Below the pieces are notes generated by a model. That model was not told where the DNA came from. It saw only the letters and a list, made by a program, of their open reading frames with translations, and did no database searches. DNA of 51,968 bases from Bacteriovoracaceae bacterium. GTDB lineage: Bacteria; Bdellovibrionota; Bacteriovoracia; Bacteriovoracales; Bacteriovoracaceae. The position numbers and the translations under genes were made by a program. Location: NCBI GenBank assembly GCA_023954635.1, contig JAGSHI010000009.1, positions 1 to 51,968 on the forward strand. Direction: 5' to 3'. Positions 1-51,968 of the stretch are shown here, piece after piece. Each line of letters opens with the position of its first letter. Within the stretch, counting starts at the first letter, position 1.

Positions 1-1528
1 CAACCCTGAAAGATTTGAAAACCTAAAAATTATTAATCCAAAAAAATGGGGTAGTTTTTCTGTAGAAGGAGTTGATGCTCTTTCATTTTTGCAAGGGCAG
101 ACAACTTCTGATTTGTCGAAATTGCATGATGGTGAAGCAAGATTAAATGCCCGAGTGGATAGAAATGGAAAAACTCAGGCCTTGTTTTTCGTTGGAAAAA
201 CAAATACATCTTGGATGGTTTTTATTGAGTTAGACTTCTTGGCTCCTCTTATGGAGGAGCTTGAAAAATTTATTATAATGGAAGATGTTGTCCTCAATAA
301 AACAGATAATGACGTAACTTTTTATACTTACCCAACGTCAAAAAAGCCCAATCTAAAAGATTATTTTACGACTACTATTTGTGGAGTACCTGGTTTAATA
401 AGTCTTCAGAAACCAAATACTGAATTTGAAAGTTTAGACTTTGCTTCTGCTCTCTTATTAGGGTTTCCTTATAGTGAAATTTCCTGGAATAAAGGCGAGC
501 TTTTAACAAACTCTCATCACTGTCATGAAGCGGTTAGTTTAGATAAAGGCTGTTTTCTAGGACAAGAAACAGTGGCTAAAGTTCTTACAAATCGTGGCGC
601 ATCCATTAATAATGCCATTGTTGAAATAGATACAGACATCGTAACTCCTGATGAGGGCGATTCGTTTGCTATTGAAGGAAAGAATGCAGGACAATTTGTT
701 AAGAGTCTTGATGAAAAGAATTGGCTAATTCAAGTTAAGAGAGCTTATTCAATTAAAAATAAAAAAGTTATAATGGTGTGTAAAGAAAAAGAAATTGAGG
801 TTACTCCATGCTTCTTACCAAAATATGAGGAAGCAAATAGACATAAACTCTCAGAAGAATCCTATGAATATGCGATGAGTTTATTCACCAAAGACGAAAA
901 GTCGGCGGAAGAATACTTCTTAAAAAGCTTAGATATTGATCCTTCAAATCAAGCGGCTTGTGAAGCTTATGGAGTATATCTTGGTCGAATGGGAAAATAC
1001 TCAGAGGGAATTCAGTTTATGGATAAACTTCTTGAGCTTGATACAACCAGTGTTATGGCCCATACAAATAAATCTTTATTTCTAATGAAGTTGGGCAAGA
1101 TCGAAGAGGCCGAAGAGGAAAAAAGTTTGGCGACTGTTGCTACGTTTAAAAAGCTTGGTGATGAGTCAAAAAAGAAAAGAGAAACTGAACAAGTTGAGCG
1201 TCAGGCGCTTCAGGATTTAGAAAAGAAGAAAGAAATGTTTCTTCAGGTTTTAGAGATAGATGCTGACGATCTGATCGCTAACTTTGGGTTGGCTGAATAT
1301 AATTTCAAAACGAAAAATTTTGAGAAAGCTGTAACGCTAATGGAAAAGGTAATTGGTCTCGACGAGGGATATTCAAGGGCCTATCTAATACTTGGGAAGT
1401 CTTTAATTGAACTTAAAGAAAAAGAAAAAGCGAGTAATGTTTTTTCAATTGGTATAGAAAAAGCATCTCAAAAGGGTGAACTTATGCCTGCAAATGAAAT
1501 GCAACAATTACTTATTTCTATTCAGTAA
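1..1528 (+). CDS. YgfZ/GcvT-fold folate-binding protein with C-terminal TPRs (5' partial)
   Basis: The reading frame is open back to the first base of the window, so the true start lies upstream. The N-terminal half is YgfZ-like: it has the FLQGQTTSD segment near base 88 and the family signature KGCFLGQE around base 547. YgfZ proteins are tetrahydrofolate-binding factors that help make or repair certain Fe-S enzymes in the cytoplasm. From about base 840 the protein changes into TPR-like helical repeats (for example LDIDPSNQAACEAYGVYLGR and VLEIDADDLIANFGLAEYNF), separated by a Lys/Glu-rich coiled-coil stretch. YgfZ proteins usually end after the folate-binding and barrel parts, so the TPR tail is unusual and may dock a partner. 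The stop overlaps the convergent next gene by 7 bases. YgfZ assignment is confident; the TPR role is inferred. Confidence 0.85.
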   Translation, partial: NPERFENLKIINPKKWGSFSVEGVDALSFLQGQTTSDLSKLHDGEARLNARVDRNGKTQALFFVGKTNTSWMVFIELDFLAPLMEELEKFIIMEDVVLNKTDNDVTFYTYPTSKKPNLKDYFTTTICGVPGLISLQKPNTEFESLDFASALLLGFPYSEISWNKGELLTNSHHCHEAVSLDKGCFLGQETVAKVLTNRGASINNAIVEIDTDIVTPDEGDSFAIEGKNAGQFVKSLDEKNWLIQVKRAYSIKNKKVIMVCKEKEIEVTPCFLPKYEEANRHKLSEESYEYAMSLFTKDEKSAEEYFLKSLDIDPSNQAACEAYGVYLGRMGKYSEGIQFMDKLLELDTTSVMAHTNKSLFLMKLGKIEEAEEEKSLATVATFKKLGDESKKKRETEQVERQALQDLEKKKEMFLQVLEIDADDLIANFGLAEYNFKTKNFEKAVTLMEKVIGLDEGYSRAYLILGKSLIELKEKEKASNVFSIGIEKASQKGELMPANEMQQLLISIQ

Positions 1529-2934
1529 TTAGACTTTGCATTCTCTTCCTTCAAAGTAACTTCTAGCGCAGATATAACTTTTAACTCAGGTGACTTTAGT
1601 TCACTTTTAAGTCTTTCCACATATGCCATAGATTCATCTAGAATATCTTTGACCAAGGTCATAACTTCGAGACCTTCAGGAGTGACTTTACCCATTTCAT
1701 GAGCAATATTGAGGTCATTGAAAGAGTAATTAAGCATTAAGAATTCTTCAACACATCTTCTTTTAATAACTTCAATATCAGAGTCTAAGATTCCATCAAG
1801 TTTGTTATTTTCTAAAAAAAGAGAGAGGTCATGAAATAGTTGAAAGGCCCAGTAGAATGTGAAAAAAGCATGGTAGATCCCTCTGATGGGTCTTCTTGCT
1901 TTTCTCCATGGACTATAAAAAATTTGTTCATCATCCTCTAGAATAAGATCTTTAGTGTTGAGAAGGGCATTCATGTAGTGATGACCATTTTCATGCAAAA
2001 GATCATCGTGTAATTCAAGAAAACTTCTCTCTTGAATGTTAATACTGCTATAGCCTGGAAGAGATTGTGTGCTGTAGCTCACAATTCCTTCCTCTGTCAT
2101 TGGGACAATCACTTTGGAGAAATTTAAAAAACAATCAAAAAGGCTTGGCGAAGCTTTTTCTATGTTTTTAAGTGCTTTTTGAATATTCGTTTTAATTTCT
2201 TGAGACTTGTCTTTTAGATCGCTTGAAATATTTATTGTTATCTGAGAGTTCCCTAGATCAATTGACTCAACACTCTGATCAATCGGATAAGAGGAGACTT
2301 CGTCATTGGAATCAACTTCAAGTGAAATTCTTTGATTTGTTACTAAATGAATTGGAATAATTCCTTCATTAAAAAGGTTCTCTTTTGAAACTCTATATCC
2401 AGAGTCTGAAATAAAGATATCACTTGCAGAGTCACCAATGTTTGTTTGCATACAGTAGCTCAGTGTCCCCGGTTGAGTTTCGGGGCTTGTGGATATGTGT
2501 ATAAAATAAAAACATAAAATTTGATTTTCTAAAAGAGGGACGAGACCTTCAGAGGTGTTGGCAATTTGTTCACCTGACTCAGATTGATTCATCTCAAGAA
2601 AAGTCTCTGAATAATCACTATCTTTCCAAAAATCAAAAATTTCATCTTCAACTGTTTGATCGTTTTTTAACTCAAAATGTAGATGAGATAAAAAGAGAAG
2701 ATCTTCAAGTTGTTTTGAAAAATAAAATCTCAGAGGCGAATAAGAATAAAGAGCATCGTCAGAAATAACTTTGTTAATGGTGCTAATAAATTCTTTTGAA
2801 AGAAACTTCGTTACATAGGTTTCTGAAAACTCTTCGAATAACTCTTCAAGGAAACTAGAGTACCCATCACTAATCTCTTTTATGAGATCGAATTGGAACT
2901 TGCTTTGAAGTAATTTATTTTTTTTGGATGTCAT
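1522..2934 (-). CDS. HExxH-motif protein, putative 2-oxoglutarate-dependent peptide beta-hydroxylase
   Basis: 470 residues, no signal peptide or membrane segment, probably cytoplasmic. Residues 309-325 read HDDLLHENGHHYMNALL, an HExxH metal-binding motif. A conserved-looking YSPWRKARRPIRGIYHAFF follows at 340-358. HExxH plus PWRxxxRPxxGxxHxxxxF is, from memory, the signature of the family annotated as HEXXH-motif putative peptide modification proteins (aKG-HExxH-type peptide beta-hydroxylases), Fe(II)/2-oxoglutarate enzymes of RiPP pathways. The first 300 residues are poorly conserved-looking and acidic. ATG starts 21 bases after the CCA end of tRNA-Asn with no visible Shine-Dalgarno, so it may be read through from the tRNA promoter. 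No precursor peptide, radical SAM enzyme or transporter is nearby, so the substrate is unknown. A zinc protease is the alternative reading. Confidence 0.72.
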   Translation of the reverse strand: MTSKKNKLLQSKFQFDLIKEISDGYSSFLEELFEEFSETYVTKFLSKEFISTINKVISDDALYSYSPLRFYFSKQLEDLLFLSHLHFELKNDQTVEDEIFDFWKDSDYSETFLEMNQSESGEQIANTSEGLVPLLENQILCFYFIHISTSPETQPGTLSYCMQTNIGDSASDIFISDSGYRVSKENLFNEGIIPIHLVTNQRISLEVDSNDEVSSYPIDQSVESIDLGNSQITINISSDLKDKSQEIKTNIQKALKNIEKASPSLFDCFLNFSKVIVPMTEEGIVSYSTQSLPGYSSINIQERSFLELHDDLLHENGHHYMNALLNTKDLILEDDEQIFYSPWRKARRPIRGIYHAFFTFYWAFQLFHDLSLFLENNKLDGILDSDIEVIKRRCVEEFLMLNYSFNDLNIAHEMGKVTPEGLEVMTLVKDILDESMAYVERLKSELKSPELKVISALEVTLKEENAKSNY

Positions 2935-2955
2935 GATTATTAAACGGCAAAAAAA

Positions 2956-3030
2956 TGGCTGGGGTGGCCGGATTCGAACCGGCGACCAATAGATTAACAG
3001 TCTACTGCGCTACCGCTGCGCCACACCCCA
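2956..3030 (-). tRNA. tRNA-Asn (GTT)
   Basis: The minus strand folds as a cloverleaf: acceptor TGGGGTG with CACCCCA, anticodon loop CTGTTAATC with anticodon GTT at 2996-2998, T-arm GGTTCGAATCC, and an encoded 3' GCCA. Seven T residues (minus strand) follow the CCA end almost directly, which may terminate transcription, yet the HExxH gene starts only 21 bases further on. Confidence 0.97.
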
Positions 3031-3051
3031 ATCCATGTCGGTAGACTAGAA

Positions 3052-3080
3052 TTTATAATAAGTTACAGTTCTTTTGTAAA
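3052..3080 (-). promoter_or_regulatory. Sigma-70-type promoter for tRNA-Asn
   Basis: Minus strand shows TTTACA (3080-3075), a 17-base spacer and TATAAA (3057-3052). Transcription would start about 15 bases before the tRNA 5' end at 3030, which suits a tRNA gene. It could also supply the HExxH gene by read-through. Confidence 0.5.
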
Positions 3081-3161
3081 TAGAATTTTTCAGGCTAACT
3101 GGCTGTAATTATTTAAGAAGGATAAAATCTGAGAATGGTGTAAAATAGTTGATTAACGGGG

Positions 3162-3206
3162 TCAAGTTTTACCTGCTTTGAACCGATAGGAATAAGTAAA
3201 CTATCG
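3162..3206 (+). promoter_or_regulatory. Possible sigma-28 (FliA)-like promoter and leader hairpin
   Basis: TCAAGTTT at 3162-3169 and ACCGATAG at 3182-3189 resemble the flagellar sigma-28 boxes TAAAGTTT and GCCGATAA. The spacing is 12 bases rather than the usual 11. The same segment contains the inverted repeat CGATAG (3184-3189) / CTATCG (3201-3206), an alternative explanation as an operator or leader hairpin. It lies 20-60 bases before the TTG start at 3226. A FlgM gene in this window implies the organism has a FliA. Confidence 0.3.
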
Positions 3207-3225
3207 ACCAGAATAGAGGTTTTAT

Positions 3226-3816
3226 TTGGTAGCTAAAAGAAACTTTCTTATTAAGTCACTCATTAGAGTTCTGACTCCAGAGGAGATCAGCGAGCTCACA
3301 ACCACCTATTGTGGCGAGAGAAGGGTGTCTTTAACATCTTTGTTGGACCAAGAATTTGTCGGCATAGAGCCGGAAGTAGGGCCCAAGAAGGACCCAGAAG
3401 AAGTGGCCACTCAATCTAAGGCAAAAATTTTGCCATTTGGGAAAGCTGCAGATGACGCGGTCCTCGGCGATAGCTCCAAAGATTCGCCAGCTTTAGCTAA
3501 AGGATATGAGTTTAAAGTTGGGCCTAAAGTGCTTGTCTTGTTTAAGAAACTCTATGGAATTAGTGAAAATAGCTTTAATAGTATGGAAACTGATGAAGTC
3601 GAAGTTTCTATGGAAAAAACCAAAAAGGGTACAAGCCTTTTTATATTAGACGAAAAAGAAAAGTTGGATTCAAGTCAGAAAAAACTAAAATCAAAAGAAG
3701 TTCTAGGAACTTATAAAAAAGTGGCTTCGATGGACATCGAAACCGAGAAAAGCCATAAAGATGACCTTTCTTGGTCTTCGTGTAGCGGACTACTTATCAA
3801 TAAAAAACAATATTAG
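3226..3816 (+). CDS. Hypothetical protein, unknown family
   Basis: 196 residues starting at TTG, chosen because AGAGG at 3215-3219 sits six bases upstream and no better start exists. I do not recognise the family. The first 60 residues (RVLTPEEISELTTTYCGERR) look helical. The segment AKILPFGKAAD near residue 65 and the Lys/Glu-rich, probably flexible second half give no domain match. There is no signal peptide or membrane helix, so it is presumably cytoplasmic. It is flanked by a possible sigma-28-like promoter, which would tie it to motility, and its stop overlaps the convergent astD gene by four bases. Function unknown; the unbroken frame and ribosome-binding site support it being a real gene. 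Confidence 0.7.
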   Translation: MVAKRNFLIKSLIRVLTPEEISELTTTYCGERRVSLTSLLDQEFVGIEPEVGPKKDPEEVATQSKAKILPFGKAADDAVLGDSSKDSPALAKGYEFKVGPKVLVLFKKLYGISENSFNSMETDEVEVSMEKTKKGTSLFILDEKEKLDSSQKKLKSKEVLGTYKKVASMDIETEKSHKDDLSWSSCSGLLINKKQY

Positions 3817-5336
3817 TTTTTAATTCCTTTAATCGTATCAAGCGAAACCGGATCATCTTTATGGAGCTCAAGACTCGCCATTTGATAAACACAAGCGTCA
3901 ACCGTCGAGACAGCTGCAGGTCTATAGTTCCCGGAGTTTTTAACTCCTCCAAATGGAAGTTTACTACTTGCTCCGACAGTAGATCTATTAAGGTTCACTA
4001 AACCAATATCAAGGTCTCTTATCGCAGTTTGATAAAGTGATTGGTCTTTTGTGAATAGTCCTGCTGCAAGTCCGTATTCAGTTTTGTTACTGATAGCAAT
4101 GGCCTCGTCAAAATCTGAATATGGAATTATTGTACAATTAGGTCCAAAAATTTCACTTGAGAGAAAATGACTTTCATCGCTCCAACCTTTGGCTAAATGA
4201 ATTGAAGGGGTAACATAATAACCTCTTCGTTTCTTTTCGAGTTGTTTACCTCTCATAATTTCTTCAAGGCCTTCTCTTTTGGCCATTCCCATAAAAAGTA
4301 AGTAGCTATCAACAGCTCTTTTATCTACAAGAGGTCCCATGAAGGGTTCTTCATCATGAATGATTGGATGATCAATAATAAGTTTCTTAGAAAGTTTATG
4401 AAATCTATCTACGAATTCATCTACAAGAGTGTCGTGAATGACAACTAAACTAGTACTAGTACATCGTTGACCAGTCGTCATGAAACTTCCCTTGAGAAGT
4501 TCATGGAGTGCATTTTCAAGATTTGCATCGCTATGAACGATGGCAGGGTTTTTTCCACCTAGTTCAAGAGAGACTAACTTAGAAAGGTCTTGATGAGTTT
4601 CGTTAAGAATCTTTAGGCCTACCTCTTTTGAACCAGTAAAGAATACACCTTTAACAGATTTGTCTCGAATAATTCTTCGAGCAGATTCTCCATCACCTTG
4701 TACAAGGTTAATAACACCTTTTGGGAAACCGGCTTGATGAAAACATTCAATAAGGATTTGTCCAGAGTATGCAGTCTTTTCACTTGGTTTGAAAATAATA
4801 CTATTGCCTGAAATTAAAGCACTGAGTATCTGTCCATTTGCTAAATGGCATGGAAAGTTAAATGGGCCAATGATGGCACATGGTCCGAGTGGCTTATAAA
4901 AAATATGTCCCTGTGTTCCAGGCATAATTTCGTCGAAGTGTTTGTCCTTGATTCTAGGGAGAGAGTCGTTAATCGTTACGTCAACTTTTGCAACGAGTGC
5001 ACCAGCTTCGGTATAAGCTTCCCACAGGGGCTTCCCGGATTCCATGCTGATGGCCTCTGCAATATCATCTTTTTTTGCAATTAGCTCTTCTTGATATCGT
5101 TTAAGAAAATTAATTCTTTCTTCTGTTGAGAGTTTTCTCCAAAAAGAAAAACCGTGGCTTGCACTTTCCAAAACCTCTGGGATGTCACGATATTCAATGG
5201 GCATACTCCACAACATTGTTTCAATGTCTGCGGGACACTCTCTTTTAATATAATGTTCAACAGCTTGGGGGCCTGATGTTATTGGGTAGTGAAATTCACC
5301 ATTAAAATAATTACCTTTGATTTCGTATTTCATCAT
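3813..5336 (-). CDS. astD: Succinylglutamate-semialdehyde dehydrogenase AstD
   Basis: 507-residue aldehyde dehydrogenase. It has the NAD-site segment FFTGSKEVG (about 232-240), the general-base motif LELGGKNP (Glu258) and the nucleophile motif GQRCTSTS (Cys292), all intact. In the arginine succinyltransferase (AST) pathway this enzyme oxidises N-succinylglutamate semialdehyde to succinylglutamate with NAD+ in the cytoplasm. The call rests on close linkage to astA: the AstA stop and AstD start share one base (5336), so they are translationally coupled. N-terminal 40 residues before the ALDH core look slightly extended. Without the neighbour, a generic ALDH would be the safer call. Confidence 0.88.
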   Translation of the reverse strand: MMKYEIKGNYFNGEFHYPITSGPQAVEHYIKRECPADIETMLWSMPIEYRDIPEVLESASHGFSFWRKLSTEERINFLKRYQEELIAKKDDIAEAISMESGKPLWEAYTEAGALVAKVDVTINDSLPRIKDKHFDEIMPGTQGHIFYKPLGPCAIIGPFNFPCHLANGQILSALISGNSIIFKPSEKTAYSGQILIECFHQAGFPKGVINLVQGDGESARRIIRDKSVKGVFFTGSKEVGLKILNETHQDLSKLVSLELGGKNPAIVHSDANLENALHELLKGSFMTTGQRCTSTSLVVIHDTLVDEFVDRFHKLSKKLIIDHPIIHDEEPFMGPLVDKRAVDSYLLFMGMAKREGLEEIMRGKQLEKKRRGYYVTPSIHLAKGWSDESHFLSSEIFGPNCTIIPYSDFDEAIAISNKTEYGLAAGLFTKDQSLYQTAIRDLDIGLVNLNRSTVGASSKLPFGGVKNSGNYRPAAVSTVDACVYQMASLELHKDDPVSLDTIKGIKN

Positions 5337-6364
5337 TACTCCTGGAATGGAATGGAGGAAGCTTGAAACTTTCCATCCATATTGAGTTTAGTAAAAAACT
5401 CAGATTCACATTCAATATTATTATCTTGGTTATTGGTTTTACATACAAATGCTTTAAACCCTTGATCATCTTGAAATCCAACAAGATGAGTTTTGTCGGT
5501 TTCTGCTACAGAGGAAACAGGTTTAAAGTCACCACTTTTCATGTTTTTAATTAATGTGATTTCTCTTAATGGACATCGATAATGAGGACCACCATCAAAA
5601 GGGTCTACTTCATTAATATAATGAAACCCTATGCTTTCGAGCATTTTCTTTACTGGTAGCGTATCTTTACCAACTTTTCCAAGTGCATTTCTGGCCTGCA
5701 TGGGCAGTAAACATTCATAAATGTTTTCAGAAGGGAAAAGTGAAAGAATAAATTCTTTGTTATTCCTCGAAAGAAGATCGGCTTCAGGATAATTCATATT
5801 CATAAAGCGTCTGCCTATGGCTTCCCAAAGGGGACTCTTTCCTTCATCGTCAAAAGGAGGCATAAGTTCAGAGTGAATTTCTTCTTTAAATTTCTCTCTA
5901 TTCATTCCCATATAAAGAAATCGAACAAAGGAAAGCTGTTTCCCTAGCTTTTGATTATTTCCCCTGAGCTCAGGGTGTAAAATCAAACCACCAATTTCAG
6001 TTGGACCATCAGTTTCCAGTCCTAGCTTCAATGTTCCGTGAATAAATCCAGTATTAATTGTTTTACTAAATTTGTGCTCTTGTCCGACTCTTAAATAAAA
6101 GTGCGGTTCGTCCTCTGTTCCATGTTGGGCATGAATCATTGAGGCACCGATAACTTTATTACTTTCAACTTCTTCTAAAACAAATAGATAGTGATCCTTA
6201 GAAAAATCTTTAGAAGGACCTTTATTAGAAAAACTTTTTGTACTTGATTTAATTAAATACTCAATAACTTTTCTGTCTGAAGGCAAGTTAATAAAGTTGA
6301 CTAACTGGCTTAGCGTATAAAGGTCATCTAGGTCGTCTAATTTTGCTTCTCTAATTAGATACAT
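5336..6364 (-). CDS. astA: Arginine N-succinyltransferase AstA
   Basis: 342 residues, matching the roughly 340 residues usual for AstA. The N terminus MYLIREAKLDDLDDLYTLSQ is the typical start of the GNAT-like AstA/AruG family. Further family-like blocks are GGLILHPELRGNNQKLGKQLS (about 125-145), FVRFLYMGMNR, and GRRFMNMNYPEADLLS (about 189-204). It transfers succinate from succinyl-CoA to arginine, the first step of the ammonia-producing AST pathway. The gene lies one base after the aminotransferase stop and one base into astD, forming a tight operon. AstB (succinylarginine dihydrolase) and AstE (succinylglutamate desuccinylase) are not in this window. Confidence 0.9.
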   Translation of the reverse strand: MYLIREAKLDDLDDLYTLSQLVNFINLPSDRKVIEYLIKSSTKSFSNKGPSKDFSKDHYLFVLEEVESNKVIGASMIHAQHGTEDEPHFYLRVGQEHKFSKTINTGFIHGTLKLGLETDGPTEIGGLILHPELRGNNQKLGKQLSFVRFLYMGMNREKFKEEIHSELMPPFDDEGKSPLWEAIGRRFMNMNYPEADLLSRNNKEFILSLFPSENIYECLLPMQARNALGKVGKDTLPVKKMLESIGFHYINEVDPFDGGPHYRCPLREITLIKNMKSGDFKPVSSVAETDKTHLVGFQDDQGFKAFVCKTNNQDNNIECESEFFTKLNMDGKFQASSIPFQE

Positions 6365-6365
6365 C

Positions 6366-7733
6366 TTAACTCTCTACTTCTAAAATTGTTTTTTCCACAA
6401 TGGAAAAGATTTCATCTAAATGATCTTCATCAAGACAGAGGGGGGGGAGGAACCTAACTCTAACGGGATCCTTTCCTGCAGAAAACGCAATAATTCCATT
6501 CTGAAATAACTTCTTTAAAAATTTCGAAGTTGATTCTTTTGAGCCTTCACCAACTTGAAAAGCAACCATAACTCCAGTCGCTTCGAATCGTCCGATTTTT
6601 CCTTTGCAACTTCCATTTGAAAGCTTCTCTATTCTCGTAAGGAACGCTTGCTCAAGTTGAGCTATTCGACCACTGTCGCCAAAGAAATTTCCCTCGGTAA
6701 GGTATCGCACGATTTTTTTTCCAGCGAGTACAGCACTTAGTGAACCATTAAATGTTCCTGATACGAGTCCTGGTTTGGGATTTAATTCATTTGAGAAAAG
6801 TACGCCACAAACTTGGAGGGCCTTCCCGACAGTTACGATATCTACATATTCTTCTAGATTAAAATGTTGAAAAGCAAAAAGCTTATGAGTTCTTGCAAAG
6901 CTTTGAACTTCATCAATCCAAATGTATAGACCGTGACTTTTTGCGAGCTCAAAAATTTCTACATAGAAGTCTCGTGAGCCTGCAACAATTCCTGCTTCAC
7001 CCTGAACAATTTCAATCATCATTGCAGAGTATTCACCCTCGTTTTCTTCAAGTAAATTACGTAAAACTTCTAATGTTCTTTTTTTGCTTCCTTCGGGGTC
7101 ATTAATATCAAAGTGGGGAATATGATCGACTTCAACTTTTTTAGGCATTCCATCACGGTAAGCAGCATTATAGGTAATATCTTGAGTGGCAACACTTCTA
7201 CCAGCAAATGCATCCTCAAAAGCGATGAGCTTGTATGCTGGGGCCCTTTTTTGCCACACCATTTTTAAAGCTGTGTCATTGGCGAATGAACCACTACCGG
7301 CGTACCAAAAATGTTTTAACTTAGAATCACTGACAGCATTAATCAGTAATTCAGAAAGTTCAAAAGTTTGTGGATATGGTTGTAAATTCCCACACATGAC
7401 TGAATCAAGAGCAGCAGCTTCAAGGTGTGATTTAATATAAAGTGGATGGGAATGTCCCAATAGGTTTGGTCCAATTCCGCCGATCAAATCATACTTAATA
7501 GAACCGTCTGTGCACTCGGTAAAGGGACCATGTCCGCGACCAGTTGCAAGGTAAGGGTAAAAGAATCCTCTTCCTCGTAGTTGACCATAGCTCTCCAGCA
7601 ATTGTGATGTTTCTTCTACTTTTTGTGGATCCGCACTTTTCAGTGTCATGAACTTCGATTGCTCAACTAATATGGCAGTGAAAGCTTCATCGAGTTTGTT
7701 TTGTAGTTCAGGATTGGTTGCACCATAAGTCAT
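6366..7733 (-). CDS. Class III PLP aminotransferase, probable succinylornithine transaminase
   Basis: 455 residues from the ATG at 7733, preferred because GGAG lies six bases before it; in-frame ATG codons at 7739 and 7745 and TTG at 7763 lack such a site. Class III signatures are present: PLP-pocket GSGSFANDTALK, IWIDEVQSFART with the ring-nitrogen Asp (about 274), and the Schiff-base lysine in TVGKALQ (about 304). Position as first gene of the astA-astD operon suggests the AstC step, transamination of succinylornithine. The protein is longer than AstC/ArgD (about 400 residues) and diverges from them, so lysine or other diamine transaminase activity remains possible. A run of eight G (6440-6447) near the 3' end could be prone to slippage. 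Confidence 0.75.
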   Translation of the reverse strand: MTYGATNPELQNKLDEAFTAILVEQSKFMTLKSADPQKVEETSQLLESYGQLRGRGFFYPYLATGRGHGPFTECTDGSIKYDLIGGIGPNLLGHSHPLYIKSHLEAAALDSVMCGNLQPYPQTFELSELLINAVSDSKLKHFWYAGSGSFANDTALKMVWQKRAPAYKLIAFEDAFAGRSVATQDITYNAAYRDGMPKKVEVDHIPHFDINDPEGSKKRTLEVLRNLLEENEGEYSAMMIEIVQGEAGIVAGSRDFYVEIFELAKSHGLYIWIDEVQSFARTHKLFAFQHFNLEEYVDIVTVGKALQVCGVLFSNELNPKPGLVSGTFNGSLSAVLAGKKIVRYLTEGNFFGDSGRIAQLEQAFLTRIEKLSNGSCKGKIGRFEATGVMVAFQVGEGSKESTSKFLKKLFQNGIIAFSAGKDPVRVRFLPPLCLDEDHLDEIFSIVEKTILEVES

Positions 7734-7782
7734 TTTCATCTCCATATAATCAACCAAATTCAAGAGGTTAAAATGATCAGCC

Positions 7783-7811
7783 TTGCTTTTAAATAGGCCT
7801 CAGCAGATAAT
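7783..7811 (+). promoter_or_regulatory. Sigma-70-type promoter for the TPR-SH3/BamD operon
   Basis: TTGCTT (7783-7788), 17-base spacer, GATAAT (7806-7811), with the overlapping alternative TAATAT at 7808-7813. The predicted start falls within one to three bases of the ATG at 7818, so the first mRNA may be leaderless. Confidence 0.45.
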
Positions 7812-7817
7812 ATTTTC

Positions 7818-8483
7818 ATGGCTGATATTAACACGAATGGCATCTTGAAGTCATTAGAGGACATGTACACAAAGAAGAACTTCGAAGAGGCATCTAGCCT
7901 TTTGATCAAGAATAAAGATTCTCTTGAAACGGGGCTTTTTCATTACAATTTAGGAACCGTCTATGCAAAGTGGGGTAACCTTGCTGCCGGGCGCTATCAC
8001 TTAGAAAAATCGATAAAGAATGGATATATTAATTCCCAGTCAGTAAACAACTTGGAGTATGTAAAAGAAAAGTTGGCCGTAGATGATTTAGGAACTTCTG
8101 GAAAATATTATGATCAATTTATGGATACTGGCCTAGGTCTTCCTGTTTCTGCTTTTGGGTTATTTGCTTTGTCGACAATGGTGGTTGTTTTAGTTTTAAC
8201 AAAACTTAACAAGATAAAAAATCTAGGACTTTCCTTTTTAATTATTGCTCTAGGGTTTTCACCACTAATCTACAAAAAGTATCACTTAGAAAATATAAAC
8301 TATGCTGTTCTTCTTGAAGATGGAATTGTGAGAGAGGGTCCTTCTCGAATATTCGACAAGAAAGCGAGTTTAAACTCTGGTACAAAAATTATTATCACAA
8401 CATACGATGATGGTTGGTACTTTATTTCAAATCCAGTTCATCTGACCGGATGGATAGAAAGAAAAAACCTTGGAATTTATTAG
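7818..8483 (+). CDS. Membrane protein with TPR and SH3-like domains
   Basis: 221 residues. Residues 1-85 form a TPR-like region (ETGLFHYNLGTVYAKWGN, then AAGRYHLEKSI). Two hydrophobic segments follow (about 109-128 and 134-152). The C-terminal 65 residues look like a bacterial SH3 fold (AVLLEDGIVREGPS...DDGWYFISNPVHLTGWIERK). This TPR/membrane/SH3 layout resembles BatE-type envelope proteins, but no BatA-D partner is nearby. The start has no Shine-Dalgarno and sits at the predicted transcription start. It is the first gene of a five-gene operon and its stop abuts the next ATG with no gap. Domain calls are by eye; function is unknown. Confidence 0.75.
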   Translation: MADINTNGILKSLEDMYTKKNFEEASSLLIKNKDSLETGLFHYNLGTVYAKWGNLAAGRYHLEKSIKNGYINSQSVNNLEYVKEKLAVDDLGTSGKYYDQFMDTGLGLPVSAFGLFALSTMVVVLVLTKLNKIKNLGLSFLIIALGFSPLIYKKYHLENINYAVLLEDGIVREGPSRIFDKKASLNSGTKIIITTYDDGWYFISNPVHLTGWIERKNLGIY

Positions 8484-9107
8484 ATGGAAAGTTACGAAAA
8501 AGGTATTAATACCAAGGTTGAAAGTGGACAGGCTCTTCCTGAAAAACTAGATATTTCACTACTTAAATATTTCTGGCAAGCCAGCCCAATAGCTGGATCG
8601 CGAATTGATACTATTCCTAAGTTTTTAAGAAAAATTGATGTGTTGAAAAACTTTTCTGATAATGAACTCCGGGTTCTTTCCCAGTGGTTACATTTAAGAG
8701 TTTTTAGCGATAGCGAAATAATCTTTAAACAAAAAGATATCGGTGTCGGACTTTATTTTATTTATAGTGGGCAAGTCGATGTGAAGGTCGAAAACGATGA
8801 CACAGCTGAAGAAAATATTGTTTTAACTCTTGATAAAAACGATTATTTTGGTGAACTTGCTTTACTTCAGGAAGGCTCAATTCGAAATGCAACAGCAGTC
8901 TCTCGTGATACAACTCAACTGTTAGGTATATTTAAACCAGATGTTGAAAACTTAATTGAAAGTTACCCTGTCGTTGCAACAAAACTTCTTCAATCTATCT
9001 CTGTCATTGTTGCAAATAGATTATTTTCTGTAACTCAAGAACTTAAGCGTGCAAAACATAAGTTACATCAAATGGAAGTAGATAGTGCCAAAACAACCAA
9101 AAACTAG
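8484..9107 (+). CDS. Cyclic-nucleotide-binding domain protein without HTH
   Basis: 207 residues. Residues 45-160 are a CRP-type cNMP-binding domain with a good phosphate-binding cassette: FGELALL (122-128) and the arginine of SIRNATAVS (Arg134). The Glu and Arg that contact the ribose and cyclic phosphate are both present. The C terminus is a short coiled-coil-like helix (ANRLFSVTQELKRAKHKLHQ) and there is no winged-helix DNA-binding domain, so this is not a CRP-type transcription factor. It may sense cAMP or cGMP and act on a partner in the operon. The ATG directly follows the preceding stop, and the next gene starts inside its last 23 bases. Ligand and partner are unknown. Confidence 0.85.
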   Translation: MESYEKGINTKVESGQALPEKLDISLLKYFWQASPIAGSRIDTIPKFLRKIDVLKNFSDNELRVLSQWLHLRVFSDSEIIFKQKDIGVGLYFIYSGQVDVKVENDDTAEENIVLTLDKNDYFGELALLQEGSIRNATAVSRDTTQLLGIFKPDVENLIESYPVVATKLLQSISVIVANRLFSVTQELKRAKHKLHQMEVDSAKTTKN

Positions 9108-10149
9108 AGTACAGGGAGAGGTCGCAAGGCTTATTTTCTTTTTCTCTGTCATCTTTTTATCTGCCATTGCTCTTATGAGTATGCCTCGGATTGCTGCGCC
9201 ATTAACTTTTGCTTATGTGCTTTATCTCATATTAAGTCCCCTTATTCCTCGTTTGATGAAACTTGGGTTTGGTAGAAATACTTCTCTTGGGATTTTGTTC
9301 ATTGGCTTGATGTTTTCGATGACTTATCCAATTGTGAAACTTGTTCCAATGATTACTGCAGATTCACAAAACTTTCGTTACTACATACCTAAAATGGAGA
9401 AGTATGTTGTCGAAAAATATCAAGATATAAAAGTAGAAGTAGAGAAGCGAAGTGGTATTCAATTAAAAGATAGTTATGCTACCGATGCTATTTATGGTGC
9501 GAGAAAAGCAGTTACTAGTTTTCTTTTATATCTACCTCAGTACCTTGCTTCGACATTGGAGTGGATTTTCCTAGTTCCACTCTTTATCTTCTTTCTATTG
9601 AAAGACGGCTATCGACTAAAAAAGATGATCTTGGGGCTTACGCCAAACTCTATATTTGAAAGGTTCTATTATCTAGGACATCAGTTTAACAAAAAATTAG
9701 GTGATTATATTTTTGCAAAATTTGTTGAGGCGAGTATTGTGGGAATCATAATTACAACCGGACTTTGGGCGTTAGATATAAGGTTCGCCTTACTGCTTGG
9801 TTTAATTTCATCTATTACAAATATTATTCCGTATGTCGGACCAATTATTGGTGCAGTGCCAGCTCTTATTATGGTTGTTGCTGAATATGGAGTTGGTGCA
9901 TCGTTTGGTGGAGTTTTAACTTTATATATTGTGGCCAATGCAATCGATATAGCACTTGTGTTTCCAATTCTTGTTTCAAAAATTGTTGATATTCATCCCA
10001 TTATGGTTGTTATAAGTGTCATTTTAGGGTCCCAATATTTTGGGCTAATTGGCATGATTATCTCAATCCCTTTTGCTGCTGCTGTAAAACTTGTTGGTGC
10101 AGAGATATATCGGGAGCTTTACGCAACACGCGCAAGCCGGGGCGCCTGA
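9085..10149 (+). CDS. AI-2E family transporter (PerM/YhhT-like permease)
   Basis: 354-residue integral inner-membrane protein. Several hydrophobic segments are visible, including LIFFFSVIFLSAIALMS, WIFLVPLFIFFLL and a C-terminal helix bundle. Family hallmarks are the NIIPYVGPIIGAVPA segment (about 249-263) and the closing GLIGMIISIPFAAAVK. Members have been linked to autoinducer-2 export or Na+/H+ antiport, and the actual substrate cannot be read from sequence. Start is GTG at 9085, supported by GGAAG six bases upstream. It overlaps the cyclic-nucleotide-binding gene by 23 bases, which implies coupled expression and raises the idea that the nucleotide-binding protein regulates this permease. 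Confidence 0.88.
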   Translation: MPKQPKTRVQGEVARLIFFFSVIFLSAIALMSMPRIAAPLTFAYVLYLILSPLIPRLMKLGFGRNTSLGILFIGLMFSMTYPIVKLVPMITADSQNFRYYIPKMEKYVVEKYQDIKVEVEKRSGIQLKDSYATDAIYGARKAVTSFLLYLPQYLASTLEWIFLVPLFIFFLLKDGYRLKKMILGLTPNSIFERFYYLGHQFNKKLGDYIFAKFVEASIVGIIITTGLWALDIRFALLLGLISSITNIIPYVGPIIGAVPALIMVVAEYGVGASFGGVLTLYIVANAIDIALVFPILVSKIVDIHPIMVVISVILGSQYFGLIGMIISIPFAAAVKLVGAEIYRELYATRASRGA

Positions 10150-10215
10150 TAATCACTTTGACGTTACTTGTCGCAAAATGCTAAAATTAATTCAGTTAAA
10201 TCAGTTGGAGTGACC

Positions 10216-10956
10216 ATGTTACGTCTTCTTGTCGTTGTATCCTTTTTATTTTTTATTGTCTCATGTTCTACCGATAGACCAACGGGAAAAACAGAAGCAG
10301 AAGTTCTCTTTAAAGAGGCCCAAGATCTGATGAAGGAAGAGAGATACCTTCTAGCAACAGAGCGATTAAATACTTTAAGGCAACAATACCCATACAGTTA
10401 TTACGCAACTCATGCCGAGCTTATGCAAGCTGATATTTTGTTTGCCCAAGAGAACTTTGTTGAAGCAGCAGCTTCTTATGTTCTTTTTAAAGACTTCCAC
10501 CCAAAACATAAAAAAACAGCTTATGTTCTCTGGAGAATTGCTGAGTCATATTACTTTCAACTTCCGGAAACTTTTGACAGAGATTTAGGTCCTGGTCATG
10601 AGGCCATTAAATATTATGAAGAGTTAAAACGTGTTTATGGAAAATACGAGAAAGCTAATAGTGCAAAAGAAAAAATTGTTGAAATAAGAAAAATGATTGA
10701 AGAGAAAGAAAAGTATATTGCAGACTTCTATTACAAGACAGAAGTTTACGTAGCTGCTAGGTTTCGCTATCTCGATATTCTTAAGAACTTCAACAATCAA
10801 ACTTTGCGTGATCATTCTATGATTAGAATTGTTCGCTCGAGTGGATACTTGAATGAGCAGAAAAGATGTAAAAGACATTTTAAAATATTCAAAACAAAGA
10901 TCTCTAAAGAACAAAGAAATCAGCTCGAGCGCGCCCTGAAGGCCTGTTTGAACTAG
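10216..10956 (+). CDS. bamD: Outer-membrane assembly lipoprotein BamD
   Basis: 246 residues from the ATG at 10216, chosen because GGAG (10207-10210) precedes it and the product then begins with a lipoprotein signal peptide: MLRLLVVVSFLFFIVSC, lipobox ending at Cys17. A TTG at 10168 would add 16 residues ahead of the signal. The mature part is a TPR-type solenoid matching BamD/YfiO (EVLFKEAQDLMKEERYLLAT, LRQQYPYSYYATHAELMQAD, ILFAQENFVEAAASYVLFKD). BamD is the essential lipoprotein of the BAM complex that folds outer-membrane beta-barrels, acting on the periplasmic face of the outer membrane. It sits inside an envelope operon followed 11 bases later by another TPR gene. Confidence 0.88.
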   Translation: MLRLLVVVSFLFFIVSCSTDRPTGKTEAEVLFKEAQDLMKEERYLLATERLNTLRQQYPYSYYATHAELMQADILFAQENFVEAAASYVLFKDFHPKHKKTAYVLWRIAESYYFQLPETFDRDLGPGHEAIKYYEELKRVYGKYEKANSAKEKIVEIRKMIEEKEKYIADFYYKTEVYVAARFRYLDILKNFNNQTLRDHSMIRIVRSSGYLNEQKRCKRHFKIFKTKISKEQRNQLERALKACLN

Positions 10957-10967
10957 CGGAGGCTTAA

Positions 10968-11699
10968 TTGATTACACTACCCACAGAAGAGCTTATTAAT
11001 AAGGGAATTGATTGTTACACTCAAGGTGATTTAAAAAAGGCACAGGCTTTTTTTAATGAAGTTGTAGAAGTAGATGGACGTTCTATAGATGCTTTCTTTC
11101 ACTTGGCAAATATTTTTCATGTGAAAGGTGAGATTGGTAAAGCAATTAAGGCCTTCAATAAAGTGTTATCTCTAGATCCTGGTCACACAGATGCAGCGAT
11201 AAGCCTTTCAGTCTTATACAATGATATTGGAAAATATGAAGAAGCGAAAAAGGTTTTTAATATTGCCAATGAAAGAGTCAAGACTGGTGGCCCTACTGGT
11301 GAACTTCTTGAAGATTCACATGTTAATAAAAAGTTTTCTTTAAAACATTTCGAAATTGCAGAAATGTATATGTCATACAACAGATATGATGAAGCCTTGT
11401 TTGAATATAATAAGTCGGCAGCTCTCGATATAGAAAACTATGAAATCAGAGTTAAGATTGCAAAAGTTTACGCCAAAAAAGGATTTATCTCAAAAGCATT
11501 TGAAGAGCTTAGAAAACTTAAAAATGAACAACCGTCTTATATTCCTGCTAGACTTGCTCTTGGAATCCTTCACTATGGAAACGGTAATATTATTGAGGCC
11601 CAAGCAGAGTGGGAAAAAGTATTAGTCAAAGAGCCTAAAAATGATGAGGCCAAGATGTATTTAAACCTAGCTAAAACTGCAACTGAAACAACACTGTAA
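10968..11699 (+). CDS. TPR-repeat protein
   Basis: 243 residues built almost wholly of TPR repeats, for example INKGIDCYTQGDLKKAQAFF, AFFHLANIFHVKGEIGKAIK and AISLSVLYNDIGKYEEAKK, with further copies in the second half. No signal peptide or membrane segment is visible, so a cytoplasmic scaffold is likely. The TTG start is well supported by GGAGG five bases upstream (10957-10961). It is the last gene of the operon that carries bamD and ends just before a strong terminator. TPR content says only that it binds other proteins; the partner is unknown. Confidence 0.85.
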   Translation: MITLPTEELINKGIDCYTQGDLKKAQAFFNEVVEVDGRSIDAFFHLANIFHVKGEIGKAIKAFNKVLSLDPGHTDAAISLSVLYNDIGKYEEAKKVFNIANERVKTGGPTGELLEDSHVNKKFSLKHFEIAEMYMSYNRYDEALFEYNKSAALDIENYEIRVKIAKVYAKKGFISKAFEELRKLKNEQPSYIPARLALGILHYGNGNIIEAQAEWEKVLVKEPKNDEAKMYLNLAKTATETTL

Positions 11700-11723
11700 T
11701 AATCTTTTAAGATATATTTAGAC

Positions 11724-11757
11724 AAAAAAAAAGCCTCATTAAATGAGGCTTTTTTTA
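11724..11757. terminator. Bidirectional intrinsic terminator
   Basis: Stem AGCCTCAT (11732-11739) / ATGAGGCT (11743-11750) with a three-base loop, preceded by nine A and followed by a run of T. It can end the plus-strand bamD operon and the minus-strand csrA-fliW transcript that converge here. Confidence 0.9.
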
Positions 11758-11774
11758 TATGAATTTTTTTAAAT

Positions 11775-12341
11775 TTAGGCTTCGAGGTTTTTAGTTTTTT
11801 CTGCAGTCTCTGTTGTTGTAGTTGGTGTTGATACAACTTCTGGAGTAGTAGCTTTTGGAGCTTCAACAGTTGTTCTTTTTGAATCATCTGAACTGAAGTT
11901 AACAATGTATGTTTTTAGTTCACGATACATTGGCCACTTAACTTCAAGCTTGCTGTCTTGAAGAACAATTTGTCTGGCATTTTTAGTTTTATTATTGATG
12001 ACGAGAGGTGCTTTAAGGTTGGCAGACATTTCAGTTACATTCTTTGGAATTGTAAGAATTGTATAAATGCTTGCGTCACTTAGACTTTGAAGATCTAGGC
12101 TGTTTAGTTCTGCAGGTAAAAGTTTTACAGAATACTCAGGCTTGAAAATTTTAGGTTCTATGATTGGAAAAGCTGTCGCTTCATCTTCAACAGATTGTAG
12201 CCAAAGAATTAAAGTCTGATCGCCCGGGTCAACTATGAAGAACTTTTTTAGAGCTTCAAACCCTAAAGGACCTTCTTTTAATGATAGGATATCTTTTTTG
12301 TCGACTTCTAATTCACCAAATCTAGTGGTCTTAATTTTCAC
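11775..12341 (-). CDS. fliW: Flagellar assembly factor FliW
   Basis: 188 residues. The first 150 match FliW (MKIKTTRFGELEVDKKDILS, EGPLGFEALKKFFIVDPG, FPIIEPKIFKPEYSV). FliW binds CsrA and, competitively, flagellin, so CsrA repression is relieved once flagellin is exported (known from Bacillus and Campylobacter). The last 35 residues are a Thr/Pro/Val-rich tail beyond the usual end of the family. The GTG start has a near-perfect GAGGAGG upstream. It follows csrA in the same direction after 77 bases. An inverted repeat CCTACG/CGTAGG spans this gap and its 3' arm touches the start codon, so translation may be structure-controlled. Confidence 0.93.
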   Translation of the reverse strand: MKIKTTRFGELEVDKKDILSLKEGPLGFEALKKFFIVDPGDQTLILWLQSVEDEATAFPIIEPKIFKPEYSVKLLPAELNSLDLQSLSDASIYTILTIPKNVTEMSANLKAPLVINNKTKNARQIVLQDSKLEVKWPMYRELKTYIVNFSSDDSKRTTVEAPKATTPEVVSTPTTTTETAEKTKNLEA

Positions 12342-12397
12342 CTACGGCCTCCTCGAATGAGCCTGTTTGCTCGTCAATTGATTCTAGCAGTCGTAGG
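12341..12397 (-). promoter_or_regulatory. fliW leader inverted repeat enclosing the RBS
   Basis: On the minus strand CCTACG (12397-12392) can pair with CGTAGG (12346-12341), whose last base is the first base of the fliW GTG. Between them lies a smaller hairpin, GAGC/GCTC (12373-12360), and the GAGGAGG ribosome site. Pairing would hide the start codon. Confidence 0.35.
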
Positions 12398-12418
12398 GGC
12401 AAATAAGCAAGTTGGAAT

Positions 12419-12649
12419 TTATTTCTTACTCAGTTCGTCAGCAAGCGTTGAGATGCTACTCATATCTGCTTGTGATGCCTCTTCGTTTTGATCTTGTATG
12501 GCGCGGTATACTTCTTCTCTGTGTATTTTCGTCTCTTTAGGAGCCTTAATACCCAACCGAACTTGTTTACCTTTAATCTGGACAACAACGATTTTGATGT
12601 GATCGTCGATGGCGATGCTCTCTCCAAGCTTCCGTGTTAATACCAGCAT
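12419..12649 (-). CDS. csrA: Carbon storage regulator CsrA
   Basis: 76 residues. The N terminus MLVLTRKLGESIAIDDHIKI and the core VRLGIKAPKETKIHREEVY are diagnostic. Leu4 and Arg44-region residues that contact RNA are present. CsrA is a dimeric RNA-binding protein that blocks translation at GGA-containing hairpins. The C-terminal 25 residues, rich in Ser/Glu, exceed the 60-65-residue core. ATG start with AGAGGA upstream. The gene lies between flgL and fliW, the arrangement in which CsrA represses flagellin and FliW antagonises CsrA. Its own leader contains a candidate CsrA-binding hairpin at 12684-12667. Confidence 0.96.
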   Translation of the reverse strand: MLVLTRKLGESIAIDDHIKIVVVQIKGKQVRLGIKAPKETKIHREEVYRAIQDQNEEASQADMSSISTLADELSKK

Positions 12650-12653
12650 ATTT

Positions 12654-12684
12654 TCCTCTAACTATCCAGAACCTTCCTGTTCTG
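12654..12684 (-). promoter_or_regulatory. Candidate CsrA-binding site in csrA leader
   Basis: Minus strand: stem CAGAAC (12684-12679), loop AGGAAG (12678-12673), stem GTTCTG (12672-12667). A second GGA lies in the ribosome site AGAGGA (12659-12654). GGA in a hairpin loop plus GGA at the ribosome site is the classic CsrA target layout, suggesting autoregulation. Confidence 0.6.
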
Positions 12685-12701
12685 AATTACAGGTGATTCA
12701 T

Positions 12702-12731
12702 ATATTATCAGTTCTTACAAATTGCAAGCAA
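12702..12731 (-). promoter_or_regulatory. Sigma-70-type promoter for csrA-fliW
   Basis: Minus strand TTGCTT (12731-12726), 18-base spacer, TAATAT (12707-12702). It lies in the 158-base gap between flgL and csrA and lets csrA-fliW be transcribed apart from the long flagellar operon. The surrounding TTTTTGCTTGCAAT is repeated on the plus strand at 26994-27007. Confidence 0.5.
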
Positions 12732-12807
12732 AAAGGGTGTTGAGCCATAAATATCTATATAAATCTTATCTATAAAGGAAAAATGGAACACCGTGTAGAG
12801 ATTATAG

Positions 12808-13857
12808 TTAACGCAAGAAGTCTAAAAGGTTCGTGTTTATTAGGTTTTGGCCAGACTTATAAGTTGTCGTAAGAATCGCCTGCTCTTTTTGAATATCGGA
12901 AAATAGCTTCGCAACATCAGCATCAGCAATCTTAGATTTTCTTTCGGCAGCATTTATATCCTCAATTTCAATCCCAGATTTTGCACTTTCTATTGAATTA
13001 CTAATGGATCCAACTTTTGCACGAAGTGTAATTAGTCTGCCTGCTACTTTATCAATCTTTGGTAAAAGGTCTTGGATAAGGTCAGTATCATCATTTTGCA
13101 TGGCCGCAATTAAGCTATCAAGAATAGAGAAAATATTCTGTCTATCTTGGTAGGGGTTCGCCTTCTCTTTAGTGCTGGCTAACTCTCTGCTCGCATTATT
13201 TTCGTCAACAGGGTCAACAGTTTCTTCACCAGGTTTAGCATTGTGGTTGGGCGAACTTTTCATATCCGGAAAACGATTAAGTGGATGGGGAGCAGAAGCC
13301 GCTGAATCATCTTGAACATAAAAAACTTCTTCACCGTGCATATTAATTGGTACAAAGAAATCTTTACTTACTTCAAGTGTAATATGTCCCTTGTCTCCGT
13401 TATAAGTTCCATCGTTATTGAATGGTTGCTGAAGTGTATTGTAACCAGCAAAAATATACTTTTGACCAACCCGCTTGTTTGCAATGGCCATGGCATGGTT
13501 ACGAAGTTGCTTTATTTCTGTTGAAACACCTGCACGAATTTCAGGGTTATAAAAATCAGAAGATTGTTGAATTGCAAGCTCTTTGGCTTTGTTCATAACT
13601 TCCGATAGTTGATCAAGAGATTGCTCAACAATATTTAAATTCATGAGTCCATATTGAATATTACGAGTGAATTGCTTGTTGTCACTGGCTTGAGAAGAAA
13701 GCGTTAAAACTTCAATATTTCCTACCGGATCGTCAGATGGTTTTGTAAGTTTCTTAAGAGTTGAACCTTGAGTCTGAAGGTTTTCAAGGCGCGCTTTAGC
13801 CTTGTTCAGTGCAAACTGAAGAGCATGTGTTTGTGAATTTTCAGATACTCTGGTCAT
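12808..13857 (-). CDS. flgL: Flagellar hook-associated protein FlgL (HAP3)
   Basis: 349 residues. The flagellin-like N-terminal D0/D1 coil (MTRVSENSQTHALQFALNKA; LKKLTKPSDDPVGNIEVLTL) and the C-terminal coil (FSDIQKEQAILTTTYKSGQN...LLDFLR) pair in the filament-junction fold. The middle part, with a Pro/Asn/Asp-rich loop, is variable, as usual. FlgL forms the second junction ring between hook and filament and is secreted by the flagellar type III system. The gene begins three bases after flgK. It is the last gene of the flagellar operon, with csrA next in the same direction under its own likely promoter. Confidence 0.93.
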   Translation of the reverse strand: MTRVSENSQTHALQFALNKAKARLENLQTQGSTLKKLTKPSDDPVGNIEVLTLSSQASDNKQFTRNIQYGLMNLNIVEQSLDQLSEVMNKAKELAIQQSSDFYNPEIRAGVSTEIKQLRNHAMAIANKRVGQKYIFAGYNTLQQPFNNDGTYNGDKGHITLEVSKDFFVPINMHGEEVFYVQDDSAASAPHPLNRFPDMKSSPNHNAKPGEETVDPVDENNASRELASTKEKANPYQDRQNIFSILDSLIAAMQNDDTDLIQDLLPKIDKVAGRLITLRAKVGSISNSIESAKSGIEIEDINAAERKSKIADADVAKLFSDIQKEQAILTTTYKSGQNLINTNLLDFLR

Positions 13858-13860
13858 TCA

Positions 13861-15324
13861 TTATCTCTTTATATTTAACACAGTTGAAAACATTTCATCT
13901 GCAGCTTGCATTACTTTAGCTGAGGCCTCATATGCATGTTGATACCTCACCATATTTGACGTTTCTTCATCAATTGAAACACCTGATATACGTTCTTTTA
14001 CACCCTTGATCTGAGCAAGAATCCCAGACGATTGTTCAGCATCAATTCGAGCTTTACTCGTTTCAAGACCAATATTCCCAATTGTTTGAAGGTAACTTTC
14101 TTCAAGGGTAGCGGTTCCACCTTCCATTACTCTTTCATGTTGTAATTTAGAAATTGCAATAGCAATTCTGTTATCACCAGCACTATTTGGCTTTAGAGAT
14201 GTTGCGATGTTTGAGAGATCTGATCTTACCTCGTCACTCAACATCATGTTTTCGGCAGCACCCTTTACACTTGTAGGTTCTCTAAAAAAGTTAATTCCTG
14301 TGACAGGTCCTTTCGCGTCGTAAAGAGGTGTCAAACCTTCTGCATCAACAGGGATCTGACGACCAACAAAACCTCTTCTGTGAATTGCATTGGTTGTGTT
14401 CATAAACTCATGAGCAATTGAGTCGACTCTACTTTTTAATTCATATATAGATTGATTTCTAACTGTTACAAGAGCGCTTAGCTTTCCACCTTTAAACTTA
14501 TCTGTGATTGGTCTTCCTGGTTTTCCCTCAAAATAAATCTCACTTGAGCCAGCCATGTCGTTTGAACTATCTTCTTTTGACATAGAGGAAGCAACGAGTT
14601 CTTGATGGTGACCACCACTAACAAGAGTCCCAATACCTACGGCATTAACGACAAAGCTTCCTTTGCCATCAACATAAGTCTTAACCTTGAAAGATTCACT
14701 TAGGTCTCTTACCCTTGCATCTCTTTGGTCTCTTAGGTCACCCGTTTGGTCTCCAACAGCTTCTAGATAGGCTATTTTCTTATTGAGGTCAGCTAGACTT
14801 TTTGTAATTTGATTTATGTCAATTACCTGGGACTTGATTCTATTATCAATTCCGTGGCTTAAGGAATCTAGCGTTCCGTTGATTCTTTTAAAGTCTTTAA
14901 CAACAAGGTTGGCCTGATCTCTTACGATAGATCTAATCGTTTCATTTTCTGGTTGATTACCAAGCTCTCTAAATGAATTGTAAAACTTATTTAAAACTTT
15001 GTTTAAACCATCATTTTCGATTTCATTAAAAATATTCTCAACTTGAGTTAGCTGAGTTGCCGTTTCGGAATATAGTGAATTGTCAGTTATTGTTTTCCCA
15101 AGCCTTCTTTCAATATTCTCGTCATGAACCCTTTCAATGGATCTGATTCTTGTACCAGTACCTTCAATATTTCCATAACGAACAACGGGTGGGTTAGTGG
15201 TTTGATTAACTCTTTGCCTTGAAAAACCTTCAGTACTGGAATTGGCGATATTGTGCCCCGTAGTCTCAAGAGACTTTTTCGAGGCCATTAAGCCAGTTTT
15301 TCCAATATTGAGAAGATCAGCCAA
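13861..15324 (-). CDS. flgK: Flagellar hook-associated protein FlgK (HAP1)
   Basis: 487 residues, somewhat shorter than enterobacterial FlgK (about 547). The start MADLLNIGKTGLMASKKSLE and the rod/hook signature TTGHNIANSSTEGFSRQRV are clear. The C terminus (NMVRYQHAYEASAKVMQAAD and EMFSTVLNIKR) is the conserved flagellar axial D0 helix. FlgK caps the hook and joins it to FlgL and the filament. The missing length is in the variable outer domains. It lies in the expected order flgN-flgK-flgL. Export is by the flagellar type III system, assisted by FlgN. Confidence 0.95.
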   Translation of the reverse strand: MADLLNIGKTGLMASKKSLETTGHNIANSSTEGFSRQRVNQTTNPPVVRYGNIEGTGTRIRSIERVHDENIERRLGKTITDNSLYSETATQLTQVENIFNEIENDGLNKVLNKFYNSFRELGNQPENETIRSIVRDQANLVVKDFKRINGTLDSLSHGIDNRIKSQVIDINQITKSLADLNKKIAYLEAVGDQTGDLRDQRDARVRDLSESFKVKTYVDGKGSFVVNAVGIGTLVSGGHHQELVASSMSKEDSSNDMAGSSEIYFEGKPGRPITDKFKGGKLSALVTVRNQSIYELKSRVDSIAHEFMNTTNAIHRRGFVGRQIPVDAEGLTPLYDAKGPVTGINFFREPTSVKGAAENMMLSDEVRSDLSNIATSLKPNSAGDNRIAIAISKLQHERVMEGGTATLEESYLQTIGNIGLETSKARIDAEQSSGILAQIKGVKERISGVSIDEETSNMVRYQHAYEASAKVMQAADEMFSTVLNIKR

Positions 15325-15333
15325 ATCTAATTC

Positions 15334-15834
15334 CTATCTATGCTCTAGTGGCTTCGCGCTACTTTTGCCACTGGATGTGTAAGTCGAATATGACTTCTCT
15401 CCAAGGGCCTCTTCTCGTATCGCTTTTAAGTTTAAAAGAGCTTTGTTTATAAAAAGTTGGTTTCTTTTATTTTGTGTTTGTATCTTTTCGATCATATCAA
15501 TCAATAAAGCGTTGAACCTAAAAAGGTGTCGTTCGTTATTCTTACTTTCGAATTCTTGCATCTCGATGATGAGCTCATTAACAGATTCAACTTTCTTTTC
15601 ACGAGTATTGTTAAGTTCATCAATAAGAGCGGCACGTAGTTTTTCTAATTTGCCGATTCTTAAAATGGTTTCCTTTTTTTGTTCAATTTTCTCTTCAAGT
15701 TCTTCTAATTTACTTGATAGTAAAAGGGCATACTCATCACATGTCTGATCAAGTAACGTATTGTGCTCATCGCAGAGTCTTCTCCAAACATCTGCTACTC
15801 GAAAATAAAAAAGTTCTTTTTCATCATGCTTCAT
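15334..15834 (-). CDS. flgN: FlgN-like flagellar export chaperone
   Basis: 166 residues, almost entirely helical and coiled-coil (LLLSSKLEELEEKIEQKKET and IQTQNKRNQLFINKALLNLK). No signal peptide or membrane segment. Sequence similarity to FlgN is weak by eye, and the call rests on size, fold type and position directly between flgM and flgK, where flgN normally lies. FlgN holds FlgK and FlgL in the cytoplasm before export. Ser/Lys-rich C-terminal tail. The start ATG follows the flgM stop after 12 bases. Confidence 0.7.
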   Translation of the reverse strand: MKHDEKELFYFRVADVWRRLCDEHNTLLDQTCDEYALLLSSKLEELEEKIEQKKETILRIGKLEKLRAALIDELNNTREKKVESVNELIIEMQEFESKNNERHLFRFNALLIDMIEKIQTQNKRNQLFINKALLNLKAIREEALGEKSYSTYTSSGKSSAKPLEHR

Positions 15835-15846
15835 TCTTAATTCCTA

Positions 15847-16176
15847 TTAAAATTCTGATGCTAGAATTTTATCTGCTAGAGCTTCGTAATCTACTTTGTA
15901 GGTCCCGTTGTTGATTTGACTCTTGAGTTTTGCAATCTTGTCAGAGTTATCTACTTCTGGACTGGCATCAACAGCTTTTTTAATTCTTGAAAAATCTCTT
16001 ATCGCGTCTGGTATATTAACCTTGGCATCAGTCTTACTGGCCTCAAGTTCTTTGATTCTGTCTAGACCATTTCTTTTAAGGGCCGCTCTTTGAAGTTCCG
16101 TTTTCTTATTCGTAACTTTTGTTTGACGACTGTGCGGAAAGAAGCCTGCACGTGAAGCCGAATCAACATTACTCAT
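15847..16176 (-). CDS. flgM: Anti-sigma-28 factor FlgM
   Basis: 109 residues. The C-terminal half carries the sigma-28-binding region: PEVDNSDKIAKLKSQINNG and TYKVDYEALADKILASEF are near-textbook FlgM. The N terminus is Lys/Arg-rich and probably disordered, as usual. FlgM holds FliA inactive until the hook is done, then leaves through the flagellar export gate, so late genes switch on. Its presence implies a fliA elsewhere. The coding region overlaps the flgJ end by 8 bases. Confidence 0.93.
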   Translation of the reverse strand: MSNVDSASRAGFFPHSRQTKVTNKKTELQRAALKRNGLDRIKELEASKTDAKVNIPDAIRDFSRIKKAVDASPEVDNSDKIAKLKSQINNGTYKVDYEALADKILASEF

Positions 16177-16651
16177 TACTTTCCCCCTGTTGGGATTTTG
16201 GAGTCATCTGTATTCCTGAAACTCCATTTTGCTGTTCATTTTGGTATAGCTTAATTTTATTCTTTGCTTGGTTTTGTGCTGCTAGTTGTGCTTTGTAACT
16301 ATTGTAACCAAGCTCTGTTCTTTTATATTTAGGATAGATCTGATCGAGAATCATTCCTTTAAGGCCAAGACCTTCACCTGTTTCGGCCATAGTCTTTGCT
16401 CTCTCTGCAGTTGTAATAGACTTGTAATAACTTGTGGCCTGGCTATCAGGAGATTCACTTGGAACAGTTTTTTCCATTTGATCAATCATGAACCTTGCAA
16501 ATTCTTGTTCAAAACCTGAAGCAACTTTTTTATATGGCTCTGGAATAAAGCGAGTATCGTCTTGGATTACTTTTTTAGCATCCTTGAGATTCAGTCCGTG
16601 TGAATTAGACTGACTTTTTTGAATGTTGAGATCAATTCCCTTGGTTTTCAA
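16169..16651 (-). CDS. flgJ: Rod-cap/scaffold protein FlgJ, N-terminal domain only
   Basis: 160 residues covering only the rod-binding domain: KKVASGFEQEFARFMIDQME (about 41-60) and TMAETGEGLGLKGMILDQIY match the FlgJ N-terminal family. There is no C-terminal glucosaminidase domain, as in many alpha-, delta- and epsilon-type flagellar systems, so another enzyme must open the peptidoglycan. TTG start preceded by GGAAGAG. The C-terminal 45 residues are Gln/Asn/Lys-rich. A 119-base gap separates it from flgI and holds a possible promoter. Confidence 0.88.
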   Translation of the reverse strand: MKTKGIDLNIQKSQSNSHGLNLKDAKKVIQDDTRFIPEPYKKVASGFEQEFARFMIDQMEKTVPSESPDSQATSYYKSITTAERAKTMAETGEGLGLKGMILDQIYPKYKRTELGYNSYKAQLAAQNQAKNKIKLYQNEQQNGVSGIQMTPKSQQGESNE

Positions 16652-16710
16652 ATCAACTCTTCCTAAGTTTTTACTGACCTTTCAATCCTTGAATGGCCCT
16701 TAACCCCTTT

Positions 16711-16740
16711 ATTTTAGCACTTCCCGGCAATATTATCCAA
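16711..16740 (-). promoter_or_regulatory. Possible internal promoter before flgJ
   Basis: Minus strand TTGGAT (16740-16735), 18-base spacer, TAAAAT (16716-16711), in the only sizeable gap inside the flagellar operon. It could give flgJ-M-N-K-L extra transcription. Confidence 0.35.
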
Positions 16741-16770
16741 TAGAGGGGCGTCCTCGGACATTATTACCTA

Positions 16771-17775
16771 TTAAATTAGTTCAATATCAGCGATCAGGCT
16801 TCCGTTGTTCTTAAGTGCCTGAAATATTGAAATTAAATCTTCTGGTGTTGCGCCAAAAGCGTTAAGGCTTTTGACCAAATCGTTTAATGTAGTCTTTTTG
16901 TCGACAAAGTAGAGAGCTTGACCGTTTTGCTTAGCTCCTCCTCCGCCATCTCCCTTAACTTCAATTGTTAAGTCACCGTGACTAATGGCCACTGGTTGGA
17001 GTGAAATCTCACCACCGGCGACAATTGTTCCAGTCCTTTCGTTAATAACAATTTTAGCTTTGTTGTCTTGATTAACTCTGAAGTTTTCGATTATTGCCAT
17101 CAGATGAACAACTTTTCTCTGGTAGTGAACAGGAATAACAAGATCAACAGTTGTTGAATCTTTTGCAGAAGCATACTTGCCACCAAGCTCTTCATTAATA
17201 ATCTTTTCAATTCTAGCAGCTGTCGTGAAATCAGCAGTATTTAAACTTAAACGTAATGATTTCTTCTTTTCAAATTCTAAGTTAACTTCTCGCTCAACTG
17301 TCGCACCACCTGGAATTTTAGCAGTCGTTGCAAACTTCTTACCTTGCTCTAGTCCACCAATTGAAAGTTGACCGCTGGTGATACCGTATATTTTTCCATC
17401 ACCGGCCTTGAGTGGGGTCACGAGTAAAGTTCCTCCGGCTAAACTTGAAGCATCTCCGATAGAGCTGACTGTAACATCAAGCTTTTGACCAATTCTTGCG
17501 AAAGGAGGAAGTTTGGCCGTCACAATTACTGCAGCAACATTTTTTGAACTGATTTCATTTTGAGGATTTAGCCCAAGTTTTTGAAACATTCTTTTGAGAG
17601 AAGTGTTCGTAATTTCACCTCCACCATCTCCTGTTCCATTAAGTCCAATAACTAACCCATATCCAATAACGGGGTTTTCTCTTACACCTTTAACACTAAC
17701 GAGATCTTTTATTCTGCTTGGTTTAGCAACAGCAGCGGAAGAAATCAGTAAGAGAGCAATAACAAGTTTTTTCAT
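16771..17775 (-). CDS. flgI: Flagellar P-ring protein FlgI
   Basis: 334 residues with a Sec signal peptide (MKKLVIALLLISSAAVAKPS, cleavage near residue 17). Strong FlgI blocks: RIKDLVSVKGVRENPVIGYG, VIGLNGTGDG, KLPPFARIGQKLDVTVSSIG and NERTGTIVAGGEISL. FlgI forms the periplasmic P ring around the rod. Length is slightly under the usual 345-365 precursor. SD GAGGTAG before ATG. It follows flgH by three bases. With flgA and flgH it shows a complete outer-membrane bushing. Confidence 0.96.
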   Translation of the reverse strand: MKKLVIALLLISSAAVAKPSRIKDLVSVKGVRENPVIGYGLVIGLNGTGDGGGEITNTSLKRMFQKLGLNPQNEISSKNVAAVIVTAKLPPFARIGQKLDVTVSSIGDASSLAGGTLLVTPLKAGDGKIYGITSGQLSIGGLEQGKKFATTAKIPGGATVEREVNLEFEKKKSLRLSLNTADFTTAARIEKIINEELGGKYASAKDSTTVDLVIPVHYQRKVVHLMAIIENFRVNQDNKAKIVINERTGTIVAGGEISLQPVAISHGDLTIEVKGDGGGGAKQNGQALYFVDKKTTLNDLVKSLNAFGATPEDLISIFQALKNNGSLIADIELI

Positions 17776-17778
17776 TTT

Positions 17779-18543
17779 CTACCTCAACACATTAACGGAA
17801 CTTTCTAAAATATTATCTGAGTGAATAGAGTTTTCATCGTCGATATCTTTACGTGATATTAACGCCTGAATCTCTATTAAACGTTTTCTGTTTTTATATA
17901 AGAGATGCTTACGACCTCTAAGTAAAAGGTGATCGCTATTAATTTCCTCAATCACGACACTTGAGATTTTATCGTGAACTTTCTTACCATCTGGAGAAGG
18001 TTCAGCGGCTTCAGCTGTTTTTGCATCAGGTTTTTCTTCTTTACCTTTTTCGCCCTTAGCTCCACGTTTCTTTCTTCTCTTGGGTGGATCTGGAAAGGCC
18101 CTTTTTAGCTCCATTGTAATATCGCCCTTTAGTCTTCCAAGGACATTAATTAAGATAATGTCACCATTTCTTTTCTTTTCGATTTTTTGAAAGAGTTGGT
18201 TGTCATCTGAGGCCCAAAGCGATGCTTGGTTACCATTGTCATTTAAATCTTCAGCGGTATATCTCTTTTTAGCCGCAGTCTCGGGCTTATATTGTCTTCT
18301 TGTTGAAGGGGGAGCGTAACGATTTTGAGCAGAGGAGACTCGTTTTTTTCGATTTCCAGAAATAAACTCACGACCACCCTGACGGTAAAGGTCAAAATTA
18401 TCATTCTTTTTATTTCGATATTTACTCGGTTTTACTCGACCTTGTCTTCTGTCTTCTCTATCGAGTTGTTTGTGAACTCGATTGATATAAGATGAGCAAC
18501 TAGTAAAAAATAAAAGTCCTACAATTACTGAGATTCTAATCAT
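17779..18543 (-). CDS. flgH: Flagellar L-ring lipoprotein FlgH (divergent)
   Basis: 254 residues. Lipoprotein signal MIRISVIVGLLFFTSC with Cys16. Conserved FlgH pieces are recognisable but divergent: SLWASDDNQLF and GDIILINVLG (about 108-136), then the C-terminal VVIEEINSDHLLLRGRKHLL and ALISRKDIDDENSIHSDNI. Between lies a Lys/Arg/Glu/Pro-rich low-complexity insert (about residues 153-192) and the N-terminal mature part is Arg-rich, both unusual. FlgH forms the outer-membrane L ring. Position between flgA and flgI supports the call. The ATG overlaps the flgA stop by four bases. Confidence 0.87.
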   Translation of the reverse strand: MIRISVIVGLLFFTSCSSYINRVHKQLDREDRRQGRVKPSKYRNKKNDNFDLYRQGGREFISGNRKKRVSSAQNRYAPPSTRRQYKPETAAKKRYTAEDLNDNGNQASLWASDDNQLFQKIEKKRNGDIILINVLGRLKGDITMELKRAFPDPPKRRKKRGAKGEKGKEEKPDAKTAEAAEPSPDGKKVHDKISSVVIEEINSDHLLLRGRKHLLYKNRKRLIEIQALISRKDIDDENSIHSDNILESSVNVLR

Positions 18544-19424
18544 AACTCTATCACCACTTTGTTGTAATCAACCACTTTTCCAACTAACACTTTTTTGGAA
18601 CGAGGGTTTCTAAGTTGAATCATTTCACCAAACTTTCCATTACCAAGAGGAATTGCTTTACCTGATAAATTCATGGTTTTGTTTTTAAGAATCACTGTCG
18701 CTGCTCTTCCCTGTCTTACAAGGTTAGACGGAGTTATGTGATTGAACTTTAACGGCTCTCCTTTAGGGAGAGGTCTCGTCAACTTATAGAAAACGAGCTT
18801 TTCTTTATTCGTAAAATAACTTTCTGGTTTTGTTGTTAGAACTCTTGTCGATTCAAACTGAGAGGGGGTGATTCCATCGTTGCTAATTTGAAGGTCTGTC
18901 TTTGGAACAATGGCCATCGTTTCAACCTTTAAACTGGCCTTGAACCATTCAGTTCTATTAGATGACTTAATTGGATCAACAATAATGAGATTAATGCTTT
19001 TTGATCCGAGCGTTTTACAAAAATCACAACTAAATTCAAGTCTTTCATTTTGATTCATTTTTATAGCTGACTTGCCTGCTAAAAACTTGATATCAGTCCA
19101 GACCCACTTATTAAAAGTTTCAAAATGGTTTCCAAGAGTCTGTCTCATTGTTGAAATTTGAATTCTTCTAGGAGTAATTTTTATATTCTCTGGAAACTCT
19201 TTTTTTACCATTGAGCTTCGAAGTGTTCCATTTGAAGAGCTGATAACTTCTAAAAACTTAATTTTAGATTTATCTTTGCAGTTTTCAGCTGTCGCAATGT
19301 CATTAAAGCTTAATCTGTCACCATCAACGATAACAATTTTAGCTGAGCTCTTAATGTGACAAATCCCAGCAGCATTGGCCGGGACGACAACGAATAAAAA
19401 CATGAAAAATAAAGTTATCTTCAT
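18540..19424 (-). CDS. flgA: Flagella basal body P-ring formation protein FlgA
   Basis: 294 residues with a Sec signal peptide (MKITLFFMFLFVVVPANAAG, cleavage near residue 18). The C-terminal half is the SAF/ChapFlgA-type domain: LTRPLPKGEPLKFNHITPSN, VRQGRAATVILKNKTMNLSG and GEMIQLRNPRSKKVLVGKV. FlgA is the periplasmic chaperone for P-ring assembly. The N-terminal 130 residues are less conserved. It is encoded between flgG (three-base gap) and flgH (four-base overlap). Confidence 0.9.
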   Translation of the reverse strand: MKITLFFMFLFVVVPANAAGICHIKSSAKIVIVDGDRLSFNDIATAENCKDKSKIKFLEVISSSNGTLRSSMVKKEFPENIKITPRRIQISTMRQTLGNHFETFNKWVWTDIKFLAGKSAIKMNQNERLEFSCDFCKTLGSKSINLIIVDPIKSSNRTEWFKASLKVETMAIVPKTDLQISNDGITPSQFESTRVLTTKPESYFTNKEKLVFYKLTRPLPKGEPLKFNHITPSNLVRQGRAATVILKNKTMNLSGKAIPLGNGKFGEMIQLRNPRSKKVLVGKVVDYNKVVIEL

Positions 19425-19428
19425 TTAT

Positions 19429-20289
19429 TTACCTTATGTTATTCACAGTCTGTAGCATTTGATCTGCAACACCCATGACTTTTGAATTCATTTCATATGC
19501 CCTTTGGGCCTTAATTAAATTTGTCATTTCATTCATCACACTGACGTTTGAAGTTTCAAGTGATCCTTGCATAATACTTCCGGCATTATTTTGTCCGGCT
19601 ATATTTTGAATAGGCTGACCACTTGATCTCGTCACTTGATATAGGTTCCCCCCAGCGCTTCGAAGGCCAACAGGGTTAACAAAAGTAAATACTGGGATCT
19701 GACCGGTATTCGTCGGATCAGTTTGTCCATTTAAGTAAACTTCTACTGTCCCATCTTCTGCGACGTGAACACTTTTTGTAGCTGGTGGTAGAGCAAGTGA
19801 AGGAAAGACTTTGTAACCGTGTTTAGTGACAAGGTTTCCTCCGGCATCCACGTTAAAAGCACCGTCTCTAGAGTAGCGAACTTCACCGTTCGGAAGAATG
19901 ACACCGAAAAAACCATCTCCAGTAATCATCATGTCGAAAGGACGATTCGTAATTTGAGCACTTCCGGGAGTAAACTCTTTTCGTGTTGCAGAGACTTTCG
20001 CACCAGAACCAATTTGAACTCCAACATTATAAAGAGAGTTGTTACTTGATCTTGATCCAGCATCTTGGACTGTTTCGTATAAAAGGTCTTCAAACTCTGT
20101 TCGAGACTTTTTATAGCCAACAGTATTTACGTTGGCGATATTTTGAGAAATCGTATTGACGTTCACTTCTTGTGCCGTCATCCCTGTTGCTGCAGTATTA
20201 AGAGCTTTCAGCATTGAAAAAGATTTCGATGCATGAAAGAGAAACAGACAAATGATAAGGGCCCTTGCAGTTCTAAAACTAATTCTCAC
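19429..20289 (-). CDS. flgG: Distal rod protein FlgG with N-terminal signal-like extension
   Basis: From the GTG at 20289 the product is 286 residues. Canonical FlgG begins at the ATG at 20214 (MLKALNTAATGMTAQEVNVN), and the blocks ISQNIANVNTVGYKKSRTEF and MNEMTNLIKAQRAYEMNSKV are diagnostic. I chose GTG 20289 because AGGAG (20299-20295) is spaced five bases before it, right at the flgF-flgG junction, while ATG 20214 has no Shine-Dalgarno. The extra 25 residues contain Arg residues and a hydrophobic stretch (ALIICLFLFHASKSFS) resembling a Sec signal peptide, odd for a rod protein exported by the flagellar type III route. GTG 20295 is too close to the SD. Function is confident, start less so. 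Confidence 0.9.
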   Translation of the reverse strand: MRISFRTARALIICLFLFHASKSFSMLKALNTAATGMTAQEVNVNTISQNIANVNTVGYKKSRTEFEDLLYETVQDAGSRSSNNSLYNVGVQIGSGAKVSATRKEFTPGSAQITNRPFDMMITGDGFFGVILPNGEVRYSRDGAFNVDAGGNLVTKHGYKVFPSLALPPATKSVHVAEDGTVEVYLNGQTDPTNTGQIPVFTFVNPVGLRSAGGNLYQVTRSSGQPIQNIAGQNNAGSIMQGSLETSNVSVMNEMTNLIKAQRAYEMNSKVMGVADQMLQTVNNIR

Positions 20290-20300
20290 ACTCACTCCTA

Positions 20301-21146
20301 TTAAAATCTTGAAATTTCATTTACTGACTTTCCACTAATTTGATCGTAGGCCTTAATTACTTTTTGAATACTTTCAAAGTGTCTATTGGCCTTAATCAAT
20401 GCCGACATTTCTTGAACGGCATTCACATTCGATTGTTCAACAAACCCTTGATGAACAGCAGTTTTCGGTGGATCGACTTTTATATTTTTAAAATCTTTAT
20501 TTATAAAATGAGATTGCCCTTCTTTTGTAAGAGCATGGATATCGTTGAACTCAACGAGAGATAGGTCTGAAACTTTTTGGCCTTTGGCAAAAATTTCACC
20601 TTGTAGATTAATTGATGGCCTCGCTGAATCGAGAGGCATCGTTATTATTCTATTCGTTGGATCCGTCACTTGAGCTGGAGCATTTTCTCCGGCATTTTCT
20701 ATTGCTGCTAAATCTAGCTTAGATAAGACTGGAAAGCCTTGAGAAGTGACAAGTTGCCCTTGATTATTAAGAGTAAAAGTTCCACGACGTGTATAGCGTA
20801 TTCCATTCGGGGTAAGGACTTCAAAAAATCCTTTTCCATGAAGAGCAAAGTCTAGATGATTTCCTGTTGGAGCCAGCTGACCTTGTTGATGATTTGTATA
20901 TGATCCATCAATTTTGACTTGTGCTTTTTCTGCGCCCTGAGATTGGTAAAAATCATCAGGTGACCATTCTTTTCTCGGCAGGTTTATGTCTTCTAAACCT
21001 TTCTCGAGAACCTTCAGGTATTCCTTGAAGGCGAGCTGGTCCTTCTTGAAGCCTGGTGTATTGGCATTTGCAACATTGTTAGCAATAGTCTCAACATTCC
21101 TTTGTTGAGCAATTGCTCCTGAAAGTGGTACCCAGAGATCTTTCAA
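20301..21146 (-). CDS. flgF: Proximal rod protein FlgF
   Basis: 281 residues. Rod/hook signature NVETIANNVANANTPGFKKD near the N terminus, LDFALHGKGFFEVLTPNG in the middle and the conserved C-terminal helix EMSALIKANRHFESIQKVIK. FlgF forms part of the rod with FlgG. The TTG start has a perfect AGGAGG (21156-21151) upstream. It is the first gene of the long minus-strand flagellar operon. I found no convincing sigma-54 or sigma-28 promoter in the 230-base gap upstream. FlgF and FlgG are similar, and adjacency to a clear FlgG makes FlgF the best name. Confidence 0.9.
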   Translation of the reverse strand: MKDLWVPLSGAIAQQRNVETIANNVANANTPGFKKDQLAFKEYLKVLEKGLEDINLPRKEWSPDDFYQSQGAEKAQVKIDGSYTNHQQGQLAPTGNHLDFALHGKGFFEVLTPNGIRYTRRGTFTLNNQGQLVTSQGFPVLSKLDLAAIENAGENAPAQVTDPTNRIITMPLDSARPSINLQGEIFAKGQKVSDLSLVEFNDIHALTKEGQSHFINKDFKNIKVDPPKTAVHQGFVEQSNVNAVQEMSALIKANRHFESIQKVIKAYDQISGKSVNEISRF

Positions 21147-21376
21147 ACACCCTCCTGGTGCTTTTGTTCACTACCTCTATGTTACCTTTGAGGGTGCCAA
21201 AAACTCCACATGGGCAATTTTGTCCACTGCGGCTAATCTGTTGAAAACTCTACACTTTTACTGTTAAAACTGAGTAAAATAGACAGAAGTAAGGCCCTTT
21301 GGGGGAGAAATAATTTCATGCCGAGACGTAGATTGATTCAATTTTTTGACGCGTCTCTTAAATTTAAGGACTAATT

Positions 21377-21592
21377 ATGGCAGAGAAAAAAAGTCAGACA
21401 TTTGAAAAGCAATTAGAGTCTCTTGAAGAAATTGTAGACCTTCTCGAATCAGGAGATTTGAACTTAGATGATTCTCTTAAGAAGTTTGAGGAAGGTGTTA
21501 AACTATTCAAGACCTGTAAAGACAAACTGTCGAAGGCAGAGAAAAAAATTGCAGTACTTAATGAAGCTTTAAGTGAAGAAGAGATTGATTAA
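21377..21592 (+). CDS. xseB: Exodeoxyribonuclease VII small subunit XseB
   Basis: 71 residues, the normal XseB size: QTFEKQLESLEEIVDLLESG and LNLDDSLKKFEEGVKLFKTC, followed by a C-terminal helix KAEKKIAVLNEA. XseB coats the XseA large subunit to form the single-strand-specific nuclease. xseA is not in this window. AAGGA sits before the ATG. The next gene starts inside its last 20 bases, so the two are coupled. Confidence 0.93.
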   Translation: MAEKKSQTFEKQLESLEEIVDLLESGDLNLDDSLKKFEEGVKLFKTCKDKLSKAEKKIAVLNEALSEEEID

Positions 21593-22547
21593 AAAATTAC
21601 CTATCATTATATCTATTTTAATTTTGTCCTCGTGTGGTCAGATGAATCCAAAGCCAGAAGCTCCAAGCTCCTTGGGCGTAGATGCATTTAAGACAGACAA
21701 TAGATTAGTTCCAGATATCAAAGGAAAGACAGAGCCTATAAATGCATTGGGGCCTATACCAACTGATAACATTTCTGGCGACAAGAGTAAGAATAAAAAT
21801 AAAATCCCTGCAGTATCGCTTGTTCTTGGACCAGGCCTTAACCGAGTAAGATGCTATATACCGATTTTAAAATTTCTAGAAAAGGAAGAAGTCAAAATCC
21901 ATATCATCTCCGGAAGTGGAATGGGCGCGATTATGGCCAGTATGTACGCTCTAGGAATAACACCGGATAAAATGGAATGGTTATTTCATAAATTTAGTAG
22001 AAAGGTCAGAAAACTCAAACCATACAGAAAAGAGTGGTTGAAACTAGTTGATGAAATTTTTCTTAAAAAGCTTAAAGGAAAAAAGATTCAAAATGGAAAT
22101 AGACGCTTAATCCTTTCATTGTACAACGCAGAAAAAGGTAAATTAGTTTACCTTTCTAGAGGGGATCTCTATTGGACATTGAAGCATCACATGAAATTAA
22201 TTCCTCAAGGGAAAAAATCGATTTATATGGCGCCTTTTCACAAGGAGATTTACAATCAAATGGAGATGAAAAGACTTGGCGCAGACATAGTTGCCGGTTT
22301 AGATGTGTTAACACATTCTGTTGAGTTTAGCCGTGTCGATCACTTTCTTCTTGGTACATATGGAAAGGCATCAGCAATTGCCAAAAAAGAATTAGAGGCC
22401 TTAGATATATTTGAAAATATAAATAAAAAGTCTCCTGATCTAGATTCTTTCGAGGGGATGCCAGAATACCTTCAAGGGTGTGCATCTTTTGGTGTTGCTT
22501 TTGCAAAACGTTTAAAGAGTCATATATTGACGTGGAAAAAAGAGTAA
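21573..22547 (+). CDS. Patatin-like lipoprotein lacking catalytic residues
   Basis: 324 residues from GTG, with a lipoprotein signal (KKLPIIISILILSSC, lipobox LSSC, Cys21). Residues 80-245 align by eye with patatin/RssA-type phospholipases: SLVLGPGLNRVRCYIPILKF replaces the usual GGGxRG start, IISGSGMGAIMASMYALG the nucleophile elbow, and APFHKEIYNQ then LGADIVAGLDVL the DGG loop. The catalytic serine of GxSxG is glycine (GSGMG, 114-118) and the Asp of DGG/DGA is absent (APF, 220-222). A lipase is therefore unlikely. It may be a binding or scaffold protein of the periplasm. It overlaps xseB and is four bases before the PBP gene, hinting at a cell-wall role. Confidence 0.72.
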   Translation: MKKRLIKKLPIIISILILSSCGQMNPKPEAPSSLGVDAFKTDNRLVPDIKGKTEPINALGPIPTDNISGDKSKNKNKIPAVSLVLGPGLNRVRCYIPILKFLEKEEVKIHIISGSGMGAIMASMYALGITPDKMEWLFHKFSRKVRKLKPYRKEWLKLVDEIFLKKLKGKKIQNGNRRLILSLYNAEKGKLVYLSRGDLYWTLKHHMKLIPQGKKSIYMAPFHKEIYNQMEMKRLGADIVAGLDVLTHSVEFSRVDHFLLGTYGKASAIAKKELEALDIFENINKKSPDLDSFEGMPEYLQGCASFGVAFAKRLKSHILTWKKE

Positions 22548-22551
22548 ATGA

Positions 22552-25332
22552 TTGGATAAAAAACGATTAGTTAAATTAATTTTAATAGGTTTGGGAGGTG
22601 CTTCCCTTATCGGTGTGATTGTTGTCACGAGTGTTATCGCCTATTTTTCCTTTGGTCTCCCTAAAATTTCATCACTGGCTGATTACAACCCTCCAGTGTC
22701 TAGCCAAATTCTTTCAAAAGACGGAACAGTACTAGCCGATATAGGAAAAGAAAAAAGAGAAATTGCGACGATGGAAGAGATTCCTGCAAAAGTTGTAGAT
22801 GCTTTTCTTTCAGCGGAAGATGATAAGTTTTATGAACACAAGGGTGTAGATTATATGGGTGTTCTTAGGGCACTCGTTGTTAATATAAGGGCCGGTCGAG
22901 TTGTTCAGGGTGGTTCAACTATTACTCAACAGGTAGCGAAGTCACTGTTACTTAGTCGTGAACGATCTATTGCTAGAAAAATTAAAGACTTTCTTTTGGC
23001 TCAAAGAATTGAAGAAAAATTTAGTAAAGAAGAAATTTTATTCTTATATCTTAATCAAGTTTACTTGGGCGGTGGTTACTACGGAGTAAAGTCTGCGTTT
23101 CATGGTTATTTTGATAAAGAGTTATCAGAATCGACCATTGCTGAAGCGGCTATGATTGCCGGTCTTCTTGTGGCCCCAGGGAAATATAGTCCCTATATAA
23201 ACCCAGCTTATGCTAAGAGACGTCAAGGTTATGTTCTTAAAAGACTTTACGCTACGAAAAAGATAACTCGCGAAGAGTACGAAGCTGCTCTTCTCGAAAA
23301 GACTAAATTTAGAATTAGAAAACCTGGAAAGTTTAAAGCAGGATATTTTACTGATTGGGTTAGGCAAAGAGTTATCAGTTTAGTTGGTGAGGAAAATTTT
23401 CTTGTTAACGGATATAAAGTTGAAACAACTTTAGACTGGAAGTTACAACAAGTAGCCGAAAAAGCAGTAAAAGATGGAGTAAAGGGAATTGATAAGAGGC
23501 AAGGCTTTTCTGGACCGATTGGTAGGATTGAAAGCGAAGACGATTTAACTGCTCATGAGATCGAATTTAGAAAAAATATTTATTCTGGAACATCAACTTA
23601 TTTCACAATTAACGAAAACAATATCAAAGAATACGAGATTTCTTTTAGTCGTGATGAATTCGATAAAATAAAGTTAAAAGAATCTGAAATTCGTGAGGAA
23701 ATGAAATCTAAGAATTTCCGAGCCGGATTAAATTCAAATGATCCTCTTTATCCATTTATTAAAAAAGATGAAATGTATAAAGCGGTTGTCCTAGATACGA
23801 ATAGAAAAGGACGAATAATTTATGTTTCCATCGGAGGTGTTATAGGTATTATCCCTTACTCTGGATTTCGATGGGCCCATGAAAGATCAATTACAGGAGA
23901 GAGACAATTTTATCCATATATAAAAGACCCCAATCAAGTAGTAAAAAAGGGCGATGTTGTTTGGGTAACTGTTGAAAAGAGAAGTGCGAATTATAAAATG
24001 CTCGCCGATAAGTCACTCATTGAAAGACTGAATAAGATTAAAAATAAAAAACTGAAAGCATTAATTAAAAAGCAAAAGTTTATACATTGTAAATTAGATC
24101 AAGATCCCATCGCACAAGGGGCCTTGGTTTCAATTGATCCATTTACTGGTGATGTCCATGCCTTTGTCGGTGGAGCCGATTTTGCTAAGTCTCAATTTAA
24201 TAGGGCCATTCAATCTAAGAGACAACCTGGATCCTCCTTCAAGCCTATTTTGTTTGCAGCCGGATTAGAGAAAAGCTTTACTCCAGCTTCAGTCATTATT
24301 GATAGCCCAGAGGCCCTCGGTGGAGTTGATTCTAGTTTAAACTGGAAGCCTCGAAATTATGATGGAAAGTTTAAAGGTCCAATCACGTTTAGAAACTCTC
24401 TAGAGCAATCTCGAAATGTTCCGACCATTAAAATTGCAGACAGAATCACAGTTCCTGGAATATTTGAATTTTCTAAAAGAATTGGTTTCAATGCTGAGTT
24501 GGATCCGGACCTAAGTGTGTCTCTCGGTTCATTTGGTGTGACTCTAATGGATATTGTCGCAACTTATTCAATTTTTCCTAATGGTGGAAAGAGGGTTTAT
24601 CCAAAAACAATTACAAAAATTACTGATAGAAATGGAAAGCAGTATTTCATTGAAGAAATCCCAACACAAAAAGAAGAAGGTGAGGAGATAGTAGAAGGAC
24701 AGGCCGATGTCACACCTTCTCCAACACCTGAAGAAACTCAAAAAGTTGAAGAGGGATCTGAAATAGTCGCGCAAGAGGAAGTGAAGGAAGAAAATCCTTT
24801 TACCAAAGATTTAACTGGTGATCAGGTTTACGATGAAAGGTTAGCCTATATTATGACTAATCTTTTAAGGGGAGTTGTTCTTCACGGAACAGGTCGAGGC
24901 GCTAGATCCGTTAGTACATTTCTTGGTGGCAAGACTGGTACAACGAACTCGTATGTAGACGCCTGGTTCTTAGGCTTTAGTTCAAACCTTGTTACCGGTG
25001 TGTGGACGGGTTTTGATGACAATAAAACTCTAGGTTGGGGAGAAACTGGAGCAAAGTCTGCTCTTCCTATCTGGAAAGATTTTATGTCGGCAGGACTTAA
25101 AAAGTTTGGCGAATACGACTTTAAAATCCCTCGCGGAATCATAAATGTTTTAATCGACAAGGAAACTGGAGATCTCGCGAGATCAAGCCAGAAAAATGCC
25201 TTTATGGAGGCCTTCGTTGAAGGAACTGAGCCTGGATTAGAAAAAAATACGAATATCTTACCAAATCAGTCTGACTCGAATGACACAAGTACCCAAATAT
25301 TCGAGGAAGATGATTATTTTAATAATCAATAA
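22552..25332 (+). CDS. mrcA: Class A penicillin-binding protein (PBP1A type)
   Basis: 926 residues, TTG start. One N-terminal membrane anchor (about 7-33). Glycosyltransferase domain: AEDDKFYEHKG with catalytic Glu89, then QGGSTITQQVAKSLLL and YLNQVYLGGGYYGV. Transpeptidase domain: QPGSSFKP with nucleophile Ser561 and Lys564, SRN 620-622, and GGKTGTTN with KTG 794-796. All active-site motifs are intact, so it should both polymerise and crosslink peptidoglycan in the periplasm. Residues 702-748, between SRN and KTG, form a Glu/Pro-rich low-complexity insert. An OB-like extra domain (about 310-500) fits PBP1A. It is likely co-transcribed with the upstream lipoprotein. Confidence 0.95.
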   Translation: MDKKRLVKLILIGLGGASLIGVIVVTSVIAYFSFGLPKISSLADYNPPVSSQILSKDGTVLADIGKEKREIATMEEIPAKVVDAFLSAEDDKFYEHKGVDYMGVLRALVVNIRAGRVVQGGSTITQQVAKSLLLSRERSIARKIKDFLLAQRIEEKFSKEEILFLYLNQVYLGGGYYGVKSAFHGYFDKELSESTIAEAAMIAGLLVAPGKYSPYINPAYAKRRQGYVLKRLYATKKITREEYEAALLEKTKFRIRKPGKFKAGYFTDWVRQRVISLVGEENFLVNGYKVETTLDWKLQQVAEKAVKDGVKGIDKRQGFSGPIGRIESEDDLTAHEIEFRKNIYSGTSTYFTINENNIKEYEISFSRDEFDKIKLKESEIREEMKSKNFRAGLNSNDPLYPFIKKDEMYKAVVLDTNRKGRIIYVSIGGVIGIIPYSGFRWAHERSITGERQFYPYIKDPNQVVKKGDVVWVTVEKRSANYKMLADKSLIERLNKIKNKKLKALIKKQKFIHCKLDQDPIAQGALVSIDPFTGDVHAFVGGADFAKSQFNRAIQSKRQPGSSFKPILFAAGLEKSFTPASVIIDSPEALGGVDSSLNWKPRNYDGKFKGPITFRNSLEQSRNVPTIKIADRITVPGIFEFSKRIGFNAELDPDLSVSLGSFGVTLMDIVATYSIFPNGGKRVYPKTITKITDRNGKQYFIEEIPTQKEEGEEIVEGQADVTPSPTPEETQKVEEGSEIVAQEEVKEENPFTKDLTGDQVYDERLAYIMTNLLRGVVLHGTGRGARSVSTFLGGKTGTTNSYVDAWFLGFSSNLVTGVWTGFDDNKTLGWGETGAKSALPIWKDFMSAGLKKFGEYDFKIPRGIINVLIDKETGDLARSSQKNAFMEAFVEGTEPGLEKNTNILPNQSDSNDTSTQIFEEDDYFNNQ

Positions 25333-25392
25333 TCCCTTTAATAAAATCCTTAAAATGCCGATGAGTTCTTGAGTACGAATTGAATCTCAAGG

Positions 25393-26382
25393 ATGGATAC
25401 CAGTTTGAAAACAGTTAACCCAGTCGGGCTAAATTTCAAAACTATATATAAACACTTACCATGGGTGGCCCTGGTTGTGTCGTTCTTCGTCCATATCCTA
25501 ATGCTTCCAGTTAAATTTAAGATCAATACAGTATTTGATCTCCAGGAAAGAAAGGCCCCTGAGGTTCTCAGGATTAAACTTCGTTCAAAACCGGCCATAA
25601 ATGAAAATGCTAAGCAAATTGTAAATACTGAGCAAAAGGGCAAGAAAATTAAGCCAAAGGATGCCAAGTTTCTTGGTAAAGCTAACCAAACATTTGATCG
25701 CCAAACAGTTGCTAAATCTAACGGTTCTTTTAAGGTTGCCGGGATGGGGATTAGAAAGGGTGCTGAGATACAGAAAACTTCTGTGAAGAAGGGATTGGAA
25801 AAACAGCTCGAGAAGGCCCGCAAAGTGGCTAAGAAAAAAGTAAAGAAAACGCCTGTTACTATGAAGAGGGCTAAAATCAACTTTCAAGACCTAGCTAAGG
25901 CCCAAAAACACTCTATGAAGGAGATGATGAATCCTTCAAGACAATTGGCCTCTAAGGGGCTCATGAATGGAGCGAGAGGTAAGACTGGTCTTGCTAAGAA
26001 CAACGACTTTATTGAAGACCTACCATTAGGTGATATGACGAACCTGAATACTATTGAATATAAGTATTACGGTTTTTATCACAGAATAAGACAAAAGCTT
26101 GAGCAGTACTGGGGAAGAAACCTTCAACAAAAAGCGCGAGCTATTTACAGTACAGGAAGAAGACTTCCGGCCAGTGAAAACAAAATAACCTCTCTTCGTA
26201 TTACTCTCGATAACATGGGTAACATTGTTGATGTTTGGGTTAAAAGTACAAGTGGTATTAAAGAACTAGATGATGCCGCTATTGAGGCCTTTAATGAGGC
26301 TGGTCCTTTCCCTAACCCTCCTAAGGGTATGATGAAAAATGGACAGGCCATGATCGAATGGGGCTTCGTCGTAAAAGGTTAA
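25393..26382 (+). CDS. TonB-like/energy-transducer C-terminal domain protein
   Basis: 329 residues. One N-terminal membrane segment (WVALVVSFFVHILMLPV, about 24-40), a long basic Lys-rich periplasmic linker (about 65-210), and a C-terminal TonB-type domain: HRIRQKLEQYWGRN and SLRITLDNMGNIVDVWVK, then LDDAAIEAFNEAGPFPNPP. Such proteins bridge inner-membrane energy complexes to outer-membrane partners; related ones serve in gliding or Tol-like systems of delta-type bacteria. No ExbB/ExbD lies nearby. ATG start has AAGG directly against it, and the in-frame TTG at 25405 has AAGGATGG seven bases before it, so the start could be four codons later. Confidence 0.83.
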   Translation: MDTSLKTVNPVGLNFKTIYKHLPWVALVVSFFVHILMLPVKFKINTVFDLQERKAPEVLRIKLRSKPAINENAKQIVNTEQKGKKIKPKDAKFLGKANQTFDRQTVAKSNGSFKVAGMGIRKGAEIQKTSVKKGLEKQLEKARKVAKKKVKKTPVTMKRAKINFQDLAKAQKHSMKEMMNPSRQLASKGLMNGARGKTGLAKNNDFIEDLPLGDMTNLNTIEYKYYGFYHRIRQKLEQYWGRNLQQKARAIYSTGRRLPASENKITSLRITLDNMGNIVDVWVKSTSGIKELDDAAIEAFNEAGPFPNPPKGMMKNGQAMIEWGFVVKG

Positions 26383-26469
26383 CCTTATAATTCCCTAAAT
26401 TGATTTTGAAGTCGTCGAGCTTCATTATATAACCTGCGACGTAATAGCTGAAAAAATTTGAGTTTGTTT

Positions 26470-26769
26470 TTAGTGATTCGTTTGAGTCTTAAGAAGTTCT
26501 TTGAGTTTTCCAATACCTTCCATCATTACATAATCAGTCCAAACAGAGTCGAGTTCTCTAACTGTTTCTATGAGTTGCATTGCCGCTTGATCGTTGCTGA
26601 TGTTTTGTGTTTCAGCAAGATGATTAATGGCAACTGTAAGTGCATTGATTGCAGGATTGTTACACGCCTTAGAAAGTCGTTGCTCGTAAGAGCTATCGAT
26701 TTTTTTCTCTTTGCTTTTAATTATAGCAGTGTTGAGAAGTTGAACAGATTCCTGATTGTCAGTCATCAT
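26470..26769 (-). CDS. Hypothetical protein, 99 residues
   Basis: I do not recognise this family. The product is soluble, helical-looking and slightly acidic (ESVQLLNTAIIKSKEKKIDS; AINALTVAINHLAETQNISN), with a sensible composition and no signal peptide. The overlapping plus-strand frame is Cys/Phe/His-rich and looks like an antisense shadow. Two ATG codons (26769, 26766) could start it; AGGA lies about 13 bases upstream, further than usual. An unusual A-tract region lies about 110 bases upstream. Convergent with the TonB-like gene. Confidence 0.6.
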   Translation of the reverse strand: MMTDNQESVQLLNTAIIKSKEKKIDSSYEQRLSKACNNPAINALTVAINHLAETQNISNDQAAMQLIETVRELDSVWTDYVMMEGIGKLKELLKTQTNH

Positions 26770-27084
26770 CGTTGGTTTATTTCCTATTGGATTAGATGTT
26801 TGAACGAAGGGCAGTATGCGTCCTTAAATGTTTTTCGTAAAGTAAAATTATTCGAATGAGACCAAAAAATTATTATATTTTTCACATAAAAAAAAACCAA
26901 AAAAAGTTTTTTTAAAAAAGTTTGTAAGTGCCTATTGAATCATAAAAAAAAAGTTTGACTTCCAAAAAAGATTTTTTTTTTCAGGGTTTGAACTTTTTGC
27001 TTGCAATGGTGGAAGTGTATTTAAAGCCCGCCAAGTAAGGATTTAACGGGCTTTCAAGTGTTTCGTTAAAAGAATGTAATAATT
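26770..27084. other. Gene-free interval with phased A/T tracts
   Basis: No credible gene in these 315 bases. 26888-26981 is packed with A- and T-runs of six to ten bases whose centres are about ten bases apart in places, typical of curved DNA. It is followed by a promoter-like TTGCTT-17-TTTAAA (26997-27025, plus) and then a hairpin 27023-27054. Between them they may form an upstream activating region for the minus-strand gene, or a short plus-strand RNA. Confidence 0.5.
27023..27054 (-). terminator. Possible terminator after gcvH
   Basis: Stem AAAGCCCG (27023-27030) / CGGGCTTT (27047-27054) with a 16-base loop, 31 bases past the gcvH stop. The following T-run on the minus strand is short, so termination may be partial. 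Confidence 0.45.
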
Positions 27085-27471
27085 TTATTCTTGATTGGCA
27101 CAAACTTCTAGATAAGCTGGTGCGTCTAAAAGTTCGGATAACTCATCCGTATTTTTTATTTTTATTTTGATCATCCATGAATCATAAGGAGCTTGGTTAC
27201 ATAACTCAGGTTGATCAACCAGCTCTTGATTGGCCTCGACAATTGTTCCACTTAGAGGGGTGTATAAATCACTCACAGACTTAATTGATTCAACGACTCC
27301 AAACGGAGATTCTTTGTCTAAATCAGTGTCAATTTCAGGGAGCTCAACAAATACGATGTCACCAAGGCTTTCCTGAGCAAAATCTGTGATGCCTACCGTT
27401 GCAATATCTCCATCTACTTTGATCCACTCATGTTCTTTTGTGTACTTAAGCTCTTCTGGTGTATTTGCCAT
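27085..27471 (-). CDS. gcvH: Glycine cleavage system H protein
   Basis: 128 residues, the usual length. The lipoylation site ESIKSVSDLYTPLSG is intact with Lys64, and YTKEHEWIKVDGDIATVGIT and FAQESLGDIVFVELP are typical. GcvH carries the aminomethyl group on lipoate between the P, T and L proteins. ATG has GGAGGA upstream and shares one base with the gcvT stop, so the two are coupled. gcvP is not adjacent; downstream is an unrelated small gene. Confidence 0.97.
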   Translation of the reverse strand: MANTPEELKYTKEHEWIKVDGDIATVGITDFAQESLGDIVFVELPEIDTDLDKESPFGVVESIKSVSDLYTPLSGTIVEANQELVDQPELCNQAPYDSWMIKIKIKNTDELSELLDAPAYLEVCANQE

Positions 27472-28547
27472 TATTTATGTCCTCCACTTACGAAGGCCTT
27501 AGTCGTTCTTTCGGCTTCGTATTTTCTGTTTCGTATATTAACGAATAGCTTCGTTTGCTTTAAATCAATTGCGTGATTGATATGGGCCAGCGCGATTCCT
27601 TTGCCTAGAACTACTGACATAGTGCCGGAGGTTACGTGCCCAATTGCTTCACCAGCTTCATTTTCAACTACATAGCCTTCTCTGGGAATACCTTTATCTA
27701 GAATAATCTTGGCGAGTTTAAATTTTGGGCTGTAATTTTCTAGTGCGGCCTTTCCAATGAAATTTTGTTTAGACATTTTCACGGTCCATTTTAGCGCGCT
27801 GTCTAGTGGAGTGACTTCATCGTGAATTTCATGGCCGTAAAGAGGATAGCAAACTTCAAGCCTAAGAACATCTCTGGCGGCAAGACCGCAAGGAGTAACA
27901 TTTTTTTCGAGAAGTCTGTCCCAAAGTTGTTCAACAAATTCGTGATTGCAAAAAATTTCAAATCCATCTTCACCAGTGTAACCAGTTCGGGCCAAGATAA
28001 TATGTTCAGAATTTAAATTGGTTTCTTTAATTGAGTAATAAGGAAACTCATCAGAATCTAAAAGTTCAAGAGACCGTAAGACTTCTTCTGTCTTTGGACC
28101 TTGAACTGCCAAGAGCGACCAATTGTCAGAATCATTTTTGAGGGAAACATTGAAGCCTTCAGTCTTTGATGAAATCCAGTTCCAGTCTTTTTCAATATTT
28201 GCAGCATTGACGCAAATGAGAACTCTTTCATCTCCAAGCTTGTAGGCAATGAGATCATCAATAACAGTTCCATTGTCTCGGCAAAGTGGAGAGTAAACTG
28301 CTTTTAGCGCTCCAGCTCCAGAAAAATCATTAGTCATTATATGATCAACAAACTTGTGAGCATCTGGACCTTCAACGAAAAACTCGCCCATATGGCTCAC
28401 ATCAAAAACACCGACATTTTCTCTAACAGCAATAACTTCTTCTTTGACCGAAGTGTACTGAATTGGCATTTCAAATCCAGCAAAGGGTGCCATTTTAGCT
28501 TTTAGTTCAAGGTGTTTTGCATGAAGTGAGGTAGTAAGATTGCTCAT
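27471..28547 (-). CDS. gcvT: Glycine cleavage T protein (aminomethyltransferase)
   Basis: 358 residues from the ATG at 28547. An in-frame TTG at 28562 overlaps the GGAG ribosome site (28561-28558), so ATG is preferred. Strong GcvT blocks: HLELKAKMAPFAGFEMPIQY, GVFDVSHMGEF, ILARTGYTGEDGFEIFC and GLAARDVLRLEVCYPLYGHE (folate-binding region with the key Asp in AARD). It transfers the methylene group to tetrahydrofolate, making methylene-THF and ammonia. It follows folD by 26 bases, which uses the same methylene-THF pool. Confidence 0.96.
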   Translation of the reverse strand: MSNLTTSLHAKHLELKAKMAPFAGFEMPIQYTSVKEEVIAVRENVGVFDVSHMGEFFVEGPDAHKFVDHIMTNDFSGAGALKAVYSPLCRDNGTVIDDLIAYKLGDERVLICVNAANIEKDWNWISSKTEGFNVSLKNDSDNWSLLAVQGPKTEEVLRSLELLDSDEFPYYSIKETNLNSEHIILARTGYTGEDGFEIFCNHEFVEQLWDRLLEKNVTPCGLAARDVLRLEVCYPLYGHEIHDEVTPLDSALKWTVKMSKQNFIGKAALENYSPKFKLAKIILDKGIPREGYVVENEAGEAIGHVTSGTMSVVLGKGIALAHINHAIDLKQTKLFVNIRNRKYEAERTTKAFVSGGHK

Positions 28548-28573
28548 CTCTATGATCTCCAAAAATTTGCGAA

Positions 28574-29437
28574 TTACTTGTATAAGCTCTTTTCAGCTGC
28601 TTGTAAAAGGTTTTGGGCCAAGGAGAGAATTGTCATTGGACCCACTCCTCCAGGCACTGGGGTTATTGCTTTGCAGTGTTCGAGTACGTCTTCGCGGTCA
28701 ATATCTCCGCAAAGTTTTCCGTCACTGTCGTGGTTCATGCCAACGTCGATAAGAACTTGGTTACCATCTTGGTTTAAAAATTCTTTATTTAAAAATTTGG
28801 CCTTGCCCACCGCGGAAACAATAATATCGGCTCCCATTGTGTGGGCCTTAAGATCTTTGGTTCTGCTGTGGCAAATCGTTGCGGTGGCATTTTTGTTGAT
28901 CATCATCAATGTCATGGGCTTTCCAACGATCATACTTCTGCCAATAACCACGACATTCTTTCCTTCAAGGCTTTCCCCGTAATGTTCAAGCATCGTAATA
29001 ATGCCTTTGGGTGTGCAGGGAAGAAGTGCATTTTCCTCATCTCCGTGAAGGAGCATATTGAGATTGTCTTTATGAAATCCGTCGACATCTTTTTCTGGTG
29101 GGATGAGATTTCCAACATCTATATGCTTTAATTGAGAAGGAAGTGGGAGTTGAATAAAGCAGCCGTGAACAGATTGGTCATTTGAAATTTCTTTGACCTG
29201 CTCCAAAAACTCTTTTTCAGTAATCCCCTCATCCAAGTGGATGATTTCACATAGGGCCTCAAATTTTTCACAGAATTTTTTCTTATTTCTGGTGTAGATC
29301 AGGCTGGCCGGATTATTTCCCACGAGAATAACTTTCATCGAAGGCTCGACACCTTTTTTCTTTAATTCAAGACACTTGTCTTTTAAATAGAGAAGTTGTT
29401 TTTCAACGACAGGCTTGGATTTATAAAGTTCTGTCAT
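28574..29437 (-). CDS. folD: Bifunctional methylene-THF dehydrogenase/cyclohydrolase FolD
   Basis: 287 residues. FolD signatures: LVGNNPASLIYTRNKKKF with the catalytic Tyr and Lys, CFIQLPLPSQL, PPEKDVDGFHKDNL, NVVVIGRSMIVGKPM (NADP site) and ITPVPGGVGPMTI. It interconverts methylene-THF and formyl-THF in the cytoplasm. It heads a folD-gcvT-gcvH operon that links glycine breakdown to one-carbon units. ATG has AGGA upstream. No glycine riboswitch is apparent before it. Confidence 0.97.
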   Translation of the reverse strand: MTELYKSKPVVEKQLLYLKDKCLELKKKGVEPSMKVILVGNNPASLIYTRNKKKFCEKFEALCEIIHLDEGITEKEFLEQVKEISNDQSVHGCFIQLPLPSQLKHIDVGNLIPPEKDVDGFHKDNLNMLLHGDEENALLPCTPKGIITMLEHYGESLEGKNVVVIGRSMIVGKPMTLMMINKNATATICHSRTKDLKAHTMGADIIVSAVGKAKFLNKEFLNQDGNQVLIDVGMNHDSDGKLCGDIDREDVLEHCKAITPVPGGVGPMTILSLAQNLLQAAEKSLYK

Positions 29438-29534
29438 AGTCAGAATCCTATGTGATGGTTTGATCCATACTATATAAAGAGGAAGACTTTGCTAAGGACT
29501 TTTCAGAAGACTTTTTAATTGATACACAACGTCT

Positions 29535-29711
29535 ATGATGTTTTACACAGGCTTCGGCCTCCAACTTATAGGTCTCACCGCTGTCACTCTCTGTATGTTC
29601 AGTGGGATGGATAAGGGCCAGTATGGTCAACTCGAGTTTTTACAACTGGTTGGCGGATCCCTCATTTTTTATGTGGGACATTTCTTTCGTGGGAAGGCCA
29701 AAGGTCTTTGA
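29535..29711 (+). CDS. Putative small membrane protein, 58 residues
   Basis: A short plus-strand frame with two hydrophobic segments: GFGLQLIGLTAVTLCMF (residues 6-22) and LQLVGGSLIFYVGHFF (36-51), then a basic end RGKAKGL. This pattern (helix, polar turn, helix, positive tail) is typical of small inner-membrane proteins. ATG codons at 29535 and 29538 are possible starts; no clear Shine-Dalgarno. It ends 46 bases before ruvC. An antisense frame of 60 residues covers the same ground but looks unlike a protein. Family unknown. Confidence 0.5.
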   Translation: MMFYTGFGLQLIGLTAVTLCMFSGMDKGQYGQLEFLQLVGGSLIFYVGHFFRGKAKGL

Positions 29712-29757
29712 CTAATTGGGCGTAGACACTCCTTTTCATCTCGCGTTATTATTTCTT

Positions 29758-30315
29758 ATGATTATTTTGGGTATCGATCCCGGTTCATTAAAAGCAGGTT
29801 ATGGAGTCATTGAACTTCAGGGCCGAAAAATGACTTACATTGATTCGGGAACACTTAAGTACGATTCGAAGCTCGATCTAATGGATAGGCTTGGGCCGAT
29901 TCATGCCAGTGGTATTGAGCTTATCGAAAAATATTCTCCCGAAGAGATATCTATTGAATCTTTAATCTATGTAAAAAGTGTAACTTCATTAGCTAAGCTT
30001 GCTCAGGCAAGGGGTGCGATGATGGCAGCTTTTATGGAAAATTATCAGAGAAGAGTTTTTGAATACTCACCTAATCTGGTAAAGTCATCAGTAACTGGGC
30101 ACGGGCACGCCAATAAAGAAAGTATAGATAAGGCCATATCTATGATGTTTGGAAAAAGGGAATTTACTTCTCACGACGAAACAGATGCTCTGGCCATTGC
30201 CGTTTGTCATGCATTGAACAGGAACGTTCAAAAGAAAACAGCAAACAACACACACAAAGCTTTTAGTGGGGGCCGCTCACTAAAACAAGTATTTTCGAGA
30301 GGGTTTGAAAAATGA
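29758..30315 (+). CDS. ruvC: Holliday junction resolvase RuvC
   Basis: 185 residues from the ATG at 29758, which gives the canonical start MIILGIDPGSLKAGYGVIE; an in-frame TTG at 29716 would add an atypical 14 residues. Catalytic acids are visible: Asp7 in GIDPG, Glu67 in ISIESLIY, and the Asp pair in HDETDALAIAVCHALN. RuvC cuts four-way junctions brought by RuvAB. The stop overlaps the ruvA ATG by four bases. The C terminus past residue 160 is basic. Confidence 0.95.
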   Translation: MIILGIDPGSLKAGYGVIELQGRKMTYIDSGTLKYDSKLDLMDRLGPIHASGIELIEKYSPEEISIESLIYVKSVTSLAKLAQARGAMMAAFMENYQRRVFEYSPNLVKSSVTGHGHANKESIDKAISMMFGKREFTSHDETDALAIAVCHALNRNVQKKTANNTHKAFSGGRSLKQVFSRGFEK

Positions 30316-30968
30316 TTGGATTTTTAAACGGTACTGTTGTTTTTAGTGATGGTTACGATCTTATTTTAAACACCAGCACTGGTGTTGGTTATCAAATATT
30401 TTGTCAGCAAGTTTTGGCCGAAGGTTCAAAGGCGAGTCTTTTTATTTCTCACGTTATTAAAGAAGCTTCTCAAGAGCTTTATGGATTTTCTAACCTTAGA
30501 GAGAAAAAACTTTTTGAACTTTTAACAAAAGTAAAAGGTGTTGGTCCTAAGTCTGCTTATTCAATGTTGATGAATCTTGGCGGTGAAAATATTATCAATG
30601 CTGTCATGATGGAAAATAAAGCTCTACTTAAAAAAGCTCCAGGAGTTGGTGAAAAAGCTGCGAGCCAGTTGATCTTAGATTTGAAAGGAAAAATTGCTAA
30701 GGCCAAAATGTATTCTGATGCCATGACAAAATGGGAAGAGGTCACATCTCCTGTTATGACAGAACAAGTAGAATTAACTGTAGCTGAGCCATTAGAAAAA
30801 TCTGAAGTTCAGGTGAACGATAATCAAATCATTCAAGATGCATTGATGGCCTGTAAAGAGTTGGGATTTAGCGAAGATAAAATAATTCCAATCGCTCAAA
30901 AAGTTTTAGCTGAAGCGCAAATTCAAAGAGCTGAACAATTGGTACACCTCGTACTGAAGGAAGTGTAA
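30312..30968 (+). CDS. ruvA: Holliday junction helicase subunit RuvA
   Basis: 218 residues. N-terminal OB fold (MIGFLNGTVVFSDGYDLILN), two helix-hairpin-helix motifs (LLTKVKGVGPKSAYSML and LLKKAPGVGEKAASQLILDL) and a C-terminal domain III (DALMACKELGFSEDKIIPIA) that contacts RuvB. RuvA tetramers hold the Holliday junction square for branch migration. It is coupled to ruvC by an ATGA overlap and to ruvB by a two-base gap. Confidence 0.96.
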   Translation: MIGFLNGTVVFSDGYDLILNTSTGVGYQIFCQQVLAEGSKASLFISHVIKEASQELYGFSNLREKKLFELLTKVKGVGPKSAYSMLMNLGGENIINAVMMENKALLKKAPGVGEKAASQLILDLKGKIAKAKMYSDAMTKWEEVTSPVMTEQVELTVAEPLEKSEVQVNDNQIIQDALMACKELGFSEDKIIPIAQKVLAEAQIQRAEQLVHLVLKEV

Positions 30969-30970
30969 GC

Positions 30971-31972
30971 ATGGAAGAAACCAGACTTGTAAATCCAGAG
31001 GAAACTGAAAAAGAAAGGCATCAAGAAAATCGTCTACGTCCACAGAACTTTTCTGAATATATAGGACAAGAAAAAGTCGTTAAGAATATTGAAGTCATGG
31101 TTGAGTCTGCAAAAATTAGAAAACAGGCAATGGATCATGCACTTTTGTCTGGGCCTCCTGGCCTTGGAAAAACTTCACTCGCCATGATTATAGCCAATGC
31201 ACTTGGAAGTGAACTTCATGTCATTTCTGGTCCGGCCATCGAGAGAAAAGGTGACTTGGCGGCCATCCTAACAAATCTTCAAGCAGGTGATGTTCTCTTT
31301 ATTGATGAAATTCATCGAATGCATATTTCTGTAGAGGAAATTCTCTACTCGGCAATGGAAGACTACCGTCTCGATATTGTCATTGGTCAGGGCCCAGCTG
31401 CTCGAACGATGCAAATTGAAATTGCTCCGTTTACACTTATTGGAGCAACAACAAGGTCCGGACTACTCTCTAACCCTCTTAGGGATAGATTTATGGCCAA
31501 TCTTCATTTTGATTTCTATCATCCACATGAGTTGGCCCAAATTGTAGAGAATAATGCCGCAAAATTAAAAATTAAAATTGAATCAGATGCTAAAAATATG
31601 ATTGCTTCATGCTCTAGAGGAACACCTCGGATTGCTAATAGAATTCTAAGGAGAGTTCGAGATTTTTCTCTAGTTCGAGGAAAAGATTCTATTTGTCCTA
31701 ACGAAGTCTCAACATCTTTAAACCTTATGGAAATTGATAACTCTGGACTCGATCGAATGGATCGAAAAATTCTAACAGTTATTCAAGATTATTATGGTGG
31801 AGGACCTGTTGGGATTGAAGCTCTCTGTGCAACTTTAAGTGAAGATAGAAGTACAATCGAAGATGTCTTTGAACCCTATCTTTTAAAAGAAGGTTTTGTG
31901 CTTAGAACTCCAAGAGGGCGACAGATTTCAGATAAAGCGATTGGGCATTTAGATGAGTTTAAGGAATTCTAA
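30971..31972 (+). CDS. ruvB: Holliday junction branch-migration ATPase RuvB
   Basis: 333 residues. Typical start region RLRPQNFSEYIGQEKVVKNI, Walker A GPPGLGKTS (about 61-69), Walker B LFIDEIHRM, sensor GATTRSGLLSNPLRDRF, and C-terminal winged helix ending RTPRGRQISDKA. RuvB hexamers pump DNA through the RuvA-bound junction. The gene ends convergently, overlapping the next minus-strand gene by 14 bases. Confidence 0.98.
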   Translation: MEETRLVNPEETEKERHQENRLRPQNFSEYIGQEKVVKNIEVMVESAKIRKQAMDHALLSGPPGLGKTSLAMIIANALGSELHVISGPAIERKGDLAAILTNLQAGDVLFIDEIHRMHISVEEILYSAMEDYRLDIVIGQGPAARTMQIEIAPFTLIGATTRSGLLSNPLRDRFMANLHFDFYHPHELAQIVENNAAKLKIKIESDAKNMIASCSRGTPRIANRILRRVRDFSLVRGKDSICPNEVSTSLNLMEIDNSGLDRMDRKILTVIQDYYGGGPVGIEALCATLSEDRSTIEDVFEPYLLKEGFVLRTPRGRQISDKAIGHLDEFKEF

Positions 31973-32720
31973 AGTTTAGAGTTATCCCAACCAGATTACC
32001 TTTCTCGGTATTTTTATAAGTATCATTCTTTAACGTTTTAAAGGCCTCTGTTTGCGTCCAAACTTTTTCATAAACAGAAAAGAAAATTCCAGGTTTAAAA
32101 ATTTTTGAATAGTGATAAAGAGCACCAAGGTAGAACCACTTTTCATAAATGGTTTCTTCCCCGTAATTTAGGGGAATATAAAGTTCAGCTTGTGCAAACA
32201 AGTTCATAAAGGGGCCTGAGTCTCCCATCCAAAAATAAGTAAGGCCAGGTTTCAACTTTACTGTATTGTTGTCATTGAAAAAATTTCTCTCAATTTTTAC
32301 TCGAGTTTCTCCCACCCAAGTTCCTGGTAGGAAATGAACTAAAAATCTTGGAATCAACTCAAGACCGACAAAGTTTTCAGATCTTTTTGAAGTGTCTATC
32401 CAAATCCAGTGAGGAGGATTTGGTCCTGAGATCCAGTCTTCATCGTGGCGTTGACCATAGCGAAGGCTATAATAAAGTCCGGCCTTAAAGTTTTTCATAA
32501 ATCGGTAGCGAACACCGAGAGTGTATCGCTTATCAACCCTGTTATTTATTTTATCTGTTTGTTCGTAATCGAAGTGATAGAGAACTTTATTCTTTTTATG
32601 GTGAACTCTAATTGTTGCAGCAGCATTTGTGCCTGCTTCAATATTATCTGGAACGTGGTGGTCCGCGATTACTGGAAAAGTGAATAAAAACAGCAGAAAA
32701 AACTTAGTCATAGTCTTCAT
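31959..32720 (-). CDS. Probable outer-membrane beta-barrel protein
   Basis: About 253 residues from the ATG at 32720 (ATG 32711 also possible); a Sec signal peptide MTKFFLLFLFTFPVIADHHV is clear from either. The mature protein is rich in alternating aromatic strands (VLYHFDYEQTDKINNR, YTLGVRYRFMKNFKAGLYYS, KLKPGLTYFWMGD) as in small outer-membrane barrels. I do not recognise a named family. It begins inside the last codons of the FecR-domain gene, so the two are co-translated and may work at the envelope together. The 3' end overlaps ruvB. Confidence 0.72.
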   Translation of the reverse strand: MKTMTKFFLLFLFTFPVIADHHVPDNIEAGTNAAATIRVHHKKNKVLYHFDYEQTDKINNRVDKRYTLGVRYRFMKNFKAGLYYSLRYGQRHDEDWISGPNPPHWIWIDTSKRSENFVGLELIPRFLVHFLPGTWVGETRVKIERNFFNDNNTVKLKPGLTYFWMGDSGPFMNLFAQAELYIPLNYGEETIYEKWFYLGALYHYSKIFKPGIFFSVYEKVWTQTEAFKTLKNDTYKNTEKGNLVGITLNFRIP

Positions 32721-33402
32721 CCAAGACATCAGTATAAGCACTTTCTATTGACGCTTTATTGACTAGGTCACCTTTACTTTCTTCCATATTCCAATTGAGT
32801 TTCTTGGTCCACTCAAGTGGTTTTGGCTCACTTATCTTATTTCCTTTTTCGACTTTAATTCCTTCGCCGGCCTTAACACTAACTTTCTGTTTGGATTTGT
32901 TACTAGTTACTTCGACAAGTCCTGTATTTACACACATCCATAAATCTCTTCTCTGCTTTTTCTTTTTGGCCTTCTCTCCAAATGAGGCAAAAAAGCTAGT
33001 TCCTCGAACTCCCATAGAAACAGTTTTTGTTTTAAGCCTGAATCTAGGTTTTGTTTTTTTATTAAGTTTGCTTTTAAAAACGTTAATAAAAACACTTCCT
33101 CTATTTAACCTTACTTCTTCATCATTTTTTTTCGCTTTTTTAATAGTAACAGCACTAGCAGAGTTTAGTTTGAGTTTAGAACCACCTGCTAATTCTAAGA
33201 TGGCAAGAGCACCCTTTTTTGTTCTAATAATATCTCCAGCATTAAAAGTTGCACCTTTTTTAATTCGCTGGAACATTTTCTTATTTTTCTTCTTGTCGAG
33301 AACTTGAACTACGCCTTTAGCGTAAATAAGCTTTCCTTCCGAAGCGGATGAGAAATTATTAAATAAGACGAAAAGAAAAAAGATAAAGACAGCAGTTCGC
33401 AT
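32704..33402 (-). CDS. FecR-domain secreted protein
   Basis: 232 residues with a Sec signal peptide (MRTAVFIFFLFVLFNNFSSA). The body matches FecR domains: KLIYAKGVVQVLDKKKNKK, KGATFNAGDIIRTKKGALAI, LNRGSVFINVF and KTKTVSMGVRGTSFFASFG. Stand-alone periplasmic FecR proteins are common in delta-type bacteria and are not the anti-sigma FecR, which has a transmembrane helix after an N-terminal cytoplasmic part; that part is absent here. Strongly basic (Lys-rich). ATG has GGAGG upstream. Coupled to the barrel gene downstream; specific role unknown. Confidence 0.83.
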   Translation of the reverse strand: MRTAVFIFFLFVLFNNFSSASEGKLIYAKGVVQVLDKKKNKKMFQRIKKGATFNAGDIIRTKKGALAILELAGGSKLKLNSASAVTIKKAKKNDEEVRLNRGSVFINVFKSKLNKKTKPRFRLKTKTVSMGVRGTSFFASFGEKAKKKKQRRDLWMCVNTGLVEVTSNKSKQKVSVKAGEGIKVEKGNKISEPKPLEWTKKLNWNMEESKGDLVNKASIESAYTDVLDEDYD

Positions 33403-33434
33403 TTAATCCTCCATGAATGCACGTGAACTCATTA

Positions 33435-33463
33435 ATTCTATAAATTTATTTTAATTACGGCAA
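33435..33463 (-). promoter_or_regulatory. Sigma-70-type promoter for the FecR/barrel pair
   Basis: Minus strand TTGCCG (33463-33458), 17-base spacer, TAGAAT (33440-33435), 33 bases before the FecR ATG, in the 61-base gap after the thioesterase gene. Confidence 0.4.
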
Positions 33464-33904
33464 TTATTGGCCGGGTTTCTCTATTACCGCCATAGTTAGT
33501 CGTGAGACACAAACGATCTTGTTATCCTCATTGAAAATCTCAATTTCCCAAACGTGACTTGATTTACCCAAATGAACTGGCTTCGTAATGGCATTGACAA
33601 ATTTTCCATAGGGAACTGGCCTTATATGATTGGCATTAATACTTTGACCGACAGCAACCTTGCCAGATTCTTGAAGAACTAAGTTTGAGGCCATGGAGCC
33701 AATACTTTCGGCCAAGGCAACTGAAGCACCTCCGTGAAGTAACTTAAAAGGTTGGATGGTATTTTCAAAAACTGGCATCGAGGCCTTAATGAAGTTATTT
33801 CCAACTTCCTCAATTTTAATTTTTAAGGCTTCCATCATGGTTCCAGGAAAACGTGTATGACAAATTTCTGGAGTGAGTTCTTTATTGGCCCAAATTGTAC
33901 TCAT
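33464..33904 (-). CDS. Hotdog-fold thioesterase (PaaI/MenI-like)
   Basis: 146 residues from ATG 33904. The hotdog active-site segment LLHGGASVALAESIGSMAS carries the HGG loop and the catalytic Glu, followed by GQSINANHIRPVPYG and the last strand IVCVSRLTMAVIEK. It should hydrolyse an acyl-CoA or aryl-CoA thioester; similarity is nearest to the EntH/YdiI (MenI) group, which includes dihydroxynaphthoyl-CoA hydrolase, but substrate cannot be set. The start nearly abuts the lipoprotein gene stop (33906). Confidence 0.87.
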   Translation of the reverse strand: MSTIWANKELTPEICHTRFPGTMMEALKIKIEEVGNNFIKASMPVFENTIQPFKLLHGGASVALAESIGSMASNLVLQESGKVAVGQSINANHIRPVPYGKFVNAITKPVHLGKSSHVWEIEIFNEDNKIVCVSRLTMAVIEKPGQ

Positions 33905-33905
33905 C

Positions 33906-34298
33906 TTAATCCCATCCAATAATTTTATAACCTTTCTTATGAAGGCAATGATTTACATAATTTCTTTCAAGTTGGTCTGGAGAAATTGCTTCCCCAACAC
34001 CGCCGGCGGTACCTCCAATAACGGCTCCTGAGGTTGCTCCTCTCAACACATCCCCAGTCAAAAGACCTGTAACAGCTCCGACTGCTGAACCAAAAATGGA
34101 ACCTTTTCCAGCTGACTTTAAAATTCTTTTGGCGTCACTACTTTCCATATATTCATCGGCCTCGGCCATACAGAGTTTGATATCTGATTGGGACTTCTTT
34201 TTTCCTACCTTTTTTAAGTGTCCATTGGGATAGAGCACAGGTTTAGAAGCGCAGGAGGAGATAAGGAATAAGATGAGGACAGTTGAGATGATTTTCAT
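33906..34298 (-). CDS. Glycine-zipper lipoprotein
   Basis: 130 residues. Lipoprotein signal MKIISTVLILFLISSC with Cys16. A glycine-zipper region (GSIFGSAVGAVTGLLTGDVL, then GGTAGGVGEAIS, about 66-105) suggests membrane association or oligomerisation. The end CLHKKGYKIIGW is the common tail of this lipoprotein group. Likely anchored at the outer membrane; function unknown. It heads the minus-strand group with the thioesterase. Confidence 0.82.
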   Translation of the reverse strand: MKIISTVLILFLISSCASKPVLYPNGHLKKVGKKKSQSDIKLCMAEADEYMESSDAKRILKSAGKGSIFGSAVGAVTGLLTGDVLRGATSGAVIGGTAGGVGEAISPDQLERNYVNHCLHKKGYKIIGWD

Positions 34299-34718
34299 GG
34301 TGCTTAAGCCCCTTATTTCAGTCGATATTCAAGTCAATTTAGATAAAATCAAATAATTTTATATAGTTATACTATCCTTGGAGGGTGTTCCTGTAAAAGA
34401 GAATACACCCGTGAAATCAAAAACTTGCTCCAAACTTGGATCAAAAAGTGGGCAGTTTTGAAAATAACTTCAAATTATGGGCGATAAGGAAAGGATTAAA
34501 GCGTTTGAAATCATACTCTTTTTTACAATTTAAGTATTTCACCTCGCTGAACGGAGTAGAATTTGTTACAAGCGGTAAACTTTGAATTTCGCTTTATGGG
34601 CAAAAGTTGCAGTGTTTAGTCGGATTTTTAAACGTCCGATTATACTAGACTTAGATATTGCCAAAAACTTATGAGACAGATTAGTATAAATAACTCACTG
34701 AAATTCTAGGACAAATTG
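34299..34718. other. 420-base intergenic region upstream of lpxC
   Basis: Divergent spacer between the lipoprotein and lpxC. No credible ORF. Visible items are the inverted repeat GGGTGT (34383-34388) / ACACCC (34405-34410), a TATACT at 34641-34646, and CGGA/TCCG arms around 34621-34639. No -35/-10 pair is convincing enough to name; the length suggests regulated lpxC expression or a small RNA. Confidence 0.4.
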
Positions 34719-35639
34719 ATGCTTTATCAACGAACTATAGCCAAAAAAGTCAGTATTACCGGGATAGGAATTCACTCCGGTAAAAAAGTGACAATGACAC
34801 TTCACCCAGCTGAAGCGAATTTTGGTATCCAGTTTAAAAGAATCGATCTTCCTTCTGCAGAAACTCTAAAAGCTGACGCCACAACAGTTGGGGCGACAGA
34901 AAATAATACGACATTAGGTGGTGGAGTAAACAGTGTTCACACTGTTGAACACCTTCTTTCAGTTCTTTATGGCCTGGGAGTTAATAATGTTTTTTGTGAA
35001 ATCGACGGACCGGAAGTTCCAATTATGGACGGATCTGGTGCTTCGTTTGTCTTTGTCCTTAAGGACACAGGTATTGCTACACTAAATACTTCAAAAAAGT
35101 TTCTTGTGGTTCTCGAACCAGTCGAAGTTAGAGTTGAAGATAAGTGGGCAAGAATCGAGCCTGCTAATAGACTTATCATTGACTCAACAATTGATTTCAT
35201 TCACCCATTAATTAAGACTCAAAATAAAGTTTTCGAATTTAGCTGTGAAAATTTCATCAAAGAAATTGGACGAGCGAGAACTTTTGGTATGCTTCGTGAT
35301 GTCGACATGCTCAAGAGACGTGGACTTATTAAAGGTGGATCTCTTGATAACGCCATCGTTCTCGATGACTTCAAAGTGATGAACCCAGAAGGTCTAAGAT
35401 TTAAAGACGAATTCGTAAGACATAAAATTCTCGATACTCTCGGTGACATTAGTTTACTTGGGTATGAGATTGCCGGAAAAATCACAACTTTTAAATCCGG
35501 TCATAATCTTCACAATCTTTTGTGTAGAAAATTGCTTGAGACTCAATCTGCTTATCAAATCGTTTCGGCCTCATCTCTTCAAAAAGAAGCTGTTGAAGCA
35601 TTTGAACTTCCACTTGGTCTCTCTCCAAACTTTCACTAA
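34719..35639 (+). CDS. lpxC: UDP-3-O-acyl-N-acetylglucosamine deacetylase LpxC
   Basis: 306 residues from the ATG at 34719 (AGGA seven bases upstream); a TTG lies one codon earlier. Zinc and catalytic motifs are intact: SVHTVEHLL with zinc ligand His78, RHKILDTLGDISLLG with His and Asp, and GHNLHNLL with the general-acid His. LpxC removes acetate from UDP-acyl-GlcNAc, the first committed step of lipid A synthesis in the cytoplasm. It stands alone from other lpx genes, upstream of proS. Confidence 0.97.
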   Translation: MLYQRTIAKKVSITGIGIHSGKKVTMTLHPAEANFGIQFKRIDLPSAETLKADATTVGATENNTTLGGGVNSVHTVEHLLSVLYGLGVNNVFCEIDGPEVPIMDGSGASFVFVLKDTGIATLNTSKKFLVVLEPVEVRVEDKWARIEPANRLIIDSTIDFIHPLIKTQNKVFEFSCENFIKEIGRARTFGMLRDVDMLKRRGLIKGGSLDNAIVLDDFKVMNPEGLRFKDEFVRHKILDTLGDISLLGYEIAGKITTFKSGHNLHNLLCRKLLETQSAYQIVSASSLQKEAVEAFELPLGLSPNFH

Positions 35640-35724
35640 AATCACCGACATTTGTACTTAATGTGGCCAGAACCTCGAAAATTGGGTAATTCTAACTCAT
35701 TGCTATAACGATTAAGGAATGGTT

Positions 35725-37500
35725 ATGAAATTATCTCGTGCTTTTTGGCAAACCTATAAGGAAGTTCCAGCCGACGCTGAAGTTCCTTCCCATCAACTCA
35801 TGATGAGAGCAGGGCTTATCCATAAAAGTGGAGCTGGTCTCTATAATTATTTACCTTTTGGTCTTAAAAGCATTCAAAAAGTAGAAAGAATTGTTCGCGA
35901 AGAAATGAACCGAGCTGGCTCTCAAGAGCTACTCATGACAATGGTTACTCCAGGTGAACTTTGGAAGTCTTCTGGTCGATGGGATCTGATGACTGAAATG
36001 TTAAAGTTTAAAGACAAAAGAGATAGCGACGTTTGCCTTTCACCAACTAACGAAGAGGCCATTGTTGATATTTTTTCAAAGGGAGTGAAGTCTTACAAAG
36101 AACTTCCTTGCAACCTCTATCAAGTAAATACGAAATTTAGAGATGAAATTCGACCACGTTTTGGTCTCTTGCGTTCTCGTGAATTTATTATGAAAGACGC
36201 TTATACGTTTCATACGGATAAGGCTTGCCTCGATAATATTTACGACGAAATGTTTAAGGCCTACGAAAGAATTTTAATGAGAATTGGTCTCGAGTTTGTG
36301 GCGGTTAAAGCTGATGCTGGTGCCATGGCCTCTTCCGACTCTAAAACCCATGAATTTCAAGTTATTGCTGACACTGGCGAAGACGATCTTATCCTCTCCG
36401 AGAGCGGTTATGCTGCTAATATTGAGAAGGCCGAAACGAAACGATCACCACTCGATTGGAACAAAGATCAAAAAGAAATCTCAAGTGTCGACACGCCAAA
36501 CATGGCCACCATTGAAGACGTTTGTAACTTTCTAAAGTCTCCACAACATCACTCTTTAAAATCTCTTGTGTATAAGGGAGTTTCTGGGGATGAGGAAACT
36601 TTTGTTCTCGCGATGCTACTTGGAGACGATGAACTTAATGAATTAAAACTAAATTCATACCTTGGAACAGATCATATCCTTGCCGCGACTGATAATGAGC
36701 TCAAAGAATTACAGTTGGAAAAAGGCTTTATTGGACCTTACGGTTTAAAGAAAGAACTTAAAGTCGTTTTTGATGGTGAGGTCAATCTCGATGCCAGTTA
36801 TGTCACTGGTGCCAATGAAAATGATAAACACTTCGAAGGTTTTGTTCCTTCAAGAGACACTAAGGACTATGAAGTTTGTAGCCTTCGTACAGCTAGAGTT
36901 GGTGATCTCGATATAGAGTCAGGTAAACCTGTTTACATGAAAAAGGGTATTGAAGCGGGCCATATTTTTCAGTTGGGCGACAAATATACAAAGTCTATGA
37001 AGGTTTCTGTTCTCGATCAAAATGGAAAAACGATTCACCCTCTTATGGGTTGTTATGGAATGGGGATCACAAGAGTGGTTGCCGCTAGTATCGAACAGAA
37101 TCACGACGACAAAGGAATTGTTTGGCCGGTTGCAATTGCTCCTGCTGACGTTCACTTTGTTGTCATTGCCAAATCTGATGAAACCAAAGAGATCGCAGAG
37201 AAAACTTATTCTGAACTTTTAAATTCTGGAATTGATATTGTTTACGACGATAGAAAAGCTGGACCTGGATTTAAGTTTAAAGACGCAGATCTTTTAGGAC
37301 TTCCGTTTCAACTTGTACTAGGGGAGAGAGACTTCAAAGAAGACGGTCTTCTCAAAATTAACAGACGAGTTGATGGTGCAACATTAAAAGTGAAACCAGA
37401 AGAAGTCGCCACGAAGCTTAGTGAGTTACTTAAAACTCAACTTGCTTTAGAAGATAATACAGTTACTGATAAACCTTCAGACCCTTTTGGTGGAGCCTAG
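35725..37500 (+). CDS. proS: Prolyl-tRNA synthetase (bacterial type)
   Basis: 591 residues from the ATG at 35725, chosen because AAGGA is six bases before it and the family starts MxLS; an ATG two codons earlier overlaps that site. Class II motif 2 RPRFGLLRSREFIMKD and motif 3 GCYGMGITRVV are clear. Residues about 225-395 are the editing insertion (INS) domain of bacterial-type ProRS, which clears misacylated Ala-tRNA. C-terminal anticodon-binding domain follows (FVVIAKSDETKEIAEKTYSE). It ends one base before the rlmB start. Confidence 0.97.
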   Translation: MKLSRAFWQTYKEVPADAEVPSHQLMMRAGLIHKSGAGLYNYLPFGLKSIQKVERIVREEMNRAGSQELLMTMVTPGELWKSSGRWDLMTEMLKFKDKRDSDVCLSPTNEEAIVDIFSKGVKSYKELPCNLYQVNTKFRDEIRPRFGLLRSREFIMKDAYTFHTDKACLDNIYDEMFKAYERILMRIGLEFVAVKADAGAMASSDSKTHEFQVIADTGEDDLILSESGYAANIEKAETKRSPLDWNKDQKEISSVDTPNMATIEDVCNFLKSPQHHSLKSLVYKGVSGDEETFVLAMLLGDDELNELKLNSYLGTDHILAATDNELKELQLEKGFIGPYGLKKELKVVFDGEVNLDASYVTGANENDKHFEGFVPSRDTKDYEVCSLRTARVGDLDIESGKPVYMKKGIEAGHIFQLGDKYTKSMKVSVLDQNGKTIHPLMGCYGMGITRVVAASIEQNHDDKGIVWPVAIAPADVHFVVIAKSDETKEIAEKTYSELLNSGIDIVYDDRKAGPGFKFKDADLLGLPFQLVLGERDFKEDGLLKINRRVDGATLKVKPEEVATKLSELLKTQLALEDNTVTDKPSDPFGGA

Positions 37501-37501
37501 T

Positions 37502-38257
37502 TTGGAAAGAGATATCATTTTTGGAATTCACTCAATTGCTGAAGCCCTAGAAAATCCTAGACGGCGAATTCACGGAATCTTTGCAACCAGAGATGGACTT
37601 AAAGAATTTTCAAAGAAGACAGGCCTCACAAAGTTAGAAGAAAAATGTGAAATTCAATTAATGGATTCTCATAAACTTCAAGAGCGCGCGAAGGCCCTTT
37701 GCGACGATATGGAATTTAATTATCAAAGAGTTCCATCTCAAATATTTTTACTTGTGGATGGAATTGAGGAAAAAGACCTTAATTATCTCTTCAAGGAAAT
37801 CGAAAGTGGAAAAGTTAAAAAATTAATTTGTCTCGATCAAGTGAGTGATGCTCACAACGGTGCTGCGATCATGCGAACTGCAGCTTTTTATGGTGTCGAC
37901 GCAATAATTATTAGTACTAAAGGAAATTTTGGTCGAGGACCTAGCTTTAGTCGTATTGCTTCCGGTGCAGTTGAATACTTACCTATAGTTCAATGTGCGA
38001 GTCTTCCAAAGGCCCTTCAAAAGCTGATGGATAAAGGCATTTCAGTTATTGGTTTTAGTGAACACAGTACGAAACAACTTGAAGATATTGATGACGTTCC
38101 AATCTGTTTAGTTTTTGGTGCAGAAGATGTTGGAATGAGCAATGCCGTATCGCGTGTTGTGAAGGAAACCGTTTCTTTAGTGCCTCAGGGGCCAATTAAG
38201 TCTCTTAATGTTTCAGTTGCTGCTGCTGTGGCCATGGAAAAATTCTTTTCAAAGTAA
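37502..38257 (+). CDS. rlmB: 23S rRNA (guanosine-2'-O-)-methyltransferase RlmB, TrmH family
   Basis: 251 residues from TTG 37502, preferred because GGAG in the proS tail lies seven bases before it; TTG 37487 is an alternative. SPOUT knot motifs: NGAAIMRTAAFYGVDA, VFGAEDVGMS and SLNVSVAAAVAM. The N-terminal RNA-binding domain (RDIIFGIHSIAEALENPRRR) matches RlmB, which methylates G2251 of 23S rRNA. TrmH relatives methylating tRNA remain possible. Start immediately follows the proS stop. Confidence 0.9.
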   Translation: MERDIIFGIHSIAEALENPRRRIHGIFATRDGLKEFSKKTGLTKLEEKCEIQLMDSHKLQERAKALCDDMEFNYQRVPSQIFLLVDGIEEKDLNYLFKEIESGKVKKLICLDQVSDAHNGAAIMRTAAFYGVDAIIISTKGNFGRGPSFSRIASGAVEYLPIVQCASLPKALQKLMDKGISVIGFSEHSTKQLEDIDDVPICLVFGAEDVGMSNAVSRVVKETVSLVPQGPIKSLNVSVAAAVAMEKFFSK

Positions 38258-38307
38258 ACTTTCTTTAGTTAAAGTTCATGCGAACACACACAACAAAGCA
38301 GGTTTAC

Positions 38308-38949
38308 ATGAGATCACTCTTAATTTCTCTTTTCGTTTTAATTCTAAGTATTTCAACAGACACTTTTGCCGTTAATGTACCTAAAGATTGCTTTAAACAA
38401 GATTTTTATTGTTCAAGAGGGGTTATTAAAAAAGATCCATCTGGAAGAAAAATGGTTGTTGTGAGTTTTTTTGCCACACTAGTCGCTGAAAACTATTTAG
38501 GACATGAGGATATAGTAAATCAGTTTACAGATTTTTCTAAATGGTCAGACTACACGGACGGAGCTGAGGAAATTGATGTTGTGAGCTCGAGAACTGTTTC
38601 TAGCCGAATGCAAAGTGGTAAGAGAATTTACACTCAGTATGCTCGATATTTTATGAATGCACCGTGGCCAGTGAATAGAATGGAAATCGTTGAACAGTCG
38701 ACCTATAGGGAGCTTGAGCCCGTGGGTAACGAAATCACGGCTTGGTCTTTTAAGACAGATCGAGGGTTCAATCTTAAGGGTGTGAAGAGAAAAGATGGAA
38801 AACTTTTTCTTTTCTATAATGAAGAAAAGAAAGAATATCTTGTGCACGTCGTGATGGAAGTTGTGCCGGATACAAAATTTTTTAAAATAGCGAGTAAGTA
38901 TATACAGGCAGGCATTACGCGACTTTTTTTGGGAATGTTTGAACTTTAA
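38308..38949 (+). CDS. Secreted START/SRPBCC-like protein
   Basis: 213 residues from ATG 38308 (CAGG upstream); ATG 38278 would put ten residues ahead of the signal peptide MRSLLISLFVLILSISTDTFA. The mature protein resembles START/SRPBCC lipid-binding folds by eye: VVVSFFATLVAENYLGHEDI, YFMNAPWPVNRMEIVEQSTY and VVMEVVPDTKFFKIASKYIQ, ending in an amphipathic helix. Similar periplasmic proteins are common in delta-type bacteria and unstudied. It may bind a lipid. Followed by the tRNA operon. Confidence 0.68.
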   Translation: MRSLLISLFVLILSISTDTFAVNVPKDCFKQDFYCSRGVIKKDPSGRKMVVVSFFATLVAENYLGHEDIVNQFTDFSKWSDYTDGAEEIDVVSSRTVSSRMQSGKRIYTQYARYFMNAPWPVNRMEIVEQSTYRELEPVGNEITAWSFKTDRGFNLKGVKRKDGKLFLFYNEEKKEYLVHVVMEVVPDTKFFKIASKYIQAGITRLFLGMFEL

Positions 38950-38972
38950 TCGGTTTTGGAGATAAAAAACTC

Positions 38973-39000
38973 TTGATAAATCTTTTCGGGGAGTTTAAAA
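38973..39000 (+). promoter_or_regulatory. Possible promoter for the tRNA-tuf operon
   Basis: TTGATA (38973-38978), 16-base spacer, TTAAAA (38995-39000), about 25 bases before tRNA-Thr. A GGGG block in the spacer is not typical. Confidence 0.35.
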
Positions 39001-39025
39001 CATATCTCACGTTAAAGGCGAGTTC

Positions 39026-39101
39026 GCTGGCTTAGCTCAGTTGGTAGAGCAGCGGTTTTGTAAACCGCAGGTCGTAGGTTCAAATCCTATAGCCAGCTCC
39101 A
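39026..39101 (+). tRNA. tRNA-Thr (TGT)
   Basis: Cloverleaf with acceptor GCTGGCT/AGCCAGC, anticodon loop TTTGTAA with anticodon TGT, T-arm GGTTCAAATCC and encoded CCA. First of a Thr-Tyr-Gly-Thr-tuf group as in many proteobacteria. Confidence 0.97.
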
Positions 39102-39116
39102 CTTTACAATAATCGT

Positions 39117-39202
39117 GGCGAGGTTGCCGAGTGGCCAAAGGCAACAGACTGTAAATCTGTCGGTGTATACCTTCGATGGTTCGAATCCATCTCTCGCCAC
39201 CA
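39117..39202 (+). tRNA. tRNA-Tyr (GTA)
   Basis: 86 bases with a long variable arm, acceptor GGCGAGG/TCTCGCC, anticodon loop CTGTAAA with GTA, T-arm GGTTCGAATCC and encoded CCA. Confidence 0.97.
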
Positions 39203-39222
39203 TCTTTGAAATTTTAATAAAA

Positions 39223-39298
39223 GCGGGTATAGCTCAGTTGGTAGAGCACCAGCCTTCCAAGCTGGGGGTCGCAAGTTCGAACCTTGTTGCCCGCTCCA
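39223..39298 (+). tRNA. tRNA-Gly (TCC)
   Basis: Acceptor GCGGGTA/TGCCCGC, anticodon loop CTTCCAA with TCC, T-arm AGTTCGAACCT and encoded CCA. Confidence 0.97.
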
Positions 39299-39323
39299 TT
39301 TTTTCCATGGAAATTTATTGAAT

Positions 39324-39360
39324 AAAGTCTTAGGGCCACATTGTGGCTTTACAGGACTTT
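39324..39360 (+). other. Two-step stem-loop in tRNA operon spacer
   Basis: AAAGTC (39324-39329) pairs with GACTTT (39355-39360), enclosing the hairpin GCCAC (39335-39339) / GTGGC (39343-39347). It lies between tRNA-Gly and tRNA-Thr and may be a processing or partial termination signal. Confidence 0.45.
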
Positions 39361-39401
39361 GTTCTTGAATTAAATACTTAGCTCTGTTTTATGAAGTGTT
39401 T

Positions 39402-39476
<75 letters not shown>

Positions 39477-39537
39477 TTTTTGTGCTTAATTTAGGTGGCG
39501 AGAATGTAAAACAGATAAAGTTTTGAGAAATCTGGCA

Positions 39538-39566
39538 GTGCAAAAGGCCTTTTAGGGCATTTTTTC
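39538..39566 (+). terminator. Possible weak terminator after tRNA-Thr
   Basis: TGC-AAAA / TTTT-AGG-GCA can fold as a bulged stem followed by six T. It would separate the tRNA transcript from the tuf promoter downstream. Confidence 0.3.
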
Positions 39567-39598
39567 TTGTCACAGATGCATTTATCGACAATACTTTG

Positions 39599-39627
39599 TT
39601 GACTCAAAATTGCGAAGAGTATATTGA
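39599..39627 (+). promoter_or_regulatory. Sigma-70-type promoter for tuf
   Basis: TTGACT (39599-39604), 17-base spacer, TATTGA (39622-39627). Predicted start near 39634 gives a 59-base AT-rich leader before the tuf ATG. Confidence 0.5.
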
Positions 39628-39692
39628 TACTAGAATATTTTATTCTAATAATTAAATTAGTTACGTGTGACTATAGTTGAAGGAGACCGGAA

Positions 39693-40883
39693 ATGGCTAA
39701 GGAAACGTTTAATCGAGACAAGCCCCACGTTAACGTTGGTACAGTAGGACACGTTGACCATGGGAAAACTACATTAACAGCTGCTATCAGTAGAGTACTT
39801 GCTGAAGCAATGGGAAAAGATGCTGCTGCATTTGATGAAATCGACTCTGCCCCAGAAGAAAAGGCAAGAGGGATTACCATTAACTCTGCTCACATCGAGT
39901 ATGAAACTGCTAACAGACACTACGCTCACGTTGACTGTCCAGGTCACGCTGACTACGTAAAAAACATGATTACTGGTGCTGCACAAATGGACGGAGCGAT
40001 CCTAGTTGTTTCTGCTGCTGACGGACCTATGCCTCAAACTAGAGAGCATATCCTTCTTGCGAGACAGGTTGGTGTTCCATCATTAGTTGTTTTCTTGAAC
40101 AAAGTTGATCAAGTTGATGACGAAGAACTACTTGAGCTAGTTGAAATGGAAATTAGAGAACTTCTCTCTTCATATGATTACCCTGGTGATGATACTCCAA
40201 TCGTTGCTGGTTCAGCTCTTGCTGCACTTGAAGGTAGAGACGACAATATTGGTAAAGAAAAGATTCTTGAGCTTATGCAAGCAGTTGATGATTTCATCGC
40301 AACTCCTGCTAGAGACGTAGATCTTGATTTCCTTATGCCAGTTGAAGATGTTTTCTCAATTTCAGGTCGTGGTACAGTTTGTACTGGTAGAGTTGAAAGA
40401 GGGATCATCAATGTAAACGAAGAAGTTGAAATTGTTGGTATTAGAGAAACAACTAAAACTATCGTTACTGGTGTTGAAATGTTTAGAAAGCTTCTTGATC
40501 AAGGTCAAGCAGGTGATAACGTTGGACTACTTCTTAGAGGGACTAAGAGGGAAGATGTAGAGCGTGGACAGGTTCTTTGTAAGCCAGGTTCAATTACTCC
40601 ACACAAAAAATTCAACTCAGAAGTTTATATCCTTTCAAAAGACGAAGGTGGAAGACACACTCCAATCTTTAAAGGATACAGACCACAATTTTATTTCAGA
40701 ACGACTGACGTTACTGGAACAATCACTCTTCCAGATGGTGTTGAGATGGTTATGCCAGGAGACAACACTTCATTCGCAGTTGAGCTAATCACTCCAATCG
40801 CGATGGAAAAAGGTCTTAAGTTCGCTATCCGTGAGGGTGGTAGAACAATTGGTGCCGGTACAGTTTCTGATATTGTTGAATAA
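39693..40883 (+). CDS. tuf: Elongation factor Tu
   Basis: 396 residues, standard length. GTPase motifs [31 protein letters not shown] and [10 protein letters not shown] are intact; domains 2 and 3 follow ([40 protein letters not shown]). EF-Tu delivers aminoacyl-tRNA to the ribosome. AAGGAGA precedes the ATG. Position between the tRNA group and tRNA-Trp/secE matches tufB in proteobacteria. Codon use is more uniform than in neighbouring accessory genes, as expected for high expression. Confidence 0.99.
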
Positions 40884-40898
40884 TATCTAAGAAATATT

Positions 40899-40930
40899 AA
40901 AGGTCAGCTTTCGGGCTGGCCTTTTTTTTT
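40899..40930 (+). terminator. Intrinsic terminator after tuf
   Basis: AAGGTCAGC / GCTGGCCTT stem (one G-T pair) with a five-base loop, followed by nine T. It ends only ten bases before tRNA-Trp, so that tRNA relies on read-through or a promoter inside this region. Confidence 0.85.
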
Positions 40931-40940
40931 GCCTTTAAGT

Positions 40941-41017
40941 GGGCGTATAGCTCTAATTGGTAGAGCGGTTGATTCCAAATCAATAGGTTGGGGGTTCGAA
41001 TCCCTCTGCGCCCGCCA
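40941..41017 (+). tRNA. tRNA-Trp (CCA)
   Basis: Acceptor GGGCGTA/TGCGCCC, anticodon loop TTCCAAA with CCA, T-arm GGGTTCGAATCCC and encoded CCA end. Confidence 0.96.
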
Positions 41018-41369
41018 CTTTCACTTCCTTTCGCGATTCCTTTTTTACCAAACATTGACTTCGTACCAGCGACTCCTTCTCAGTCGTGTACAAAAGTACA
41101 CTCCCTCGTCGTCGCTAGGCACTCAGCCAAGCTTTGGCAAAAATGAAGGCGCGAAAGGTTTGCTAAACAGCATATTTGTTTAATATTTTGCAGGGCGCGC
41201 GAGGGGTCAAGCAAGAATCGTGCCGGGCCTGCCCTGCGCAGCAATAAAATACTGAAAAAAGGTATTTACATTCCGTGCCAATTATAGGAAATATGCAAGA
41301 CTTGTGGACTCTAAGCATTTAATTTAGCAACAATTTTGTTGCGACAGGGAATATTACCCAAGGAAGTTT
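41018..41369. other. Gene-free interval between tRNA-Trp and secE
   Basis: 352 bases with no credible ORF. It holds the palindrome 41027-41158, a second GC-rich inverted repeat GCAGGGC (41190-41196) / GCCCTGC (41231-41237), and the hairpin GCAACA-ATTT-TGTTGC (41327-41342) just before the secE ribosome site. No clear secE promoter was found; TTTACA at 41265 lacks a good -10. Confidence 0.6.
41027..41158. repeat. 132-bp imperfect palindrome (MITE/REP-like element)
   Basis: Left arm 41027-41091 and right arm 41096-41158 are imperfect inverted copies around an AAAA centre (41092-41095). The ends are a perfect 9-bp pair, CCTTTCGCG (41027-41035) / CGCGAAAGG (41150-41158). Inside lie AGCGAC (41068-41073) / GTCGCT (41111-41116) and, at the centre, GTGTAC/GTACAC. 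By hand alignment roughly 70 percent of the arm positions match. A secondary hairpin GCCAA-GCT-TTGGC sits at 41126-41138. It is more GC-rich than the genome around it and encodes nothing. It may be a non-autonomous mobile repeat or a structured RNA. Confidence 0.7.
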
Positions 41370-41756
41370 ATGTCGATTATTAAGAGTGAAGACGGCAGAA
41401 AGTGGATTAATTCATTTATTGCTATCGTCAGTATTCTTGCTGGATTTGTAACGATTAGATTTTTGGAATCTATGGGAGAAATGTTTGACCTTGAAGCTAA
41501 GGTTAAATACTTCATCATGATTTCACAAGGTGTAGGAATTTTAGTTGGTTTAACAACTTTTATTTCAATACTAAAAAATAAAACAGCTTCAACTCATTTG
41601 CACGAAGTGTACGGAGAGTTGGTTAAGGTTGTTTGGCCGGATAAAGACTCTGTTGTCAAAGTTACTATTGGAATCATCATTGGTGTTTCCATCATTAGTA
41701 GTATTTTTGTCGGAGTTGATTTTACATTTAGAAAAATTTTGGAACTCATTTACTGA
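41370..41756 (+). CDS. secE: Preprotein translocase subunit SecE
   Basis: 128 residues with three membrane segments (about 13-30, 49-66, 97-118), the long gamma-type form rather than the 60-residue single-helix form. The conserved cytoplasmic amphipathic helix and hinge VYGELVKVVWPDKDSVVKVT precede the last helix. SecE clamps SecY in the Sec channel. AAGGAAG precedes the ATG. It is followed 14 bases later by nusG, the usual order. Confidence 0.95.
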   Translation: MSIIKSEDGRKWINSFIAIVSILAGFVTIRFLESMGEMFDLEAKVKYFIMISQGVGILVGLTTFISILKNKTASTHLHEVYGELVKVVWPDKDSVVKVTIGIIIGVSIISSIFVGVDFTFRKILELIY

Positions 41757-41770
41757 GAAGGTAGACAACC

Positions 41771-42499
41771 ATGAGTGACGATCAAGTCAAAGAAGTTGAA
41801 ATGACAACAGAAGAAACAACAACCACTGAAGAGACTGCGGAAGAAACGACGACTGCAGAAACTCCAGCTGAAGAAGGAACTGTTGAGGCATCAGCAGAAG
41901 AAACTGAAGCAACAGAAGAGACCACTGGTGAAGAAGGTGAGTCTGAAGAAGTTGTAGAAGAAAACTCTTCTTTTAAATGGTTTATTGCCAAGACTCTTAC
42001 TGGTCAGGAAAACAAAGTACAAAAAGCTCTTAAAGAGAGAATCACTAACTATAGGTTAGGTGAGTTTTTTGGAGACATTCTTGTTCCTGAAGAAACAGTT
42101 GTTACCAATGCTAATGGTAAGAAGAGAACAATAAAGAAAAAGTTTTTCCCAGGATATGTTTTACTCAAAATGGAAATGAATGAGCAAACATGGCACTTGG
42201 TAAAAGACACAGATAAAATCACTGGTTTCGTTGGTGGAACCACTGATAAGCCCACACCAATTTCAGATGATGAAGCCGCTTACATGATCGGACAAGTTGC
42301 TGGAGATGTGAAAAAACCAAGAGCTTCTGTTGACTTCAGTGAAGGTGAACAAGTTAAGGTTATTGAGGGACCATTTGCCTCATTTGTGGGAACAATTGAA
42401 CAAGTTAACGAGAAAGGTAAGATACGTGTGAATGTTTCGATCTTCGGTAGACCAACACCGGTGGAACTCGACTTCACTCAAGTTGAAAAAGTATCTTAA
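41771..42499 (+). CDS. nusG: Transcription antitermination factor NusG with acidic N-terminal extension
   Basis: 242 residues against about 180 for typical NusG. Residues 1-67 are a Glu/Thr-rich low-complexity extension. The NGN domain starts at FKWFIAKTLTGQENKVQKAL and includes KKKFFPGYVLLKMEMNEQTW and TDKITGFVGGT; the KOW domain follows (FSEGEQVKVIEGPFASFVGT). NusG binds RNA polymerase and, through KOW, Rho or ribosomal S10. The ATG at 41771 has GAAGG upstream. A start at the NGN boundary is not supported: no nearby ATG with ribosome site. The tail may tune binding or be a linker. Confidence 0.96.
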   Translation: MSDDQVKEVEMTTEETTTTEETAEETTTAETPAEEGTVEASAEETEATEETTGEEGESEEVVEENSSFKWFIAKTLTGQENKVQKALKERITNYRLGEFFGDILVPEETVVTNANGKKRTIKKKFFPGYVLLKMEMNEQTWHLVKDTDKITGFVGGTTDKPTPISDDEAAYMIGQVAGDVKKPRASVDFSEGEQVKVIEGPFASFVGTIEQVNEKGKIRVNVSIFGRPTPVELDFTQVEKVS

Positions 42500-42550
42500 T
42501 TTTCTTTGTATTGTTGGTAGATAGCATTAATTGCTTTCGAGGAGTTAGAA

Positions 42551-42976
42551 ATGGCTAAAAAAGTATCAGGTTTTATCAAACTTCAAATTGAAGCCGGTAA
42601 AGCCAACCCGTCACCACCAATTGGTCCAGCACTTGGACAAAAAGGTGTGAACATCATGGAATTTTGCAAGGCCTTCAATGCAAAAACCCAAAAAGATAAT
42701 GGAATGATTTTTCCTACCATTATCACTGTTTACTCTGACAGATCATTTTCGTTTGTTACAAAAACACCACCAGCATCTTTCTTATTAAAGAAAGGCCTGA
42801 AGCTTAAGTCTGGTTCACAAAAACCAGGACACGAAGTTGCAGGAAGTGTTGCTAAGAAAATTGTAGAAGAAGTTGCAGAAACGAAGAAGCCTGATTTAAC
42901 AGCAGGTTCACCGGAAGCAGCTCACAGAACAATCGAAGGTTCCATAAGATCTATGGGCCTTAAGCTTGACTATTAA
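42551..42976 (+). CDS. rplK: 50S ribosomal protein L11
   Basis: 141 residues, the standard length. [20 protein letters not shown] and [19 protein letters not shown] are the L11 N-terminal signature; the C-terminal rRNA-binding part includes [21 protein letters not shown]11 forms the GTPase-associated centre base with 23S rRNA. GGAG precedes the ATG. It heads the rplK-rplA pair, 11 bases before rplA. Confidence 0.98.
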
Positions 42977-42987
42977 GGGGTGGCGAA

Positions 42988-43692
42988 ATGAAAAAACAAT
43001 CGAGAAAGTTTACAGAATCATTGGCTAAAGTTGATACAACTAAAGCTTATTCTATAGATGATGCCATCAAGCTTACTAAAGATGTGGCATTTGCAAAATT
43101 TGATGAAACAGTTGATCTAGCATTCAGACTTGGTGTTGACCCAAGACACGCTGATCAAATGATTAGAGGGGCAATCGCTCTTCCTGCTGGAACAGGTAAG
43201 TCTGTTAGAATTTGTGTGATCACTTCTGGTGAAAACATTAAGAAGGCAGAAGATGCTGGAGCTGATTTTGTTGGTTCTGATGAACTCGTTACAAAAATTT
43301 CTGGTGGATGGCTTGAATTCGATAGAATGATCGCTTCTCCAGATATGATGGGTAAATTAGGAAGAATCGGTAGAATCCTAGGGCCAAGAGGTCTTATGCC
43401 TAACCCAAAACTTGGAACTGTTACAACTGATGTTGCTAAAGCTGTTACTGAGCAAAAAGCCGGTAAAGTTGAATACAGAACTGAGAAAAACGGAATTATT
43501 CACGTACCAGTAGGAAAGAAATCTTTCACTGATGAGCAATTGAAACAAAATATCGATGCCATCATTACTGCAATCGTAAAAGCAAAACCAGCAAGTTCAA
43601 AAGGTACATTTATGAGGTCTTTGACTATCAGTACTTCAATGGGACCTGGTATTAAAATGGATACAATGGAAGCAACTGCTTCAGTTGGTTAA
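42988..43692 (+). CDS. rplA: 50S ribosomal protein L1
   Basis: 234 residues, standard length. VDLAFRLGVDPRHADQMIRG, LGRIGRILGPRGLMPNPKLG and TVTTDVAKAV are the L1 hallmarks. L1 forms the mobile L1 stalk at the E site and in many bacteria represses the rplK-rplA mRNA. GGGGTGG precedes the ATG. The 92-base gap downstream is the L10 leader. Confidence 0.98.
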   Translation: MKKQSRKFTESLAKVDTTKAYSIDDAIKLTKDVAFAKFDETVDLAFRLGVDPRHADQMIRGAIALPAGTGKSVRICVITSGENIKKAEDAGADFVGSDELVTKISGGWLEFDRMIASPDMMGKLGRIGRILGPRGLMPNPKLGTVTTDVAKAVTEQKAGKVEYRTEKNGIIHVPVGKKSFTDEQLKQNIDAIITAIVKAKPASSKGTFMRSLTISTSMGPGIKMDTMEATASVG

Positions 43693-43704
43693 TATTAATT
43701 AAGA

Positions 43705-43784
43705 GAGGTTGAAGATAGTCGGTTGACGACAAGGTTGTTGTCTAGAAATCCTGCTTGAAACCAACCTCCAATTTAGGAGGGTTT
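43705..43784 (+). promoter_or_regulatory. L10 (rplJ) leader with alternative pairings
   Basis: GAGGTTG (43705-43711) can pair with CAACCTC (43762-43768), enclosing the hairpin GACGACA/TGTTGTC (43725-43742). The same 3' arm, CCTCC (43765-43769), can instead pair with GGAGG (43776-43780), the rplJ ribosome site. The two pairings exclude each other. L10 leaders bound by L10-L12 are known to control rplJ-rplL; this leader fits that role. Confidence 0.6.
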
Positions 43785-44354
43785 ATGTTAAACAGAGCCG
43801 ACAAAGAAGCCTTAGTCGACGGTCTTAAAAAAGACATCGAAGGTGCTCGAGCGCTTTTCCTAACAAACCTGATTGGAATTCCTTCAAACGATTCCGTTCA
43901 AGTTCGTAAAGAAATCCGTGAAGCCCAAGGTAAGGTTGTTGTCACAAGAAACACTCTCTTCACTCGTGCCGCAGCTGGTACGTATGCAGAGAAACTTCTT
44001 GCTGAGCTCAAAGGACCTCATGCACTTGCCTTCGCTTTTGAAGATGCTCCGGCCGTTGCCAAAGCATTAAAGACAGCAGGGAAAGAGTTTGATGTTATTG
44101 AGCTTAAAGGTGGATTCCTTAATGGTGAGGAATTAAGTGTCAACCAGATCAATGAACTGGCTGATCTACCATCTAGAGAAGAAATGCTTGGAACTTTACT
44201 TGCAACTATGAATGCACCAGTTTCTGCTTTTGCTAGATTGATGAATCAATTGAAAGACAAAGCTGAGGCCGGAGAAAGTGTTACTCCAGAAGCGACAGCG
44301 ACTGAAGAAGCACCTGCAGAAGCCGTTGCAACAGAAGAAAAAACTGAAGAATAA
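43785..44354 (+). CDS. rplJ: 50S ribosomal protein L10
   Basis: 189 residues from the ATG at 43785, four bases after AGGAGG; an upstream in-frame ATG-like start would lie inside the leader. Typical L10 start RADKEALVDGLKKDIEGARA, then GKVVVTRNTLFTRAAAG and ELKGPHALAFAFEDAPAVAK. The C-terminal helix binds L12 dimers. The last 25 residues form an Ala/Glu/Thr-rich tail. L10 anchors the L7/L12 stalk. Confidence 0.97.
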   Translation: MLNRADKEALVDGLKKDIEGARALFLTNLIGIPSNDSVQVRKEIREAQGKVVVTRNTLFTRAAAGTYAEKLLAELKGPHALAFAFEDAPAVAKALKTAGKEFDVIELKGGFLNGEELSVNQINELADLPSREEMLGTLLATMNAPVSAFARLMNQLKDKAEAGESVTPEATATEEAPAEAVATEEKTEE

Positions 44355-44379
44355 TTTTAAAAAATTTTAGGAGAATATT

Positions 44380-44745
44380 ATGTCACTTACAAACGAACAA
44401 CTAATCGATCACATTTCTCAAATGTCAGTCCTTGATATGGCTAACCTTGTAAAAGAAATGGAAGAAAAATTTGGTGTATCAGCTGCTCCTGTAGCTGTTG
44501 CTGGTGCCGCTGCTGGTGCAGCTGCTGAAGAGCAAACAGAATTTACTGTAATGCTTACTGAAACTGGTGCTAAGAAAATTAACGTTATTAAAGAAGTTAG
44601 AGCGATCACTGGACTTGGACTTAAAGAAGCAAAAGACCTAGTTGAAAGTGCTCCAAAAGCTGTTAAAGAAGGCGTTGATAAAGCAGAAGCAGAAGAAATC
44701 AAGAAGAAACTTGAAGCTGCTGGTGCCAAAGCTGATCTTAAGTAA
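44380..44745 (+). CDS. rplL: 50S ribosomal protein L7/L12
   Basis: 121 residues, standard length. N-terminal dimer domain ([20 protein letters not shown]), Ala-rich hinge (about 34-50) and C-terminal factor-binding domain ([20 protein letters not shown], then [14 protein letters not shown]). L12 recruits translation GTPases. TAGGAG precedes the ATG. A strong stem-loop follows 29 bases after the stop. Confidence 0.98.
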
Positions 44746-44774
44746 TTTAACCTGATTATTTCAGGCTTTATAAC

Positions 44775-44808
44775 AGGTGTGAAAGGCTAACTCCTTTCAC
44801 ACCTTTTT
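44775..44808 (+). terminator. rplL-rpoB attenuator/terminator hairpin
   Basis: Perfect 12-bp stem AGGTGTGAAAGG (44775-44786) / CCTTTCACACCT (44793-44804), six-base loop, then five T. In E. coli an attenuator and an RNase III site lie at the same place and keep rpoBC expression below that of L10/L12. A similar role is likely here. Confidence 0.8.
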
Positions 44809-44861
44809 GCGTTTTTAAAAAATCCCGAAAGGGAAACATTTGTGAGTCACAGGAGATCCCA

Positions 44862-47800
44862 ATGACTAAGGTTTTTGCCCCGAACGAATGGTATCGCAAG
44901 AATTTTTCGAATACACCGAGAGTTCTTGAAACCCCACCTCTTATGAGACTTCAGACCAAGTCTTATGAAGATTTTCTTCAAAGAGATGTTCCTCCCGCCA
45001 AGAGAGAGAGCATGGGTCTACAGGCAGTATTTAATTCTGTCTTTCCTATCCACGATTTCAACAAAACTGTTTCTTTGGAGTTTGTAAGCTATTCTCTCGA
45101 AGAGCCAAAATATACAGTTAAGGAATGTCGTCAAAGAGGACTATCTTACGAAGCACCTTTAAAGGTTGTTGTAAGACTTGTTTTCTATGAAGTGACTGTT
45201 GATAAAGATGGAAATGAACAAAGATCAGTTTCATCTGTTAAGGAACAGGAAGTTTATCTAGGTAACATTCCTTTGATGGCCAGAAATGGTTCATTTGTTT
45301 ACAACGGAACTGAAAGAGTTATCGTATCTCAACTTCACAGATCTCCAGGTATTATTTTTGAACACGATAGTGGGAAAAAACACTCAAGTGGAAAACTTCT
45401 TTATTCATCAAGAATTATTCCACATAGAGGATCTTGGTTAGACTTTGAGTTTGATCATAAAAATATTCTATTTGCTAGAATTGATAGAAAGAGAAAGTTG
45501 CATGCAACTGTGGTTCTTAAGGCCATGGGGTATTCCACTTCTGAACTTCTAGATATGTTCTATGAAATGGAAACTGTTAAGCTTGATGCCAAAGGAGAGT
45601 ACACTAGAAATCTAGATTTTAGTCTTCTTATTGGTACAAGAGCAATGCATGACATACTGGATCCTAAGGGTGCAGTTCTTGTTAAAAAAGGTAAAAAGTT
45701 TACAAAAGCCTCTGCTCGTAAAATGAAAGAAGCTGGACTTGAAACAATTCCAGCTGAGCTTGAAGAAATTGTCGGAAAAGTTGTTGCTGAAGACATCTTT
45801 GATGAGTCAACTGGTGAGGTTCTTTGCCTTGCTAACGAAGCCTTAAGTGAAGGTAAAATTCAAGAGCTTGTTGCAGCAGGTAGAACAGATATTAAATGTA
45901 TTTACATTGATATGATTAACTTTGGTGATCAAATCAGAAATACATTACTTCTTGATAAGACTGATTCTAGAGAAGATGCTCTGGTTAAAATCTTTGAAAG
46001 ACTAAGACCAGGTGAGCCACCATCAGTGGAAGCATCTGAACTACTATTCCAAAACCTATTTTTTAACCCAGAAAAATACGATCTCTCAAGAGTTGGTAGA
46101 ATGAAGGTTAATTATAAGTTTGGAATGAATGTACCAGTTGAAAACACAGTACTAACTCACGAAGATATTATTAGAACGGCCAATTACCTTGTTGAACTAA
46201 ACAACGGTAAAGGTAAAGTTGATGATATCGACCACCTTGGTAACAGAAGAGTAAGAGCTGTAGGTGAACTTCTTGAGAACCAATTCAGAGTTGGTCTTGT
46301 AAGAATGGAAAGAGCGGTTAAGGAAAGAATGGCCATTCAAGAAATTGAAACCATGATGCCTTACGATCTTGTTAACCAAAAGCCAGTTGCGGCTGCTGTT
46401 AAAGAATTTTTTGGTTCTTCACAGTTGTCACAATTTATGGATCAAACAAATCCACTTTCAGAAGTAACTCACAAGAGAAGACTTTCTGCACTTGGACCTG
46501 GTGGTCTTACACGTGAACGTGCTGGTTTTGAGGTTCGTGACGTTCACTCTACTCACTACGGTAGAATGTGTCCTGTTGAGACTCCTGAAGGACCAAACAT
46601 TGGTCTAATTACTTCACTTGCAACATATGCAAGAGTTTCTGAGTACGGATTTATCGAAACACCTTATCAGGTTGTTAAAGAAGATAAGACAATTCTTGAG
46701 CCAAAATATTTCTCTGCCTTCGAAGAAGAAGGGAAAGTTATTGCTCAGATTGATGTTAATCATATTAAAGACGGAAAAGTTGACGGTGAGCACGTAGCAG
46801 CTAGAGCCTACGGTGAATTCTCGCTTGTTAATGCTGATGATGTTGACCTAATGGACGTATCACCTACACAGATGATTTCCATTGCAACTTCTCTTATTCC
46901 ATTCTTGGAGCATGATGATGCTAACCGGGCTTTGATGGGATCAAACATGATGAGACAGGCCGTGCCTGTTGTAAAAACTGATGCTCCGATTGTCGGAACT
47001 GGTGTTGAAGCTGTTGTGGCTAAAGACTCTGGTGCGATTCTTTTTGCTGAAGCAGACGGAAGAGTTATCTTTGTTGATTCAAACAGAATCGTTATTCAAA
47101 GAGACAAGTTTGCTGAAGGTGAATCTGGTGTTGATATTTACAAACTTGTTAAATACCAAAGAACTAACCAAAACACCTCGAACAATCAAAAAGCCCTCGT
47201 TAAAGAAGGTGACAAGGTTTCTAAAGGTCAGGTGATTGGTGATGGACCTGGAACTCATAATGGTGACTTGGCCCTTGGTCAAAACATCCTCGTGGCATTT
47301 ATGCCTTGGGGTGGTTACAACTATGAAGATTCAATCCTCATTTCTGAGCACCTTCTTGCAGAAGACGTCTTTACTTCAGTTCACATCGAAAGTTTCGAAG
47401 TTGAAGCTAGAGATACAAAACTAGGTAAAGAAGAAATCACAAGAGATATTCCAAACGTAAGTGAAGAAGCTCTTAAAGATTTAGATGAAGCAGGTATCAT
47501 TAGAGTTGGAGCTATCATTAAGCCGGGCGATATCCTCGTTGGTAAAATTACTCCAAAAGGTGAAACTCAACTTTCTCCAGAAGAAAAGCTACTTAAGGCT
47601 ATCTTCGGTGACAAAGCTGGGGACGTTAAAGATACTTCACTTAGATCACCTAGTTCTGTTAGAGGAACTGTTATTGATGCAAAGGTTTACACTAGAGAAG
47701 GTGTTGAGCCATGTACAAGATCTAAAGAAATTATTGAAAATGAAACGACTCTTATTAGAAGAGACGAAAGAATCGAAATTAAGTCTATTCAAACTTCTTC

Positions 47801-48998
47801 AATCCAAAGAATTGCTAAGATGCTTAAGGGTGTGAAGACAACTGATAAACTTGTTTCTGAAGATGGTTCTTCTGAACTTCTCGCAAAGGGTTCTGACATC
47901 ACTGCTGATGTTCTAACTTCAATTCCTTTTGAACTCATCGGATACTTACCACTTGAAGCTTCTCTTGAAGAGCAACTTGGTGAGTACTTTGCTGACGTAA
48001 GAAACAGAATTAATAGAGTGAGACAAAGAGCAAATGATGAAATTGCTAAACTTCACAGAGGTGACGAGCTTCCTCCTGGAGTAATTAAGAAAGTTATCAT
48101 TTACGTTGCAATTAAAAGAAAGTTGCAGCCAGGTGATAAGATGGCCGGAAGACATGGAAACAAAGGTGTTATTTCAAACGTACTACCTTTAGAAGATATG
48201 CCTTTCCTTGCTGATGGTACTCAGGTTGATATTGTACTTAACCCACTAGGGGTTCCATCACGTATGAACATTGGTCAGCTTCTTGAATTACACCTTGGTT
48301 GGGCCGGACGTGGTCTTGGTGAAAAAATGAAGGTTATGCTTGAAGAGCAAGCTAAAATTCATGAGCTTAAAGATTATATTTACGACATTTATAAGTCTGA
48401 TGATGTTAAGAACTGGCTGACTAAAGCTAGTGACAAACAAGTTAAAGAAGTTGCTAAGCAACTTGCTACAGGTGTTAGATTCTCTACAACAGTTTTTGAT
48501 GGTGCTTCAGAAGAAGATATCAGAGATATGTTGAGACTTGCGGATCTTGATCCTTCAGGGAAAACAACTTTGTTTGACGGGATGACTGGTGAAGCATTTG
48601 CCGAAGAGGTAACTGTTGGTGCCATGTACATGCTTAAACTTCACCACCTTGTAGATGAAAAACTTCACGCAAGATCAACTGGACCATACTCACTTGTGAC
48701 TCAACAACCTCTTGGTGGTAAAGCGCAGTTTGGTGGACAGAGACTTGGAGAAATGGAAGTTTGGGCCCTTGAAGCATATGGCGCAGCTTACACTCTTCAG
48801 GAATTCTTAACTGTGAAGTCTGATGACGTTATTGGACGTACAAGAATGTATGAGTCAATCGTTAAGGGTGAACAAGTTCTTGAACCTGGTCTTCCGGAAT
48901 CCTTCAACGTTCTTATTAGAGAACTTCAAGCACTATGTCTTGATGTAAAACTCGAAGAGCAAACTGAAGAAGAGAACTTGTTAGATAGTAATAACTAA
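44862..48998 (+). CDS. rpoB: RNA polymerase beta subunit RpoB
   Basis: 1378 residues, slightly longer than E. coli (1342). Recognisable blocks: [19 protein letters not shown], the rifampicin region [20 protein letters not shown] (about 521-540), [20 protein letters not shown], and [13 protein letters not shown] in the catalytic core. In the rifampicin region the E. coli Asn518 position is Thr; other residues shown look wild-type. RpoB forms half of the active-site cleft. CAGGAGAT precedes the ATG. It follows the attenuator and is followed by rpoC after a palindrome. Confidence 0.99.
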
Positions 48999-49002
48999 TT
49001 AT

Positions 49003-49036
49003 GCCGGAACTTAAGTTCCGGCCCTTATAAGAGGGC
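49003..49036 (+). promoter_or_regulatory. Palindrome and SD-covering hairpin between rpoB and rpoC
   Basis: A perfect 20-bp palindrome, GCCGGAACTT (49003-49012) / AAGTTCCGGC (49013-49022). Its last two bases also begin a second stem, GCCCT (49021-49025) / AGGGC (49032-49036), whose 3' arm covers the rpoC ribosome site. The two hairpins compete for 49021-49022. Confidence 0.65.
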
Positions 49037-49044
49037 TAAAGAAA

Positions 49045-51968
49045 ATGAAAGACCTTTTAAACTTTTTTGACAAACCAAAAGATCCTGTAAGCGTTCAGGC
49101 CGTATCTATTAAGATGGCATCACCTGATACGATTCGTGAGTGGTCATTTGGTGAAGTAAAAAAACCTGAAACGATTAACTACAGAACATTTAAGCCAGAA
49201 AGAGATGGGCTTTTTTGTGCCAAAATTTTTGGACCTGTAAAAGATTACGAATGTATTTGTGGAAAATACAAGCGTATGAAGCACAGAGGAGTAGTTTGTG
49301 AGAAGTGTGGTGTTGAAGTTACACTTTCTAAAGTTAGAAGAGAGAGATGTGGACATATTGAGCTTGCTGCTCCTGTTGCCCATATTTGGTTTCTTAGATC
49401 ACTACCATCAAGACTTGGTGCACTTTTAAGCTTAACTCTTAAAGAACTTGAAAAAGTACTTTATTACGAAGCTTATATCGTGACTGAATCTGCCACTAAC
49501 GATGTTGAGGGTGGACTTGAAGTTGGTCGTGTAATCACTGAACAACAATATCATGAACTAAAAGAGCAAGGAATTGAGTTCGAAGCCGGTATGGGTGGAG
49601 AAGTTATCAAAGAAATGCTTAGAAGAGTTGACCTTGATATTGATAATAAAGAATTGAGAAGAGGTCTTGCTGCTGCGACTACTGAGATGGCAAGAACTAA
49701 GATCGTAAAGAGATTGAAAGTTGTTGAATCAATGCTTAAGTCTGACAACAGACCTGAGTGGTTCATGATGGAAGTTATTCCAGTTCTTCCTCCTGATCTT
49801 CGTCCTCTAGTTCCTCTTGAAGCTGGTCGATTTGCTACTTCTGATCTTAACGATCTTTACAGAAGAGTGATCAACAGAAACAACCGTTTAAAGAGACTTA
49901 AAGAACTAAACGCTCCAGAAATCATTATTAGAAACGAAAAGAGAATGCTTCAAGAAGCAGTCGATGCTCTTTTTGATAATGGTAGAAGAGGGAAAGTATT
50001 TACTGGAGCTAACAAGCGTCCACTTAGATCACTTTCTGATATGCTAAAAGGTAAGCAAGGTCGATTCAGACAAAACCTTCTTGGTAAACGTGTTGATTAT
50101 TCAGGACGTTCTGTAATCGTTGTTGGTCCAACTCTTAGACTACACCAATGTGGTATTCCTAAGCTTATGGCCCTCGAACTTTTCAAGCCATTTATCTACA
50201 ACAAGCTAATTGAAAAAGGTCACTGTACAACTATTAAAGTTGCTAAGAAGATGGTTGACCAACAAAAAGAAGAAGTTTGGAATATCCTTGAAGAAGTTGT
50301 TCAAGAGCACCCAGTACTTCTAAACCGTGCACCTACTCTTCACAGACTTGGTATTCAAGGATTTGAGCCAACTCTAATTGAAGGTAAAGCTATTCAACTT
50401 CACCCACTCGTATGTACGGCCTTCAACGCTGACTTCGACGGTGACCAGATGGCCGTTCACGTTCCTCTTTCATTAGAGGCTCAAGTTGAGTGTCGTATTC
50501 TTGCAATGTCGACAAACAACATTCTTTCTCCAAAAGATGGAACACCAATTATTGTTCCTTCTCAGGATATCGTTCTTGGTCTTTATTACATGACAAGAAT
50601 TAGACCTTATGCACGTGGATACGGGAAAACATTCTCTTCAAAAGAAGAGGCCCAATTCGCTTACCACTCAGGAAAGCTTCACTTGCAGTCACCTATTAAG
50701 GTGAGAGTTGAAGGTGAGATTGTTGAGACTACTGTTGGTCGTACATTTGTTTACGATGCAGTTCCAAAATGTCTTACATACTCAGATATCAACAAGGTTC
50801 TAGGGAAAAAACCTCTCGGGAAACTAATTGATCACGCTTATAGAGTTGGATCTGAAAAAGATACAGTTCTTCTTGCCGACTCTCTTATGAGACTTGGTTA
50901 TCAGTATGCAACTAAAGCTGGTATTTCAATTAACGTTAACGACATGGTTATTCCAAAAGAAAAACAAGGAATTCTCGACGAAGCTTATGCTGTTGTTGAT
51001 GGAATTTGGGAAGAGTACAACGAAGGTTCTATTACCAATGGTGAAAGATACAATAAGATCGTTGATGTTTGGGCCCAGACCAATGAAAAGCTAACGAAAG
51101 TTATGCTTGAAAGAATTTCAAACGATAAATTTACAAACGAAAAAGGTGAGACAGAAGAAGCACCATCATTTAATTCAATTTATATGATGGCCGATTCTGG
51201 AGCGAGGGGTTCAACTGCTCAGATGAGACAGTTGGCAGCCATGAGGGGTCTAATGGCCAAACCTTCTGGTGAAATTATTGAAACACCGATTACTTCAAAT
51301 TTCCGTGAAGGTCTTTCGGTTCTTCAGTATTTCGTTTCTACTCACGGTGCCCGTAAAGGTCTTGCCGATACGGCCCTTAAAACAGCGAACTCTGGATACC
51401 TAACAAGACGACTAGTTGACGTTGCTCAAGACGGTATTATTAGAAACGTTGATTGTGGAACGACTGATGGTGTGACTGTTACTTCAAGAATTGAAAACGG
51501 TGAGATCGTTGAACATGCCGCTGAAAGAGTTATGGGTCGTGTGGCCGCTCAAGCTGTTGTGAATTCTAGTGGAGAAGAATTATTCCAAAGAAATCATATG
51601 TTCATCAGTACTGATCTAGATTCTCTTCTTGATAATGAAATCGATCAGATTAAAGTGAGATCAGTTCTAACTTGTAATGAGAAACACGGTTTCTGTGCAA
51701 GTTGTTTTGGACGTGACCTTGCGAGAGGTGGACTAGTTTCAATCGGTGAAACTGTTGGTGTTATTGCTGCTCAGTCAATTGGTGAGCCGGGTACACAGCT
51801 AACGATGCGTACATTCCACGTTGGTGGTACTGCAACTGCAGGTGCTCAAGTTAACAAAACAGAAGTTCGAACCGCTGGTACAATTTCTTACGACAACGTA
51901 AAAACTGCTAAAACAGAAGAAGGTTTTTACATTGTTATGAATAAAGTTGGTGAGATCGTAATTAAAGA
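49045..51968 (+). CDS. rpoC: RNA polymerase beta' subunit RpoC (3' partial)
   Basis: The frame from ATG 49045 is open to the window end (about 974 codons of roughly 1,400). N terminus [20 protein letters not shown], zinc-binding cysteines in [20 protein letters not shown] (about 71-90), the Mg2+ motif [15 protein letters not shown] with Asp463, 465 and 467, and near the end [20 protein letters not shown] (trigger-loop region). RpoC supplies the catalytic magnesium and clamp. AGAGGG lies nine bases before the ATG. All visible motifs are intact. Confidence 0.99.

Follow-up and report, generated by a model that had tools for sequence, protein, structure and literature searches.

What does an oxygenase of a peptide-modifying family do when no RiPP cluster lies beside it? 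The question is raised by a gene on a 51,968-nucleotide contig (the window, referring throughout to the whole stretch analysed) from a Bacteriovoracaceae MAG, where a 470-residue protein is encoded on the minus strand at 1522..2934, with its ATG at 2934 and its stop codon ending at 1522. HENGHH (residues 314-319), PWRKARRP (342-349) and GIYHAFF (352-358) were re-read exactly where a first-pass annotation, made from the letters of the sequence, had placed them in proposing a peptide beta-hydroxylase of the aKG-HExxH type. The annotation also suggested a predatory host, which is plausible, as the nearest named genomes are those of Bacteriovorax, Halobacteriovorax and other Bacteriovoracaceae, a family with known predators. 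The reading that we prefer is that the protein is probably a cytoplasmic mononuclear Fe(II)/2-oxoglutarate peptidyl hydroxylase of the aKG-HExxH family, acting on an unlinked endogenous polypeptide.

Membership of the family was established computationally. The NCBIfam model TIGR04267 (aKG-HExxH peptide beta-hydroxylase) matched the protein at 63.5 bits (E 2.4e-17) against a cut-off of 40 bits, bearing out the family call of the first-pass annotation, and a profile scan of the window genome recovered one copy, at 65.8 bits. No Pfam family, peptidase families included, was matched above its cut-off. Among PDB sequences, phmmer matches were limited to ChlH (8s5f, E 2.9e-9) and the SjiH entries 22nu and 22ob (E 1.3e-4), and a profile of 19 orthologues reached ChlH at E 2.4e-14. 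The protein comprises a helical N-terminal region (residues ~1-146), a beta-rich middle (158-234) and a zincin-like HExxH domain (~240-445). An AlphaFold2 model run on the orthologue alignment (pLDDT 92.3, pTM 0.89) was compared with the PDB using Foldseek; the best match was 22ob (SjiH-Ni, E 6.7e-11), and four chains of 8s5f (ChlBHExxH), described as the HExxH domain of a novel alpha-ketoglutarate-dependent oxygenase, were matched at E about 1e-7 (best 8e-8). SjiH and ChlBHExxH, both with a probability of 1.00, were the sole PDB entries with E<1e-6, no other falling below 0.001, and zinc proteases of the ERAP1/ERAP aminopeptidase type came next at E>=0.08. Superposition on SjiH and 8s5f was partial (TM 0.36-0.59, the 0.59 being by target length; rmsd 8-12 A), so the Foldseek match supports the fold and not the exact geometry of the metal site. 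The protein thus combines a TIGR04267 score above cut-off, the fold of the solved members, and HExxH, PWRxxxRP and a following His. No viral relatives were found in IMG/VR, and nothing significant in BFVD.

Residue conservation was read from the alignment of 19 orthologues, in which HExxH (codons H314-E315-N316-G317-H318-H319 at 1978..1995, minus strand; the putative metal site), PWRxxxRP (P342 to P349 at 1888..1911, minus strand) and the following His were invariant or nearly so, and could be aligned to ChlH. Residues invariant in all 19 include S286, S288, Q290, P293, D310, D311, H314, E315, N316, G317, H318 and H319, as well as E333, S341, P342, W343, R344, R348, R351, G352, Y354, H355, R393, E396 and E397. 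Of 78 named-genome loci, 77 carry HExxH; the remaining one, L084, was represented by no more than a 107-aa ORF fragment. Given the TIGR04267 score, the matches to ChlH and this conservation, the motif is not a chance occurrence. A Ser, HExxH, RP and a His seven residues after the Arg are common to the long orthologues and to a group of shorter TIGR04267 relatives, and it is this alignment that makes H355 (codon 1870..1872, minus strand; RP-x5-H) the candidate third metal ligand and R348, common to all aligned relatives, or R344, which some short relatives do not conserve, the candidate 2-oxoglutarate-binding arginine. Iron would accordingly be held by H314, H318 and probably H355. ChlH carries a His at the H355 position; SjiH aligns a Gln there, so the assignment of H355 as third ligand is not universal. 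E396 was considered as a gluzincin-like ligand and rejected: catalytically dead orthologues keep it and the short relatives do not conserve it, so that a role in holding the metal is unlikely. The metzincin pattern HExxHxxGxxH is likewise absent, the sequence reading HENGHHYMNAL. With no Pfam peptidase match either, the protein shows none of these marks of a gluzincin or metzincin zinc metallopeptidase, a resemblance that the first-pass annotation had named as fatal to its proposal.

The dead orthologues occur in three species of one genus (G025, G091 and G092; ORFs at L041:8969-10447, L152:8789-10225 and L170:885-2385), where H-E-N-G-H-H is replaced by Q-S-N-A-L-H, Q-S-S-A-L-H or Q-T-N-A-L-H and PWR, RP, R351 and H355 are lost as well. 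F272, P293, S296, H319, N322, L325, E396 and G421 are retained, and from its retention H319 is probably structural. Judged from these substitutions, the gene of this genus encodes a predicted pseudoenzyme with all of its active-site residues gone. The residues lost are precisely those with a putative role in binding metal or 2-oxoglutarate, which would amount to a natural partition of catalytic from structural positions and a ready test of the non-catalytic part. The reading frame was held after the loss of catalysis; two of the three dead orthologues are full-length, and the ORF of the third is broken into two parts, apparently next to an unresolved base. Between them the full-length copies are 62% identical (dN 0.26, dS saturated) and the neighbouring proteins of the same two genomes 76-91% identical, indicating a faster-evolving gene, as in other pairs. 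The branch of the dead orthologues is long in the gene tree, suggesting a change of role. The G025 copy directly follows tRNA-Asn, with the conserved AstA/AldDH block alongside, and so occupies the same locus as the active enzymes.

That locus is conserved in most of the family. A tRNA-Asn(GUU) gene (2956..3030, minus strand) ends 21 bases before the enzyme ATG, a gene for a YgfZ/GcvT-like protein with TPR (2..1528, plus strand) converges on the enzyme gene with a 7-base overlap, and orf196 (3226..3816, plus strand), a divergently transcribed and conserved neighbour, encodes a protein of unknown family. In named genomes, 74 loci extended far enough upstream to be judged; at 64 of them tRNA-Asn(GUU) preceded the enzyme gene on the same strand, in 55 cases no more than 127 bases away or overlapping the start of the longest ORF. 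The convergent YgfZ-TPR gene ended within 30 bases at 59 of 71 loci. On the far side of YgfZ-TPR is an A-type Fe-S carrier (PF01521), and the opposite flank holds orf196 and genes of the arginine-succinyltransferase type. Window positions 3813-7763 encode an aldehyde dehydrogenase, an AstA-like arginine succinyltransferase and a class-III aminotransferase, which probably form an operon for an arginine/ornithine succinyl pathway, and this block is conserved beside the locus in the family. The frame persists in genomes without the enzyme (at L125, about 54 bases with nothing between separate tRNA-Asn from YgfZ-TPR), indicating that the enzyme is an optional, long-standing resident behind the tRNA gene in a conserved block. 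Both orf196 and YgfZ-TPR occur in genomes without the enzyme and were rejected as dedicated partners. Linkage to tRNA-Asn is in part general block synteny, which alone is no proof of a functional tie, and with tRNA-to-enzyme gaps of 0.5-2.6 kb in nine genomes co-transcription is not universal.

Scanning almost every ORF of at least 120 aa in the window against Pfam identified genes of amino-acid catabolism, flagella and glycine cleavage, ruvCAB, lpxC, a tRNA synthetase, EF-Tu, ribosomal proteins and rpoBC, that is, core chromosome, in agreement with the earlier statement that the window holds no RiPP genes. Neither a precursor peptide nor a RiPP enzyme was found in the window or, in the neighbourhood comparison that had been suggested, at the conserved position in a survey of about 100 related loci, and no conserved small precursor-like ORF lay within 3.5 kb of the gene in these loci. 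The enzyme gene therefore has no linked precursor, partner enzyme or exporter. The small ORFs that did recur nearby came down to tRNA-Asn, the A-type Fe-S carrier gene and orf196, either themselves or read antisense or out of frame, together with an ArsC-like gene at five loci and a membrane-anchored protein of 66-78 aa at five loci. No MNIO was detected in the window genome, and across 126 genomes of the order no NHLP leader passed the cut-off.

A TIGR04267 protein, mostly of the long form, was present in 89 of 129 genomes of the order and in 56 of the 73 of good quality. In a phylum-wide sample of 290 genomes the orthologue profile matched 76, all but two of them in the same family and those two weakly. 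The gene is single-copy and occurs in most Bacteriovoracaceae genomes. Comparison of gene trees gave agreement among shallow groups and conflict at deep splits: of 17 splits, 6 were shared, and 11 pairs conflicted with support. This stops short of proving strictly vertical inheritance; we propose that the enzyme has been kept across the family mostly by descent, at least at shallow depth. Two further homologues were observed. One is a divergent 404-aa protein in G010 (L130:7713-8927), 27% identical, at a different locus and not reported by the family model. The other (L120:8001-8669) sits in a Nitrospira-labelled contig with neither tRNA-Asn nor YgfZ-TPR adjoining, and is either a transfer or a mis-binned contig.

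From these results we infer the cofactor use, residue roles, expression and substrate class of the enzyme. The N-terminal helical and beta regions may recognise the polypeptide substrate, a protein or peptide that the cell makes on its own ribosomes from a gene elsewhere. The enzyme would hydroxylate it working alone, as an oxygenase that modifies proteins and not one that tailors RiPPs. In the window genome it would be made at a low, growth-linked level, probably by read-through from the tRNA-Asn promoter. We advance more tentatively, as a possibility short of even odds, the wider generalisation that across the Bacteriovoracaceae the oxygenase serves as a housekeeping protein hydroxylase co-expressed with tRNA-Asn, from which one genus has made a non-catalytic binding protein.

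Other explanations have to be set against this one. All characterised members in the literature consulted modify RiPP precursors (PMC12636437, PMC13060819, PMC12707348), and some of the 35 radical SAM matches in the genome could be peptide-modifying, so the enzyme might tailor a RiPP, with its precursor peptide and partner genes at another place in the genome; this seems rather unlikely, however, given the lack of an MNIO, of an NHLP leader and of a small conserved ORF in the surveys above, and given a single-copy, family-wide gene at a core locus, whereas RiPP clusters are usually patchy. A zinc metalloprotease, or bifunctional protease, of zincin fold would account for the HExxH, the zincin-like fold and the distant Foldseek likeness to aminopeptidases such as ERAP1, and in the absence of the leader PflC does cleave peptides, using Zn, Co or Fe (PMC12636437). 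We nevertheless regard it as improbable, because no Pfam peptidase family is matched, E396 behaves unlike a gluzincin Glu, and the invariant PWRxxxRP and RP-x5-H are common to a proven oxygenase.

The intact frames of two dead orthologues and their degree of divergence suggest instead that the retained role may be partly non-catalytic, that of a binding protein or chaperone-like factor that can do without catalysis. There is only a slim chance that this extends to the window enzyme: no active-site residue varies among the aligned active orthologues, and HExxH is all but universal at the other loci, pointing to catalysis there, and the long dead branch speaks for a changed role in that genus. 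Action on prey proteins or peptides during predation, one of the substrates offered by the first-pass annotation, has the predatory relatives in its favour. It is nonetheless very improbable, and the least supported of the substrates offered, since inspection of the 470-aa sequence revealed no signal peptide or membrane segment; moreover, the position is a tRNA-linked housekeeping one with no linked secretion genes. An unlinked endogenous substrate remains the best reading.

The shorter TIGR04267 proteins (244-305 aa) form a second group in the same phylum, homologous to the long form (hhalign probability 98), and their model also matches ChlBH (E 8e-11). They were found at L155:5614-11658, L156, L157, L158, L166, L164, L153, L154, L043, L162, L131 and L163, where in most examined loci the gene has as neighbours a histidine kinase and a solute-binding protein of the SBP_bac_5 family, and a sigma-54-type response regulator is often present too, so that the short oxygenase appears to sit inside a two-component signalling cassette. 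At six of these loci a small protein with a signal-peptide-like start and a conserved SF tail (NSFA, HSFA, HSFIR, ASFISGN, HSFSM, KSFTVSK) is encoded just before the solute-binding gene (L155:7048-7515, L156:4524-4991, L157:8205-8687, L158:7280-7771, L166:7354-7746 and L164:7329-7556). The short oxygenases could have these small proteins as peptide substrates or as signals, a lead hinting at a further use of the oxygenase, in peptide signalling, by some of these bacteria.

Stand-alone protein hydroxylases are familiar from the JmjC type, e.g. E. coli YcfD/RoxA, which are 2-oxoglutarate-dependent, act on ribosomal and other targets, and have a cupin (double-stranded beta-helix) fold with an HxD..H triad. 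They are not homologous to the window enzyme; a functional analogy, as housekeeping protein hydroxylation, is possible. Clusterless, single-copy and family-wide at a fixed tRNA locus, the Bacteriovoracaceae member suggests that the HExxH fold, too, serves ordinary protein hydroxylation, and the cultivable Halobacteriovorax and Bacteriovorax relatives make the substrate findable by proteomics. The literature search returned no paper linking Bacteriovorax with HExxH, and no published description of SjiH or 8S5F. An HExxH fold put to 2-oxoglutarate chemistry, for which the first-pass annotation claimed novelty, was already known from ChlBH, BpmH, PflC and PesO; what is new is its lineage-wide setting outside a cluster. 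Characterised members of the family act on RiPP precursors by hydroxylation of His, Asp, Phe, Gln or Pro or by oxidative backbone cleavage (PMC12636437, PMC13060819, PMC12707348), and PflC can also hydrolyse peptides (PMC12636437). SjiH is the best fold match, its HExxH aligning at nearly the same residue number, and differs in the Gln noted above. ChlBHExxH/ChlH of Chlorogloeopsis shares HExxH, SPWRxxxRP and RP-x5-H with the window protein (Foldseek E 8e-8, phmmer E 3e-9), but is a radical-SAM-fused beta-hydroxylase in a RiPP pathway, whereas the window protein has neither the fusion nor the pathway and differs in its N-terminal region. PflC/PosC (Pseudomonas), PesO (Peribacillus) and BipH/BpmH (biphenomycin) belong to the same family by literature description (IPR026337/aKG-HExxH) and lie in clusters with precursor peptide and tailoring enzymes, in contrast to the clusterless gene of the window.
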